Notes under the pieces: generated by a model
What the model saw: the letters and a program-made list of their open reading frames with translations, nothing else
What the model was told of the DNA's origin: nothing
Database searches by the model: none
In this document: piece by piece, positions 1 through 64,000 of the stretch
Layout of the letters: every line of letters begins with the position of its first letter
Numbering within the stretch: the first letter of the stretch is position 1
Assembly (NCBI RefSeq): GCF_014132355.1
Contig: NZ_BLZO01000071.1
Span: forward strand, 62,001-126,000
Length of the DNA stretch: 64,000 nucleotides
Source: Okeania sp. KiyG1
GTDB taxonomy: Bacteria; Cyanobacteriota; Cyanobacteriia; Cyanobacteriales; Microcoleaceae
Direction: 5' to 3'
Program-made: the position numbers and the translations under genes

Positions 1-2
1 GT

Positions 3-137
3 GGAGAGGTGTTACGATCGCTCTATTCTTTTCGGGAACAAATTGACCAGCTTATTCAACAAATTGAACAAGAAAATTGGCAGATTCTGGAAGAAAAGTT
101 AAGCTCTACAGAGCAGAATAGAAAACTATTTTTATAA
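3..137 (+). CDS. C-terminal end of probable arogenate/prephenate dehydrogenase
   Basis: The open frame enters from the left window edge and stops at TAA 135-137, leaving about 44 codons. The peptide is helical and charged, with the pieces SLYSFREQIDQLI, NWQILEEKL and a terminal KLFL. From memory this resembles the C-terminal helix of cyanobacterial TyrA-type dehydrogenases, which oxidise arogenate or prephenate for tyrosine synthesis. The catalytic and NADP-binding parts lie outside the window, so the call rests on the tail alone. It could be another protein with a similar helical end. A run of 7-base repeats starts directly after the stop. Confidence 0.4.
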   Translation, partial: GEVLRSLYSFREQIDQLIQQIEQENWQILEEKLSSTEQNRKLFL

Positions 138-688
138 CGGAAGGAAGAAGGAAGAGGGAAGAGGGAAGAAGGCAGAAGGCAGAAGGAAGAAGGAAGAAGG
201 AAGAAGGAAGAAGGAAAAATCTTACTTTTTCTGATACGATTTCTCCATGAAGTTGAACTTAATATAGAGATAAAAATAGTTAGTGTAATAAAGTCTGAAC
301 AGCAATTATTAAGCGCATTGTTACAGAGAAATAGTATGAGTTTTAAGGTAAGTATTTCCTGCGGAATGCTGCGCAAACAGCTATTAGCGGTCAGCTTTTT
401 AATGAAGTAAAAATTAGTTGAACTTACACTACATGTTTAGCCCATAAATTGAAGCACAAAACCCATGAATTAAAGCATAATAAAGGCTTTTAAACAATTA
501 ATAATTAATTATTAATAATTACCTCTCCTTGAAAAGAAGAGGATTGACTCAAAGGAAATTTTTTTCTTATTTCTCCTTGAAAGGAGAGGCTTTAAAGCTT
601 AATTATTCGCTAAGGTCAAAAAGCTGTTAACGCAGTTCTGAACTAGGAGGCTAGCTGATAGCTGAAATGCTGAAATGCTGATAGCTAG
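138..688. repeat. Intergenic: heptamer array and one copy of the 90-bp dispersed repeat
   Basis: Positions 140-215 are a purine-rich array of about 7-base units (GGAAGAA and GGCAGAA variants). Positions 530-612 are one copy of a dispersed element that begins ACCTCTCCTTG, contains GGATTGACTCAAAGG and a second CTCCTT/AAGGAG hairpin, and ends GCTTAATTATTCG. Between them, 231-410 is open on the plus strand without a good start; I treat it as chance or decayed coding sequence. A short direct repeat of GCTGAAAT lies near 660-680. Confidence 0.6.
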
Positions 689-1725
689 TTAATTAAATTC
701 TGAATAGTAGCGGAGGTAATTAACAGTATTTTTGACAAAACCTGCTATGGGAACAGCAATTAATAAACCCAAAACTCCCCATACTTGTGCCCCAACTAAT
801 AAACTGACTAAAATCCAGACAGGATTAAGACCAGTGAAACCTCCTAGTATTCTAGGAGCAATAAAGTTTTCAATTGCTTGTTCGATTAAAACTATCACAA
901 TTAAAACTTTTATACCTAGCCAAAAATCTTCTAAAGTTATCAATAAACTTACGAGAGTTACACCTAAAGCCGTACCAAAAGGGATTAAAGTCATTAAACC
1001 AATTCCGATGCCAAATAATAAACCAAAAGGAGCTCCTAAAAGTAATAAACCTATGGTCATAGCTACACCCATTAAACAAGCTAATGTAGCTTGGCCAATA
1101 AAGTAATTTTGAAAGTTTTGTCTTAATGATTTGCGTACATGAATCTCTAGGTGATTAGGCAACCAATTAAATATTCCATCCCACAAGCGATCGCCATGCA
1201 ACATTAAGTAAAAAGTGATAATGATGGTGATTAAAATATCAAAAATTCTACCTAATGTATTAACAATAAAACTAATAATGTCTCCCGTAATATCTTGCAA
1301 TTGAGAAGATAAATTTTCTGTAAATTGATTTGTCCAAAGGGTTAAATTAATCGGTAATTTACGTTTATCTGCCCATTGGTCAAATGATTCTAATTGTTGA
1401 TTTCCTGATGCAAGCCAACTAGGAAATTTTTCAATAAATCCGGTAAGTTGTTCTAGTAGTAGGGGAATTAGAATAACTCCTAAAACTAATATAATTACTA
1501 ATGCTACTAAGAATACTAAAATAACTGCTCTGGGGCGTTTTACTTTATGTTTCTGCAAAAAAATCACTAGGTAATCTAACAAAAATGAGAGTAAGGTAGC
1601 AGAGACTACTATTGTAATTATTCGACCAAAATATTGAAATATTTGGAGTAAAGCCCAACCATTTATGACAATTATTGGTAATGCTAAGTACCACGATAAC
1701 TTCTGATTAAAAATTTTTTTATCAT
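689..1725 (-). CDS. AI-2E family transporter (PerM-like), frameshifted near start
   Basis: This is a polytopic membrane protein of the AI-2E/PerM permease family; family members are linked to export of small molecules or to ion exchange, and the substrate here is unknown. Several hydrophobic spans are visible (VILVFLVALVIILVLGVIL, IFDILITIIITFYLML, and LLLGAPFGLLFGIGIG followed by LMTLIPFGTALG). The C-terminal segment GLNPVWILVSLLVGAQVWGV is typical. The uninterrupted frame opens only at a TTG (1582), but family-like sequence continues upstream (SWYLALPII, NGWALLQIFQYFG) with no start in that frame. An ATG at 1725-1723 sits one base out of phase, separated by a run of seven T on the plus strand (1714-1720). 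One more base in that run gives a 345-residue protein of normal length. The stop is TAA at 691-689. Confidence 0.75.
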
Positions 1726-1816
1726 TGATTTTATAGATTTTTTTATGTAGCTTACCTAAATTATAAATGGTATATTTTTGATATTTAAATAATTTGTTAT
1801 TATATGATTATTTAGC

Positions 1817-1937
1817 GGGTGTATCTAAATTTTGAATAAAGCCAAAAAATTATCGCTTTTAGGGAACAGGGAACAAGGAATAGGAAATAGGGAATATTAT
1901 AGGAAAAAAGTATTTTTGCAAATATTGAGATGCAACC
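1817..1937. repeat. MITE-like element with GGGTGCATCT-type ends, copy 1
   Basis: The left end GGGTGTATCT and right end AGATGCAACC are imperfect inverted repeats. The interior has AAAGCCAAAAA, ATCGCTTTTAGGGAA, a few GGGAATA units and GTATTTTTGCA. A second, better copy is at 39190-39297 with perfect ends. No coding capacity. The rest of 1938-2169 is AT-rich, with a HIP1 site near 1968 and no gene. Confidence 0.55.
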
Positions 1938-2169
1938 AATTTAGCTATGTAGCAGTAAGCGATCGCTAATTAATCATGAATATAGTAATTAGATAAAAAA
2001 TTGACATATTGTATATTAAAAATACTGAATATATATACTGTTTAGTAGCTATTTTTATTTGATATAGCAGAAGAAAGAAGGAATAAGAAAGAAAGAAGAG
2101 GGAAAAGTATTACGTTGTCTGAATTTTAAGTTTTTGATATGTCCGCGCCCTTTGCTTCGACTGCTATAA

Positions 2170-2334
2170 TTTCAAGACAAGCAACTAACAATTGCAACTA
2201 AAACAATTGTTTTTGAATGTAAAGAACCAGGAATTCAAGCAAGTATAAAAATAATCAGTATAGTTGAGGAAAAGACGGGAGTTATTAAACAACAAGTAAA
2301 TATTGAATGTAGTGATAACTCATTACCTCTTTAA
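2170..2334 (+). pseudogene. Coding relic, about 54 codons, no start
   Basis: The frame runs from just after a TAA (2167-2169) to TAA 2332-2334. It encodes a peptide with normal-looking composition, including KTIVFECKEPGIQASIKII and EEKTGVIKQQVNIEC. There is no ATG, GTG or TTG. I do not recognise it. The surrounding DNA is repeat-filled, so it is probably the remaining tail of a lost gene. Codon use resembles real genes nearby (GAA, AAA, ATT, CAA). Confidence 0.3.
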
Positions 2335-2631
2335 TGTTTAATAGACATCTCCATTGAAGAAGTAGTCAGGAGTCAGGAGTCAGGAGAATGGGGTATCTCA
2401 CCCCACCAACCACATTTGCACTGCGGGTGATGGTGGGGTATTAAACCCATAAGGGATAAAGATAATAAAAAATAAAATCAAATATCGCACATAAATTATC
2501 AAATTTTTTTCCCTACTCTGTAGGGACATTGAATGCAACATCCCTACCTATTCCCCTGCTCAATAAAATGTAGAAAAATTTTTGATAAATGGTATAAGTG
2601 GATGCATTTTAGTACACTCTACTTAACTAAA

Positions 2632-2975
2632 CAGGACTTACCGAAAAATTGTGGTTTAAAGCCTCCCCTTTTAAGGGGATAAAAAGAAAAAATTTCCTTT
2701 TAGTCAATCCTTTTATTTTCAAGGATAGGTAATTATTAGACATCTCCAAAAATCAAAAATAAAATCAATTATTACCCATAAATCATCAATTATTCCCCTC
2801 CCAGGAGGGGTTAGGGGTGGGTTCTTTGTTCCCTGTTCCCTCTTTTCTGAAGATGTCTATTAATTATTAATTATTAATTATTAATTGTTGAAGGATAACT
2901 ACCTTATGTAGTAGGGGCAAACGGCCGTTTGCCCCTACAGATGGCGTATTATTTGATATGCGTGGGTAAGTCCTG
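2632..2975. repeat. Composite inverted-repeat block (CAGGACTTACC ends) with nested elements
   Basis: CAGGACTTACC at 2632-2642 is mirrored by GGTAAGTCCTG at 2965-2975. Inside are a copy of the 90-bp dispersed repeat (2640-2735, reverse orientation) and a second MITE with TAGACATCTCC and AGATGTCTA ends (2737-2859) that carries a CCTCCCAGGAGGGG hairpin. Further in is an AT-rich TTAATTA array (2858-2890) and a palindrome around GGGCAAACGGCCGTTTGCCC (2918-2937). No gene. Confidence 0.6.
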
Positions 2976-2998
2976 TTAATTAGCTTAATTAACTTAAT

Positions 2999-3112
2999 CA
3001 GGACTTACGCACGGACACTAAATACAGTGAGGGCGCAATTCGGAGCTTGGTGCTAGCAAATGCCATTTGCCCCTACATATCGCGTTTTCAAGATTAATTT
3101 GCGTAAGTCCTG
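2999..3112. repeat. MITE with perfect 13-bp inverted ends CAGGACTTACGCA
   Basis: CAGGACTTACGCA at 2999-3011 and TGCGTAAGTCCTG at 3100-3112 are perfect inverted repeats. The right end lies 4 bp from the stop codon of the peroxiredoxin 3' exon. A related copy in the other orientation lies at 41998-42148 and shares the internal GAAAACGCGATATGTAGGGG-type segment. The element is too small to code for anything. Confidence 0.65.
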
Positions 3113-3116
3113 TTAA

Positions 3117-3341
3117 TTAACTCTGCCGTAACTCATCCAAACGTGCCAAAACTTCTTGACTATGAATAGGAGGTCTTACTCCTAGAAAAATTTCCTCTAA
3201 CATTCCATCTGGGTCGATAATAAAAGTATGTCGCATTGAGAAAAAATTCATCCATGAGCCATAAGCTTTACTAACACTTCCATCCGTATCAGCTAACAAT
3301 GGAAATTTTAATCCTTCAGAATCACAAAATTCTGCATGGGA
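3117..3341 (-). CDS. Peroxiredoxin (AhpC/TSA, BCP/PrxQ-like), 3' exon
   Basis: This is the C-terminal 74 residues of a thiol peroxidase, starting SHAEFCDSEGLKFPLLAD and ending LDELRQS. It supplies the resolving part of the thioredoxin fold: the conserved FPLLAD, the FIIDPDG strand and the final helix. It has no start of its own. The exon begins at 3341, directly after the group II intron end, and joins in phase to the 5' exon at 5941. The spliced product is 183 residues, normal for a PrxQ/BCP protein with a leader. The segment FFSMRHTFIIDPDG includes the conserved R-x-T-F-I-I-D motif. The stop is TAA at 3119-3117. Confidence 0.85.
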   Translation of the reverse strand, partial: SHAEFCDSEGLKFPLLADTDGSVSKAYGSWMNFFSMRHTFIIDPDGMLEEIFLGVRPPIHSQEVLARLDELRQS

Positions 3342-5940
3342 GTTAAACTAAGCCAGGTAAGTTACCCTACCCGACTCGTCTTCAGAACCGGACGTGAGAC
3401 TTTCACCTCATCACGGCTCCTCTCTTAAACGTCCCTTTTCATGGGCACATCCCTGTCTTAGTGTCAACATATCGTCAACCCATAAATAATCTTCAGGTAA
3501 GTCCTGCAACTTTGGTTTTGCGTATGTCTTTTTATCCAAGGCAGTTTTAGTATCGTGGCAATATCGGTGCAACAGTTGTTTATTCTTATATGTGTTGTCA
3601 CTACCTTCAGACCTTGGTTTTATATGGTCAACTTCAATGAGGTCGTTTGGTCTAAAGGTTAGTCCACAAGATGCGCATTTATTCTTTTGCCGTTTAAGTA
3701 GCGTTGTAACTTCTTTCCTTACGCCTGGATGTTTGCCGATTCTGCTGCTCCAATAAGTCCAGTCACCATCATAGGGTGATTTATTACCTTTAACTTTGAT
3801 GTGCCTTATAATAGATACATCTGCGTGTCGGTTTAGTATATATTCGCCATCGTTAAATTCCCAATTCCTGGTTTCTTTAATTTTGGGGAAATACTTCTTC
3901 TTAACCCATTTAGCCGACTTATTTGGATGCCTTCTACTTGCCCATCTCCATAGTTTTTTCCACAGGAGCATATCCATTTGACTGAATATTTCTTTGCTGA
4001 CTACGGTTGAGAAGTAGTTAGCCCATCCCCTTATTATTGGGTTTAATTTGGCTATCAAAACTTTGGTAGGGGCAGTCTTATGATAATCACATATATCCGC
4101 CAACTTCCGATAATGAGTTTTGATACTTTTGGAAGATGGTTTGATCAGCGTTTTAAATCCTTGTTTAGTTGACTTAACTTTCCATTGCCTAATTGTGAAA
4201 CCTAGAAAGTCAAATCCGGGTTTATTTCCTTCATATTCTTTCAAGGTGTGGGCAATTTTTGTTTTTTCTGGTTTTAGTTCTAATCCTACCTGGTTTAACC
4301 ATTCCTGTATTACGGATTTAGCTTGTAGCACTACTTTGACATCTTCGTGTAGGATAACAAAGTCATCAGCATAGCGTATTATGGATAGTGCTTGCTTATT
4401 TGCTCGTTTTCTTCCTGGTAAAGATTCAGCGAATTTGTTTAGACACTCTTCCATTCCGTGCAGGGCGATGTTTGCTAGTAAGGGACTAATTACCCCTCCC
4501 TGTGGCGTACCTTCCACAGATTCTAGGAATTGATTGTTGTCAAGCACCCCAGACTTTAACCATTGTTTGATTAGTCGCCTGTAAGGAGATTGACCTATCT
4601 TTCCTAAAAGTGCATCATGGTTAATTAGGTCAAAGCATTTGGATATGTCAGCATCAAGTACATATTTAGGTTTATTCTTGATACTATCAAAGATGGCCTC
4701 TATAGCATCATGCGTTGACCCCCGGAAAAGACCATAGCTTTTAGGTTCAAAATGTGCCTCCCACTCTGGTTCCATACCTAGCTTCACCAAGGCTTGTAAT
4801 GCACGGTCGTACATTGTTGGGATTCCAAGCGGTCGCTTTTCATCCTTCCCTGGTTTTGGTATATATACTCTGCGGGTTGGACTTGCTTTGAGGTGGCGTG
4901 ATGCGAGTAGGTTCACCAAGTTGAGTCGTTGCATTGGTGGTAGATTTTTAATACCATCTACACCCGCAGTTTTCTTTCCCTGGTTATCCTGTGTCACGCG
5001 CCTAACAGCTAGCAACCTAGCGTAGTAACTTTTTAAAAGAAGTTTTTGGTATCTGTGCATCTTGCGGAATTCGCCACTCATGGATGCTCTGTAAATCAAT
5101 TTTTGTAATTTGAATACAGATTTCTCTACCTTCTTCCAATTAATGTCCTTCCATTTAAGGTTAGGATTGATTGAAATTTGTGAAGGTATATCCTCTGTAT
5201 CCCATGCTACGTTTAAAAAGCGAGTGCGTAATTCTGAGGTCTCCTCAGAATGTAAGACGCACTCAAGAAAGGGCTTAGGTGACCCTAACTTTCTTTTTAG
5301 TGTCTGAGCTTTATTCATTACTATTCATTGCCTTACATTACGTCTAACAGTGGATACGTCTGCATTTCTGCTTTTTACCCAATCCTACTCTCCCTTTGAC
5401 CTGCAACATGAGTGCAGATTGACCTTGAATGGCTTCCTAAGTTCTCGACCTATATTCTTAGGTGTCAAAGAGAGGTTTCCTCGTTCTCTTATTCCTTTAT
5501 TACGGCTGATTTAGTAGGGTAAATTCTCCCGGAGGGTACGGTATGGTTGTTGATAATTCTCATAGACATAAGATTATCCATTGACCCTCTGATTCTCATC
5601 CTACATTCCATAGCTACCTTGGGAATGGTCAGTTGTCACGAGAGTTTGATTACCTTCCTGTTCGTCCACTTGTCAGCCTTTGCTTGCGGTATCGTTCCTC
5701 GGTAACTGGTATTTTCCCGCTTTTAGGCCAGCTTCACCAGTTTGATATTCAGTCTCACCAATGTGGCCTATGCTGTCAACCCAACAACAGGGCAGATGGA
5801 ATTCCACCACCAAGAATATAAGAGTTTTCACAGGTCGTTAACGAAGTTATCCCGTAGGGAAAGTTGTTAGCTTCATGTTGTGACCTGGAAGGCTAGATAT
5901 ATCTGCTTTTCAGCAGCCTTGACTAGCCAACGAGTCGCAC
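3342..5940 (-). mobile_element. Group II intron, complete, inside a peroxiredoxin gene
   Basis: The 5' boundary on the minus strand reads GTGCGAC, matching the group II GUGYG consensus, at 5940. Near the 3' end is a domain V-like hairpin (about 3373-3420) with GAGCCGT, a GAAA tetraloop and ACGTCCGGTTC. It is followed by a domain VI-like stem (GGGTAGGGTAACTTACC) and the end GTTTAAC at 3342. Removing 2599 bases joins GAT GTA GAC to TCC CAT GCA in frame. A candidate EBS1 (GTCTAT on the minus strand, 5567-5562) can pair with exon bases GTAGAC (5946-5941) with one G-U pair. The maturase gene lies in the domain IV position. About 620 bases of domains I-III precede it. Confidence 0.92.
3411..5318 (-). 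CDS. ltrA: Group II intron reverse transcriptase/maturase with HNH endonuclease
   Basis: This 635-residue LtrA-type protein promotes splicing and retrohoming of its host intron. The reverse transcriptase domain (about 80-380) shows IPKPGKDEKRPLGIPTMYDR, DADISKCFD, GTPQGGVISPLLANI and the catalytic YADDF. The maturase/thumb domain follows (about 400-500; RGWANYF). The C terminus is an HNH nuclease with CASCG, the motif IEVDHIKPRSEGG-like (seen as EVDHIKPRSEGS) and HRYCHD, so target cleavage is likely retained. No stop or frameshift interrupts it, so the intron may be active. The stop overlaps the start of domain V. The start is ATG 5318, with MNKAQTLKRKLG. Confidence 0.95.
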   Translation of the reverse strand: MNKAQTLKRKLGSPKPFLECVLHSEETSELRTRFLNVAWDTEDIPSQISINPNLKWKDINWKKVEKSVFKLQKLIYRASMSGEFRKMHRYQKLLLKSYYARLLAVRRVTQDNQGKKTAGVDGIKNLPPMQRLNLVNLLASRHLKASPTRRVYIPKPGKDEKRPLGIPTMYDRALQALVKLGMEPEWEAHFEPKSYGLFRGSTHDAIEAIFDSIKNKPKYVLDADISKCFDLINHDALLGKIGQSPYRRLIKQWLKSGVLDNNQFLESVEGTPQGGVISPLLANIALHGMEECLNKFAESLPGRKRANKQALSIIRYADDFVILHEDVKVVLQAKSVIQEWLNQVGLELKPEKTKIAHTLKEYEGNKPGFDFLGFTIRQWKVKSTKQGFKTLIKPSSKSIKTHYRKLADICDYHKTAPTKVLIAKLNPIIRGWANYFSTVVSKEIFSQMDMLLWKKLWRWASRRHPNKSAKWVKKKYFPKIKETRNWEFNDGEYILNRHADVSIIRHIKVKGNKSPYDGDWTYWSSRIGKHPGVRKEVTTLLKRQKNKCASCGLTFRPNDLIEVDHIKPRSEGSDNTYKNKQLLHRYCHDTKTALDKKTYAKPKLQDLPEDYLWVDDMLTLRQGCAHEKGRLREEP

Positions 5941-6267
5941 GTCTACATCATCTGCACTAACACCTAAAATTTGAGCATTTCTAGAAATATATTTTGGCAA
6001 ATCTTGTTGGAACCTACGCGCCTCAATAGTACAACCAGAAGTAAAATCTTTAGGATAAAAATAAAGCACTACCCACTTACCCTGATAATCAGATAAAGAA
6101 ATTTCTCCATCTCCAGTATTTGTGGGTAAAGTAAATTCTGGTGCTGGTTGGTTTAACTCCGGTAATTTGCCTCCAAGTGCCCAAGTATTGGGAATAAAGT
6201 TAAACCAAGTTATCAAAGCTAAACAGCTAGCTAAAAATATGCTAATTAGATTCCGACGGGTGGTCAT
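5941..6267 (-). CDS. Peroxiredoxin (AhpC/TSA, BCP/PrxQ-like), 5' exon
   Basis: This is the N-terminal 109 residues of a thiol peroxidase that reduces peroxides with thioredoxin-type donors. A hydrophobic leader (about 5-30: ISIFLASCLALITWFNFIPN) ends near WALG, so the enzyme is probably exported to the lumen or periplasm. The mature part has APEFTLP, the strand WVVLYFYPKDFTSGCT with the peroxidatic Cys in TSGCT, and GVSADDVD at the splice point. Without splicing, translation would add a few intron codons and stop, losing the rest of the fold. With splicing it continues as SHAEFC. Start ATG is at 6267. Confidence 0.88.
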
Positions 6268-6307
6268 AATTTACTATGAAAACTCTACTTTATATAAGTT
6301 TACTTGA

Positions 6308-6638
6308 AAAAGGCAGAAGGCAGAAGGCAGAAGGCAGAAGGCAGAAGGCAGAAGGCAGAAGGCAGAAGGCAGAAGGCAGAAGGGGAAATTTCTTATGGAT
6401 AGTCTTTAACAGGCCACTCTGTGCCTTATAACCCCAAGCAATTTTAAGCACTCCCATTAACGGTGGGGTATTAAACCCGCAAAAGAAAAGATAAATTTAG
6501 GAACAAATTTTCTTTGAGGAAATTATTCAAATCTAATATTTTGGATTTTGAGGAAAAATAGCGTTTATCAAAAAAGCCAGAAAATTTACTATATAATAAG
6601 CAACTTGTACAAAAACTTGACCCATAAAATTAGGAAAA
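6308..6638. repeat. Intergenic: GGCAGAA heptamer array
   Basis: Positions 6310-6381 are about ten tandem copies of a 7-base unit GGCAGAA, just upstream of the peroxiredoxin gene. The remainder to 6638 is AT-rich, with the fragment GGTGGGGTATTAAACCCGC that recurs at 2431 and 14078. No gene is seen. A weak ribosome site (TAGGAAAA) precedes the ATG at 6639. Confidence 0.7.
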
Positions 6639-8000
6639 ATGGAAGAAGATTTACCACAAATCTCAAGTCCGGCAACAGTATTAATGGTTATCGATAATCA
6701 AATAGTTACTATTGAAGTTGATGGTATAAATGCACCAATAACTGGAGGTAATTTTGTTGATTTAGTAGAACGAAATTTTTATGATGGTGTTAGATTTCAT
6801 CGCATCGAAAATCAACCACTATTTTCATTAGTTCAAGCAGGAGACCCTTTCAGTAGAAATCCAGATATTCCTTTGGAACTTTTAGGAAGTGGTAATTTTG
6901 TCGATCCACTAACAAATGAAACTCGATTTATTCCTTTAGAAATTAGGCCGTTAGGACTTGGGCAAGAAATTATTTACAATCAAATAGTTTCTCCTCCATT
7001 ACAACTACCAAATGTAGTAGGTGCAATTGGAATGGCTCGTACAACGCAGTTAAATTCTGCATCTTCTCAATTTTATATTCCCTTGAATGATGTATCAGTA
7101 TTAGATGGTAGTTTTGCCATATTTGGTAATGTAATAGATGGGTTAGATGTTATAGAAGAAATAGAATTAGGCGATAGTATTACTGCTGCGAGAGTTACTC
7201 AAGGAATAGTTCCTAGTCGAGTTTCACAAATTATTACTGATAGTACTCTGCTCAATAATTTTATTAATATTGTTAATCGTGCCAATATTCCATTACCTAT
7301 TGATTTATTCCAAGTTTTAACTGAAGGAGACGATATTTTTCCCATTTCTACAGAATTATCTCAAGATGTATTTGGTGTATTGGGACTAGAAGGAAATGAT
7401 GAAATTACAGGTTCAATACTTAATGACGTAATTAATGGTAATCAAGGAGATGATAGTTTAGATGGTGGAGATAGTTCTGATTATCTTCGGGGTGGAAAAG
7501 GATTTGATTTATTATCTGGTGATGCCGATAGTGATATTCTCAATGGCAACTTAGATAATGATACTTTATTCGGTGGTACAGGAGATGATTTTTTACGCGG
7601 TGGAAAAGATAGCGATCTATTAACTGGCGGGGAAGGAGATGATATTTTAATTGGTGATGCTGGTACGGATAATTTGGCTGGTGAAGCAGGTGCAGATACT
7701 TTTATTTTGACATTAATTGAAAATGAAGAAGATAATGCAGATATAATCGAGGATTTTAATTTTTCGGAAGGGGATAGAATAGGTGTTTCGGTGCAAATTT
7801 CTTCTCTATCTTTTACTCAAGAAGAAAATAATACAGTAATTCAATTAGAAGGCGAAACAGAGGAAGATAATATAATTCTTGGTACGGTAAATAATTCCAC
7901 AGCAGAAGAAGTTAGAAGTGCTAGTTTTTTTGTTAATTTAACTACTATTTCTGTTCCTGATGCACTGCCGTTTGGAGATGCTGCTTTGAGAATTGGATAA
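6639..8000 (+). CDS. Cyclophilin-type prolyl isomerase fused to RTX-like Ca-binding repeats
   Basis: A 453-residue exoprotein. Residues 10-185 are a cyclophilin-like domain: GGNFVDLVERNFYDGVRFHR with the catalytic-type Arg55, VQAGDP, GAIGMART, SASSQFYI and LDGSFAIFGNVIDGLDVI. Residues about 245-360 hold haemolysin-type repeats with GGxGxDxLxG character (GNDEITG, GDDSLDGG, GDDFLRGG, GEGDDILIGDAGTD). The remaining tail is acidic and beta-rich, as in type I secretion substrates that lack a cleaved signal peptide; none is visible here. The usual role would be proline isomerisation outside the cell, with the repeats binding calcium. The catalytic loop is altered (ENQPLFSLVQAG in place of the usual DGFMIQGG), so activity is uncertain. 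A paralogue follows at 8615. Confidence 0.85.
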   Translation: MEEDLPQISSPATVLMVIDNQIVTIEVDGINAPITGGNFVDLVERNFYDGVRFHRIENQPLFSLVQAGDPFSRNPDIPLELLGSGNFVDPLTNETRFIPLEIRPLGLGQEIIYNQIVSPPLQLPNVVGAIGMARTTQLNSASSQFYIPLNDVSVLDGSFAIFGNVIDGLDVIEEIELGDSITAARVTQGIVPSRVSQIITDSTLLNNFINIVNRANIPLPIDLFQVLTEGDDIFPISTELSQDVFGVLGLEGNDEITGSILNDVINGNQGDDSLDGGDSSDYLRGGKGFDLLSGDADSDILNGNLDNDTLFGGTGDDFLRGGKDSDLLTGGEGDDILIGDAGTDNLAGEAGADTFILTLIENEEDNADIIEDFNFSEGDRIGVSVQISSLSFTQEENNTVIQLEGETEEDNIILGTVNNSTAEEVRSASFFVNLTTISVPDALPFGDAALRIG

Positions 8001-8614
8001 TTTAAATAATTATTAATTATTAATTATTAATTATTAATTGCCTCTCCTTGAAAACGGATAGGATTGACTCAAAGGAAAGATTTTTCTTGTTTCTCCTTGA
8101 AAGGAGAGGCTTTAAACCTTAATTATTCAGTAAAGTAAAGTATTTTAGTTTTAACTGAAGATATAGCAATCTTATTTAAGTTGTAATATTTTGGTAGGAG
8201 TAATGCTTACGGAGTTAGGAGTAAGGAATCATAATTTTAAAGGTTTTCAGTTCAAATTAACTAACTATTATAAAAATTGTTTGTTACAATCAATTTAGGA
8301 CTGCTATAGATCGATTTATTAGACTTTGCTATGCAAGAGTGCAAAAAATTAGGGAGCGTTCGACAATAATTAAAAGAAGTTTATCCTCTTTGAAATTGAC
8401 CAAAAAATAAGGTCTTAAACCTCCCCTTTCAAGGGGATGAAAAAAAAATAAAGTTCAATATTTCAAGCCTCCTTATTGCAGGAGGTACTGATAACTGAAA
8501 TAACCTTCTTCCTGTATTTAAGAAGTTTTGTAGTCAGCAAAATTAAGAATAGAATAGAATATAATGGAATGGCAAATTTTGGACAACTCAATAAACTAAG
8601 GAACTAATTAACCA
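8001..8614. repeat. Intergenic: TTAATTA array and dispersed repeat copies
   Basis: Positions 8006-8038 are an AATTATT array. Positions 8040-8133 are a full copy of the 90-bp dispersed repeat (CCTCTCCTTG to AATTATTCAG). Positions 8394-8440 are a partial, reversed copy (AAACCTCCCCTTTCAAGGGG). The DNA just before the next gene is plain and AT-rich, with TAAGGAACTAATT near its ATG. No gene is seen. Confidence 0.6.
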
Positions 8615-10294
8615 ATGGACGAAACAAAAACTACCGAAGAATATTTAGAAGAGCTAGACCTACCCGATCTGGAAGGCCAAGAAGTCACTGTAGAAATGGT
8701 GGTACAAAGGGTCTCCCAGGAAGAAGAAGAAGAAAATGAAGAAAATGAAGAAGAGGAAAATGAAAATGAAGAAGAGCGTGGTGAGAGAGAAAAAATTACT
8801 GTCACACTCAACTCTGCTGGTGCTCCAGTAACAGCAGCTAACTTTGTCGATCTGGTAGAGCAAAATTTTTATGATGCTCTGGCATTCCATCGGTTTGTAG
8901 ATGGTTTTGTAGTTCAAGGCGGCGACCCCCAAGGCAGAGATCCGGATTTTTTGATTGAGGATTTAGGTTCAGGTAAATTTATTAACCCTGCAACAGAGGC
9001 ACCACGGGAAATACCTTTGGAAATTCAAGTTGCAGAAACAGGAGAAATTGTCTATAACGAGGTAGTTGCCGATCCAGTAGAGCTATCCCATGAAACAGGG
9101 GTAATAGCTATGGCTCGCTCTCAAGCACTAGATACAGCTTCTTCTCAATTTTACTTCACTTTAGATAATGTTGCCGATCAACTGGATGGCGGTTATGCAG
9201 TATTTGGTGAAGTGAGCGAAGGCTTTGATTTTGTTCAAGACCTGAGAGAGGGCGATCGCATTCTTGTAGCCAGGGTAGTTGACGGAGATATATCTAGTAG
9301 AACTTCAGAGGTAGCTACTGACTCAGATTTACTCAATGATTGGGTTAATGCGGACAATGAAGTGAAGGTATCTTATGTTCTTGCTATGGATGAAGATACT
9401 GAAAATGAAAATGACGATAGCAATGCTGATTCTGCCCAGGATGATATTGTTGAGACATCTATACCAGATGACACTCTCCTTGCCAGTCAAATTCCGCAAA
9501 CTATTGATGAAGAAGTTGAAGGAGAAGGAGAAGGAGAAGAAGAAGGGGAAGAAGGGGAAGAAGCAGAAGAAAACTCAGACAGTGAAGATGATGATGAGGG
9601 TGATGAAATAGCTAGCGCTGTTGATGAAGATGAAGATGAAGAACCAGAAGAAGCAACTGAGGTAGCTGAAAATGATGACGGTGAGAGCGTGCTGGATATA
9701 GATGTTGTTGATCCTTCCTTCACAACCAGAATTGGAACAGAGGGTGATGATCCTATTGATGTTCTCACAATTAGCGATGTTGATCCTGATTCATCTTTCG
9801 CAATTATGGGTTTGGGAGGTAACGATGAAATATCTGGTGGTAATCTTACAGATATCCTGAGTGGAAACGAAGGTAATGATACAGTTAGTGGTCGTGACGG
9901 TCGAGACTTTCTGCGAGGTGGAAAAGGTGATGATGAATTAATAGGTGGCAGAGGAGGCGATATTCTAATTGGCGATCATGGTGTTGATATCCTGACTGGT
10001 GGTTTGGGTGCAGATAGTTTTATTCTGCGAGCTAATATTATTGATGGCATAGAAGAAATAGACCAAGCTGACTTGATTACTGATTTTAATGTCGCACAGG
10101 GCGATCGAATTGTCGTGGTTGCTAATTTCATTCCTTCTGAAGGGTTAACTTATGAATTATTCAATGATGACACAGTAATTAGACTGTCCGACAGTGGATT
10201 TATATTAGGAGTAGTTTCAGAGACTGCCATAGAAGATGTTGAAAATAACATTTTTGCAGTAAGTCCTGATGATTATGCTCTCCGTCTTGGTTAA
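8615..10294 (+). CDS. Cyclophilin-type prolyl isomerase/RTX exoprotein with acidic inserts
   Basis: A 559-residue paralogue of the upstream gene. The cyclophilin core shows TAANFVDLVEQNFYDALAFHR (Arg93), GFVVQGGDP (Phe98, Gln101), GVIAMARS, TASSQFYF and LDGGYAVFGEV; the active-site loop is closer to canonical than in the first copy. A Glu-rich insert (about 36-59) interrupts the first beta hairpin. A second acidic linker (about 290-365, EGEGEE and EDEDEEPEE runs) separates the enzyme from the RTX-like repeats (about 385-470; GNDEISGG, GNDTVSG, GKGDDELIGG, GGDILIGDHG). The C-terminal ~90 residues match the first paralogue in layout and probably hold the type I secretion signal. Start ATG 8615. 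Confidence 0.86.
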   Translation: MDETKTTEEYLEELDLPDLEGQEVTVEMVVQRVSQEEEEENEENEEEENENEEERGEREKITVTLNSAGAPVTAANFVDLVEQNFYDALAFHRFVDGFVVQGGDPQGRDPDFLIEDLGSGKFINPATEAPREIPLEIQVAETGEIVYNEVVADPVELSHETGVIAMARSQALDTASSQFYFTLDNVADQLDGGYAVFGEVSEGFDFVQDLREGDRILVARVVDGDISSRTSEVATDSDLLNDWVNADNEVKVSYVLAMDEDTENENDDSNADSAQDDIVETSIPDDTLLASQIPQTIDEEVEGEGEGEEEGEEGEEAEENSDSEDDDEGDEIASAVDEDEDEEPEEATEVAENDDGESVLDIDVVDPSFTTRIGTEGDDPIDVLTISDVDPDSSFAIMGLGGNDEISGGNLTDILSGNEGNDTVSGRDGRDFLRGGKGDDELIGGRGGDILIGDHGVDILTGGLGADSFILRANIIDGIEEIDQADLITDFNVAQGDRIVVVANFIPSEGLTYELFNDDTVIRLSDSGFILGVVSETAIEDVENNIFAVSPDDYALRLG

Positions 10295-10395
10295 AGAATG
10301 CTAAGATTAAAAGTATTATTGAGTTCGCTAGACAATTTTGACATATTATGATTATGTTTAAAGTTGTACTAGCGAATGTTATATTATTAGGACTT

Positions 10396-10408
10396 ATATC
10401 ATGTCCGG
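10396..10408. repeat. Single ATATCATGTCCGG element end
   Basis: ATATCATGTCCGG is the terminal motif of a short inverted-repeat family found many times in this window. Here only one end is visible, followed by a pyrimidine-rich TTCTTCC stretch. The rest of 10295-10598 holds no gene. Confidence 0.5.
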
Positions 10409-10636
10409 ATAATCAGTTATAAAAAAACTTTCTCCTTCTTCTCCAGTTCTTCCTCTTCCTTCTTCTTTCTTCCCTCCTGACTCCTGAGGACTGACTCCTC
10501 CATCGTTATTTATCAGTATATGTTTATAATTCTATCCACACTTTCTCGCCTTCAATCTCTCCATCTCCCGACCTCCCCATCTCCCCATTTCCCTCTGTTA
10601 CCGAAAAATTGTGGTATAAAGCCTCCCCTTTTAAGG

Positions 10637-11068
10637 CAGGGCTGTTTCATATCAAATCCGGTTAAACAGCCATAGAATGGTTAAGTTAGGAGGAGTCAAC
10701 CCACCCCTCGCCCTAACCCCTCCCAACCCACCCTAACCCCTCCGGTGGAGGGGAGGGGAAGTCAGGAGTCAGGACTCAGGAGGAGAAAGAATTACAAATA
10801 TGAGCGTAGTTATGACGATTGAAGAATTTTTTTATGTCCAATTAAACGGATTTGATATCATTCTCGATAGAAACGGGGACGCACCAGACACACCAGACAC
10901 GGGGATGGAGGCTTTTAAGCGGCGTTGAACCAAATATTCTCTCAGAGCAAAAAGGACGTTTATTGGCGCTCAAAATCGGCAAATTTTGGCAAATTTCACC
11001 GTTCCACTATCCCCTCATCTCTCGTTCTCCCGCTCATCTTTAATCTACAAGACTTTGAAACAGCCCTG
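10637..11068. mobile_element. 432-bp MITE-like insertion with perfect ends and target duplication
   Basis: CAGGGCTGTTTCA (10637-10649) and TGAAACAGCCCTG (11056-11068) are perfect inverted repeats, extended to 15 bp by the flanking GG/CC. The 11-bp target CCCTTTTAAGG is present on both sides (10626-10636 and 11069-11079). The element has split a copy of the 90-bp dispersed repeat (10599-10636 plus 11069-11090). Internally it holds inverted ATATCAAATCCGG/GGATTTGATAT segments (10649-10665 and about 10845-10860) and no convincing transposase. The layout indicates transposition by a transposase supplied in trans. Confidence 0.78.
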
Positions 11069-11090
11069 CCCTTTTAAGGGGATAAAAAGC

Positions 11091-11838
11091 GGTCGTAGCG
11101 GAGCTTCCCGTAGGGTGGGATGGCGCAATTCGGAGCGGCTCTGATAAGAGCGGGTATCCGTTCCCTCCGGGACGCTTTCCTTACGGAATGAAGGGCGCAA
11201 ACGCGGTTAGCGAAGCTTTACCGAATAATTAAGGTTTAAAGCCTCTCCTTTTAAGGAGAAACAAGCGGTCGAGGGATGGCGAGGTTTCCTCGCCATATCC
11301 AATCGACCAAGAGAGAAAAAATTTTCCTTTGATTCAATCCTCTTCCTTTTAGGGAGAGGTAATTATCAATTATCCATTATCAATTATCAATTATTGAAGG
11401 TAGCATTCCGGAACGGAAAGCTTTGCGGTAGCAAACGCCATATCCATGAGACCAAGAGAAGAAAAAATTTCATGATTAGTCAATCAATTCCGTTTTACAG
11501 CAGAGGTAATTCTAAATTCTTAATTCTTGAACTCTATGCTTAGAGGGCTATTTCGGGACTTGAAGAAAAATTGTATAAATTGAGTAAAATTAGCTTTTCA
11601 TTTTGTAAACGTAAAAGTGAAGAGTATGTCAAAATCAGCAATATAACTATGGGCATAAATGGGCATAAAATAGAGATTAGAGATTTCAAGCCTAATGTTT
11701 GAAAAGTCGCAGCTAAGGGCCAGCTAACTAGCAGAAATCTGTCTAGTGATTTCTCTCCTAGCTGCTAAGGCCAAATATACTGCCTATATGTAATACTTAA
11801 GTAGTATATAATTGTAGTACCTAACAAGAGAGTAAACT
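11091..11838. repeat. Intergenic: dispersed repeat with inserted palindrome
   Basis: Positions 11218-11364 are a copy of the dispersed repeat (TTACCGAATAATTAAGG to AGGGAGAGGTAATTAT), lengthened by a GGCGAGGTTTCCTCGCC palindrome around 11279-11295. Positions 11091-11217 and 11395-11440 hold small palindromic pieces such as TTCCGGAACGGAA and TCCCGTAGGG that also occur elsewhere. Positions 11500-11838 are AT-rich leader for the EF-G gene, with AACAAGAGAGTAAACT just before its ATG. No promoter is called. Confidence 0.55.
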
Positions 11839-13929
11839 ATGAAAAAAGACCTCACTAAATATCGCAATATCGGCATCTTCGCCCACGTTGATGCAGGCAA
11901 AACCACCACCACTGAAAGAATCCTAAAACTAACTGGAAAAATCCATAAAATCGGTGAGGTCCACGAAGGTGCAGCCACAACAGACTTTATGGAACAAGAG
12001 CAAGAGCGGGGTATTACGATTCAGTCTGCGGCCACAAGCTGCTTCTGGAAAGAGCATCAATTAAATATTATTGATACTCCTGGCCACGTTGACTTTACCA
12101 TCGAGGTATATCGGTCTCTCAAGGTACTTGATGGTGGTATAGGTGTATTCTGTGGCTCTGGTGGTGTGGAACCACAATCTGAAACAAACTGGCGCTATGC
12201 CAACGATTCTAAAGTTTCTCGGATTATCTATGTAAATAAGCTTGACCGGACAGGAGCTGATTTCTACAGGGTTGTGAAGCAGGTTGAAGATATACTTGCG
12301 GCCAAACCATTAGTAATGGTATTGCCCATTGGCATTGAGAATGATTTTGTGGGAGTAGTCGATCTACTAACCCGCAAGGCGTGGGTTTGGGATGATTCTG
12401 GAGATCCAACCAAATATGAAGTTAAAGATGTCCCAGAGAATATGACTGATGATATCGAGAAATATCGGGAAATTTTGGTTGAAACTGCTGTTGAGCAAGA
12501 TGATGATGTCATGGAAAAATATCTGGAAGGAGAAGAGCCAGATATTGATACCCTCAAAGATTGTATCCGTAAGGGAACTAATGAGTTGGCTTTCTTCCCC
12601 ACCTATTGTGGCTCATCTTTCAAAAATAAGGGCGTACAGTTGGTACTTGATGCAGTTGTAGATTATCTGCCTAACCCGACTGAAGTTAAGCCACAACCAG
12701 AGATTGACTTGGAAGGTAATGAGACTGGTAACGTAGCTTATGTTGACCCTGAGAAGCCTCTGCGTGCTTTGGCCTTCAAGATTATGGACGACAAATACGG
12801 TGCTTTAACTTTTACCCGCATCTATTCTGGTATGTTGTCCAAAGGTGAGACGGTGCTGAATACTTTTACAGGTAAAACTGAGCGAATTGGACGTTTGGTG
12901 GAAATGCACGCTGACTCTCGCGAAGAGGTTGAATCAGCTCAAGCTGGGGATATTGTGGCCATCGTTGGGATGAAGAATGTCCAGACTGGCCATACTCTCT
13001 GTGACCCCAAAAACCCTGCAACTTTAGAACCGATGGTGTTCCCCGATCCAGTAATTTCTATTGCTGTAGCAGCAAAGGACAAAGGTTCTGTGGAAAAACT
13101 GGGCATGGCATTGAGCAAGATGGTCGCCGAAGACCCTTCTTTCCGAGTTGAGACAGACCAGGAAAGTAATGAAACTATTATCAAGGGTATGGGTGAGTTG
13201 CATTTAGATATCAAGGTTGATATTCTGAAGCGGACTTATGGGGTTGATGTAGAAGTTGGTAAGCCACAGGTAGCTTATCGCGAGTCTATTACTAAGCGTC
13301 TTGAAGATAGTTATACTCACAAAAAGCAGTCTGGTGGTTCTGGTCAATTTGGTAAGATTGATTATGTTATGGAGCCTGGGGAACCTGGTACTGGTTTCCA
13401 ATTCGAGTCAAAGGTGACTGGTGGAAATGTGCCCAGAGAATTTTGGCCAGCCGTACAAAAAGGTTTTGAGACTAGCTTTGCAAAAGGTATGTTAGCTGGT
13501 TTCCCTTGTGTGGATATGAAGTTCACATTGATGGATGGTGCTTATCACCCGGTTGACTCCTCGGCGATCGCTTTTGAAATTGCTGCTAAAGCTGCTTATC
13601 GACAGTCTTTTTCTAAAGCTGCTCCTCAGTTACTTGAGCCAATAATGAAGGTTGATGTGTTTACGCCTGACGATCATGTTGGTGACGTGATCGGAGACCT
13701 TAATCGCCGTCGGGGAATGATTAAGTCTCAAGATTCTACAGCAACTGGTAGTCGTATCAAAGCAGATGTACCGTTGAGTGAGATGTTTGGTTATATTGGG
13801 GACTTACGGACTATGACTTCTGGTAGAGGTCAGTTTTCAATGGAGTTTTCCCATTATGCACCTTGCCCTAATAATGTGGCAGAGGTAGTAATTAAGGAAG
13901 CTAAAGAGCGTGAGGAAGCTAAGAAATAG
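11839..13929 (+). CDS. fusA: Elongation factor G, stand-alone paralogue
   Basis: A 696-residue translational GTPase that moves tRNA and mRNA through the ribosome or helps recycle it. The G domain shows AHVDAGKT (15-22), the switch segment RGITI (57-61), DTPGH (79-83) and NKLD (133-136). Later domains show [14 protein letters not shown], the domain IV-type [11 protein letters not shown] and the C-terminal [10 protein letters not shown] and [12 protein letters not shown]. It stands alone, with no rpsL, rpsG or tuf neighbours, so it is likely one of the extra EF-G copies common in cyanobacteria rather than the str-operon copy. A ribosome site (AAGAGAG) precedes ATG 11839. Confidence 0.95.
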
Positions 13930-14103
13930 TTAGGTTTAGTATTATACAAGGCTGAAAACTAAAATTTGAACATAGCAGTCAGCACTCAGCGGTCAGCACT
14001 CAGCGGTCAGCTCTCAAGGCGTATGATGGGGGTTTGAATCCTCCATCAACGTACACCACTAATTTTTCAAATATAGTGGGGTACTTAAACCCGCCGATTT
14101 CAG
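13930..14103. repeat. Intergenic: CAGCGGTCAGCACT direct repeats
   Basis: Two to three direct copies of about 14 bp (CAGCGGTCAGCACT) lie at 13977-14008. A TAGCTGATAGCTGA run follows at 14102-14125. No terminator with a clear T-tract is seen after the EF-G stop. Confidence 0.5.
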
Positions 14104-14396
14104 CTGATAGCTGATAGCTGATAGCTTGTTAACTTCCCTGGCGGGAAGTCCCGCGCTCTCCCGTTGGCGGAGCAAGTGCGGCAGCTATTAGGGGAGCGGA
14201 GGGATGGGAAAGCCAGGGCCTTGAGTCGGATACCTCCACAAATAAAACCTTCCTATACCCTTGACAAGCTAGGAGGTATGCATGTTATTATCAAGGTCAA
14301 CACAGGGGGAGGACATCACCTCTGTCAAAACAGCGGTCATTTTTTTCATGACTGAAGAATCCCGCGTTGTCGCGCTATGCGCAACGTCGGGAGTAT
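14104..14396 (+). mobile_element. Probable IS200/IS605-type right-end relic
   Basis: Positions 14353-14396 hold ATCCCGCGTTG, a short loop region and CAACGTCGGGAG followed by TATGTCAAG. In my recollection this resembles the subterminal hairpin and end of cyanobacterial IS200/IS605 elements. The 250 bases to its left have no transposase but include a palindrome-rich leader (GGGAAGTCCCGCGC). It could be a non-autonomous element. TnpB relics of the same superfamily are at 48130 and 57937. Confidence 0.4.
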
Positions 14397-14533
14397 GTCA
14401 AGTAGAAAAGCTTTGTATAGATATATTCAGAAAACTTTGTAGGAGGGTTCCATGGAACTCTCCTACAAAAATTTTTATATAGTAAAGACGTTCCATAGAA
14501 GGTCCCTACAAGGATTTGATTCTTATCCTATTA

Positions 14534-14688
14534 ATATCATGTCCGGATAATTAGTGATAAAAAACTTTCTCCTTCTTCTTCTTCCTTCTTCTTTCTTCCC
14601 CTCCTGGGAGGGGTTAGGGGTGGGTTGACTCCTGACACCTGACTTCTCGGTCGTTATTTATTTATAACTGTTCAACCGGACATGATAT
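14534..14688. repeat. MITE-like element with ATATCATGTCCGG ends
   Basis: ATATCATGTCCGG (14534-14546) and CCGGACATGATAT (14676-14688) are perfect 13-bp inverted repeats. The interior is a TTCTTCC-rich tract and a CCTCCTGGGAGGGG hairpin. Other members are at 42184-42387, 57807-57927 and 59851-59991, with single ends at 10396, 34184, 58458 and 58849. Confidence 0.65.
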
Positions 14689-14699
14689 AAAGTGTGAAA

Positions 14700-15653
14700 T
14701 TAAAACCGCAAAATTTCCCGACTAAAATCATCAGGAATCGGCTCAATTTCCCAGATTAAACCTTCCCCTGGTTCTAAAATTACATCTACATACAGCTTTT
14801 CTACAGCATGGGTAGATACAGCTTCATTCTTTTCAAAATTTTCTCCATACTCTGTCAATAATCGCAACTTAAAGCCAGCCGGAATTAAACCTCCCACAGC
14901 TAGATTTTGCAGTTCAAATCGCCAGATAATTTCACCATCTTTTACTTGATTAATCAACCGCAAAACAAAATATTGTCCGGCAATTTTGAGTTGTTTGGAT
15001 AAAAAATTATCTGTGGTAATTTCTAATTCTTCTGTGGATAATTCCTTGTCAAATGCTAAATTTGTTTGTTTATTGAGTAATAGCCAACCAAATTTTTCAG
15101 CTAATTCATTCATTCCTTGTTTGAGCAATTCTAAGGCATTGATTTCTAATGCTTCTACCTCATTTTGCAATTTTAATTCTTCTAAAACTGCAAATAAATT
15201 ATCCAGAGGTTGTAGCTGTGCTAAACCAATAGTTTCTGGTAAATTATCCACATTTGTTACAGGGAAATATCCTAAAACTTTGGCTTTATCCAAAACTTGC
15301 TCGAACTGCACCGCCACAAAACCGATTATGTTTTCTGGTATATCTGGAGGTACGGAAAATTCAGTTTTTCCAGGCAAAATTGGAATACAAAACAATCTCT
15401 TGTTTTCTACTACTAAGTCTGTGGCATTTAACACTCCACTCAGAATTGGATTTAAACTTTTAACCTGTTGTAAATCTGTAGAAAAATCTAACCATTTCAA
15501 TAAATTATTAACAGCCTTAACAGCTAGAATATTCAAATAAATTTGTTTGCCAATTTCTGGGTTAGATTGTTCGCCTGCTACACTGGCAGCTTGTTGATGT
15601 GTTTCAGCATCTAAAGTGACAATTACTGGTTGTAGTTCTGTTTTATTAATCAT
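14700..15653 (-). CDS. DUF1822-type protein, partner of sigma-like gene
   Basis: A 317-residue protein without signal peptide or membrane spans. It resembles the cyanobacterial DUF1822 family: VKAVNNLLKWLDFSTDL near the N terminus, GFVAVQFEQVLDKAKVLGYFPV in the middle (proteins of this type often have a V-V-Q-F segment here), and beta-rich LRLLTEYGENF, LYVDVILEPGEGLIWEIEP at the end. The function is unknown. Its start overlaps the end of the upstream sigma-like gene by 8 bp, so the two are translationally coupled; such pairs recur in filamentous cyanobacteria. Positions 14689-14699 separate its stop from a MITE. Confidence 0.7.
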   Translation of the reverse strand: MINKTELQPVIVTLDAETHQQAASVAGEQSNPEIGKQIYLNILAVKAVNNLLKWLDFSTDLQQVKSLNPILSGVLNATDLVVENKRLFCIPILPGKTEFSVPPDIPENIIGFVAVQFEQVLDKAKVLGYFPVTNVDNLPETIGLAQLQPLDNLFAVLEELKLQNEVEALEINALELLKQGMNELAEKFGWLLLNKQTNLAFDKELSTEELEITTDNFLSKQLKIAGQYFVLRLINQVKDGEIIWRFELQNLAVGGLIPAGFKLRLLTEYGENFEKNEAVSTHAVEKLYVDVILEPGEGLIWEIEPIPDDFSREILRF

Positions 15654-16536
15654 TGTCGTTTTCTCCTAATATTTCTTGGATTTGTGGTGCAAATAGTTTG
15701 GTGTACTTGTCAAAATTCCGCTCGATATCCTGATTAATTTCCTCAAATACACTCTCACAATGTCTGCGCCAATAGCCTTTGAGAGTTTGATATTTAATGT
15801 TATATTCCTTGGCCAGATTTGCCCAAGTTTTTTTCTTTTCTGGTTGGGCGAGAGTTGTTATAGCTGTATTTTTTCTAATGTGTTTCCCTGGTTGTTTGTT
15901 AACAATAATCCAGTTTTCTTTTACTGTTACTTTTTCGCCACAGTTGCTCAAATAAAAATACTGAATTATTGTTTGAGCATTACATTCTGGATATCCTTTG
16001 GGATGAATTTTATGTAATTTTCCTTCTGGATCGTTCTCAATGTAAAGTTCTAAAATTAGACCTTTTCTTTGAGTTTTATGATTTTGTATATGGGTAATAT
16101 AAGTCTCAAAAACATCTGATGTGGGAACATTAAATCCTTCATTAGCTAATAAGTTTATCCAATCTTCTTTTTGCTCCTCACCTACTGGAGTATTGAGACT
16201 AATTTCTTGATTTTTTTTGCGGTATAAATCAAAAATGTCATATTTTAAATATCCATTTATCCACATTACATAACGCTGTCGCACCAGTAGGGGTGAATTT
16301 TGACTAATATCAATTCTCCACTTTTGTTTATAACTCTGGAAAAACTTATCAATATTGTGTTTGACAGAGAATAAAGTGTTATTAACTGCGTGTAAATAAT
16401 CTGGATGTTTGTCTTGACGAATTCCTGGCAACTTGGGAGTAATATTTAGTAAACTGTTAATAGTTTGGTTTCTTTGGTCTCCTTTTTGGTTTTTGATATC
16501 GATTAATAGTTGTTTGATTTTTGCATCTTTGTCCAT
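15646..16536 (-). CDS. Sigma-70-like regulatory protein
   Basis: A 296-residue protein with weak sigma-factor features. VRQRYVMWINGYLKYDIFDLY (about 85-105) followed by SLNTPVGE resembles region 2 of divergent cyanobacterial sigma-like proteins. TWANLAKEYNIKYQTLKGYW (about 237-256) looks like a region 4 helix-turn-helix. The stretch between is not recognised. It is followed with an 8-bp overlap by the DUF1822 gene, an arrangement I know from other cyanobacteria. It may be a specialised sigma factor or a sigma-derived DNA-binding protein. The 5' end lies in a 76-bp tandem duplication (16534-16685), so the second ATG-like site upstream is a duplicate. Confidence 0.6.
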   Translation of the reverse strand: MDKDAKIKQLLIDIKNQKGDQRNQTINSLLNITPKLPGIRQDKHPDYLHAVNNTLFSVKHNIDKFFQSYKQKWRIDISQNSPLLVRQRYVMWINGYLKYDIFDLYRKKNQEISLNTPVGEEQKEDWINLLANEGFNVPTSDVFETYITHIQNHKTQRKGLILELYIENDPEGKLHKIHPKGYPECNAQTIIQYFYLSNCGEKVTVKENWIIVNKQPGKHIRKNTAITTLAQPEKKKTWANLAKEYNIKYQTLKGYWRRHCESVFEEINQDIERNFDKYTKLFAPQIQEILGENDND

Positions 16537-16685
16537 AATTTGAGTTTCATAGAATATTAGAGTTTGAGTGTCTCTATAGTTAATGTCGATATCTCTGGAA
16601 AAAGTTATTCATAATTTGAGTTTCATAGAATATTAGAGTTTGAGTGTCTCTATAGTTAATGTCGATATCCTTGGGGAAAATTATT
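16534..16685. repeat. 76-bp tandem duplication over the start of the sigma-like gene
   Basis: Two copies of a 76-bp unit beginning CATAATTTGAGTTTC lie head to tail, starting at 16534 and 16610 and differing near their right ends (TCTCTGGAAAAAG against CCTTGGGGAAAAT). The first unit includes the ATG of the sigma-like gene, so the leader and start region have been duplicated. Confidence 0.8.
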
Positions 16686-16706
16686 CATATTTAGAGGAGT
16701 TAAACA

Positions 16707-16782
16707 TAGGTTGGGTTGACGTTAAGGAAACCCAACAGAAACTTATAGTTGTTGGGTTGCGCTGTCGCTTAACCCAACCTAC
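16707..16782. repeat. TAGGTTGGGTT inverted-repeat element, copy 1
   Basis: TAGGTTGGGTTGACGTTAAG at the left and CGCTTAACCCAACCTA at the right form inverted arms, with CCCAACA/TGTTGGG as an inner pair. Three more copies are at 17969-18050, 18175-18260 and 19068-19146. This is a known kind of dispersed repeat in cyanobacteria. Confidence 0.7.
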
Positions 16783-16850
16783 ACCTTTTGTAAGTAGAGT
16801 TGCTAAAATATTTACTATAATTCCTGATTGTTAAAGGGAGAAAAAATACT

Positions 16851-17252
16851 ATGAAATTTGTTAGTCCTAAGATCGATTATGCTTTTAAAAAAATCTTCGG
16901 TTCCCAACAAAGTCAAGACATCTTAATTAGCTTTCTCAATGCCATAATTTATGGGGGAGAAAAAGTAATTAAATCTCTCACAATTGTTAACCCCTATAAT
17001 CCTGGTCAATTACTCAGTTTAAAAGATACATATTTAGATGTAAAAGCTGTTTTAGTAGATGGTTCTATTGTAGTGATTGAAATGCAGGTTGCTAGAATGG
17101 CTGGTTTTAATAAACGAGTAGCTTATAACCTAGCTAAAGCTTATGCAAATCAATTAGAAACAGGAGAAGATTATCTCTTACTTAATCCAGCGATCGCTGT
17201 GACAATTACAGATTTTATTTTGTTTGACAAGAGTGAGGATGTAATTAATTAG
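16851..17252 (+). pseudogene. Rpn/PD-(D/E)XK nuclease family, N-terminal fragment
   Basis: 133 residues matching the N-terminal part of Rpn-type (PDDEXK_2) recombination-promoting nucleases: FVSPKIDYAFKKIFG, then LDVKAVLVDGSIVVIEMQ with Asp63, Glu77 and Gln79 as the nuclease core, then YNLAKAYANQL and AITDFILF-like (AVTITDFILFDKSED). Family proteins are usually about 250-320 residues. Here the frame stops at 17252 and runs straight into a piece of an unrelated Uma2 gene in another frame. A good ribosome site (AAAGGGAGAA) precedes the ATG. It is probably truncated, though the core residues remain. Confidence 0.7.
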
Positions 17253-17808
17253 TTCTTATTTATTCTGGGAATTTGGCAAAGCACCAGATGTAGTAATTGA
17301 AATTGTTTCTCCGACTCCTGGCAATGAATTAGGAAGTAAATTAACAGAGTACGCGCAGTTAAAAATTCCTTATTATGTTGTCTACGATCCATTGCAAAAA
17401 CTAAGTGAAACTGTACTGCAAGTATTTCAACTTCAATTTAATTCTTATATTCCTAAAAATGATGCTTGGTTTACGGATGTAAATCTGGGATTAACTCTGT
17501 GGAATGGTAGATTTGAAAATATTAATGGTACTTGGTTACGTTGGTGCGATGCTGATGGGAATGTGATTCAAACAGGAGATGAAATAGCAGTAGAAAAAAA
17601 TCTGGAGCTATCCCAAAAGGATGCTCAAATTAAACAGGCGTTATTATTGGCAATTGAAATGGGATTAAAATTCAAGTTTGGTGATGAGTATGTGGGGATA
17701 TTATCGGAGATTTCAGTCATTAATGATGTGAAATTATTAGAGAGAATTGTTACTCAAATTCCCCAGGTTTCCTCAATGGATGAATTGCGAAAACTATATA
17801 CTGAGTAG
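17245..17808 (+). pseudogene. Uma2 family endonuclease, C-terminal fragment
   Basis: The frame is open from 17245 with no proper start and ends at TAG 17806-17808. It encodes the C-terminal two-thirds of a Uma2 (DUF820) protein: WEFGKAPDVVIEIVSPTPG with the nuclease-type Asp and E-x-V core, YAQLKIPYYVVYDP, LGLTLWNGRFE and TWLRWCDADGNVI. The last ~60 residues (KQALLLAIEMGLKFKFG) are a helical tail. The N-terminal ~70 residues are replaced by the Rpn-type fragment, which overlaps it by 8 bp in a different frame. A deletion or recombination between two nuclease genes would explain this. Confidence 0.7.
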
Positions 17809-18331
17809 TTGAAAAATATGAACAAGGAATGCCTAGTATGGGAGCAAGATGCTCCCACTGCCATTTCTGATGACAAAAGTAATTACAACTCGACATAACA
17901 TTACTTCTGACTTCTAACTTCTGACTTCTGACTTCCTATGGCGATCGCTCAATTTTAGAAAAAATACTGTAGGTTGGGTTAAGCGTATCTCGCAACCCAA
18001 CACAGCATACTTGTGTTTTGTTGGGTTTCCTAAACGTCAACCCAACCTACAAAGTTTACTATTAGGAAATTATTGTTCCTCTCAAATATAGTCACAGTAA
18101 TAATTTTACTTCTGACTTCTAACTTCTGACTTCTGACTTCCTATGGCGATTGCTCAATTTTTAGAAAAAATACCGTAGGTTGGGTTAAGCGACAGCGCAA
18201 CCCAACATCCAACAGCATACTTGTCTTTTGTTAGGTTTCCTTACCGTCAACCCAACCTACAAAGTATAAGCCAGCTAATTTAATATTGTAGGTATTTTTT
18301 TCTTCAGTATCAGAACAAAAAATAATTAGTC
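17809..18331. repeat. Intergenic: two copies of a 160-bp unit with GTAGGTTGGGTT arms
   Basis: The stretch ACTTCTGACTTCTAACTTC plus CTATGGCGATCGCTCAATTTT plus a GTAGGTTGGGTT inverted-repeat element occurs twice, about 205 bp apart (about 17903-18060 and 18110-18265). The arms are 17969-18050 and 18175-18260. No gene is seen here. Confidence 0.7.
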
Positions 18332-18733
18332 TTAGTATCGCCAAACAGATACTAACATTACATCAAAATGATAGTCATAACTCCATACTGGTAAACTCAG
18401 ACGATTAGAAACAATTGCTGTTAAACCATCAAATAAAGTAATTCGTTGATCGGGAAAATTTTCAACTAATTTTGTTGCTGCTAAGTAGTCATCAACTGTG
18501 GGATTAATTAATTCAACTCCGGCAAAAATTTGCTGTAAAAATACTCTGGCAGTTTCATTTCCTAGACGATACAAAACTAAAGTATAGGCTTCTAAAAGAG
18601 TCGGATAAGTAACAATAACTCCTAAGTTTTCTTGTTGGAGTTGGTTTAAATCTGCTTGGGCCTGTTGATGATATTGGTCATCTGGATCGATCGCAGCATA
18701 AAGGGGGCCAGTGTCAGCAATAACAGTTCTCAT
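18332..18733 (-). CDS. PIN-domain toxin, VapC-like
   Basis: A 133-residue PIN-domain ribonuclease. The acidic metal-binding positions are visible: Asp7 (VIADTGPL), Glu48 (PTLLEAYTL), Asp102 (ITLFDGLTA) and Asp120/Asp124 (SYDYHFD). PIN toxins of type II systems cleave RNA and are held inactive by a co-expressed antitoxin. Its ATG overlaps the stop of the upstream 85-residue gene by 4 bp (ATGA), the usual antitoxin-toxin order. The length is normal and all key acids are present. Confidence 0.85.
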   Translation of the reverse strand: MRTVIADTGPLYAAIDPDDQYHQQAQADLNQLQQENLGVIVTYPTLLEAYTLVLYRLGNETARVFLQQIFAGVELINPTVDDYLAATKLVENFPDQRITLFDGLTAIVSNRLSLPVWSYDYHFDVMLVSVWRY

Positions 18734-18987
18734 GGTTGCTCTTGAGTGGGAAGGTTAGCAATAACTGAGTCGTGGTTAATTGATGTTTTGTGGTAGCCAC
18801 TGCCTCTTGATGCTGGCGTTATTTGTAGATGTTTTTTGGGTGGGGATAAATAACCACGTTGAGTTAGAAATTCTTCTACTGCTGCTTGTATAACTATATT
18901 GGGTGTGGCGGAGTCTTGGCGATCGCGCATATAGGATAATAATGCACTTGCTAGGGGTTCTGGTAGGTTTATTGTTTGTGGTTCCAT
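18730..18987 (-). CDS. Probable antitoxin, VapB-like
   Basis: An 85-residue protein directly upstream of, and overlapping, the PIN toxin gene. The N-terminal part (INLPEPLASALLSYMRDRQ) looks like a ribbon-helix-helix strand and helix, followed by a second helix (NIVIQAAVEEFLTQRGYL) and a disordered polar tail that would wrap the toxin. It likely binds the toxin and represses its own promoter. The family assignment is by context and helical pattern, not by a strong motif. Confidence 0.7.
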   Translation of the reverse strand: MEPQTINLPEPLASALLSYMRDRQDSATPNIVIQAAVEEFLTQRGYLSPPKKHLQITPASRGSGYHKTSINHDSVIANLPTQEQP

Positions 18988-19067
18988 TTTTTTTGCTGTG
19001 AGGTTTTGGTTGATGATTTTTTAACACAGATTTTGAGTTTTGTCAATTTGACCACGGAAAAAATAAT

Positions 19068-19146
19068 GTAGGTTGGGTTAAGCGGCAGCGCAACCCAACA
19101 GCATACTTGTGTTTTGTTGGGTTTCCTTAACGTCAACCCAACCTAC
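19068..19146. repeat. GTAGGTTGGGTT inverted-repeat element, copy 4
   Basis: Same arms as the copies near 18 kb: GTAGGTTGGGTTAAGCG on the left and CGTCAACCCAACCTAC on the right, with CCCAACA and TTGTTGGGTTTCC inside. It lies between the VapBC-type pair and the caspase gene. Confidence 0.7.
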
Positions 19147-19228
19147 AAAGTTTACTGATAACTGATAACTGATATCAGACAAACCCGGTTTCTTATTCAG
19201 AGAAATCATCCGTATATCCGTGGCTAAA

Positions 19229-22200
19229 TCACTGTGTGCCACCCCTATTTGACTTAGCCAACTGTTTCGCTACCATCTCTGGGTCTGTTTCTATTTCCTC
19301 GGTATCTGGGTTGAGGTCAATATCTGGTTGCCATGTTTGAGCTTGCTTAAATAGAGAAATACCTAACTCAACTCTCTGATTTTCTATTATTAATTCCCTA
19401 CCCATTCGTAACAGATTTGTTGCTGCATTTAAACTGAAATTAGAGTCAAGTTTTACTGCTTGTTGAAACTGAGAAACTGCTTCCTCAAGCTTTCCCTCTG
19501 CTGCTAATTTCTCACCTTTTAAAAAGAAAGCTGTCGCAGAAGGCTCTATTTCACCGCAAAGATGTCGTTCTTTTTCTTCTAAGTTAGGGTTATTTTTCAG
19601 GTAGTCGCTCATCCACTTGCAAGCGTTGTCTATTAGCTCATCTCGGTTAAAATTCCACAGTTTGATAGTGTTATCCCAACTCCCCGAAGCTATCAATTTC
19701 CCATCGGGGCTGAATGCTAAAGCTTTGACAGAATTTTTGTACCCCGATAAAGTCTCAACTAAAGTGCCATCTGTTTTCCACAGTTTGATAGTGTTATCCG
19801 AACTCCCCGAAGCAATCAATTTCCCATCGGGGCTGAATGCTAAAGCTTTGACAGAATCGTCGTGCCCCGGTAAAGTCTCAACTAAAGTGCCATCTGTTTT
19901 CCACAGTTTGATAGTGTTATCCTCACCCCCCGAAGCAATCAATTTCCCATCGGGGCTAAATGCTATAGCAAAGACAGAATCGTCGTGCCCCGGTAAAGTC
20001 TCAACTAGAGTGCCATCTGTTTTCCATAGTTTGATAGTGTTATCCTCACTCCCCGAAGCAATCAATTTCCCATCGGGGCTAAATGCTATAGCAAAGACAG
20101 AATTTTTGTGCCCCGATAAAGTCTTAACTAAAGTGCCATCTGTTTTCCACAGTTTGATAGTGTTATCCAAACTCCCCGAAGCAATCAATTTTCCATCGGG
20201 GCTGAATGCTACAGCTGAGACATTATTATTGTGCCCCTGTAAAGTAGTAACTAAAGTGCCATCTGTTTTCCACAGTTTGATAGTGTTATCCAAACTCCCC
20301 GAAGCAATCAATTCCCCATCCGGACTGAATGCTACAGCTGAGACAGCATTCTTGTGATCCTGTAAAGTATCAACTAAAGTGCCATCTTTTTTCCACAGTT
20401 TGACTGTCCTATCCCCACTCCCCGAAGCAATCAATTCCCCATCCGGGCTGAATGCTACAGCTGAGACAGCATTATTGTGATCCTGTAAAGTAGCAACTAA
20501 AGTGCCATCTTTTTTCCACAGTTTGACTGTCCTATCCCCACTCCCCGAAGCAATCAATTCCCCATCCGGGCTGAATGCTACAGCTGAGACAACATCATTG
20601 TGCCCCTGTAAAGTATTAACTAAAGTGCCATCTGTTTTCCACAGTTTGATCGTATTATCATTACTTCCCGAAGCAATCAATTTTCCATCGGGGCTAAATG
20701 CTACAGCCCGGACATAACCATTGTGCCCCACTAAATGATTGACTTCCCTTCTTTGCCATTCAAGGATTTTTCGTAGTAAATTTGTACCTTGTTTCTGAAT
20801 AGCCTCATCCTTTGTTGCTTGTAATTTTTGAGCTAATTTTAGCACCTCCATCTGTACTTCTAAGCTAGAGTCTAAGCGGGGTTTTAATGTAGCTATTTCA
20901 GCTCTGAGATTAGCATTTGTTTCTCCAACAACTGCCCGACGCCACTGCCACACCGCCCCCACAGCAAATACTGATACTGCCACCAAACCACTCACCAACC
21001 CCAATATTGTCCTTCGCCTACGCTGTCGTTTCTCCTCTTCCTCTCGTTGACGCAACGCCATCCCCGCTGCAATAAATTCTTGAGTAAACTCAGACAACTC
21101 ATCACCATACTTAATATAAAGTTCCTCCGCATTCTGCAACGCCACACCCCGCAGTAAAAAATCATCCACTCGCTTATGTTGCACCCACTTCTTAGCATCC
21201 TGCTCCATCTGTCGTTGCTGTTGTAGGCGACTTCTATTTTCATCCAACCACCAACGTAAAGTTGACCAATGACGGATTAAGATTTCGTGAGCAACTTCTA
21301 CAGTAATTTCTGATCCCCCCAAACCCCCCTTGGGAAGGGGGGCTTTTTTGTTGTTGTTATCTTCTGGGGTGGAGTAGGGTGTTGTGGTATTGGGCAAACT
21401 TTCTTGTGAAAAAGCTACTTTTTCCTGCTGATGAGTCCCCCCCTTATTAAGGGGGGTTAGGGGGGATCTATCCCCACTAACAACAAGGGAAGCTTTTTCC
21501 TGCTGATGAGTTCCCCCCTTATTAAGGGGGGTTAGGGGGGATCTATCCCCACCAACAACAAGGGAAGCTTTTTCCTGCTGATGAGTCCCCCCCTTATTAA
21601 GGGGGGTTAGGGGGGATCTATCCCCACCAACAACAATTAACCGCGCATCACTCAACTTTTGCAACACAGACTCCATCACCTCTTTCCCATACTTCTTACC
21701 CAACAACTCTGACTTCAAAACCCGACGACGAGTATCCTTCCCCTCCTCACCCAACTGCACCAACTCCAGAAAAATAAACTGAGCGCAACTCTCCTCCTCC
21801 CCATGCAAACTTCGCCTCACATCCTCCGCTTTATTTTCCAACACCTCCTTAAAACCACCAATTTCCTCCTGATAAACCTGCAAACTCAACATTCCATCCC
21901 GGCGCTTTTCCCACAACTCCCGCAACACAAACTGCAACAATGGCAAACCCCCCAACTCCTCCTGCACCCCATCCAACAACACATCTACCAAACCAGACTC
22001 TACCTTTAACCCCACCTTCTCAGCAGGTTTAACTATAGCTTCATCAATAATTCCCAAATTATCAGCAGCTTTACCCAAAAAACCTTGAATCAAAAAATAA
22101 GTAAATAATCCATGTTCTATATCTTTCCATTCTCTAGATTGCTCATTCTTGTCACAAGATAAAAGCGCACAAAAACCTTGACTTTTAGCCGCTCTTTGTT

Positions 22201-22768
22201 CAAATGATTCAATTAATTTGGGAGTAATATTAGCTATTTTAGGGTCAGATATTTTTGTCTGTTTTGGCAAATTATGAAAATTAATTTCTGGTCCCCCACT
22301 ATGACAAGCGTCAATAAAAATTAATTGATATTTAGCACCACTTTCCAGCAATTTTTGCAGAACTTCTCCTACAGGTAAACCTGTTGTAGCTAAATTATTT
22401 ATTTGAGTATTTTTCAGACATAATATTGGTTGCTGAGTTTGTTTGTCTAAAAATCCATGACCAGAAAAATAAACTAAAATAGTATCTTCTTTCGTTGCCT
22501 GAGTAACTAATTGTTCTAAACTATGTTTTACTACATCAACAATCGGCAATTCCGGAGTATGGTCGTGATGAACAATAATATTTTTATCCGGGAAAACTTG
22601 TGTGGCTTTTTCTAATGCTATATTTAATTTTTGACAATCATTAACACAATAATTTAAGTCATCTATTCCCCCATCGTCATATTGATTAATTCCTACTAAT
22701 AAAACCAAAAACTTAGCTTCTCCAGTTTTGAGTTTTTCCACATTAGAATTCCCGGCAGATTTAGGCAT
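19229..22768 (-). CDS. Caspase-like protease with STAND remnant, TM segment, nine WD40 repeats
   Basis: 1179 residues. Residues 18-235 are a C14-type caspase fold: FLVLLVGINQYDD, catalytic His104 (YFSGHG) and Cys155 (FIDACHSG). At about 243 the sequence jumps to AIVKPAEKVGLKVESGLVD and GGLPLLQFVLRELWEKR, the C-terminal helical part of nSTAND1-type proteins; I see no Walker A or B core. Residues about 380-450 are three 25-residue repeats (GDRSPLTPLNKGGTHQQEK). A membrane span lies near 585-610 (GLVSGLVAVSVFAVGAVWQW), then nine WD40 repeats of 41 residues (about 675-1045) and a TPR-like pair (AEGKLEEAVSQFQQAVKL). Intact relatives are thought to sense signals through WD40 and trigger proteolysis; without the NTPase this one may work differently. 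Confidence 0.88.
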   Translation of the reverse strand: MPKSAGNSNVEKLKTGEAKFLVLLVGINQYDDGGIDDLNYCVNDCQKLNIALEKATQVFPDKNIIVHHDHTPELPIVDVVKHSLEQLVTQATKEDTILVYFSGHGFLDKQTQQPILCLKNTQINNLATTGLPVGEVLQKLLESGAKYQLIFIDACHSGGPEINFHNLPKQTKISDPKIANITPKLIESFEQRAAKSQGFCALLSCDKNEQSREWKDIEHGLFTYFLIQGFLGKAADNLGIIDEAIVKPAEKVGLKVESGLVDVLLDGVQEELGGLPLLQFVLRELWEKRRDGMLSLQVYQEEIGGFKEVLENKAEDVRRSLHGEEESCAQFIFLELVQLGEEGKDTRRRVLKSELLGKKYGKEVMESVLQKLSDARLIVVGGDRSPLTPLNKGGTHQQEKASLVVGGDRSPLTPLNKGGTHQQEKASLVVSGDRSPLTPLNKGGTHQQEKVAFSQESLPNTTTPYSTPEDNNNKKAPLPKGGLGGSEITVEVAHEILIRHWSTLRWWLDENRSRLQQQRQMEQDAKKWVQHKRVDDFLLRGVALQNAEELYIKYGDELSEFTQEFIAAGMALRQREEEEKRQRRRRTILGLVSGLVAVSVFAVGAVWQWRRAVVGETNANLRAEIATLKPRLDSSLEVQMEVLKLAQKLQATKDEAIQKQGTNLLRKILEWQRREVNHLVGHNGYVRAVAFSPDGKLIASGSNDNTIKLWKTDGTLVNTLQGHNDVVSAVAFSPDGELIASGSGDRTVKLWKKDGTLVATLQDHNNAVSAVAFSPDGELIASGSGDRTVKLWKKDGTLVDTLQDHKNAVSAVAFSPDGELIASGSLDNTIKLWKTDGTLVTTLQGHNNNVSAVAFSPDGKLIASGSLDNTIKLWKTDGTLVKTLSGHKNSVFAIAFSPDGKLIASGSEDNTIKLWKTDGTLVETLPGHDDSVFAIAFSPDGKLIASGGEDNTIKLWKTDGTLVETLPGHDDSVKALAFSPDGKLIASGSSDNTIKLWKTDGTLVETLSGYKNSVKALAFSPDGKLIASGSWDNTIKLWNFNRDELIDNACKWMSDYLKNNPNLEEKERHLCGEIEPSATAFFLKGEKLAAEGKLEEAVSQFQQAVKLDSNFSLNAATNLLRMGRELIIENQRVELGISLFKQAQTWQPDIDLNPDTEEIETDPEMVAKQLAKSNRGGTQ
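21425..21640. repeat. In-frame 75-bp tandem repeat with CCCCTTATTAAGGGG palindrome inside the caspase gene
   Basis: Three 75-bp units each hold a GAGTCCCCCCCTTATTAAGG-type palindrome, GGGGTTAGGGGGGATC and TTTTTCCTGCTGATG. They are nearly identical and keep the caspase reading frame. A fourth, degenerate G/C-rich piece (CCCCCCAAACCCCCCTTGGG) is at about 21315-21340. The motif is an intergenic repeat type of this genome captured inside a gene. Confidence 0.8.
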
Positions 22769-23501
22769 AATTTTATATTATTACTCCATAATTGTATTGG
22801 AGAAAGAGTCATTTCAGTTATCAGTTATCAGTTAGCCTCATAAGGTGAGAACTGCGTTAACAGTCAAGAATTCCATTCTGACTCCTGACTCCTGTCTCCT
22901 GACTCCTTTCTTAAAAATATATACGATGACAATAGAAAAAATTATACAAATAAATTATACAAACCTTAAAATTTAGAAGAACGCATAATTGGTATACTAC
23001 TCGAAATATATGAATATTAGACATCTCCAGAAAAGAGGGAACAGGGAACAGGGAACAGGGAACCCACCCTCGCCCCTCCCCTCCCAGGAGGGGAATAATT
23101 GATAATTTCTGGATAAGAATTGATTTTATTTTTAATTTTTGGAGATGTCTATTATTTATAGTAATTTTTATTCAGGTATACTAGGGTAAGGACGTTCCAT
23201 GGAAGCTCCCTAGCAGGGTTGTAGTTATTACTTTATATTTTTCGGCGTTGCTGAATTGAAGTATGAATGCGTGATTGTTTGGTTCTGATCAAGCCCCCTA
23301 AATCCCCCGTTCAACAAAAAGCGCAGCAACATCTGGCTTCCCCCGATCCTGCGGGGGACGGGAGGGGGATCACGGGGGACTTTTAGAGTTTTATTCCCCC
23401 CAATTTTGGGGGGCTAGGGGGGCCAAATCATACCCAGAATCAGCAACGCCTATTCTTCTTTACTAAAAATCTCAATTAAATCTAACCCAGTCTCAATAAC
23501 C
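22769..23501. repeat. Intergenic: two MITEs upstream of the giant haemagglutinin gene
   Basis: Positions 23018-23151 are an element with TAGACATCTCC and GGAGATGTCTA ends, enclosing GGGAACA repeats and a CCTCCCAGGAGGGG hairpin; a copy is at 2737-2859. Positions 23244-23450 are an element with GGCGTTGCTGA and TCAGCAACGCC ends, holding G-rich palindromes; its relatives are at 45103-45251 and 34403-34447. Inside it an extra piece (AAGCGCAGCAACATCTGG, about 23320-23337) also occurs inside the haemagglutinin gene. Confidence 0.65.
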
Positions 23502-26500
23502 ATGATGAAAACCTTCAGAGTTGCATATTACCCCTTGTCTCTGTTGATGCCTCTACTCGCAATAGTAGTGCCGACTTCTGGGAAAGCACAACCCATCACT
23601 CCCGCTAATGATGGCACAGGTACAACCGTCAACCAAAACGGCAACCAATTTAACATCCAAGGAGGCACCCGTAGTGGCAGAAATCTCTTCCACAGCTTTG
23701 ATAAATTCAACGTCAACTCCGGCCAAACTGCCAACTTCCTCACCACCCCAGACACGCGCAATATTCTGGGCAGAGTTACAGGCGGCAATGCTTCTATTAT
23801 TAACGGTCTTATTCAAGTCATCGGCAGCAATTCCAACCTCTTGTTGATGAACCCTGCTGGAATGATATTTGGCCCTAATGCCAGTCTCAACTTACCCGCC
23901 TCATTTGCTGTTACTACTGCTACAGGTATTGGTTTCAACAGCAACAACTTCTGGTTTCAAGCTATGGGAACAAATGACTACTCAAACCTAGTGGGAAACC
24001 CCAGTGGTTATCGTTTTAATGTATCAAACCCAGGCGCAATAGTTAATGAGGGAAATTTAAGTTTAAACCCAGGGGAAAATTTGACCTTATTGGGTGGCAC
24101 AGTCATCAACACCGGGGAACTCTCCACCGCAGGAGGTAATGTTACTATCGCAGCAGTGGAAGGTGGCAGCACTCTGAGAATATCTCAACCAGGACATTTG
24201 TTAAGTTTAGATATATCCTCATCAGTGGGAATTACAGAAGAAACAAATTTCACACCATTATCATTGCCAGAATTATTAACAGGTGGGAATGAGACTCATG
24301 CTACATCTATGACTGTTAACGCTGATGGTGATGTAGTATTGATAGATTCAAATACCTTGGTTGCTGATACAGGGGACGCGAGAGCAGAAGCGAGTTCTAT
24401 TGTCTCTGGAAATATCGATGTTTCGATCCCCCCTAACCCCCATTCTACGAAAAGCGAAGCAACATCTGGCTTCCCCCTTTCTAAGGGGGACGGGAGGGGG
24501 ATTGCCCAAGGGGGGGATATCAATAGTCTCCTCCTTTCCAAGGGGGACGGAAGAGAGAATAAAGGCCAGATTAATGTGTTGGGCGATCGCGTAGCCATTA
24601 TCGATGCTAATATTAATGCTGATGGTATCAACGGAGGTGGAACAGTATTAATTGGAGGGGACTTTCAAGGCAATGGAATAGTGAGTAACTCTCAGCAGAC
24701 ATTTGTAAACAGCAATTCATTTATTTCTGCTGATGCTATTACAAATGGTGACGGAGGGAGAGTAATAATTTGGTCAGATGGAGTCACTAATTTTGCCGGG
24801 AATATTAGTGCTAAAGGGGGAGGATTTTCTGGAGATGGAGGGTTTGTTGAAGTATCGGGAAGACAACAATTAATATTTGATGGAAATGTCAATGTTAGTG
24901 CTGAATTTGGCAATCCAGGAACAATATTATTAGACCCAGAAAATCTGACGGTGGGAGAGTCAGAAAATACTGAAAATTCAGAAACAGAAATAGTAGATAA
25001 TAATTCGGAAGTGGCATCTGGTGATAATTCTGAAAATTCAGAAATAGAAACAGTAGATAATAATTCAGAATTGGCATCTGGTGATAATTCTGAAAATTCA
25101 GAAACCACAGAAAATATTGATAATTCAGAAATAGCAGAAAATACAAATTTAGAGACAGAAGTTACTTCTACAGAAATTGCTGATAACTCAGAAACAACAG
25201 AAACAGAAACACCAATAGACCCTTTTACTCAAGATGAAAATTCTGATGTCACAATTTCCGCAGAAAATCTTGGGGAATTATCAGGAGATATAATTTTATT
25301 TGCCGACAACGATATAACAATTAATGAAAAGATCGAAACTACCGAATCTGTGGAATTAAAAGCAGGTAGAAGTATTAATATAAATGCTGATATCGATACA
25401 TCAGTTGGTAATGGAAATATTGATTTACTTGGTAATAATGATGAGATGAATTTTGCTAATCGGAGTGAGGGGAAAGCTTCAATAAATCAATTAGATGGAA
25501 CGACATTAAATGCAGGCAGTGGAACTATTAATATTGAGTTAGGAAACTTAGGAGAAGTAGGGGATATTAATCTGGCAAATTTAACTACAACAGGGCAAGT
25601 TTTAGTTAATGCTAATGGGGGAAATATTGCCAGAGTTTCTAACAATTCAATTATTAATGCGGGTAGTGCTGTATTTGGAACTGTTGGAAGTGGGGAAATA
25701 GGTTCAGCAAATGCCCCTTTGCGGTTGGATGTCGAAAATATAGAGGCATTTACACTGAGTGGTAGCATATTTTTTGATGTGTTGGGAGATGTGAATGTTG
25801 GTGGTGTGAGTGAGGCTATAAATGGTATTTTGACTCTTGCTGGAGGTGATATTGTTCTGAATAGTGAGGGGGATGTGACTCTTACCGAAGATATTTCTAC
25901 CGATCCTTTTATTGAAACAGGGGGCGATATCAATCTTACTGCCAAAAACCTTTTTGTTAATGATGGCACTCAAATATCTGCCAGTACATTATTTACTCAG
26001 GAGGATGCAGGGAGTGTGGATATTACTGTAGAAGATAATATAGTATTGAATGGAGGTAGGATATTAAGTACAATATCCTCCGAAGCAGAGGGAAATGCAG
26101 GAAGCGTAAATATTACTACGAATTCTCTGATAATTCTTAATGGTGGTTTTATTGATAATAGTAACTTTGGAAAAGGGAATGGAGCAAATATTAATATTAT
26201 ATCAGAGGATATAGTGTTTAATGGAGTATCTCAATCTTCAAGGCCCAGTGGAGTATTTAGCGGGCTAGCAACAGGAGCAACAGGAAATGCAGGAGATGTG
26301 AATATTACAACGAGTTCTCTGATAGTTTCTGACGGCGCTCAAATAAATGCACTTACTAGAGGTATAGGAGATGGAGGGAATATAAATATTACAGCAGAGG
26401 ATATAGTGCTTGATGGTGGATCGCTAAATAGTACTGACAGTAGTGGGGTATTCAGTGCAGTAGGGCCAGAAGCAAAAGGGAAAGCTGGAGATGTGAGCAT

Positions 26501-29500
26501 TACCACTGATTCTCTGACAGTTACTAATGGTGCTCAAATCAATTCCAGTACAACTGGTATAGGGAATGCAGGAAGTATTAATATCGTAGCTGAAGATTCT
26601 GTAGTCTTTGATGGGGAAAACTCAGGATTTTTCACTGGAGTAGCTAGCTCAGTGCAACCAGGAGCAGAAGGGGATGCAAGGAGTGTCACTATTACCACTG
26701 ACTCTCTAGAGGTGAAAAATGGTGCTCAAATATCTGCCAGTACCTCTGGTCAAGGGAATGCAGGAAATGTGGAGATTCATGCTACTGATACTGTAGTTTT
26801 TGATGGAGGAGACTCAGAATTTTTCACTGGAGCAGATAGCTTAGTACAAGCAGGAGCAAAAGGGGATGCAGGGGGGTTCACTATTACTACCGACTCTCTA
26901 GAGGTGAAAAATGGTGCTCAAATCAATTCCAGTACCTCTGGTCAAGGGAATGCCGGAAATGTGGAGATTAATGCCACTGATACTGTAGTCTTTGATGGGG
27001 AAAACTCAGAATTTTTCACTGGAGTAGCTAGCTCAGTGCAACCAGGAGCAGAAGGGGATGCAAGGAGTGTCACTATTACCACCGGCTCTCTAGAGGTGAA
27101 AAATGGTGCTCAAATACTAGCTAGTACATTTGGCACAGGGAATGCAGGGAATGTGGAGATTAATGCCACTGATACTGTAGTCTTTGATCGAGGAGACGCA
27201 CTTAGCTCAGTGCAACCAGGAGCAGAAGGGGATGCAAGGAGTGTCACTATTACCACTGGCTCTCTGGAAGTTAAAAATGATGCTCAAATAGCTACCAGTA
27301 CATTTGGCACAGGGAATGCAGGAAATGTGGAGATTAATGCCACTGATACTGTAGTCTTTGATGGAGGAAGCGCAGTTAGCTCAGTGCAAGTAGGAGCAGA
27401 AGGGAAAGCGGGGGGGATTACTATTACCACAGGCTCTCTGGAAGTTAAAAATGGTGCTCAAATAAATGCCAGTACATTTGGCACAGGGAATGCAGGAAAT
27501 GTGGAGATTAATGCCACTGATACTGTAGTCTTTGATGAAGAAGACTCAGGATCGATCACTGCAGCAGTTAGCTCAGTGCGACCAGGAGCAAAAGGGAATG
27601 CGGGGGGTGTTACTATTACCACCAGCTCTCTGGAAGTTAAAAATGGTGCTTTTATATCTGCAAGTACGTTTGGTAAAGGGAATGCAGGGACTGTGGAGAT
27701 TAATGCCACTGATACTGTAGTCTTTGATCGAGGAGGTTCAGAGTTTTTCACTGGAGCAGCTAGCCAAGTGGCATCAGGAGCAGAAGGGGATGCAGGGGGT
27801 GTAACTATTACCACCGGCTCTCTGGAGATGAAAAATGGTGCTCAAATATCTGCTAGTACCTTTGGCACAGGTGATGCAGGTAATATATTCATCACAATAG
27901 ACACTCAACTCACCCTCGACGAAAATGCTGAAATTTCAGCCTTAACTGAAAGCAGTGGCAGAGGGGGCAACATCATCCTATTCGCTCCAGAAAGCCTCAA
28001 CATCGAAGGAGACGGAGAAATCACAGTAAGTAGCAGTGGCACAGGCAACGCTGGCCAAATTGATATCATCAGCCCCAACATTACTCTCGACGACGGCATA
28101 GACATCACAGCCTTCACCGCAGGCCCAGGCAACGCTGGCAACATCAATCTAGAAGGGGAGCAAATCAATATTCAACCTAATACCCAAATATTAGCTTTCA
28201 CCGAAACTACTGGAGATGGGGGGAACATCACAGTCAAAGCCACAGAAGCACTCAACTTAGAAGCAGACACTCAACTATCAGTGGAAACCAACAGAGGCGG
28301 AAAAGCGGGAAATATAGAAATTACAACTCCCCAACTAACAATAGGAGAAAACGCCCAAATTAGTGCCACAGTTAACCTCGGGGCAACCACAACAGATCCT
28401 GGTGGAAATATCACCATCAACACCAATGAATTAAACATCTCAGGCGAACTGGGAATATTTGCCGAAACTGAAGCAACAGCGGAGGCAGGAACACTCACTC
28501 TCAACCCTTACAAAACTGACCCCAACCTAGACATCACTTTCACAAATAATGGCTTCATCTCTGCCTCCACCAGCTCCACAGGTAACGGAGGAAATATCAA
28601 TCTCAGTGCCCCAGAAAGCATAAATATTAGAGGGGATGGTAGGATATCTGTTGAAACTACAGACAAAGGAAATGCTGGAGCTATCAATATCAATACTCAA
28701 AACCTGACGCTCTCGGATGGAGTAGCCATATCAGCTTCCACAGAAGACAAAGGCAATGCTGGAGTTATCAATATCAATACTCAAAACTTCACCTTAGAAA
28801 CCGGAACAACCCTAACCACAGAAACTAACAACAAAGGCCAAGCTGGAGATATAGAAATCAACACTAGAGAACTAACCATAGGAGAGGATGCCCAAATTAG
28901 TGCCACAGCAAGAGAAGGGGCAACTAACACTGAAGCGGGAGGTAATATTACTATCAATGCTACAGACTTACTAATTTCAGGCCGACTCGGAATATTTGCC
29001 GAAACAGTAGGGGAAACTCCGGCAGGTACTCTTACCCTTAAACCCTATAACAGAGATGGGGAGATGGGGGGATGGGGAGATGGGGAGATGGGGAGATGGG
29101 GAGAGTTTGAGAGTTTGAGAAGAGAAAATTATTCCGCTCGAATTGACCCGGATATCAATATTACTTTCACCGAAAATGGCTTTATATCTGCCCGCACTAA
29201 TTCTAGTGGAGATGGAGGTAACATCAATATATTTGCTCCAGAAAACATCAATATTTCAGGGGAAGGCAGAATAACAGTTGAAACTAGAGGCAGTGGAGAT
29301 GCAGGTCAAATAATAATTGAAACAGAAAACCTCACAATAGCGGAAAACACTACTATATCCGCAGCTACTTCTGGTGGTGGAGATGGAGGTAGGATCAACA
29401 TCAACTCCAGTGAAAGTTTTCAACTGGAAGGTCAAATTATTACAGAAACCACAGGTACAGGAAACGGAGGAAAAATTACTATTAATACAGGGTCTCTCCA

Positions 29501-32500
29501 AGCAGAAAATAGTACCATCTCAGCTAGAAGCACTGATGCAGGAAACGCAGGCGCAATAGAAATTACAGCTCAAGAAAATATTGCTACAGGTATTATTCAA
29601 TCTTCTGCCTCAGAGTCACAGGAAACTGCTGACGGAGGTAATATCAGCATCATTAGTGAACAAGGAGAAATTCGCGCCACCCAACCCATCCAGTCATTTT
29701 CGGAAAAAGGTAACGCCGGAAATGTGACTCTGACTGCCAAAACAGATGTTACCACCAATACTATTAGTTCCCACGGTCAACAACAAGGCGGTGAAATAAC
29801 TATCACAACAGAAACCGGAAACGTCAATACATCTCAAGGCTTTTTGGCCAATTATTCTGGAGATGGCAACGGAGGCAACGTTACTATAGAAGCACCCCAA
29901 GGAGATATTACCAGCAGCAATATTTACTCTTTCGCCGATGCAGATGGAGGTCAAATATTCCTCAAAGCTGGAGGCAACATTAATATCAGCCAAAACAGCA
30001 ATATTATCTCAGCGTCGGAACCTCAAGAAAAAGAGGGGGAGAGAGGGAGCGGGGGAGTGGGGAGAGGAGGAGATATTATTCTTGAAGCAGGCAACAATAT
30101 TAATACAGCAACAGCGAGAATATATTCCGGAGCAGATATTGGCGACACGGGCAAAATTGATATTATTGCGGATAGCGCAATAGAAGTAGGTCAAATAGAC
30201 CTAGCATCAGGTTTTGTCAGACAACAACAACCAGTAAATGACAACTTTACTCTTATACCCCTACCTCAAGGAGAAGCAACCAGGGGAGTTGCAGAAAATA
30301 TCACTATCACCAGTAACAATGGCGCAATAGATACCACCGCTGGGGTTATCAATTCTCGTTCTCCTGACGGGTCCGGTGATATTACTCTCAATGCTAGAGA
30401 TAATATTAGTATCGGTCTACTAAGAGCTAGCGCTCTTAACCCAGAAAAACCAACTACAGGAGGAGATATTACGATCGCTAGCCAAACTGGAGAAATAAAT
30501 GCCACAACAGCTATAGAAACTTTTTCAGAAAGAGGTACTGCTGGAAATGTGACTATTATGGCGGAGGAACACATTCATCTAGAAAATATTTTATCTCAGG
30601 GAGCAGAAGGAGGAGGGGATATTACTATAGAAAGTCGCAGTGAAAATAGTATAGATGCTCAAGGAGAGTTAAACACTTTTTCCACAGAAGGAATGGCTGG
30701 AAATGTCACTCTTACATCCCCTGGAAATATAAGTATTAGTGGCATTCGTTCTCAGGGAAGGGAACAGGGAGGTAATGTTACAGTTGAAAGTGAAATAGGT
30801 GAAATTAACTCAACTGGGGATATTGACTCTTTTTCAGAGCAAGGTAGAGGGGGAAATATCGATCTGAATGCTCCAGAAAGCGTGAATTTAGCAAATGTGT
30901 CATCTTTTGGTGCGACTGAAAGTGGTAATTTGAGGATACAGAGTCGTACCGCAACAGTTAATACAGGTAATGTGACTACACAAGCGCCGGAAGGAAGTAG
31001 TGGGAGTATAGTTATTAACGGAGAGGAAGTAGGTACGGGAGACTTAACTTCTATTGGTACAACGAGTGCAGGTGCAATAAATGTGGAAGCTACAGATGGT
31101 TCTATTACAACTTATGATATTGAAATTAGCTCTGATGGGACCATAGGAAATTTAATACTCAGAGCAACGGAGGATGTTAATACTGGAGATATTAATGAGA
31201 ATGCAGGAGATGGAGATACAAATATTAATATTGATTCTGGAGGAGACCAGAATATAGCAGAAATTAATCAAAATGCAGACGGCGATGCTAATAGTATTGC
31301 TATTGCACAAGGAGACCAGAATATAGCAGAAATTAATCAAAATGCAGACGGCGATGCTAATAGTATTGCTATTGCACAAGGAGACCAGAATATAGCAGAA
31401 ATCAATCAAAATACTGGAAATAATGCCACTAATATTGCCATTGCAGGAGGGAATCAAAATCTTGGAGCAGTTAATCAAAATACTGGTAATAATGCCACTA
31501 ATATTGCCATTGCAGGAGGGAATCAAAATCTTGGAGAAGTCAATCAAAATACTGGAAATAATGCTAATAATATTGCTATTGCAGGAGGGAATCAAAATCT
31601 TGGAGAAGTCAATCAAAATACTGGAAATAATGCCACTAATATTGCCATCGCAGGAGGGAATCAAAATCTTGGAGAAGTCAATCAAAATACTGGAAATAAT
31701 GCCACTAATATTGCTATTGCAGGAGGGAATCAAAATCTTGGAGAAGTCAATCAAAATACTGGAAATAATGCCACTAATATTGCTATTGCAGGAGGGAATC
31801 AAAATCTTGGAGAAGTCAATCAAAATACTGGAAATAATGCCACTAATATTGCCATTGCAGGAGGGAATCAAAATCTTGGAGAAGTCAATCAAAATACTGG
31901 AAATAATGCCACTAATATTGCCATTGCAGGAGGGAATCAAAATCTTGGAGAAGTCAATCAAAATACTGGAAATAATGCCACTAATATTGCCATTGCAGGA
32001 GGGAATCAAAATCTTGGAGAAATAAATCAAAATACCGGGAATGAATCTATCAATATTCAGAATGATGGAACTAATCAAAATCTTGGAGAAATAAATCAAA
32101 ATACCGGGAATGAATCTATCAACATTCAGAATGATGGAACTAATCAAAATCTTGGAGAAATAAATCAAAATACCGGGAATGAATCTATCAATATTCAGAA
32201 CAATGGAACTAATCAAAATCTTGGAGAAACTTCTGCAACTCCTAATAATAATACTCCGATTAATAATCCTCTCATTGATGGAGAAAATACGAATAATTCC
32301 AATATTTTAAATACTCCCCCAAATCCTTTAGATACAAATAGTCCAGAAATCCCTTCTACCTCCAATTTAATTTCAACTATCACCCCTAGTAACAACGACC
32401 AAACAATAAATACTGCCACTGCTAAAGAGCAAACTGAAGAATCTATCAACAACACCACCGACACTCAAAAAATATTAAATATAATTGATACTATTAATAC

Positions 32501-33740
32501 CAATACCCTGACAGTAGCCACAGGTTCAGACAAAATAGTAACAATGCTAGAACAACAGCGCATCAACGAATATTCAAATTACTTCGGAGAATACTTTGAC
32601 GAAAAATTACTTTCTACACAAAATGTCAGAGATATTTTAACAGATATAGCAAATCAAACCGGGAAAGAATCTGCTGTTGTTTATATCAATGCTTACTCAG
32701 ACCAATTACAGATAATCTTATTTACCAAAGAAGGTCAACCAATTCTCAAAACAATTGCTACAACAAATCGCGATAAATTAAAACTAGCCACCATAGAATT
32801 AATACTAGAAATTACCGATCCTAAACAACGCCAAACCACAAGTTATCTAGCAGCATCTCAACAATTATATCAATTATTAATAGCACCCATTGCTACCGAA
32901 TTAGAAGCAGCCAATATTGATACAATTTTATTTAGTATGGATGTAGGATTTCGTTTATTACCCTTAGCAGCTTTACATGATGGAAAACAATTTTTAATAG
33001 AAAAATACAGCATTAGTAGTATTCCCAGTGTCAGTTTAATGGATAGTCGTTATAATTCTGTTCATAATACTACTTTATTAGCTATGGGAGCCAGTGAATT
33101 TACAGAACAACCACCCTTATCTGCTGTACCTGTGGAGTTAGAAACTATTTCTCAAAATTTATGGCAGGGTAATATGTTTCTCAATGAAGAATTTACTCTG
33201 AAAAATTTGATTAATCAACGTCAAAATTATCCTTATCCGATAATTCATTTGGCTACTCATGCTGAATTTAATGGTGGAAATGTGAGTAATTCATATATTC
33301 AGTTGTGGGATGAAAAATTGCGATTAAATCAAGTCAGAAAGTTAGGTTGGAGTCAGCCACCAGTGGAATTATTAGTATTATCCGCTTGTCAAACCGCAGT
33401 AGGAAATAAAGAAGCAGAATTAGGTTTTGCTGGTTTTGCAGTGGCAACAGGAGTTAAGTCAGTATTGGCAAGTTTATGGTTGGTTAGTGATAAGGGAACA
33501 TTAGGGTTAATGACAGAATTTTATTCTCATTTAGGTAATACCAATATTAAAGCAGAAGTGTTGCGACAAACCCAGTTGGCAATGTTGAAAGGTAAAGTTG
33601 CGATCGAAGATGGAATTTTGAGGGGGTCTGGTAGTCGTGGGGAAGTACTTTTACCTCCTGAGTTGGCACATCAGAAAAATCAAAATTTTTCCCATCCTTA
33701 TTATTGGGCAGGGTTTACCATAGTTGGTAGTCCTTGGTAG
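23502..33740 (+). CDS. Giant two-partner-secretion haemagglutinin-like protein with C-terminal CHAT protease
   Basis: 3412 residues. A Sec signal peptide (about 1-29, ending near SGKAQ) is followed by a filamentous-haemagglutinin TPS domain (about 30-170; GNQFNIQGG, NILGRVTGG, NPAGMIFGP at 117). Next come an S/E/N-rich linker (about 485-580), then beta-helix-type repeats, including about nine ~60-residue units with SLEVKNGAQI, GNAGNVEINATDTVVFD (26.6-27.9 kb). From residue about 2588 there are fourteen 23-residue N/Q-rich repeats. The last ~400 residues are a CHAT domain with His3253 (IHLATHAEF) and Cys3296 (VLSACQTAVG). Export through a TpsB porin is expected from the TPS domain, but none is adjacent. 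The combination suggests an adhesin carrying a caspase-fold protease. Confidence 0.92.
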   Translation: MMKTFRVAYYPLSLLMPLLAIVVPTSGKAQPITPANDGTGTTVNQNGNQFNIQGGTRSGRNLFHSFDKFNVNSGQTANFLTTPDTRNILGRVTGGNASIINGLIQVIGSNSNLLLMNPAGMIFGPNASLNLPASFAVTTATGIGFNSNNFWFQAMGTNDYSNLVGNPSGYRFNVSNPGAIVNEGNLSLNPGENLTLLGGTVINTGELSTAGGNVTIAAVEGGSTLRISQPGHLLSLDISSSVGITEETNFTPLSLPELLTGGNETHATSMTVNADGDVVLIDSNTLVADTGDARAEASSIVSGNIDVSIPPNPHSTKSEATSGFPLSKGDGRGIAQGGDINSLLLSKGDGRENKGQINVLGDRVAIIDANINADGINGGGTVLIGGDFQGNGIVSNSQQTFVNSNSFISADAITNGDGGRVIIWSDGVTNFAGNISAKGGGFSGDGGFVEVSGRQQLIFDGNVNVSAEFGNPGTILLDPENLTVGESENTENSETEIVDNNSEVASGDNSENSEIETVDNNSELASGDNSENSETTENIDNSEIAENTNLETEVTSTEIADNSETTETETPIDPFTQDENSDVTISAENLGELSGDIILFADNDITINEKIETTESVELKAGRSININADIDTSVGNGNIDLLGNNDEMNFANRSEGKASINQLDGTTLNAGSGTINIELGNLGEVGDINLANLTTTGQVLVNANGGNIARVSNNSIINAGSAVFGTVGSGEIGSANAPLRLDVENIEAFTLSGSIFFDVLGDVNVGGVSEAINGILTLAGGDIVLNSEGDVTLTEDISTDPFIETGGDINLTAKNLFVNDGTQISASTLFTQEDAGSVDITVEDNIVLNGGRILSTISSEAEGNAGSVNITTNSLIILNGGFIDNSNFGKGNGANINIISEDIVFNGVSQSSRPSGVFSGLATGATGNAGDVNITTSSLIVSDGAQINALTRGIGDGGNINITAEDIVLDGGSLNSTDSSGVFSAVGPEAKGKAGDVSITTDSLTVTNGAQINSSTTGIGNAGSINIVAEDSVVFDGENSGFFTGVASSVQPGAEGDARSVTITTDSLEVKNGAQISASTSGQGNAGNVEIHATDTVVFDGGDSEFFTGADSLVQAGAKGDAGGFTITTDSLEVKNGAQINSSTSGQGNAGNVEINATDTVVFDGENSEFFTGVASSVQPGAEGDARSVTITTGSLEVKNGAQILASTFGTGNAGNVEINATDTVVFDRGDALSSVQPGAEGDARSVTITTGSLEVKNDAQIATSTFGTGNAGNVEINATDTVVFDGGSAVSSVQVGAEGKAGGITITTGSLEVKNGAQINASTFGTGNAGNVEINATDTVVFDEEDSGSITAAVSSVRPGAKGNAGGVTITTSSLEVKNGAFISASTFGKGNAGTVEINATDTVVFDRGGSEFFTGAASQVASGAEGDAGGVTITTGSLEMKNGAQISASTFGTGDAGNIFITIDTQLTLDENAEISALTESSGRGGNIILFAPESLNIEGDGEITVSSSGTGNAGQIDIISPNITLDDGIDITAFTAGPGNAGNINLEGEQINIQPNTQILAFTETTGDGGNITVKATEALNLEADTQLSVETNRGGKAGNIEITTPQLTIGENAQISATVNLGATTTDPGGNITINTNELNISGELGIFAETEATAEAGTLTLNPYKTDPNLDITFTNNGFISASTSSTGNGGNINLSAPESINIRGDGRISVETTDKGNAGAININTQNLTLSDGVAISASTEDKGNAGVININTQNFTLETGTTLTTETNNKGQAGDIEINTRELTIGEDAQISATAREGATNTEAGGNITINATDLLISGRLGIFAETVGETPAGTLTLKPYNRDGEMGGWGDGEMGRWGEFESLRRENYSARIDPDINITFTENGFISARTNSSGDGGNINIFAPENINISGEGRITVETRGSGDAGQIIIETENLTIAENTTISAATSGGGDGGRININSSESFQLEGQIITETTGTGNGGKITINTGSLQAENSTISARSTDAGNAGAIEITAQENIATGIIQSSASESQETADGGNISIISEQGEIRATQPIQSFSEKGNAGNVTLTAKTDVTTNTISSHGQQQGGEITITTETGNVNTSQGFLANYSGDGNGGNVTIEAPQGDITSSNIYSFADADGGQIFLKAGGNINISQNSNIISASEPQEKEGERGSGGVGRGGDIILEAGNNINTATARIYSGADIGDTGKIDIIADSAIEVGQIDLASGFVRQQQPVNDNFTLIPLPQGEATRGVAENITITSNNGAIDTTAGVINSRSPDGSGDITLNARDNISIGLLRASALNPEKPTTGGDITIASQTGEINATTAIETFSERGTAGNVTIMAEEHIHLENILSQGAEGGGDITIESRSENSIDAQGELNTFSTEGMAGNVTLTSPGNISISGIRSQGREQGGNVTVESEIGEINSTGDIDSFSEQGRGGNIDLNAPESVNLANVSSFGATESGNLRIQSRTATVNTGNVTTQAPEGSSGSIVINGEEVGTGDLTSIGTTSAGAINVEATDGSITTYDIEISSDGTIGNLILRATEDVNTGDINENAGDGDTNINIDSGGDQNIAEINQNADGDANSIAIAQGDQNIAEINQNADGDANSIAIAQGDQNIAEINQNTGNNATNIAIAGGNQNLGAVNQNTGNNATNIAIAGGNQNLGEVNQNTGNNANNIAIAGGNQNLGEVNQNTGNNATNIAIAGGNQNLGEVNQNTGNNATNIAIAGGNQNLGEVNQNTGNNATNIAIAGGNQNLGEVNQNTGNNATNIAIAGGNQNLGEVNQNTGNNATNIAIAGGNQNLGEVNQNTGNNATNIAIAGGNQNLGEINQNTGNESINIQNDGTNQNLGEINQNTGNESINIQNDGTNQNLGEINQNTGNESINIQNNGTNQNLGETSATPNNNTPINNPLIDGENTNNSNILNTPPNPLDTNSPEIPSTSNLISTITPSNNDQTINTATAKEQTEESINNTTDTQKILNIIDTINTNTLTVATGSDKIVTMLEQQRINEYSNYFGEYFDEKLLSTQNVRDILTDIANQTGKESAVVYINAYSDQLQIILFTKEGQPILKTIATTNRDKLKLATIELILEITDPKQRQTTSYLAASQQLYQLLIAPIATELEAANIDTILFSMDVGFRLLPLAALHDGKQFLIEKYSISSIPSVSLMDSRYNSVHNTTLLAMGASEFTEQPPLSAVPVELETISQNLWQGNMFLNEEFTLKNLINQRQNYPYPIIHLATHAEFNGGNVSNSYIQLWDEKLRLNQVRKLGWSQPPVELLVLSACQTAVGNKEAELGFAGFAVATGVKSVLASLWLVSDKGTLGLMTEFYSHLGNTNIKAEVLRQTQLAMLKGKVAIEDGILRGSGSRGEVLLPPELAHQKNQNFSHPYYWAGFTIVGSPW
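31264..32229 (+). repeat. Fourteen 69-bp tandem repeats encoding N/Q-rich 23-mers
   Basis: Units start every 69 bp from 31264 to 32161. The first two read INQNADGDANSIAIAQG, the next nine (I/V)NQNTGNNATNIAIAGG with one NNAN variant, and the last three INQNTGNESINIQNDG. Units share QN-x-x-G and N-Q at fixed spacing. Neighbouring central units are almost identical at DNA level, which indicates recent expansion or ongoing slippage. Confidence 0.95.
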
Positions 33741-34455
33741 TGTGGGGAGTATGGGGAGTTTGGGGAGTGTGGGGAGGTGGGGAAATGGGGAAATGGGGAA
33801 ATGGGGAAATGGGGAAATGGGGAAATGGGGAAATGGGGACCCACCCTAACCCTCCCCACACTCCCTCTATATTTTTAAATAGGGTTTGCGCTCAAAAGTC
33901 TTTTTTCAGGAGTAGGGGACCCACCCCTAACCCCTCCGGTGGAGGGGAAAAAGGGAGTAGGGGAGTAGGGGAGTAGAGGAGCAGGAAAGTAATTTTTTTT
34001 TGCCCAACTTTTGCCTAAAATGGCAAATTTTTGAGTATTAAGAGCTGAAAACCAAGGTATTACAGACCCAAAAAGGCTAAAACCTTTATCTTTAAAGACG
34101 TTTAGGTTTAATCAGCAAGCCCTAAATAGATCCCTAATGGGTTCTATATAACTCCTGACTCCTGACTCCTCAACCTACCCCTAATATCATGTCCGGTAGC
34201 ATCGATATTGTGTCGCCAGAGAATATTTACAACTGTATATTTTTGGTTAACTCACTAGCAAGATGCACAAAATTTCAAAATTTCAAAGGATACAATTTTT
34301 CTCTCTGGACGATGAATTGACCTTACTCCCCCATCCCCTACTCCCCACTCCCCCACTCCCCCACTCCCCTACTTCTTTTTTCTCTGGTGACAATAAATTG
34401 ACCCTGGGGGCTAGGGGGGCCAAATCATACCCAGAATCAGCAACGCCATCTGTGC
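33741..34455. repeat. Intergenic: GGGGAAAT array, G-rich repeats, MITE end
   Basis: Positions 33741-33840 are tandem GGGGAGT and GGGGAAAT units. A CCCTCCGGTGGAGGGG hairpin is near 33938-33953. An ATATCATGTCCGG end is at 34184-34196. Positions 34330-34372 are a CCCCACTC array. Positions 34403-34447 are a partial GGCGTTGCTGA-type element that nearly reaches the stop codon of the next gene. No gene is seen. Confidence 0.6.
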
Positions 34456-36942
34456 TTATCCAACAAATGAGAAATTGTCAGCATCAAGTACAGGTGCATT
34501 GTCTAAGGTGACAAATAGACCTCCACTACCTAAACCAGCATCACTACCATTTTGGTTATAGAATAAATTACCATTATTTGTATTGTAAACAATTACAGCA
34601 TCTTCTGTCGCAGCATCATTATTACTGGTAACAGTGGCAAATACATCCTCAAAACTATCCCCACTATCAATAGCAGTGAAAGTTCTCCTGTTGATGAGGA
34701 TGATATCTCGCTCTATATCAAAATCAGTAATTCTATCTTCTCCCAAATCATCTTGGTCATAAGCTTGATTTGTATTAAAGATAAAGCGGTCAATACTCGC
34801 ACCACCTGTCATGATATCATCTCCTGGGCCACTATTGAGGCGATCACGACCAATTCCTCCATTAAGAGTATCATTACCACTACCACCAAACAAGCGGTCA
34901 AAACCAGGACGACCTTCTAAAATATCGTCGCCATCTTTACCATAAAGGAAGTCATTACCAAAACCACCAATAACAGTATCATCAGTTTCGCCACCAGCGA
35001 GAGTATCATCACCGTTAGTTCCTTTCACAAATAATACTCTCCGAATGCGCTCGTCTTCCTCTGGAGGTGTATCTGCATCGCTGAAACTAGGGTTGCCATT
35101 AGCCGGAAAATTGTCTGATAAATATTCAGCTAGCGCATCTTGCTCGGAACCATTATCAGTAAAGTTAGCATTATTAGTTGCTCCTGATGGCAAACTTTCA
35201 TTTACTAAGTTAACCTGATTTTCGCCAAACAGTTGGAAAGGATAACCATCACCTCCTTGGTCTACAAGGAAACTGAGAGTCACTAGCCGAATTTCTCGGT
35301 CTGGATCTCCTACTAAGGAGCCATTCTCCACTACCACATCGTCGATCGCTCCATTCTCATCTAGAACTGCCAGACTCCTGACGCGCTCTCCATCTGTGAC
35401 AAGACCTGTATCATCAAATTCAATTGCTTGTTGAGTAGCATCATAACTGAAAGTAAGACCGCCAACCTGCGGGAATTGACCGGGAGTTGCACCGTCTGTA
35501 GTTGCTGCAACACCATGCTCGATAATTTGTTTGAGTTCTTCTGCTGTAACTGTTAGTAGAGTCAGTCCGTTATTGAAGCGGAGGGTATTCTCAATATCTA
35601 GCTGGGAAATTTGCCCCTCTTCCTTGCCTGCAAAAGAGTTTCCAGCAGGAGGCAACTGCACTAAATCATCGGAAGTACCGCCAGCAGGAATAAACGACTG
35701 ACCGATATTGTCGCGGATACCGCCACCATTTTTAATGGAAACTACCACATCAGAGTCGTATTCTTTGGCAATAAATAAATTTGCATCCGCTGTCAAATTT
35801 CCCAAATTAGTTTCTTGGGTGCGGACATCTCCTCTTGTACCGTTGAGAAATACTTCTGTGGAACCTAAAATATTGCCATCTCTAGCAGAAATGTTGTCAT
35901 TAATAGCATTAGTAACAGCTACTACTGTCGGGTCAGCTACATCTTCAGGATCGACATCTTCCCCGTAAACTCGGTCAACTCCCTCATCATCAGTGGCATA
36001 AACACCACTTAAGTCTTCGTCAAAACTTGTAATAATACCGTTTTCGTCAAAGTCAGCAATGAGGCGACCGACATATTTATAGTTGCCGTCGGTGTTGATG
36101 ACTAATACAGGTTCATCGCTAGCAGAAGTAAATTCTAGAGGATAGGAACCCCCGCGAGTATCTCCATCTCGTAGGGGGTCATCTTCTGCAGCGAGGAGAG
36201 TATTGGAACCACCAGCCATAATGACATCGACATCTGTCAACAGTTCTGCTAATTCTTCTTCAATACTAATCTGCTGCATGTGACTCAGCAGAATAACTTT
36301 ATTAATACCTGTGGCGGTTAATTCATCTACTGTTTCTTGAATAATCTCAGCCAAAGCTGCAATATCGTCACTGTCTGAGGGAGAAACAACAAGATCGCCA
36401 GTGGAAGAAATGACAGGTAAGGAAGGAGTAGTTGCACCGACTATACCTATTTCTTCCCCACCTACTTCAATGACAACGCTCCCGGAAATTGTATTAGGTT
36501 GGGGCTCTCCACCATCTGGCACAACAAACTCTGCAAGATTATCATCAGTAGTAAAATCAATATTGCTGCTGAGGTAGGGAAACTGAGTACCTTGATAACC
36601 ATCGTCATCAATGCCCGGTCCAACGATTTCAGAGTTACTTGCAATGAGATTACCAAAGGTTCCTGTTCCCTGGTCTAATTCATGATTACCAACAGCAACT
36701 GCTTGAAACCCCAGAGCATTGTTAATTAAAATATCACCAATGCCTGGTTCGTCATAAATTCCGTCACTAGCATTGAAAAAAGGTCCGGGAATATAAATGT
36801 CTCCAGAAGATAATTTTAAGGTATTTGCAAAATCATCTTCTAGAGCATTAATAACTGCAGAAAAATTAACAGCATCTTCGATCGCCGAAATACCTGCTTC
36901 TTGATCGGCAGCATGAAGAATTTGCAGTTTAATTGGTTCCAT
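34456..36942 (-). CDS. Secreted 5'-nucleotidase/phosphatase-like enzyme with RTX-like repeats
   Basis: 828 residues. The N-terminal calcineurin-like part has ILHAADQEAG (Asp13), SSGDIYIPGPFF (Asp48), AVGNHELDQG (Asn86, His87), ILLSHMQ and VIMAGGSN, which match the metal-ligand order of 5'-nucleotidase family enzymes; the usual D-x-H of the first motif is D-x-E here. Residues about 360-620 are the 5'-nucleotidase C-terminal domain (ENTLRFNNGLTLLTVTAEELKQ). RTX-like repeats follow (about 640-730; GNDTLNGGIGRDRL, GPGDDIMTGG) with a tail almost identical in design to that of the giant adhesin at 48.8 kb. It likely frees phosphate from organic esters outside the cell. No signal peptide; type I export is expected. 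Confidence 0.87.
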   Translation of the reverse strand: MEPIKLQILHAADQEAGISAIEDAVNFSAVINALEDDFANTLKLSSGDIYIPGPFFNASDGIYDEPGIGDILINNALGFQAVAVGNHELDQGTGTFGNLIASNSEIVGPGIDDDGYQGTQFPYLSSNIDFTTDDNLAEFVVPDGGEPQPNTISGSVVIEVGGEEIGIVGATTPSLPVISSTGDLVVSPSDSDDIAALAEIIQETVDELTATGINKVILLSHMQQISIEEELAELLTDVDVIMAGGSNTLLAAEDDPLRDGDTRGGSYPLEFTSASDEPVLVINTDGNYKYVGRLIADFDENGIITSFDEDLSGVYATDDEGVDRVYGEDVDPEDVADPTVVAVTNAINDNISARDGNILGSTEVFLNGTRGDVRTQETNLGNLTADANLFIAKEYDSDVVVSIKNGGGIRDNIGQSFIPAGGTSDDLVQLPPAGNSFAGKEEGQISQLDIENTLRFNNGLTLLTVTAEELKQIIEHGVAATTDGATPGQFPQVGGLTFSYDATQQAIEFDDTGLVTDGERVRSLAVLDENGAIDDVVVENGSLVGDPDREIRLVTLSFLVDQGGDGYPFQLFGENQVNLVNESLPSGATNNANFTDNGSEQDALAEYLSDNFPANGNPSFSDADTPPEEDERIRRVLFVKGTNGDDTLAGGETDDTVIGGFGNDFLYGKDGDDILEGRPGFDRLFGGSGNDTLNGGIGRDRLNSGPGDDIMTGGASIDRFIFNTNQAYDQDDLGEDRITDFDIERDIILINRRTFTAIDSGDSFEDVFATVTSNNDAATEDAVIVYNTNNGNLFYNQNGSDAGLGSGGLFVTLDNAPVLDADNFSFVG

Positions 36943-37090
36943 ATAATTTTCTAATTAAATTTCATGATTTTTCTAAGTCATCATATCTCTATAAAATTAA
37001 GTAATCTTTAACAAAAGTTTGGCATTAGGTTAAGTATAGTTTAAGCAAAAAAACACACACTCCGATCGAAATGTTAATATTCTTAAGTAG

Positions 37091-37168
37091 GCTTATTTCA
37101 GTTATCAGTTATCAGTTATCAGTTATCAGTTATCAGTTATCAGTTATCAGTTATCAGTTATCAGTTAT
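37091..37168. repeat. TTATCAG heptamer array
   Basis: About ten tandem copies of a 7-base unit (CAGTTAT/TTATCAG) lie in the divergent region between the nucleotidase and PhnD-like genes. Positions 37195-37320 hold a rearranged copy of the dispersed repeat with the GGCAAGGTTTCCTCGCC palindrome. Confidence 0.8.
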
Positions 37169-37347
37169 CAGTACCTCAAATCTGAAGTTTATTTTCTCTT
37201 GGTCGATTGGATATGGCAAGGTTTCCTCGCCATCCCACTCTACGGGAAGCTGCGAAGATAGACCGCTTTTCATCCCTTTAATAAAGGGAGGCTTGAGACC
37301 TTACTTTTTGGTCAATAATTGCTCTAATTATGCTTGGTAATAAAGAT

Positions 37348-38229
37348 ATGAAACGACGTAATTTTATAGGCTATACTTTACTATTTATTACAAGTTGTAC
37401 TGCGACAACTAATAATACTAATAATTCACAAATACCAGAAAAACTACGATTTGCAGTAACAGATGTTGTTGATGAGGAGAAACTGCGACGTGATTATGAA
37501 CCGTTTCGTGCTGCTTTAGAGGAAGTATTGGCAAAAAAAATTGAGTTTTTTCCAGTTGAGAGTTTTGCTATGGCCGCCGCCGCTTTAGAGTTAAATCAAG
37601 TAGATTTGTTACTTGCTGGGCCTTCAGAATATGTTGTAATTAATGCTCGGACAAATGCCATACCTCTAATTGGAGTGACTCGCCCTAATTATCGTGCTGT
37701 GATTGCTGTTCCTGCTGGTAGTCCAATTAAATCTGCTGCCCAACTGCAAGGTAAAACTTTAGCATTGTCAGATATTGGTTCTACAAGCGGTCATATTGGA
37801 CCAACAAAATTGCTGATGGAGGCAGGATTAGATCCTAAGTCCGGTCTCAAAATCCTGATGTTGGGGGATGAAGGCAGTCTGGAAACTTTTAGACAAGGAA
37901 AAGTTGATGCCTGGGGAGGATCTGCTATAGACTATCTGTATCTACTGCAAACAGAGGGTGCATCAGAAAAGGACTTTCCTATAATAGCTAAAACTGCTTT
38001 GCTTCCCAGTGATGTAATCATTGCCAGTAGCAACCTGGATTCTCAATTAATTCAAGAATATCAAAATCTGATTGTTAATAGTCAAGATAAATTAATTGCA
38101 GCTTTAGTAGAGGGAGAATCTACAAAAAAATATCAGGGATCTAGTTTAGTAGCTGCTAATGAGGCTAATTATGATATTATTCGCGATGTTTATCAAGCGA
38201 TCGGAGAAGGTGATTTAATAGCACCTTGA
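37348..38229 (+). CDS. PhnD/PtxB-type phosphate-phosphonate-phosphite binding lipoprotein
   Basis: About 293 residues, starting at MKRRNFIGY; an in-frame ATG six codons earlier is possible. The signal peptide ends in a lipobox (LFITSC), so it is a lipoprotein facing the periplasm. The fold is a type II binding protein of the PhnD family: LRFAVTDVVDEEKLRRDYEPF, FFPVESFAMAAAALELNQVDLLLAGPSEY, LQGKTLALSDIGSTSGHIGP and FRQGKVDAWGGSAIDY. The SDIGSTSGH stretch is the usual anion-binding loop. No ABC permease or ATPase is adjacent, so it may be an orphan transporter subunit or a sensor partner of the damaged kinase downstream. Its position next to a phosphatase gene fits phosphorus acquisition. Confidence 0.85.
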   Translation: MKRRNFIGYTLLFITSCTATTNNTNNSQIPEKLRFAVTDVVDEEKLRRDYEPFRAALEEVLAKKIEFFPVESFAMAAAALELNQVDLLLAGPSEYVVINARTNAIPLIGVTRPNYRAVIAVPAGSPIKSAAQLQGKTLALSDIGSTSGHIGPTKLLMEAGLDPKSGLKILMLGDEGSLETFRQGKVDAWGGSAIDYLYLLQTEGASEKDFPIIAKTALLPSDVIIASSNLDSQLIQEYQNLIVNSQDKLIAALVEGESTKKYQGSSLVAANEANYDIIRDVYQAIGEGDLIAP

Positions 38230-39428
38230 AGAAGGCAGAAGGCAGAAGTCAGAAGGTAGAGGGGAAAATTGCTTTTGGATATTCAACGACCGACCACTCT
38301 GTGTCTTATACCATTTTAATAAATGTTTGCTATAAATAGTTAGGCTATTTCTTAGGAGTCAACCCACCCCCACCTCTCCCAGGAGGGGACAACCCACCCT
38401 AACCCTTCCCAGGAGGGAGCCTACCCACCCCTCGCCCCTCCCCTCCCAGGATGGGAGCCTACCCACCCCTCGCCCCTCCCCTCCCAGGAGGAAGTCAGAA
38501 TGAATAGATTTAATACCATTTTTGATGTTGTAAATTATCTTTTCTCTTGGTGCGCGTTCCGCAAGGGAGCTGGTGTCGTCGCGGGGTCGCACCACTTCGT
38601 CAAATAGACTTTCAGATAAAGTATGCGAAACGGGTACTTATTATTCTTCATTAATGGATAATTGATAATTGATAATTGATAATTACCTCTGGTTAAAACC
38701 GCTCTTGATTGAATATCAGGAAATATTATTTCTTTATTTTCCCTTAAAAGGGGAGGCTTCAAGGCGCGAATTATTTAATTATTCGGTAATTATACAAAAG
38801 TCAACTAAAGCTTTTGATTCAGGGATTTTTAGACCAAACTCAATGTCTACTAATTAATAGAAAATTAATGGGTGTGTTAAATTATAAATCACTCAATATT
38901 TAAGCTGAAAAAATACATAAAAAAATAGATATGCAATGTATTTATGCTTGATTAATTCCTGTAACAGCAGCTCTTAAAATATTATTTTAAGGCGTAGGGT
39001 GAGTTTTGCTAAAGCAGAGCTTCCGCTAAACGACTGTCGCCGATATGTTTGTGGACCATGACAAACGGAAAAAGGCGACAATATTTATGCTGATTCACTA
39101 AACTCTTAACTGTTAGCCGTAACTTACCGAAAATACCGAAAATTAAGCACTTTAGTTGTCTTAATCCTTCGTTGAGAAACATTTTATTAGGGTGCATCTC
39201 AATTTTGAAGAAAGCCAAAAATTTATCGCTTTTAGGGAATAGGGAATAGGGAATAGGGAATAGGAAAAAGGTATTTTTGCACATAATAGATGCACCCTTT
39301 TCTTAAGTGGAAAAAATCATCAAATGTCAAGCAAAATTAATGTGCTACTTTTGCAGATAATATGCTGTAATATTCCTAATTTTTTCATGGTTTATTGACT
39401 GTCTATAACCATAGCTAAAATAATATTT
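38230..39428. repeat. Intergenic: dispersed repeats and a MITE
   Basis: Positions 38360-38495 are repeated CCCACCCC and CCTCCCAGGA pieces. Positions 38684-38789 are a copy of the 90-bp dispersed repeat (ACCTCT to AATTATTCGG). Positions 39190-39297 are a MITE with perfect GGGTGCATCT/AGATGCACCC ends and a GGGAATA array inside. A partial inverted segment is at 39000-39060. No gene is seen. Confidence 0.6.
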
Positions 39429-41372
39429 ATGCAATCTGAAAAAACTGAAAAATTTCAATATATAGAAGTTACTTCTTCTATGCCAGAGCGAAATCAAAAT
39501 AGTATGTTCAAATTTTTGATTAAATTTAAGAGAAAAATAAATTAATCCGGATAGCTAATTTATTCAAGCCTTTGAGTATTGCTCAAAAATTTGGTTATAG
39601 CTATGCTATGGCAATAAGTGTTGCTGTAGTTGGAATTGCTTTAGGGTTAATTATTTCAGAAGAATATGAAAAACGGATGCTACAAAAACTATATGTTGCA
39701 GATAAGCAAAGCCATCTTCTCAATGATTTGGAAAAATCTGTTTTAGGGATGCGGTCTCATCCACAAAATTTAGTTCCGGCATTAGCTAAAAGATTTGGTT
39801 CGATTTTGAAAAAGCAAAATTTTTAGGATATGTTAATAAAGTTAGGAACAATTTAGAAGAAATTGCTATTTTTATAGATAGTAATCCTAATGATATAGCT
39901 ATAGATCCCAAGGAATATAGAAAACTATTAAATTCATATAAAACGGTAACAGATTCATATTCTAATTATATCAATAATCTTTGGCAGAAAATAGATATTT
40001 CTAACTTAAAGCAAGAGGAAATTTTACAAACACAGCATATTATTATTGCTTCATTGAGTGAAAATCAAGCTACTCAAATAGACCTAAAATTCGATCGCCT
40101 CTCACAAGAACTAATTGCTATTGTGAAAGTAGCAGAAGGTCAAGATTATGAAGCTCATGCTGCTTTAAAATCCGTAACTCAGCTACAAAAAATTATTATT
40201 ATTATTAGTGTTTTAACTTCTCTAGGAATAGCGACATTTTTAGCCATTTATATAAGTCGTTTAATTGCTAATCCTCTAAAACAACTCGCTGAAGTTGCTC
40301 AACAAGTAACAAAAAAATCTAATTTTCAATTACAAGCTACGGTAAATACAAAGGATGAAGTTGGATTATTAGCTACTTCTTTAAATCAACTTATTTTATG
40401 GGTAGGAGAATACACTCATCAGCTAGAAATGTCTCAGAAAACTCTAGAAAATCGTGTGGAAGAACGTACTATTGAACTTACTAAAGCACTTCATAAACTT
40501 CAACAAACTCAATCTCAACTTGTTCAGACAGAAAAAATGTCTAGTTTAGGAAAAATGGTAGGTGGAGTCGCCCATGAAATTAATAATCCAGTTAGCTTCA
40601 TTTATGGTAATACTGAGTATGCGAAACAATATGTTCTTGATTTATTACATTTAATACATTTATATCAGCAGCACTATCCTCAGCCAAAACCAGAAATTCA
40701 AGATTATATTGAGGAAATTGACCTAGATTTTTTAACTGAAGATTTTTAAAAGTTTTATCTTCAATGAAAACTGGGGCGGAAAGAATTAAGCATATTGTTC
40801 AATCTTTAAGAAATTTTTCTCGCCTTGATGAGTCAGAAACTAAATTTGTTAATCTCCAAGAAGGCATTGAAAATACTCTGGTAATTTTAAATAATAAAAT
40901 TCAGCACATAAAAGTAATTAAAAACTATGGAGAATTATCTTTAGTTGAATGTTATCCTGCCAAAATCAATCAAGTATTTTTAGATATTATTTTTAATGCT
41001 GTTGATGCAATCAATCAATTAATATCTAAACAGCAAAATAATCAACTAGATTTTGTTCCTACTCTAAAAATTAAGACTGAAACAATAGAGAGCGATCGAG
41101 TTAGAATCAGTTTTTGGAATAACGGTCCGGTCATACCACCAAAGATTATAGAAAAATTATTTGACCCATTTTTTACTACAAAACCTGTTGGTCAAGGTAC
41201 GGGTTTAGGATTAACAAATTGTTATCAGATTGTGCAACAGCATTGTGGTCAAATTGAAGTAATTTCTAATTCTGAGCAAGGAACAGAATTTACTATTACT
41301 TTGCCGACTAAAATGTCCGATCGAAAAAATAGTAAGGAGAAATTAATTCTGTCTTCTGGAGGGGGCAAATGA
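39429..41372 (+). pseudogene. Sensor histidine kinase, broken by three frameshifts
   Basis: The four pieces join as one kinase. An N-terminal tail (39429-39545) shifts near a run of A at 39533-39540 into a membrane segment (SYAMAISVAVVGIALGLIISEEY). This shifts again near 39800 (LAKRFGS to FEKAKFLGY) into a sensor region, a second TM (IIISVLTSLGIATFLAIYI), HAMP (ISRLIANPLKQLAEVAQ), coiled coil and H-box (GGVAHEINNPVSFI). It shifts again at 40742-40750 (GATTTTTAAAAG) into KVLSSMKTGAERI, the N-box and FDPFFTTKPVGQGTGLGL. All shifts lie at A/T runs. The G1 box reads WNNGPVIPP instead of the usual DNGPG, so ATP binding is doubtful even if the frame were intact. Confidence 0.8.
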
Positions 41373-41448
41373 TATGATATATCTTTATTACTGAAGCTTA
41401 ACCTTAAATTATTGAAAATTTAACTAAAATATGTTAAACTTATAGACT

Positions 41449-41581
41449 ATATCAAATCTGGTTAAACAAACTCACTTCAATTTAGTAGTTAGTAGCTCAA
41501 TAGAGGATACTAAACTCTGAAACGTTTACTATTCAAGATCAGTGTAAATTGGATCTATGTACAATTAAACGGATTTGGTAT
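41449..41581. repeat. MITE-like element with ATATCAAATCTGGTTAAAC ends
   Basis: ATATCAAATCTGGTTAAAC at 41449-41467 is matched by an inverted ATTAAACGGATTTGGTAT-type end at about 41563-41581. The same terminal motif is inside the MITE at 10637-11068 and brackets 41970-42568. The DNA from 41582 to 41728 is plain and AT-rich. Confidence 0.6.
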
Positions 41582-41728
41582 AATTAGTCAATATTCATTA
41601 ATTTGGCAATTGCATTTGTATAAAACTTTGTGATAGATTGTAAATGTTCATGTGAGTTCTATATTAATTAGAGAATACTCTAAAGATCCTTACAGCAAAC
41701 AAAAGTTATTTTTTCTAGGACAGGGAAA

Positions 41729-41941
41729 ATGTTACAAACTAAGTGCAATAATTCTAAATTTAAGCAAGTGATGATCGATAGAACTTGTAGCCAGACATTC
41801 TCAGTTGCAATTAGAAAGCCTAAATATGGGCACAACTACAATTCATATGTTTGTCATACATCTGCTCCTAGTTTAGTTTCTTTATTTAAAAACTCTAATC
41901 TCCAGAAGGATATGGTAGCAACAGTTCCCGAAGAAGTATAA
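41729..41941 (+). CDS. Small unrecognised ORF, 70 codons
   Basis: A 70-residue polar peptide (MLQTKCNNSKFKQ to VATVPEEV) with three cysteines and no membrane segment. It has a plausible ribosome site (AGGACAGGGAAA) just before ATG. I do not recognise it. It lies between the broken kinase and a MITE cluster. Composition is plausible for a real small protein, but chance is also possible. Confidence 0.3.
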   Translation: MLQTKCNNSKFKQVMIDRTCSQTFSVAIRKPKYGHNYNSYVCHTSAPSLVSLFKNSNLQKDMVATVPEEV

Positions 41942-42619
41942 TCTATATTCATTTTTCCTCATATACATAATATCAAATCTGGTTGAATACTTATTCAAGA
42001 CTTACGCAAATTCATCTTGAAAACGCGATATGTAGGGGCGTTTTGCTGTCGCATAACTCCGTTAACGCTCCGCGACATGTAAAGCGGAGCTTTGCGTTAG
42101 CAAATGGCATTCGCCCTCACTCGATTTAGTGTCCGCGCGTAAGTCCTGTTATTATATAGTTGAAAGTAGGGGACCCACCCCTAATATCATGTCCGGTTGA
42201 ATACTTATTATTAAAATAGTAGGGGAGCGGGTAGGGACGTTGCATGCAACGTCCGTACGGGGAGTATGGGAGTAGGGGAGTAGGGAACCCACCCCTAACC
42301 CCGACCGTGGAGGGGAAAATAGAAAGATTTACTGTTTAAGCACTCATGATAAGTTTTTTCCAGATCGCTCTTATCCGGACATGATATAACCCCGACCGTG
42401 GAGGGGAAGAAGGGAGTAGGGGAGTAGGGGAGATTAAATAGACATCTCTTTCCTCCTACTCTCTATTCCCTATCCGTGGTGGAGATATCTAGTATTGAAG
42501 TAATTTAAGAAATTATCAACAGATATTATATCAGCAGATTTGGTAGTGCAGTTAACCGGATTTGATATCAGAATTACGCACTCGCTTCTGCCTCCTACCC
42601 TCTGCCTTTTCTGATAATA
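41942..42619. repeat. Intergenic: nested MITE cluster
   Basis: An outer pair of ATATCAAATC/GGATTTGATAT ends spans 41970-42568. Inside are a reversed copy of the CAGGACTTACGC-type element (41998-42148) and an ATATCATGTCCGG element (42184-42387) with GGGAGTA repeats and a GACCGTGGAGGGG piece that appears twice (about 42303 and 42395). Several insertion events must have occurred in order. No gene is seen. Confidence 0.65.
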
Positions 42620-44629
42620 CTATTTCCATTCATCCCAAGTATTATTAAAAATCGAAGTTTCAGGAAAAGCAGTCGGATTACCATTTTCCTCTAAACGACC
42701 TTGTAAAATCTCCAATTCCCATTCCTTAGAAGGCATATCATCAATCAATTCATAAGGAAAAATACCCCGCTCCAAAGCAAAATCAATCGTTGTACCAGCA
42801 GCAGCACCAGCAGACCATTCAAAAGAATGAACCCGATAAGCAGCAGCAGCAATATAACTCGTAGCAATAGTCTTCCCTGCTACCAACAAATTATCAATTT
42901 CCTGAGGTATCATTGCCCGTAAAGGAATTTGAAAAGGATAAGCAGAACCTTGACCCCTCCTAATACCTGCTCGTTCAGAATTACCAGGTGCTTCTGCCGG
43001 ACTTTTTGTCATGCAGGGATGAAAATCTATAGCATAATGACCAATACCCACACTATCAGGAAAAACAGTCGCCCGAGCGCGTTGAGGCATTTCTTGCATT
43101 GAGTTAATTTGTACATCTGGAGGTACAAAAGCAGAAACAGCTCCCCACAAATAATGTAATGTATCCGGTGCTAAATTTTGCAGATAAAAATCATCCCGAA
43201 AATTCTTTTTAGCAATATCAACTTCTGCCACCGTAAAACCTTCTGGATAAGTCTTTCCTGGACGACCAATAATACGTCTTCCCTCTCGCATATAAGGATA
43301 TTTTGACAACCCGTGAGCTGTTCCCATCGGTGCATCAAACCCACTCAAAAAACGATTATTCGGATGTTTTTCCTTTACCCCTGCTCCCAACTGAGAGTCA
43401 GTAGTTCCCTCAACCAACCAATGGAAATAACCGAGAGCATTTTCCTCACCCCGACGGAGGGTTTCGGCACGCAAACCACCCATCCAACCACCGGGTCGCA
43501 GTTGACCTGTAGCTTGCAGTTGGTTTCGACTATAAATCAAATTATCTTCACGGTTTCCAGGACGGTAGTCATTGCCCCAAGTCCAATTTTGCATGGAAAT
43601 ATCGCCGGGAAAAATTGTTCGTTTTTTGTAGTCTCCTGGTTGCGGTGCGTCTGGTTTCACTGACCAAATTTGACGATAGGTGAAAACTAGGGGGAAACTA
43701 GCTAATCTTGATAATTCATAACTATAGTAGGGAGCATACTGAGAATAAAAGGGTGGTTCGACATGGGTTTGAGGTGTTTCCGTTGCTTCCATGGCGAAGG
43801 TGTAGGTAAAACCTTGAGTGCAGTAGGAGTCTCTGGTGTCAACGGGAGATGAGGGGTCAAGATAGGTTTGCGGGTCGATACCGAGACGATAGGGAACGTC
43901 TGCTAGGGCAATAATTTCTCCGGTTTCGGTTGCTTCGACAACATACCAGTCTGCACCTCCTGTTTTTTCTGGGGAAGGTTGGGGTACAAACTGAATTATG
44001 GTTTTGTCGAAACGTGCTGAGTTTTGGTAACGGTAAGCATCTTCAATAACTTGAGATAGGGGTTCGGTGTTGATGGGTGGGGTTCCTGCTGCTGGTTGGT
44101 GTTGAATAGCGATCGCTCTATTGATTTGATTATTGGAAATATCTAACTGTTTCACAACAGTATTGGGAAACCATTTGAATGTTCCTCCACCTTTTTTGGC
44201 AGCATCTTGCAACATCTGAAATAGAATACCGTGACCATCGTAAGGCATAAAACAGGAGACGCTTACCCAACAACGACCGGGATTTAATCTACCGTATTTT
44301 TCTTCGATACGTTCCCGTAATTCTAAGTAACCACGGGGATAAAATAGGAGACTGCGTTGAGTACCACGTTCGTCGAGAGCGGAGGTGCCTTGGGAAGAAA
44401 TTTGACCGCCTACCCAGTCGGTAATTTCGGTGACACAAACGGTGCGTCCTGCTAATAATGATTCGTAGGCAGTTGCTGCTCCTGATAAACCGCCGCCGAT
44501 GATGAGTATTTCGCAGGTTTCTTCTTGGTCTGGGGTGCGGGGTGGCGCTGCTAACGCGGGGGCAATAGTTGGAGTTAGGGAAAATAAGCTGAGAATTAGG
44601 CTGATTATTGGTTTGGTTTTTTTGAGCAT
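42620..44629 (-). CDS. Exported FAD-dependent oxidoreductase
   Basis: 669 residues with a Sec signal peptide (SLILSLFSLTPTIAPALAAP). The mature protein begins with a Rossmann dinucleotide site, CEILIIGGGLSGAATAYESLL, and GRTVCVTEITDWVGGQ at the end of the second strand. Later motifs include YEATE-like VVEATETGEIIALAD (the usual A-T-x-x-G segment of FAD enzymes), FLSGFDAPMGTAHGL and, near the C terminus, NLLVAGKTIATSYIAAAAYRVHSFEW, typical of FAD_oxidored-type proteins. It would work in the periplasm or lumen on an unknown substrate. Single gene, with MITE clusters on both sides and no frameshift. Confidence 0.83.
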   Translation of the reverse strand: MLKKTKPIISLILSLFSLTPTIAPALAAPPRTPDQEETCEILIIGGGLSGAATAYESLLAGRTVCVTEITDWVGGQISSQGTSALDERGTQRSLLFYPRGYLELRERIEEKYGRLNPGRCWVSVSCFMPYDGHGILFQMLQDAAKKGGGTFKWFPNTVVKQLDISNNQINRAIAIQHQPAAGTPPINTEPLSQVIEDAYRYQNSARFDKTIIQFVPQPSPEKTGGADWYVVEATETGEIIALADVPYRLGIDPQTYLDPSSPVDTRDSYCTQGFTYTFAMEATETPQTHVEPPFYSQYAPYYSYELSRLASFPLVFTYRQIWSVKPDAPQPGDYKKRTIFPGDISMQNWTWGNDYRPGNREDNLIYSRNQLQATGQLRPGGWMGGLRAETLRRGEENALGYFHWLVEGTTDSQLGAGVKEKHPNNRFLSGFDAPMGTAHGLSKYPYMREGRRIIGRPGKTYPEGFTVAEVDIAKKNFRDDFYLQNLAPDTLHYLWGAVSAFVPPDVQINSMQEMPQRARATVFPDSVGIGHYAIDFHPCMTKSPAEAPGNSERAGIRRGQGSAYPFQIPLRAMIPQEIDNLLVAGKTIATSYIAAAAYRVHSFEWSAGAAAGTTIDFALERGIFPYELIDDMPSKEWELEILQGRLEENGNPTAFPETSIFNNTWDEWK

Positions 44630-44978
44630 AATTTAAGTTAATTTGTAATAATCAAATACTCAAATTTTAGATGAATTTGAACAGACTTGATTGAGACTTT
44701 ATAGCACTACAAGAATTGGTTAGGACGTTTTTCAATCCTAAAACCCTTTTACAGTTTGCTATTACCTATCCCCTAGCGTGTAGCACTATAATAGGTTTGT
44801 ATGGCCAATTGAATAATTAGTCGATAGTTGACGATTTTTATTTTTGGAGGATATTATAAATACTGTAAATTTCAAAAATAATAGAGTTATCGTTTTATCT
44901 GGGTAAGAGACTGTTTGTCAAAAAAAAAGCTCAAGGTGGCCACAAAAAAGTATGTAAGGTAGGGAAATAAAAAAATCA

Positions 44979-45095
44979 ATGTCCCGAAAATCTTATGCCA
45001 GCGGTCTAAGCGATTCCTTACGGGACGCTACGCGAACGGCAGTGGGAACTACTAAAACCTTTTATACTAGACTTAGTAGAACAGTGGTGCATTAG
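44979..45095 (+). pseudogene. IS5-type transposase N-terminal relic with palindromic insert
   Basis: ATG TCC CGA starts MSRKSYASGLSDS, which matches the N terminus of cyanobacterial IS5-type transposases. After 13 codons a 22-base palindromic piece (TTACGGGACGCTACGCGAAC) is inserted, and the following bases CAGTGGGAACTACTAAAACC would resume QWELLKP in another frame. The frame then stops at 45095. The upstream CACAAAAAAGTATGTAAG recurs at 48373. Confidence 0.55.
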
Positions 45096-45102
45096 AATAT
45101 CT

Positions 45103-45251
45103 GGCGTTGCTGATTCTGGGTATGATGCAAGCCCCCCTAGCCCCCCAATTTTGGGGGGAATAAAACTCTAAAAGTCCCCCAATTTTGGGGGATTTAGGGG
45201 GCTTGACAAGAACCAAACAATCGCGCATTCATACTTCAATTCAGCAACGCC
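45103..45251. repeat. MITE with GGCGTTGCTGA ends
   Basis: GGCGTTGCTGA at 45103-45113 and TCAGCAACGCC at 45241-45251 are perfect inverted repeats. The interior has two CCCCCAATTTTGGGGG palindromes. This is the cleanest copy of the family; the 23244-23450 copy is in reverse orientation and holds an extra insertion. Confidence 0.7.
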
Positions 45252-45323
45252 GAATATATCTACTAAATAAGTAACCAGTAATAATTTTTCGCCTATATTT
45301 ACTATTATAATTACACAGATTTT

Positions 45324-45539
45324 ATGCAAGCAGATAGTGTTCCACTAGATATTGTCTTTATTCTGTTTTGTGCAGTCCTAGTGATTTTGATGCAGCTAGG
45401 TTTTGCTCTTTTGGAAGCGGGGTTGCTTCCTTCCAAGCACACAGTCTCAATCATATTCAAAAATTTTGCTGACTTTGGTGTTAGCTTTATCGCTTTTTTC
45501 TTATTTGGTTACTGGATATTGAAGGGTAGAAATAAATAA
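45324..45539 (+). pseudogene. Ammonium transporter (Amt) N-terminal fragment
   Basis: 71 residues: MQADSVPLDIVFILFCAVLV, MQLGFALLEAGLLPSKHTV, IIFKNFADFGVSFIAFFLFGYWI. This is the first two transmembrane helices of an Amt-type ammonium channel, which has the F-A-L-L-E-A-G and K-N motifs. Full Amt proteins have about 11 helices and 400 or more residues. The gene is cut off after helix two and ends KGRNK, 10 bases before the first GTPase gene. Whether the fragment is made is unknown. Confidence 0.75.
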
Positions 45540-45549
45540 GAATTTAGAC

Positions 45550-46641
45550 ATGAACAACGAAGTAGAACAAGAACTAGAGAAAATACGAGAGGGACTCAAA
45601 CCACCAAGTATTGCTGTAATTGGTAGAACTGGTACAGGAAAGAGTAGTCTAATTAAAGCTATTTTGGGACTAGATGACGATGAAATCAAAGTAGGTGCTG
45701 GGTTCCCGGTAACAGAACGCTATGAAAGGTATCCATTCCCACACAATCAAGATACTCCAATCATACTCTATGATTCTCCTGGCTATGAAGCTAGCAAAAC
45801 AGATGATTTTTTAGAAGAGACTTTAAAATTCCTTCGGGACAAATCTCTTTCCAATACCGAATCTGTAGATGACTGTATTCACCTTATTTGGTATCTTATT
45901 CATGGGGGATTAGGTAGGATTGAATATTTCGATAAACAAGTGATTCAAACATTACTTAGCGAAAAAATTCCTATAATCATGGTGTTAAGTCGGTGTGATA
46001 CTGCGCAACCAGAAAAACTTTCTAAACTTAGAAAAAAGCTGAGTGAAGTCTTAGCTGACATTGAGCAGACAGCAAATACCCAACTCAAAATTATGGAAGT
46101 CTCTGCCGATCCTATTCCAGGAAAGACAGTTTCAGGTCTAAAAGAATTAACAGAAGAATCTAAAAAAGCCATTCCTGAATTATATGCAGAAGCATTTATC
46201 AGAGCTCAGAGAGTGAATATCAAATTGAAAAGGAAACCAGCATACTCTCTTATTGGGAAGACAGCTGGGGCATGTTTTGGTTTATCTTTTATTCCTATTC
46301 CAGGCTCTACTAAGCTAAGTGTTATGGGAACTCAGCCAGCTTTACTAGCATCTATTGCTAAACTTTATAATCTTGATCCCTTTCTTAATAACGGTATTAC
46401 AGCTGCCACCATAGCATTTAGTGGTTTACTAGTGATCGTTGGCGCAACAATACTAGATGTAGCTACAACTTTCTTGTCAGGAATATTTCCTCCTCTTTTT
46501 ATACCAGGTAAAAGCATTACTGGTGTAGTAGCTGCAAGTTACATTTTGGCTGTAGGATTGGCATATACTTCTACTTTAGAAGCACTATCAATTCGTCGCT
46601 TAAACTCCAACATGAATAAGAAAGACATAAAAAATTCATAA
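45550..46641 (+). CDS. GTPase with C-terminal membrane domain (DUF697-like), copy 1, C-terminus frameshifted
   Basis: 363 residues as read. The G domain has IGRTGTGKSSLIKAILG (P-loop 25-33), DSPGYE (G3, Asp75) and VLSRCD (147-150) in place of NKxD. After about 225 come hydrophobic helical segments (PAYSLIGKTAGACFGLSFIPIPGS and IVGATILDVATTFLSGIFPPLFIPG), resembling DUF697/YcjF-type GTPases, which act at membranes. Relative to copy 2, one extra A in the run at about 46629-46634 shifts the frame; correcting it would extend the protein to TGA 46760-46762 with a tail matching copy 2 (MKMMKEFIESLEQGDYNPED). Confidence 0.82.
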   Translation: MNNEVEQELEKIREGLKPPSIAVIGRTGTGKSSLIKAILGLDDDEIKVGAGFPVTERYERYPFPHNQDTPIILYDSPGYEASKTDDFLEETLKFLRDKSLSNTESVDDCIHLIWYLIHGGLGRIEYFDKQVIQTLLSEKIPIIMVLSRCDTAQPEKLSKLRKKLSEVLADIEQTANTQLKIMEVSADPIPGKTVSGLKELTEESKKAIPELYAEAFIRAQRVNIKLKRKPAYSLIGKTAGACFGLSFIPIPGSTKLSVMGTQPALLASIAKLYNLDPFLNNGITAATIAFSGLLVIVGATILDVATTFLSGIFPPLFIPGKSITGVVAASYILAVGLAYTSTLEALSIRRLNSNMNKKDIKNS

Positions 46642-46856
46642 AAAAAGATTTTCATCTGAGCTGAAAAGATATCAGAAAAAAGTACGACAAAAGTTAAACA
46701 TGAAGATGATGAAAGAATTTATTGAATCACTCGAGCAGGGAGATTATAACCCAGAAGATTGATATATTTGTAAAAAAAAGCTAAAGATGGCTGTACTATA
46801 AAGAATATATTAGAGTTTTGAAAGGTAGAAATATATAATATATTAGGAGTTTAGAA

Positions 46857-48071
46857 ATGAACAACGAAATAGATCAAGAACTGAAGAAAATACAAGAGAA
46901 ACTAAAACCACCAAGTATTGCTATAATTGGTAGAACAGGTGCAGGAAAGAGTAGTCTAATTAAAGCTATTTTTGGGCTAGATGACGATGAAATCGCGGTA
47001 GATGTTGGATTGCCAGTAACAAAAAGCTATAGAAAATATCCAAATCCATATAATCCAGATATTCCAATCATACTCTATGATTCTCCTGGCTATGAAGTTA
47101 GCAAAACCGATGATTTTTTAGAAGATACTTTAAAATTCCTTGGGGAAAAATCTCTTTACAATACCCCATCTGTAGATGACTGTATTCACCTTGTTTGGTA
47201 TCTCATTCATGCGGGATTAAGTAGGATTGAATATTTCGATAAACAAGTGATTGAAACAGCACTTAGCTTAAAAATTCCTATAATCATCGTGTTAAGTCAG
47301 TGCGATATTGCTAAACCAAAAGAGCTCTCTGAACTTAAAAAAAAGCTGAGTTACATCTTAGCTGACATTGAGCAGAGAGCAAATACTCAACTCAAAATTA
47401 TGGAAGTTTCTGCCGATCCTATTCCAGGAAAGACAGTTTCAGGTCTAAAAGAATTAACAAAAGCATCTATAAAAGCTATTCCTGAATCGTATTCAGAAGC
47501 ATTTATTAGAGCTCAGACAGTTAATGTCAAACTAAAAAGGAGAGTCGCATACTCTCTGGTTGCGACTGCAGCTGGGGTATGTTTTGGTTCAGCTTTTGTT
47601 CCTATTCCAGGATCTACTCCAATTAGTATTATTGGAACTCAGCCAACTTTATTAGCATCTCTTGCTAAAATTTATAATCTCGATCGTCTTCTTGATAAAG
47701 GTGTTGCAACTGTCACCCTAGGAATTAATGCTTTAGTAGCGATCGCTGGTACAACAATACTAGATGTAGCCACAACTATCTTTTCAGCAATATTTCCTCC
47801 TCTTTTTATACCAGGTGAAAGCATTACTGGTATAGTAGCTGCGAGTTACATTTTGATTATAGGGCTAGCATATACTTCTACCTTAGAAGCAGTATCAATT
47901 AATTACTTAAACTCCAACATGAATAGGGAAGAAGTCACAACATTCTTTAAAAGAAGATTTGCATATGAACTGAAAAGATATCAGAAAGAAGTACAACAAA
48001 AGTCAGACATGAAGATGATGAAAGAATTTATTGAATCACTCAAGCGGGGAGATTATAACCCACAAGATTAA
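46857..48071 (+). CDS. GTPase with C-terminal membrane domain (DUF697-like), copy 2
   Basis: A 404-residue tandem paralogue of the upstream gene, highly similar along its whole length. P-loop IGRTGAGKSSLIKAIFG, G3 DSPGYE, G4 position VLSQCD. The membrane-type C-terminal part (AYSLVATAAGVCFGSAFVPIPGS, ILDVATTIFSAIFPPLFIPG) is intact and is followed by a charged tail (FFKRRFAYELKRYQKEVQQ). Its leader GGTAGAAATATATAATATAT resembles that before copy 1, so the unit that was duplicated includes the leader. The role of the pair is unknown; membrane remodelling or surveillance GTPases are possible by analogy. It is complete and is probably the functional copy. Confidence 0.85.
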   Translation: MNNEIDQELKKIQEKLKPPSIAIIGRTGAGKSSLIKAIFGLDDDEIAVDVGLPVTKSYRKYPNPYNPDIPIILYDSPGYEVSKTDDFLEDTLKFLGEKSLYNTPSVDDCIHLVWYLIHAGLSRIEYFDKQVIETALSLKIPIIIVLSQCDIAKPKELSELKKKLSYILADIEQRANTQLKIMEVSADPIPGKTVSGLKELTKASIKAIPESYSEAFIRAQTVNVKLKRRVAYSLVATAAGVCFGSAFVPIPGSTPISIIGTQPTLLASLAKIYNLDRLLDKGVATVTLGINALVAIAGTTILDVATTIFSAIFPPLFIPGESITGIVAASYILIIGLAYTSTLEAVSINYLNSNMNREEVTTFFKRRFAYELKRYQKEVQQKSDMKMMKEFIESLKRGDYNPQD

Positions 48072-48129
48072 TTCAATATATCATATCATATTATTCAGTT
48101 GTTTGAAACAGTCGGTCCCTTAGCAGAAA

Positions 48130-48355
48130 ATGCCGTTAAACTTGAGAACTTATGAGTGTAGTGAATGCGGTTTTGAAGCTGATAGAGATTTTAATGCTGC
48201 TATCAACTTGAAAAACTATGTGTATCAGTAGCTTGAGTTCCAAGCGAATTGAAGCCTGTGGAGAAGATAAGTTACAGACTGCGGTCAGTGGTCTTCAGAG
48301 AAGCAGGAAGCTAGCTCCAAAGCTTATGCAATCACGTATGGGTAAGTTTGGGTAA
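48130..48355 (+). pseudogene. TnpB (IS200/IS605) C-terminal relic
   Basis: The first 34 codons encode NLRTYECSECGFEADRDFNAAINLKNY, the zinc-ribbon and last RuvC-type Asp region of TnpB. After a TAG at 48229-48231 the match resumes one frame over as SSKRIEACGEDKLQTAVSG to QSRMGKFG and stops at 48353-48355. Upstream parts of TnpB are missing. Confidence 0.65.
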
Positions 48356-48537
48356 GTTTAGTAGAACGGTAGCCATAAAAAAGTATGTAAGAGCTGATTT
48401 ATAAAGAAAATCTAAAGAAAGTTAAGTCATAAGAGCTGATTTATAAAGAGAATCTAAAAAAGTAGGGGATTAAGTGAATATGGTGTTATCCTTATGTGCT
48501 AGTTATAATTAAGCCATATTGTGACTAATACACTTGT
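48356..48537. repeat. Intergenic: short direct repeat and IS5-type flank
   Basis: GTAGCCATAAAAAAGTATGT at about 48368-48387 repeats the sequence upstream of the IS5 relic at 44979. AAGAGCTGATTTATAAAGA occurs twice (about 48389 and 48431). No gene. Confidence 0.55.
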
Positions 48538-48753
48538 ATTGTACGCCAAAAACTCAGAACAGAATTAGACAGGGATGAAGACTCAACTGTTGCCATTGCT
48601 GATTCCCAGTCAGTGAAAACAACAGAAAAAAGCGCACCGCCCGCGCTGAGGTTTCCTCAGCTTAAGGACGGAGCAAGCAAGGCTCTTTCTACGGCGCACG
48701 ACGGTGGCAAGAAAGTTAAGGGGCGTAAGCGTCACATTGTAGTAGATTCCTGA
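48538..48753 (+). pseudogene. IS5-type DDE transposase relic with in-frame palindromic insert
   Basis: 72 codons: QKLRTELDRDEDSTVAIADSQSVKTTEK and, after an insert of about 24 codons, GGKKVKGRKRHIVVDS then TGA. ADSQSVKTTEK holds the first catalytic Asp of this family and KVKGRKRHIVVD is the next conserved block. The insert is built from short palindromes (CCCGCGCTGAGGTTTCCTCAG). The rest of the transposase is absent. Confidence 0.65.
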
Positions 48754-48821
48754 GGTACAGCAATCCTAAAACTCTAATTAACCTTCTTATACCAATTCTT
48801 GAAAATAGGACTACAAATAGG

Positions 48822-51800
48822 ATGACAATAAACCCTCCCTCTTCCGTCATTTTTGTTGATAGCAATATTGCTGACTACCAATCTCTAGTTAACAGCGTCG
48901 AACCAGAGACAAAAGTAGTTGTCTTGGATAGCAACCGCAATGGTGTCGAGCAAATTACTGAAGTATTAGCTAACTACGACAATTTAGATAGCGTACAAAT
49001 TCTTTCTCACGGAGATTCAGGCGTTTTACAGTTGGGGAATAGCAGCCTAGATAACGGTAATATTGAGAGCTATGAAAACCAATTGCAACAGTGGGGACAA
49101 GCCCTAAGTGAAAATGGTGATATTCTTTTATATGGTTGTAATGTCGCAGAAGGCCAACAAGGACAAGCTTTTATTCATCGCTTAGGAGAGATTACCGCAG
49201 CGGATATTGCTGCCTCTGAAGATTTGACTGGTAGTAGCGATCTGGGGGGAGACTGGGTATTAGAAGCGACTACGGGATTTATCGAATCACCTCTAGCGTT
49301 TCAAGTTGAGGCAATGTCTGCGTTTAATTCTGTATTGCAGACTTTTACAGTTACTAACGGGAATAATGGTGGTGCGGGTTCTTTGCGAAGAGCCATTCTG
49401 GATGCGGAAAACAATAACAATGGCGGGACAAGAGACATTATCCAAGTAGATGAAGGTTTAACTATCAATTTAGCTGATAGCTTGCCAACTATTAGTGAGG
49501 ATGTTGAGATTCGAGGTAATGGTGTTGTAATTGATGGCTCGAACCAACATCAGATTTTGACAATTAATGGAGAAACCGACGATACCCAAATAATCTTATC
49601 CGATCTCTCTTTGAGAGACGGTAATGTAAGGGGTAGTAATGGATCTACTGGCGGAGGCGGAGGTTTAGGTGCTGGTGGTGCTTTATTTATTAACAACGGT
49701 ACGGTAATTGCGAATAACGTTGATTTTACTGACAATAGTGCTGTTGGTGGCAATGGTAGCACTGGAGCCAGAGGCGGTAGTGCTGAGAGAACGGGTGAAA
49801 ATGGAGGTCGTGGGGGAATTGCCAATGTAAATGGTACTGCTTTTGCTGACAGAACTCGTGCTGATGGTGGAAGAGCAGGTAGAGGTGAAAGAAGAAATGG
49901 TCGTAGTGGCGGTAGTGGTAGTGGTGGTGAGGATGGTAGCTTTGGCAATGGCGGTGGTGCTGGCGGTGGCGGTGGCGGTGGCGAATCTGGTGGATTGCAA
50001 GAAGGCAAAGGTGGTTTTGGTGGTGATGGTGGTGATGGTGGTTTCGGTGCTGGAGGCGGTGCTGGAGGCGGTGCTGGATCGAATCCCAATAGAAGAAGAA
50101 GAAGAAGAACAGCATTAGGAGGTGACGGCGGTAATGGTGGAGAATTTGGCGGTGATGGCGGTGATGGTGTTGATGTCCCACCAGATGGAAGTAGAGGTCC
50201 AGCTGTTCGCGGTGGCGGTGGTGCTGGACTCGGTGGTGCTATCTTCGTCCAAAATGAAGCTGAGTTAATCTTGCTCAACAGCAATTTTTCTGGTAACTCA
50301 ACTGCTGGGGGGAATGGTGCCAACAATGGTCAGGCAAAAGGTCGTGACATTTTTGTTAGGGATAATGCTACCGTTTCTAGGGCTAGTACCAATGTTGCAA
50401 CGGGAAATAACCTAGATAATGGTCGCGTCTTTGGTGACATCAGCAATTTTATTCTGCCCACAATTAATATCGCACCTGGAGATAATTTATCAGAAATTAC
50501 CCAGGGCGGTTCTTTTAATCTTTCCCTCAATAGAAGATTACCCATAGATTTAATAGTTAACTACACCGTTACGGGAACAGCTACCAATGGCGAAGATTTT
50601 GAAATTCCCAGTAGCGTTACAATTCCTGTGGGAGCAAGACAAGGTTCTATCGATATTGAAGTAACTGACGATCGCCTTTTCGATCCTAATGAAAATATCA
50701 TTATCACCTTAGAAGATTCTCCACTTTACAATCTCGGTGGTACTATTTCTGCTGAATCCCCTATTGTAGACGACGAGCCAGATATTAGCCTCAATGCGAG
50801 AAATGCAGTAGAAGGGGAGCGTAACGGTAGGTTGATTTTTAATTTAGACCCCAATGCTCCTGAAGCTCGTCAGTTAAGCTTTAGTATTACTGGGGGAACA
50901 GCAGAACTAGATACAGATTACAGGTTGCTCAATGCTGACGATGAACCTATCGTTACAGATGAAGAGGGTAATTTTTTTCCTAGATATTTCTGGTGAAGAA
51001 CGAGTTGTGGTTCAAGTAGATGCCACAGGAATTTCAGGGGGGATTCCCGATTTTGACGATTCTGCTGCGGAAGGAAATGAGACAATAGAAATTACTCTCA
51101 ATCCTAGTGAAGAGTATGGTGGTGGCGGAAATACCATAACCGCAAATATTGTTGATAATGACAGTCCCCCGACAATTGATGTTGTTGCGGGAGATAATGC
51201 TACTGAAGAGAACTCCGAACCTGGTGTTTTCGAGCTTGATTTATCCAATCCTTTACTCAGTAATGGCAATGAAAATGATGACGAAGATGCTATCTTTAAC
51301 TTTACTATCGGTGGAGATGCTACGCGAGGTGAAGACTACAATTTAGTTTTAGTTGCTAATAATACGGAGCGAGATATTATCGGCAACAGTTTCTCTTTAC
51401 CAGAAGGTACGAATACTGCCAGAATAGAGGTCAGACCAATTGATGACAATGAAGAAGAAGTCAATGAAAACGTTACTTTTACTCTAAATGAAGGAGAGGG
51501 ATACGAACTAGGGGCAAATTCAGCAGAACTAACCATTGAAGACAGTGGTAGAGATGATGCGAGTAATGTAGTAGGGGTGCAAATTATCGAATCTCAAGGT
51601 GAGACTAACGTCATAGAAGGACAAACTACAGATAACTATACGATCGAGTTAACCAGTGAACCTACTAGCGATGTTACTATTAATTTTGATACCGAGACCA
51701 CTCAGGTAGAGAGTATTGATTCCATTACTTTTACTCCCGAAAACTTCAACATCAAGGAAAATGTTACGGTGGTTCCTGTTGATGATGATATAAGTACAGA

Positions 51801-54800
51801 AGACCGCACTTCGGTTATTTCCCATACTGCAACCAGTGACGATGATGCTTATGATGGAATTACCATTAATGAAGTTACTGTCAATATTACCGAAAATGAT
51901 GTTCCTGGGATTATTATTGCCAACGGAAATAATTTCAGCATCGCTGAAGGTGCAGCAGGGGAAATCTACACCATTGCTCTAGCAACCGAACCCACAGCAG
52001 ATGTCAATATTAGTTTTGACATTAGCGACGATCTCGAAGCTATTACACCCATAACTTTTACTCCCGATAACTTTGCTACTCCTCAAGAAGTTACAGTTAC
52101 TGCTGCAATTGATGATGAAGTAGAAGAAACGGAATTTCAAGACATCGATCACATTATTGAGAGTGACGATTCTGTATATGATGGCTTGTCAGTACAACCT
52201 CTTCCCATTGCCATTAACGAACTCAGTTTCGATAATATCGAGACAGCAGGGGGGTTTAAATAACGCCCTCAATTCGATTCAAGATTCCCTTGACGCTCAG
52301 TTTCGAGCCATTGAATTACCTTTTATTGGTTCTCTAGAAACTCTCGCACCAGATTTGATCGGTAGTTTCCAAAATACCTTAATTAATCGGGTGCAGACTG
52401 GAGGGGTATTAGACGTAGAGAAACTTGGTGGGTTAGTTGAAGAAACTCTTGAGGAGATTCTCAATGTTGACGTAGAAACAAGTGCAACTCTCTCGGAAGA
52501 AGAAGCTACTTTCGATATTACAGTTGCCAAAGAATTTAACCTTGCCAATATCGATCTGGATGCGGATTTAGGTTTGCCAGGATTAGGAATTGATGTTGAT
52601 GGTAGTGTCGATCTAACTTTTGATTACCAATTCGATCTGGGATTTGGCATTAACCAAGAATTCGGTTTCTTTATCGATACAGAAAAAACCAACTTTACCG
52701 CAGGAATCGATCTTGGTTTGAGTGATGATTTCCAAGCAACGGGTAATCTGGGCTTTTTGCAACTCGATCTGGTCAATGATGAAGAAAACCCCACTGCTGT
52801 CAGTGCTGATTTTACTCTAGGACTCAACGACATCGATAATAATGAAGATTCAGATAATGGCGAAAATTTAGATAATGGCGAAAATTTAGATAATGGCGAA
52901 GATTCAGATAATGGTGAAGATTCAGATGATGAAGAAGATTTAGATGGCGATCGCCTGACCAGCACGGAACTTAGGAATGCTTCTTTCGATGACATATCGG
53001 ATCTCTTCAATCCCAGTGCTTCGGCAAATGCCAATCTTGGTTTAAAAGCTGTTACGAGCATCCAAGCGGATACTGCTTTTCCCAGTATTAATTTCGATTT
53101 GGCAGGGGAGTTTGGCTCGTTTACCTTTGAAGAGGGAGAAGCAGTTGGTGATTTTTCACCTACGATCGCCTTTAACAACGTGCAACTAGATTTAGGTAGT
53201 TTTCTATCCGACTTTGCTCGCCCCGTAATTGGTAATATTAACAGTATCATCGATCCTTTTCGTCCTATAGTTGATTTTCTCAATACCGATACGGAAATCC
53301 TCAACGATCTGAGCATTGCGGATGGTTTGGATGGCAATGGTGATGGTGAAATTAGCGTCATCGAACTCGCGATTGGTATTGCGGAATTGGCGGGCAATCC
53401 TCCCAACGCTAGATTTCAGGAGGCTTTCGATCAAATTACCGAACTGTTCGCTCTGTCAGATGCTCTCAATGAATCGATCGCTGGTGATGAAGGCATCCTC
53501 ATTGATGTTGGTTCTTTCGAGTTGGGTAATTTTGATGCTAGCGATCCCGATGCCGATCCGACGGGCGTTGAAGCAGATCAAACCGAGTCCGAACCAGATT
53601 TAGAGCAACAACTCGATGATGCTCCTAATGGTGGTAGCAGAAATACCCAGAAAGCAAATACCAATAGAATACTTAATAACGATAATTTCGATATTCCTCT
53701 AATTAACGATCCCTTCAGCGCCATCGACTTACTCTTGGGTAAAGATGTCGCACTCTTTACTTACGATCTTCCTGCATTAGAAGTTGGATTCGACGTACAA
53801 CAAACGTTTCCCATTTTTGGCCCGATTAGCGGTTTGCTGGAAGGGGATTTTAATGTCGCTTTGGATCTCGCTTTTGGCTTCGATACCTTTGGTTTCAATC
53901 AATGGGCGGCTAATGATTTCGACCTCGCAGAATCCTTTAGAGTCCTCGATGGTTTCTTTGTCAGCGATCGCGAAAATCCAGACGGTACAGGGGAAGATAT
54001 CGATGAGTTGGTTGCTACCGCCACTATTGCAGCAGGTTTAGGTGTAGACCTTGTTATTATTTCGGGCTTTCTCAAAGGAGGTTTAGAAGGAATTATCGGT
54101 CTGGATCTAATTGATGGTGGTGAAATAAACGGCACAGATGATGGCAGACTGCGTGCTTCGGAGATTGCAGACCGCATTTCCACACCCTTTGAACTGTTCC
54201 AATTAAACGGTATCGTTAACGCCTTTTTGGGTGCAGAAGTTAACTTGTTTCGTAGGACGGTATTCGAGCAACGTATTGCCACTTTCCCCCTAGCTGAGTT
54301 TAGTGTCGGGGGTAAGGGAAATAGTTTTAGTAGTGTCTTGGATGGGGTAATTTCTGGCGGTACGGTCTTCTTTGATGCCAACTTCAATGGTATTCAAGAC
54401 CCCAACGAACCCGTTACCATTAGTAATGCCGATGGTAGTTACGATCTCGATATTCCCTTCTCTCCCTTCGATCTTAATAGTAATGGTGTTATAGATCCCG
54501 AAGAAGGTAGAGTGGTTATTATTAACGGCATTGATATCTCCACTTCCTTACCTCAAACCGCACCGATTATTACTACTCCCAATGCGACTGTTGCCACACC
54601 TTTAACGAGCTTGGCCGCAGAAATTGCTGAACCCGATCTCGAAGCAGCACAAGCAGAAGTAATTAATGTTTTCGGTTTATCAGAAAATAGCGATTTATAT
54701 AATGATGACCCCCAAACTTCCGACGTATCGGTCTTGGGTTTACAATCTCAACTGCAAAATTTGATTATTTTAGCTACCCAAACTATCGGTGCGACTTCTT

Positions 54801-57547
54801 TAACAGGGCAAACCATCAATGGTAGCGAAATTTTGAGTAAAGATGGTCTGATTTATCTCGATAACAACAATAACCAACAGTTCGACGATGGAGATTTAGA
54901 AGTAGTTCAAGCTGATGATGGCTCTCGTTTTTTCGATGTTAACGACAACGGAGAATTAGATAATAACGAGGTTTCTTCTACAGTAAATGAAGCACAAATT
55001 GCCAGTGCTATTCTGCAAGCGATTGTTGATCGCGCCAACAATGGGGGAGTCCCCGGTCTTGCCGATACTGATACCGTAACTGCTATTATTAACGAGGCTT
55101 TAACCTTTGCAATCGCCGAAGATAGCAATACCAATCTTAATGAAAATGCCATTTCTCAACTAACCGCAAGCATTGTGGAGAAAAACCTCAATATTGATGG
55201 CATATTAGGTAAAGCTTTCCTTTCTGAAGCCCAACAAAGACAACAAATTAGCGGTCGCTATGTCTTTATTGATGTTAACGATAATGGGATACAAGATACG
55301 GGCGAACCTTCTTCTTTAGTAGACGAAACAGGCGCAGATGAGCTAGATATTACTCCCTTTGACACCAATGAAAACGGTCTATTAGACGTGCGCGTTGTCG
55401 TCGAAGGAGAATCCCCAGATTTTGTCTTTGTAGATAGTAATGGCAACGGCGAATTCGATTCAGACGAACCCTTCTCAGTTGTTAATCCCAGCGGTGACAA
55501 TAACTTAGAAATTGATTTTATTGATAATAATGGCAACGGTGTACAAGATGACAACGAATCCTTCTCGATCGCTTCTCCTCTCAATCCCGATGGTACTGAA
55601 ATTGTAATTTCTCCTTTCGATCTTAATGAGAATGGGGTTTTAGAAGCAGGAGAAGACGATAACAATAACGGTATCTTAGATCCAGGAGAAGATAATAATC
55701 AAAATGGCGTCTTAGAATTAGACGAACTAGGACAAGTAGTGCTTGAAAGTCCCCCTGTAGATCGATGGTCCTTTGTAGATAGTAATAGCAACGGAGAATT
55801 CGATCGCGGAGAACTCTTCTCTCCTGTCTTTGATGATGGCACAGACCTCCTCGATCCTTTTGTCGAACCTGGTAAAGTATTTGTCGATGCTACAGAATCT
55901 CCCGAATTAGCTGGCGGGTTCCAACATCTAGTCACCAATCCTTTAGCAACCATCTCCCGTCTGCTTGCCGAAGCAACCGATACCGCAGTAGCTCAAAACC
56001 GAGTTAAAACCGCATTAGGACTACCAGAAGATGTGGATCTGCTCAACTACGATGCTTTAGAAGCAGCCTCCGACGACGATCCCAACTGGCTAGAAGTTTA
56101 TGCAACACAGGTTCAGGTGCAAAATACCCTCGTCCAAATAGAGGCGGTAACGGGAGTTTCCGAAACCGAAATTGTTGAAGCACTATCAAATGAAATCGCT
56201 AACTCTGAAAATCTTGATTTGAGCGACTCAACTCAAGTAGAAGAAATCATCAACGAACTTGCTCCCGAATTAGCAGACAATACTGTTGATGGTGCAGCAG
56301 AAATCATTACTGAAACTAACGAACGCATTGATGACATCGCTGACGATAGCACGATGGACGATCGCGAAAAATCAATAGAAATAGTCCAAGTACAGCAAGT
56401 AGCTCAAAGCGATAATCCAGAAGGTTTAGTAGAAGATTTACTACAATTAGGAACACAAGAGAAAAATGTTGCACAAATTGTTGATAATAATACAAGAGCA
56501 AAACTTACCGAACAAATTGAAAATACAGAAGAAATAGACCCTACTACCCGTCCTGACTTTAGCAATAGTCGCCCCATCGCTGAAGCAGATTTGGCAGATA
56601 CTGAGATTGGTACATCAGTCACGATCAATGTTTTAGACAACGATAGCGATCCAGACAACGATGCAATTGAAATTGTAGATATTTTTGCCTCTGATAATGC
56701 GGAAGTAGTTATTAACCCAGATAATACCCTTACCTACACTCCCAATAATGGTTTTACAGGAGAAGACATTATCTTCTATGCTATTCAAGATAGTAAAGGC
56801 AGTGTTGATAATAATATTGTCACTGTGACAGTGAGACCTGATGGAGTTCTCCGTGAAGGTAATGATGATAATGATTTTATTAATGGTAGTGAAGGTAACG
56901 ATACATATATTGGCCGAGGAGGTAACGACTTAATCAGGAGTCATGAAGGTGACGATAGTCTGAGTGGCGGTCCTGGTGAGGATACTTTGGAAGCTGGTGT
57001 AGATGATGATAGTCTGAATGGAGGCAGTGGAAACGATCGTATGTTTGCTGGATCTGGCGACGATCTATTGATAGGTCGCCCCGGTAACGATATCTTGTTA
57101 GGGAGTGAAGGTGATGATACTCTGGAAGGAGGTATTGGTCGCGATCGACTCAACGGTGGACCAGGAAACGACCAACTCACAGGAGGAGGTAGTATTGACC
57201 GCTTTATCTTTAACACTAATCAGGAATTTCAGACTGAGGATTTAGGTATAGACACAATTACTGATTTTTCCAAAACACAAAGAGATATTATTCTCCTAGA
57301 CCTGAGAACTTTTACTGCTATCAACAGCCAACCAGGAACAGGTTTCAGTATCGCCAGTGAGTTTGCAACAGTTACTGATGATGAATCAGCAGAAAATTCT
57401 AATGCAGTCATTGTCTATAACAGTGAAAATGGTAATTTATTCTATAACCCCAATGGTAGTGAAGCAGGTTTCAGCGATGGAGGTCAATTTGCCACTTTGA
57501 CAAATACCCCAGAGTTAGAAGCAGGAGATTTATTTTTGAGAGGTTAG
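48822..57547 (+). CDS. Giant DUF4347/Calx-beta/RTX adhesin, two apparent frameshifts
   Basis: About 2,900 residues if two shifts are corrected. Piece 1 (48822-50996) has an N-terminal DUF4347 domain (about 8-175; VQILSHGDSGVLQLG, ENGDILLYGCNVAEG), a beta-helix start (GAGSLRRAILDAENN) and a ~200-residue Gly-rich loop (49640-50230). It ends where seven T (50972-50978) shift the frame; six T continue as GNFFLDISGEE. Piece 2, with about five Calx-beta-type modules, shifts at six G (52249-52254); five G continue as AGGLNNALNSIQDS. Piece 3 has Asp-rich EF-hand-like segments (DSNGNGEFD), a cadherin-like tandem repeat (NVLDNDSDPDNDAIEIVD, 56.6-56.8 kb), RTX-like repeats (56.85-57.2 kb) and a secretion tail like that of the nucleotidase. 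Probably a calcium-bound surface adhesin. Confidence 0.85.
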
Positions 57548-57936
57548 CGATCGCTCTTTATGGGTTTTGGGTAAAGGTAAGTCTGATATCATGTTCGCTG
57601 GTATCGTTTGTGTAAACCAAAGGATTTTTCAATAATGGATAATGGATAATGGATAATGGATAATTGATAATTACCTCTTCCTTTTAGGGAGAGGATTGAA
57701 TCAAAGGAAAATTTTTTCTTGTTTCTCCTTAAAAGGAGAGGCTTTAAACCTTAATTATTCGGTAACTGTTGGATAAAATCTGGTATTATCTATAAAAATC
57801 TGGGATTATACCATGTCCGGTAGCATCGTTTTTATATAAAATTAAGGTTAAAATAGGAGAAAACCTTCTGCCTCCTGCCTCCTGCCTTATTTCCACCAAA
57901 GTCTAATCATTCAACCGGACATGATATTATCTGTTT
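57548..57936. repeat. Intergenic: dispersed repeat and ATATCATGTCCGG element
   Basis: Positions 57633-57664 are a GGATAAT array. Positions 57671-57766 are a copy of the 90-bp dispersed repeat. Positions 57807-57927 are an element with ATACCATGTCCGG and CCGGACATGATAT ends. A degenerate end (GATATCATGTTCGCTGG) is at about 57585-57601. No gene. Confidence 0.6.
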
Positions 57937-58386
57937 ATGCTACTTGGATTCAAAACTGAACTACATCCGAATAACCAACAAAAAACATTACTGGCTAAAC
58001 ACGCGCTTTGTAGTTTGCTGGCGCAAAGCTTTCCTATCGGAATGCTACCGCAAACGCTAACGTCACCCTTGGAGTTGGGGATTATGGTTAACTAGAAACA
58101 TCCGTATAGCACAATTCCAATAATCCAGACAGCAAACTTAAGTTCCCTACTGCAATTGACTTACATAAACTTTTAGTAGCAATGGTTAAACCTAATAACT
58201 GTTGGTATTATGAAGTGTCTAAAACAGTGCCGAGCTATGCTTTGAGGCATTTATCCGTTGCTTGGAAGCGTTGTTTTGGCAAAGTCGCCTCCAAGGGAGG
58301 AGCTTCGCTATCAGGACAACCTCAATTCAAGAAAAAAGGTAGGGATGATAGCTTGACTTTAGATGGCTCAATATCGGTAGGCTTTA

Positions 58387-59034
<648 letters not shown>

Positions 59035-59055
59035 TAAATTCTAAATTCTAAATTC

Positions 59056-59571
59056 TTACCCTTTCTTTTTCACCAACCATCCCCAGAAAGAAAGAGAAAA
59101 CAAACCAATTAACATTCCCGGTTCTGGCGCTGCTTTCTTAACTTCGTTCTCTGAAATTTCCCGAAACTCGCGACTGAGAATTTCCCCAGACCAACCAACA
59201 TTTGTAGCCTCAACTCCAGGAAGGACTGCCTGTAAAACTTCCTCGCTTTCCCAATAGGAATTAGAAAAGGCGATCGCTTCTCCAGCATCTACTCCATTAA
59301 CTCCGTCTTCGTTGGCTGCCCAAAACCAGAAGTCTTCTCCCAAAACATCCCAGTCTAAAAAGGAACCGTCGGTCACTTCATAGCGCGTCCAATCTTCATC
59401 GACTATCCCAGAAGTATCGTCGTAACTAAAAAAACCGGTGCTGGTTTCGCCGCTGTCTAATCGATAATCCAAATCGTATCTGATAGTAGCAGCATTGGCG
59501 GCATTTGTTATGCAAAAAATTAGGGCGAAACTGGTAGTAAAAGCTCCTATTTTTGCGATGGTTGTTTTCAT
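59056..59571 (-). CDS. PEP-CTERM exosortase-substrate protein
   Basis: About 171 residues from ATG 59571 (MKTTIAKIGAFTTSFALIF), chosen over an ATG 17 codons earlier because it starts a normal signal peptide ending at NAANA. The body is acidic and beta-rich (YDLDYRLDSGETSTGFFSYDDTSG), a pattern known in PEP-CTERM proteins of cyanobacteria. The C terminus is the sorting signal: PEPGMLIGLFSLSFWGWLV followed by KKKG. Exosortase would cleave and anchor or release it in the envelope or matrix. The exosortase gene is not in the window. Function otherwise unknown. Confidence 0.85.
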   Translation of the reverse strand: MKTTIAKIGAFTTSFALIFCITNAANAATIRYDLDYRLDSGETSTGFFSYDDTSGIVDEDWTRYEVTDGSFLDWDVLGEDFWFWAANEDGVNGVDAGEAIAFSNSYWESEEVLQAVLPGVEATNVGWSGEILSREFREISENEVKKAAPEPGMLIGLFSLSFWGWLVKKKG

Positions 59572-59990
59572 GTTTTTTGTGCTTAATAAAATTATTGGAT
59601 TTGAGAAACCCGGTTTTTCCAAAAAGCAGGGTTTTTGGGCTGCAAAGGAACAGGCAAATTATCTAAGAGTGCCTGTTCTACGGTGTCGTTTTATATTATG
59701 TCCGCTGGTATCATTTGTGTAAAATCAAGGGTGAATATCTAAAGGAAATTTACGTTTTTTCAAGCTTTTAAGCCTTCTTCCCTCTTCTTTCTTCCTTCTT
59801 CCTTCTTCCTTACTTCACTATACAATACCAATGCTACCGGACATGATATAATATCATGTCCGGATAATTAGTGATAAAAAAACTTTCTCCTTCTCTTCTT
59901 CTTTCTTCCCTCCTGTAGGGGCGAACGGCCGTTGGCCCCTACTCCTAACTCCTCCGTCGTTTATTTATAACTATTCAACCGGACATGATA
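59572..59990. repeat. Intergenic: hairpin repeat and two ATATCATGTCCGG-type elements
   Basis: Positions 59647-59683 are a 37-bp hairpin sequence (GGAACAGGCA with TGCCTGTTCT arms); its exact reverse complement is at 60680-60716. Positions 59697-59849 look like an element with a degenerate left end (TATGTCCGCTGGTATCA), and 59851-59991 is a complete ATATCATGTCCGG element; its right end overlaps the first base of the next stop codon. The GGGGCGAACGGCCGTTGGCCCC palindrome is at about 59918. Confidence 0.65.
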
Positions 59991-60575
59991 TTACTTCTTG
60001 GATTTAACTTTTTTCAACAACAAACTGCTGCCCAAAATTCCCAATCCAATAATAGTATTAGGTTCGGGAGTTGACTTGAGGTTATCGTCGTCGCCACCAC
60101 CAATAGGAACGGGAGGACGCCGGGCATAACTAAACTCTCCGGTACCTTCTACATCGCCGATATTGTAGGAGAAAGAAGACTCTTCTAACTCCAAGAAACC
60201 GGGGTTAAAAGAAAAGGTATCGTTTGCCAAACTCAACCCTAAAAATTCGCCGTCGAATAACAGGACTTCTGCGAATAGATCGTCATGGGTTTCGGAAGTG
60301 TATTTGGTTCCCAAAAACTCAAATTCAAAGTCATCGAGTTCGATAAATTCTTCGCCGACTCCGGTGACTTTCGAGTCTTTATAACTGAAGGAACCGTCAA
60401 AGGTTTGATCCAATAAAGGACCGGCGTCGATAGTTAAATCGAAATCGTAAGTTGTGGTGGTAGGTTCTTGAACGTCGGAAGAGAATTGGGCTTGGGCTTT
60501 ATTAACGTTAATTACGCCGCAACCAAGGGCTAAAGTGGCAGCGAAAATTCCGAGTTTTTGGATTTTGTTAGTCAT
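59991..60575 (-). CDS. PEP-CTERM exosortase-substrate protein
   Basis: 194 residues with a signal peptide (KLGIFAATLALGCGVINVNKAQAQ). The body is acidic (YDFDLTIDAGPLLDQTFDGSFSYKDSK), resembling the neighbouring PEP-CTERM protein in the DLxxDxG..GxFSY pattern, so the two may be diverged paralogues. The sorting signal is TPEPNTIIGLGILGSSLLL followed by KKVKSKK. The stop codon touches a MITE end. Exported and processed by exosortase, by family knowledge. Function unknown. Confidence 0.88.
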   Translation of the reverse strand: MTNKIQKLGIFAATLALGCGVINVNKAQAQFSSDVQEPTTTTYDFDLTIDAGPLLDQTFDGSFSYKDSKVTGVGEEFIELDDFEFEFLGTKYTSETHDDLFAEVLLFDGEFLGLSLANDTFSFNPGFLELEESSFSYNIGDVEGTGEFSYARRPPVPIGGGDDDNLKSTPEPNTIIGLGILGSSLLLKKVKSKK

Positions 60576-60679
60576 TGTTTTTGTTGTTGTTGTGAATATA
60601 TTGTGTCGATCCCCCCCAGCCGCCCTTGAAAAGGGGGGAGGAAGAGGGGAATTATGAATTTGGAATTGGGAATTGGACC

Positions 60680-60716
60680 CCGTAGAACAGGCACTCTTAG
60701 ATAATTTGCCTGTTCC
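60680..60716. terminator. 37-bp hairpin after the subtilase gene
   Basis: The hairpin has arms AGAACAGGCA and TGCCTGTTCC with a loop of about 13 bases. It lies 11 bp beyond the stop of the subtilase gene, so it could end that transcript; there is no good T-tract, so it may be a repeat element instead. An exact inverted copy is at 59647-59683. Confidence 0.35.
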
Positions 60717-60727
60717 ACAGTTATTGC

Positions 60728-63700
60728 TTAAAATCCGAAATTGCTGGGGTCGTTCAATGCTTCTTCGGAAACGCCTTCCAGGGCGATAAAGGTGCGGGCA
60801 CGACCGCTGCCATCGGGACCGTCTGCGTCGATGGAAATCATAGTGGTTCCACCACGGGAGGCGAACTTGATGTAATCGTCGGCGATCGCGTTGTCTCCTT
60901 CGTAACCGATACGATCTAATAGTTCAGTAAGGATAATTCGATCGCTGCCGGGCTCGAAGTCGGTTATCCGATCGCCCGCATCTAACAAGCTGTCGTAAAC
61001 GAAGCTATCGCTACCTTCGCCCCCAGTCAAAATATCCCGACCTTGGAAACCAGTAATGGTATCGTCGCCATCGGTCCCAGTCAAAGTATCCCGACGGCCA
61101 GTGCCTTCTATTTCTTCCCCGGGGGTGACTTCGATATCTTCGCCGACACCGGATTCGATCTGGTCGTCTAAAGCAGAACCGGTGTTTTCGGCAACGACTT
61201 GTTCTATCTCTTTTGTGCCGGCGGTGACTTCCTGGAGGTCGTCGCTGGTTTCGCCCATTGTGATGGTTTGGACTTTGGCAACTTCTGTGCTGATGTCGGC
61301 CCCCGTGTTGCTGGATGCGGCATTGTCGATGCGATCGTTGCTTTCGGCTACGACATCGGCAACTTCAGTGGCTACGTCGGATACTAAGTTAACGTTAATT
61401 TCCGGGTCGATGGCTTTCGCTGCATTGGCGGCATCGTTAATTAACCCTTCTATGGGTTGGGCGGCTGTTAAGTTGAGTTGGCCATCCTTGACTTTGTTGG
61501 CAATGGCTTTTATAGCGGCCCCAGAGAGTTCGTCGAGATCGGCGGTGGAGGCACCATCCAGCAAGTGAGCTATTTGGGTGACGGTGTTTTGCACCTGAAT
61601 CATGCTGTTGAAGACTTCGGCGGAGCCTGGTTCGTTGGCCTCGGTGGCGGCAACGGGATCGAGGGTGGCGAGGTCAATTTCCGATGGCAGGGAAAAGGCG
61701 TTTTTGACTTGGTTTTGCGCCTGTTGCACCGTGAGTCCTTGTTCCACTAAGTCCGCTGCTACGCTGGTTAACATGGTGACGACGGTGGAATCTGGGGTGG
61801 AATAGATGGGGGTTTCCAGGGGCAAACCGGTGGCGGTGTCGGTACCGCCGATGATGACGATACGACCTTCTTCGGGGTCAAAAATGCCGTTTTGGTTGGT
61901 GTCGAAGATTTCGTAGTCGATATCAAGCTCGAATTCACCTTTATCTCCAGTGATTGCAGATGGCTCGCCGTCGTCGAGTATGCCATTTTTGTTGGCATCG
62001 AAGAATCCGGTACCGCCTTTGATGTAATTGTCAATGCCGATGAAATTACCGCTTTTGTAGATATGGAAATCACCGCTGACAGTGGCCCCAAACCTGTCAG
62101 TTGCCGTCACTTTAATCCAGTTATCCCCAGTCAGCGAGGGATCGATAGTAAAGGTACGAGTATTGGGGTTGAACTTAATTGTGTTCACTAAAGGTGTGGG
62201 TGCACCGTTACGACCACCACGCAATGACTCGGCTTTATAAGTCAGGAAATCGCCAGGGTCTGGATCGGTGAAGGTATCCTCATCAAAGGTAAACTTTAAA
62301 GTATTGCGCAAGGCAGGATTCCGAGTCCAGTTAACTCCTTGCGTGAACAGGTGAGTCCCAGTCCTTTGTGGCGGGTTGTTGAAGATGCCTCGCTCTAGCT
62401 CGAAAGTGTCTTTAACAGTCTCGCCGAACTGATCTCGTGCTTCCACTTCGAGATTCAATTTGAACCAGTTCGGGTCATTTCCCTTTACATCAAAAGTACG
62501 GTTTGCCGGATCGAAAGTAAGCCAGGCCGGTAGGTTTCCGGCAGGAACCGCACTCTTCACATGGTTCCGCTGACTCTCCCCGTTCAACACCCTTACCGAG
62601 TAGGTCAGGCTATCTCCCGGGTCTGGGTCAGTGAAAGTATTCTCAGCAAAAGTAAAATCGGAAAAATTCCGTGCCGAAGAATCAGGGATGGGATTGCTAA
62701 CTACTGGAGCCTCGTTAACATCAATCTCTTGAGCCAACGCCAGCATATTAACCCGCTTGAAGTTGTCTCCGGTATTAGTAACGTTATCGTCCTCATCATC
62801 GCCATCATTAATAGCAACCCCAGTATCGCCCAATAGCTGTCCGAACTCCTGGGGAGTCAAACGCCGACCCAGTTCTCGTTCTGCCAACTGTTGCGCCAAT
62901 ACCGCAATACCAGAGATATGCGGTGCTGCCTGACTCGTGCCATCAAAGGTAACAGTACCGCCATTATGGTTAGCACCAGTAATAGGAGCGCCGGGAGCAA
63001 AAACCGTAGTTAAATTTTCGTGGCGCTGAGAGAAAGGAGCGATGATGTCGGCATCCGTAGAATTAGCCAGGGCACCATCTGGATAACCCTTGCCTCCCAC
63101 ATTGGAATCGTAAACCGCCCCAATAGAAAGAGAATTCGGGTCTACCGAGGGATAGCTGACACCAGGTTTACTATCGTGGGAGTGAAACTTGTTGCCAGAA
63201 GAAGAACTGACGATAATGTTCTTGTCCGCTAACGCCTTAAGTTCGTCACCCCAACCATAATTCGGGATATTTGCAGCAGTGTAATTTTTCCCATCCGAGA
63301 GAGACATATTGACGCTGGCAATGTTGTATTTGTCAGCATTTTCCACCGTCCACTGCAAAGCATTTTCGATCGCCTCTGCATCTGCCTCAAGCTCGCCGTC
63401 AACAATCTTAAAAACCTTGAGATGAATGATGTCGGCCTCTGGAGCCATCCCCGTGTGAACTTTATCCGAGGAGGCAACAATGCTGGAAACATTAGAACCG
63501 TGCCCCTGGGGATCGCTGGCATCCGCATCCCCGTTAGCAAAATCGAAGGAATGAACGATGCGATCGCCAAAGAAGGGATGATCTAGATCGATGCCCGTAT
63601 CCAAAATTACAGTAGCAAAACCGCTACCATCGATACCAGCAAAACGGGGATCAGCCCGGAAATCATCCATACCTATCAAAGAAGAAGATTTCGCGAGTCC

Positions 63701-64000
63701 CGGTACGAAAGCGTTTTCTTGTAATGCCGGCGCTGTTGTGAAAAACGGCGCTTCCGCTCCAGTGGTAGTAATTCCAGGCAATAGGGATTCAGTCTGGAGA
63801 TTCAGATCGTAGAAAGTGCTGCTGTCGTCAGCAGAAGAAACCCGAAGATTATAAACCCCCCCGTCTAGGGTTTTGCTAATTGACTCTGCCGCAGCACCCG
63901 AGTTTTTAGAACTGGCAATGACCTCGCCTTTGCTATCGAGCAACTCGAAATCAGCATTAGCAGTCATGCCATCGAGGGATAAATCGACATTGCTGCGGGA
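60728..64000 (-). CDS. Subtilisin-like serine protease with RTX-type tail, N-terminus beyond window
   Basis: At least 1,090 residues; the frame is open through 64000, so the start is outside. The visible N-terminal piece (SNVDLSLDGMTANADFELLD, VYNLRVSSAD) looks like a PPC domain. The S8 protease domain has VILDTGIDLDHPF (Asp), DPQGHGSNVSSI (His), SSSSGNK (oxyanion Asn) and TFDGTSQAAPHISG (Ser). Two cadherin-like modules (FTDPDPGDSLTYSVRVL and FTDPDPGDFLTYKAES) follow, then an EF-hand-like segment (FDANKNGILDDGEPS, EIFDTNQNGIFDPEEG) and a helical module shared with the giant adhesin. The tail has RTX-type repeats (DGDDTITGFQGRDILTGG) and a secretion-signal-like end. Likely a secreted, calcium-stabilised protease. 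Confidence 0.9.
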   Translation of the reverse strand, partial: SRSNVDLSLDGMTANADFELLDSKGEVIASSKNSGAAAESISKTLDGGVYNLRVSSADDSSTFYDLNLQTESLLPGITTTGAEAPFFTTAPALQENAFVPGLAKSSSLIGMDDFRADPRFAGIDGSGFATVILDTGIDLDHPFFGDRIVHSFDFANGDADASDPQGHGSNVSSIVASSDKVHTGMAPEADIIHLKVFKIVDGELEADAEAIENALQWTVENADKYNIASVNMSLSDGKNYTAANIPNYGWGDELKALADKNIIVSSSSGNKFHSHDSKPGVSYPSVDPNSLSIGAVYDSNVGGKGYPDGALANSTDADIIAPFSQRHENLTTVFAPGAPITGANHNGGTVTFDGTSQAAPHISGIAVLAQQLAERELGRRLTPQEFGQLLGDTGVAINDGDDEDDNVTNTGDNFKRVNMLALAQEIDVNEAPVVSNPIPDSSARNFSDFTFAENTFTDPDPGDSLTYSVRVLNGESQRNHVKSAVPAGNLPAWLTFDPANRTFDVKGNDPNWFKLNLEVEARDQFGETVKDTFELERGIFNNPPQRTGTHLFTQGVNWTRNPALRNTLKFTFDEDTFTDPDPGDFLTYKAESLRGGRNGAPTPLVNTIKFNPNTRTFTIDPSLTGDNWIKVTATDRFGATVSGDFHIYKSGNFIGIDNYIKGGTGFFDANKNGILDDGEPSAITGDKGEFELDIDYEIFDTNQNGIFDPEEGRIVIIGGTDTATGLPLETPIYSTPDSTVVTMLTSVAADLVEQGLTVQQAQNQVKNAFSLPSEIDLATLDPVAATEANEPGSAEVFNSMIQVQNTVTQIAHLLDGASTADLDELSGAAIKAIANKVKDGQLNLTAAQPIEGLINDAANAAKAIDPEINVNLVSDVATEVADVVAESNDRIDNAASSNTGADISTEVAKVQTITMGETSDDLQEVTAGTKEIEQVVAENTGSALDDQIESGVGEDIEVTPGEEIEGTGRRDTLTGTDGDDTITGFQGRDILTGGEGSDSFVYDSLLDAGDRITDFEPGSDRIILTELLDRIGYEGDNAIADDYIKFASRGGTTMISIDADGPDGSGRARTFIALEGVSEEALNDPSNFGF

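What the first reader, a model, noticed from the sequence alone, without database searches (positions are those of the whole stretch)
23502..33740. Two-partner-secretion haemagglutinin with a C-terminal CHAT protease
A 3412-residue exoprotein starts with a signal peptide and TPS domain and ends with a caspase-fold CHAT domain with His3253 and Cys3296 in canonical motifs. Known: CHAT domains usually sit with TPR proteins inside cells, and TPS proteins are surface adhesins. A surface adhesin carrying its own caspase-like protease could process itself, its neighbours or rivals on contact. A caspase gene lies next door in the opposite orientation.
Basis: partly seen in the sequence, partly recalled or inferred. 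Interest (0 to 1): 0.78.

Follow-up and report, generated by a model that had tools for sequence, protein, structure and literature searches.

The report
Secreted cyanobacterial adhesin with caspase-like tail
A giant protein of a marine cyanobacterium, built for secretion to the cell surface, ends in an apparently intact caspase-like protease and belongs to a cyanobacterial family that travels with its own outer-membrane transporter.

Summary
Window 23502-33740 (+) is one 3412-aa frame: signal-like start, TPS secretion domain (PF05860, E 2.3e-42), long repeats, C-terminal CHAT (PF12770, E 5.7e-65) with His3253 and Cys3296, the protein's only cysteine. It is not unique: the genome has seven TPS-CHAT genes (one frame-broken, one cut by a contig end), and 42 of 77 related loci hold TPS and CHAT in one frame. 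His and Cys are present in 110 of 113 CHAT rows; the other three are fragments. A TpsB transporter clade occurs in exactly the 25 of 97 other cyanobacterial genomes that carry this TPS clade. The window's assembly lacks it because it falls between two contig ends; all five congeners searched have it. The neighbouring caspase gene is local: decayed in two relatives, not found in a third, and not found beside the other six paralogs. Best reading: a TpsB-secreted surface fibre whose constant terminal protease processes itself or envelope proteins while the stalk diversifies. Fold, proteolysis, substrate and final location are inferred; the structure job never finished. My paper searches found no TPS-CHAT report.

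The parts
23502..23591 (+). Signal-like N-terminus (aa 1-30)
   Evidence: Sequence reading only
23613..24227 (+). TPS secretion domain (aa 38-242)
   Evidence: PF05860 E 2.3e-42; TIGR01901 E 2.9e-23
24909..25271 (+). Acidic stretch without K or R (aa 470-590)
   Evidence: K+R 0, D+E 28%
25269..31211 (+). Repetitive stalk (aa 590-2570), including a 192-bp repeat array at 26526-27884
   Evidence: Composition; tandem repeats; a beta-helix is inferred, not modelled
31241..32180 (+). Near-identical 69-bp (23-aa) tandem repeats; length differs from orthologs L012 and L013 by multiples of 69 bp
   Evidence: no Curlin hit, only a 31-bit GnsAB_toxin match without a significant stretch
32172..32531 (+). 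N/S/T-rich linker (aa 2891-3010)
32532..32852 (+). Pre-CHAT region (aa 3011-3117)
32853..33731 (+). CHAT domain (aa 3118-3410) with His3253 and Cys3296, the only Cys of the protein
   Evidence: PF12770 E 5.7e-65
19229..22768 (-). Neighbouring EACC1-type caspase - nSTAND1 - WD40 protein; not a conserved partner
   Evidence: PADLOC caspase model E 2.9e-17

Best explanation
This is a TPS exoprotein (TpsA type). Its signal sequence and TPS domain send it through a dedicated TpsB pore to the cell surface, where the repetitive stalk forms a long fibre that ends in a tethered CHAT cysteine peptidase. The two ends are constant and the stalk varies. I infer that the CHAT is an active, regulated protease that matures, trims or sheds this fibre and its sister exoproteins, or cuts other envelope proteins, so shaping surface contacts of filaments or mats. 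Shown by sequence: architecture, dyad conservation, matching distribution with a TpsB clade, cysteine depletion. Inferred: fold, secretion, proteolysis, final location, substrate and biological role.
For: TPS and CHAT in one frame, and in 42 of 77 related loci. His and Cys in 110 of 113 CHAT rows; two others lack both sites and one (L044, a piece of a frame-broken gene) begins at the His column and reads F there. One Cys in 3412 aa, the catalytic one; of 57 TPS-CHAT frames 55 have exactly one Cys in the last 296 aa and 27 only one in the whole frame (L042, L046 and L085 dropped by a motif filter). TpsB clade in exactly the same 25 of 97 genomes as the TPS clade; 18 and 18, identical, without the seven seed genomes. 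TpsB within 6 kb of 8 of 63 TPS-CHAT frames. TPS of the same clade joined to a different CHAT in L103, L106, L107. 18 of 68 listed TPR-CHAT genes within 12 kb of a generic TPS, 0.55 expected. Ends constant, middle variable. Signal-bearing Trypsin_2 genes near TPS-CHAT in 4 loci.
Against: No activity, fold or localisation shown; the structure job did not finish. No substrate or cleavage site identified. TPS of the same clade without CHAT in the frame: L093, L101, L102; G038:C23 also shows none, but the CHAT search scored only 18 of 30 candidates there. The same CHAT clade also occurs alone as a ~450-aa protein with a signal-like or membrane start, so the stalk is not needed for whatever it does. 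Most TPS-CHAT frames (55 of 63) have no such TpsB within 6 kb. It could stay periplasmic, as the FhaB prodomain does (title seen in the reference list of PMC5422565). Two cyanobacterial exoproteome papers (PMC4390845, PMC11424642) have no occurrence of CHAT, caspase or h(a)emagglutin in the main text (supplements not searched).
Confidence: 0.5

Rival explanations
1. Contact sensor: the variable stalk recognises a partner, rival or phage surface and this switches on the constant CHAT, which cleaves an envelope substrate to signal to or kill the own cell.
For: Constant ends with a variable middle; several paralogs in some genomes (1-8 TPS of the clade); genes with CHASE2, an extracellular sensor domain, lie within 4 kb of TPS-CHAT in L015, L081, L089, L139 (Pfam) and, by similarity, L083; in L081 and L083 the gap is 64 bp and the L081 gene is a CHASE2 histidine kinase followed by a response-regulator protein; local EACC1-type caspase neighbour.
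Against: Caspase neighbour not conserved. PADLOC gives only a weak BovA match for the CHAT part, 26.5 bits, and nothing for the TPS domain. CHASE2 genes are near only a few of the frames examined, and no control frequency was computed.
Confidence: 0.2
2. The CHAT stays in the periplasm as a prodomain-like tail that only controls its own secretion, like the FhaB C-terminus.
For: CHAT is at the very C-terminus, presumably last to leave.
Against: The same CHAT clade occurs without stalk as a separate protein with a signal-like start, suggesting an activity of its own.
Confidence: 0.18
3. Inter-bacterial effector of CDI type: the CHAT is delivered into neighbours after contact.
For: TpsA scaffold with a C-terminal enzymatic domain, as in CdiA (TPS review PMC5422565, passages read).
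Against: CHAT conserved (60-95% identity to eight relatives) while the stalk varies, the reverse of CDI. No VENN and no (E/Q)LYN in the window protein; VENN near the CHAT in 1 of 63 frames. No recurring candidate immunity family was seen among neighbours, though a small downstream frame is often present.
Confidence: 0.07
4. The CHAT is a structural cap or pseudo-enzyme without proteolysis.
For: I read no demonstration of activity for this clade.
Against: Dyad present in 110 of 113 rows, the rest fragments; the catalytic Cys is kept in proteins otherwise nearly free of Cys.
Confidence: 0.05

Closest known systems
TPS exoproteins (TpsA: FhaB, HMW1, CdiA), type Vb secretion
   Same: Signal-like start, PF05860 TPS domain, long repeats, matching TpsB clade
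   Different: C-terminal CHAT, constant C-terminus, one TpsB for up to several exoproteins. The TPS review PMC5422565 has no occurrence of CHAT or caspase and says that genes for putative TpsA maturation proteases appear not to lie in the TPS operons (passages read)
CHAT proteins HetF and Craspase TPR-CHAT
   Same: CHAT domain; the His/Cys dyad of those proteins is recalled
   Different: HetF is a membrane protein at the septum with TPRs (PMC8406250, passages read); Craspase TPR-CHAT works on CRISPR RNA complexes (PMC9935389, PMC11089037, abstract starts in a search listing). Here: export domain, no TPR found
Secreted CHAT proteins of marine picocyanobacteria
   Same: 'secreted CHAT domain-containing proteins' are named for a Synechococcus genomic island (PMC7522525, one passage read)
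   Different: No hemagglutinin word in that paper's main text; none of the genomes of the small-genome family f20 in our survey has a TPS or CHAT hit at the cut-offs used; that f20 are picocyanobacteria is my guess
Gingipains RgpA/Kgp (recalled, no call)
   Same: Secreted caspase-like fold joined to haemagglutinin/adhesin domains, self-processing
   Different: Type IX secretion, protease N-terminal, different peptidase family; analogy only

Membership tests
TPS exoprotein (TpsA) | TPS secretion domain after a signal sequence | tested here: met
   PF05860 E 2.3e-42, TIGR01901 E 2.9e-23; signal sequence by reading only
TPS exoprotein (TpsA) | Cognate TpsB (POTRA_2 + ShlB) | tested here: met
   By distribution and neighbourhood in relatives: 25 of 97 genomes each, identical sets; within 6 kb of 8 TPS-CHAT frames; POTRA_2 and ShlB hits for one of them (L091). 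In the own genome the place falls between the ends of contigs C124 and C68. Physical pairing not tested
TPS exoprotein (TpsA) | Secretion to the surface through TpsB | not testable with these tools
   Needs experiment
TPS exoprotein (TpsA) | Beta-helical fold | not tested
   The full-length job (A5) was never accepted
CHAT peptidase (PF12770) | CHAT profile match over full length | tested here: met
   aa 3118-3410, profile 3-289 of 289, E 5.7e-65
CHAT peptidase (PF12770) | Catalytic His and Cys | tested here: met
   H3253, C3296; both in 110 of 113 rows
CHAT peptidase (PF12770) | Caspase fold | tested here: inconclusive
   Job accepted but not finished; no solved relative by sequence
CHAT peptidase (PF12770) | Proteolytic activity | not testable with these tools
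   Needs experiment
CDI toxin (CdiA) | Polymorphic C-terminal toxin after a conserved junction motif | tested here: not met
   CHAT conserved, stalk variable; no VENN or (E/Q)LYN
CDI toxin (CdiA) | Downstream immunity gene | tested here: inconclusive
   A same-strand frame of 80 aa or more begins within 300 nt in 31 of 62 cases, chance included, no control made
Known anti-phage defence system | PADLOC model over the protein | tested here: not met
   TPS part none; CHAT part only BovA, 26.5 bits; the stalk was not scanned

The most novel reading that the evidence does not exclude
Filamentous cyanobacteria display a family of diversified surface fibres, each tipped with the same constant caspase-like protease and exported by one shared transporter: an extracellular sensor-protease repertoire in which a variable stalk recognises self, kin, partner or phage and switches on a fixed cutter outside the cell.
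Probability: 0.2. Interest if true: 0.88.

Novelty: new variant of a known kind. Interest (0 to 1): 0.62.

Why it matters
Caspase-fold proteins of cyanobacteria are mostly discussed as intracellular cell-death or division factors (titles and passages seen). A clade that keeps its active-site Cys while losing nearly all others, carries a secretion domain, and shares its distribution with its own TpsB would move caspase-like proteolysis to the cell surface of phototrophs. It would also be a TPS fibre with a built-in protease, and it is directly testable by genetics: in 22 of the 25 genomes a single TpsB gene of the clade was found.

Tried and rejected
Caspase next door as functional partner: not supported. 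The profile of this caspase (two sequences) hits only the window, L140/L012 (one genome) and L141, and weakly (33 bits) an nSTAND1-WD40 protein downstream of a CHAT in L029; the upstream stretch of a third congener (L142) has no hit; nor have the six other own-genome paralogs with 10 kb or more on each side unless a contig ends first (E up to 1e-3; other caspase families not sought). Own-genome C185 as the TpsB: it is Omp85. C128 as the TpsB: a TPS-TpsB fusion outside the clade. Curlin-like repeats: resemblance by eye only. Phase variation by the 8-bp repeat at 29053-29104: not pursued; the orthologs with frame breaks (L011, L013) are metagenome assemblies. Viral carriage: 123 pattern stretches, none a relative. 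Plasmids: 116 records match the CHAT part, the first-ranked at 51.6% identity, a 450-aa stand-alone form in Nostoc. Solved structures by sequence: no credible match. A peptide in a Nostoc extract assigned to a CHAT protein (PMC9895726, passage read) resembles the TPS domain by eye; too weak to use.

Limits: score cut-offs for the TPS clade (231 against 151 bits) and the TpsB clade (620 against 552) were drawn at gaps after seeing the data. The TpsB profile was seeded from 8 genes within 4.5 kb of TPS genes of this clade in 7 genomes; 7 of those TPS are CHAT fusions, L093's is not. Genomes share ancestry, so Fisher p values overstate independence. The genome-contig scan kept the best 80 of 464 relatives, itself from a capped pattern list. 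The Cys contrast between own-genome CHATs with and without a signal-like start is marginal: 7 of 10 against 2 of 10 with exactly one Cys, one-sided p 0.04, one row left out because its frame is open at the 5' side, two rows just under the cut and one without an ATG counted as without signal. Neighbour families have no control frequency. The TpsB and CHAT trees are 'quick' trees, and the CHAT tree warns of long branches.

Full report
Observation. The window holds a single frame of 3412 aa at 23502-33740 (+). It starts with a signal-like sequence (by reading). The first 300 aa match the TPS domain (PF05860, E 2.3e-42; TIGR01901, E 2.9e-23); the scan of the whole protein listed only CHAT. The end matches CHAT over the whole profile (aa 3118-3410, E 5.7e-65).

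Not unique. The own genome (10.98 Mb, 198 contigs) has 65 CHAT matches, fragments included, and 11 TPS matches. Seven TPS-CHAT genes were read: C5, C47, C60 (split by a frame break), C71 (the window), C98 (cut by a contig end), C109 and C117 (a compact 936-aa frame). A scan of one genome per species with the seven C-termini gave 77 loci (best 80 of 464 relatives kept). The nearest three are Okeania at 94-97% identity, so the window is very likely Okeania (inference); most named genera are filamentous (recalled). Of the 77 loci, 42 hold TPS and CHAT in the same frame, 17 have a CHAT frame that runs off the sequence end (one of them, L086, carries a stand-alone CHAT as well), 9 are stand-alone, 7 have a TPS in another frame of the locus, and 2 are other.

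Catalytic site. Of 113 CHAT rows gathered (near copies included), 110 have the His and the Cys. Of the other three, two are fragments without either site, and one, a piece of the frame-broken L044, has the Cys but begins at the His column and reads F there. Of 57 TPS-CHAT frames, 55 have exactly one Cys in the last 296 aa and 27 have one Cys in the whole frame; L042 and L046 (TPS-CHAT) and L085 were dropped by a motif filter. Of 14 rows classed as stand-alone 12 have two Cys; the two with one (L028, L040) are pieces next to TPS frames. Of 21 own-genome CHATs that I chose to examine, 20 entered the comparison: 7 of 10 with a signal-like start have one Cys in the domain, against 2 of 10 without (one-sided p 0.04). 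One with a signal-like start by eye (L167) has no Cys at all. I read this as an exported, oxidising setting in which the catalytic Cys is kept by selection; that is inference.

Transporter. With a profile of these eight I surveyed 98 cyanobacterial genomes, the own one included. The TPS clade (231 bits or more; next 151) is in 25 of 97 other genomes. The TpsB clade (620 bits or more; next 552) is in exactly the same 25. Without the seven seed genomes it is 18 and 18, identical. The CHAT clade (300 bits or more) is in these 25 and in two more, G064 and G068. A tree of 52 TpsB sequences puts the TpsB clade on one side of a branch (SH-aLRT 85, quick method). The 25 genomes carry 1-8 genes of the TPS clade and 1-2 TpsB, so one pore often serves several fibres (inference). 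A further Okeania TPS-CHAT (L139) also lies beside a TpsB, making 8 of 63 TPS-CHAT frames with one within 6 kb.

The missing partner. The own genome has no TpsB at clade-level score, while all five congeners searched do (791-806 bits). In congener G101 the gene is at L173 7104-9185. The match to its left flank stops at the last base of own contig C124 (53261), and a match to its right flank lies at the end of own contig C68 (108797 of 108798), in consistent orientation. The gene's place therefore falls into an assembly gap. That it is present there is inferred from synteny.

TPS and CHAT belong together more widely. The CHAT tree (quick, with a long-branch warning) puts most stand-alone forms in one group inside the TPS-CHAT clade (97) and places L103 and L106 far away. 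L103 and L106 are TPS proteins with TPRs and a different CHAT, and L107 looks like L106, so the fusion arose at least twice unless long branches mislead. TPR-CHAT genes lie within 12 kb, same strand, of a generic TPS gene in 18 of 68 listed cases, 0.55 expected under uniform placement. In the own genome one cluster reads TPS, TPS, TpsB (in several frames), TPR-CHAT with a signal-like start. Of 57 listed TPS of the clade, 46 have the CHAT in the same frame. Of the other 11, 3 carry the other CHAT type, 2 are frame breaks, 1 is at a contig end, 1 was not resolved, 3 were fetched and show no CHAT, and 1 (G038:C23) was not fetched.

Anatomy. Against eight relatives the TPS domain is 56-98% and the CHAT 60-95% identical, the stalk 1-80% and the repeats 0-43%. 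The 69-bp repeats differ from orthologs L012 and L013 in multiples of the unit. So the ends are constant and the middle varies. This fits a variable adhesive or recognising stalk with a constant protease and argues against a polymorphic CDI toxin.

Neighbours. DUF928 lies within about 100 bp of TPS-CHAT in 5 loci (L081, L083, L089, L091, L139), Trypsin_2 proteins within about 2 kb in 4 (L068, L077, L095, L096), all by Pfam. CHASE2 genes lie within 4 kb in L015, L081, L089 and L139 (Pfam) and by similarity in L083; in L081 and L083 the distance is 64 bp. These come from 658 neighbour pairs clustered; no control frequency was computed. A COP23-CHAT fusion occurs in L059. The caspase beside the window gene recurs at this locus in two more Okeania genomes, shortened or disrupted, not in a third (L142), and not near the six other own-genome paralogs.

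Literature. 'CHAT domain' with 'two-partner secretion', with 'filamentous hemagglutinin', with 'adhesin', or with 'haemagglutin' and 'cyanobacteria' gave 0 papers. 'CHAT domain' with 'cyanobacter' gave 7; in five I read passages. One mentions secreted CHAT proteins in picocyanobacteria (PMC7522525). Two cyanobacterial exoproteome papers have no such words in the main text. A paper on bacterial cell-death domains (PMC8195603, passages read) describes caspases with EACC1/EACC2 parts and CHASE2 but has no adhesin or hemagglutinin. The library holds open-licence papers only. PLSDB's gene table calls a stand-alone relative 'CHAT domain-containing protein'; how databases name the fusions I did not see.

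Mechanism. Most likely the protein is secreted by the dedicated TpsB, stands on the surface as a fibre, and its CHAT processes this and sister fibres or other envelope proteins (confidence 0.5). Steps shown by sequence: export domain, partner clade, intact dyad. Steps inferred: fold, secretion, activity, substrate. 

Noticed in passing
L007 7489-12351 (own contig C128); L105 2767-7119: TPS, POTRA_2 and ShlB in one single frame (1621 and 1451 aa): a fused TpsA-TpsB protein in two genomes.
   Followed up: partly
L009 5023-6541 (own contig C91): Five tandem 306-bp copies (98% matches) in a stretch where the CHAT search finds several partial CHAT 3' ends with stops, between two full CHAT genes.
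   Followed up: no
window 29053-29104: 8-bp repeat (GAGATGGG, 6.5 copies) inside the coding frame; counts of the unit differ in Okeania orthologs.
   Followed up: partly
window 37098-37172: Perfect heptamer repeat TCAGTTA, 10.7 copies, inside the small frame 37071-37340.
   Followed up: no
window 34456-36942 (-): 5'-nucleotidase C-terminal domain with RTX calcium-binding repeats, facing the TPS-CHAT gene.
   Followed up: no
L167 (own contig C84): CHAT protein with a signal-like start by eye and no Cys at all: a likely exported pseudo-CHAT.
   Followed up: no
L059 2312-4174 (Argonema): COP23 domain fused to a CHAT of the same clade.
   Followed up: no
L081 11327-14821: CHASE2 histidine kinase 64 bp downstream of TPS-CHAT, followed by a response-regulator kinase.
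   Followed up: partly
L029 3189-6818: nSTAND1-WD40 protein downstream of a CHAT frame, with a weak match to the window's caspase profile.
   Followed up: no
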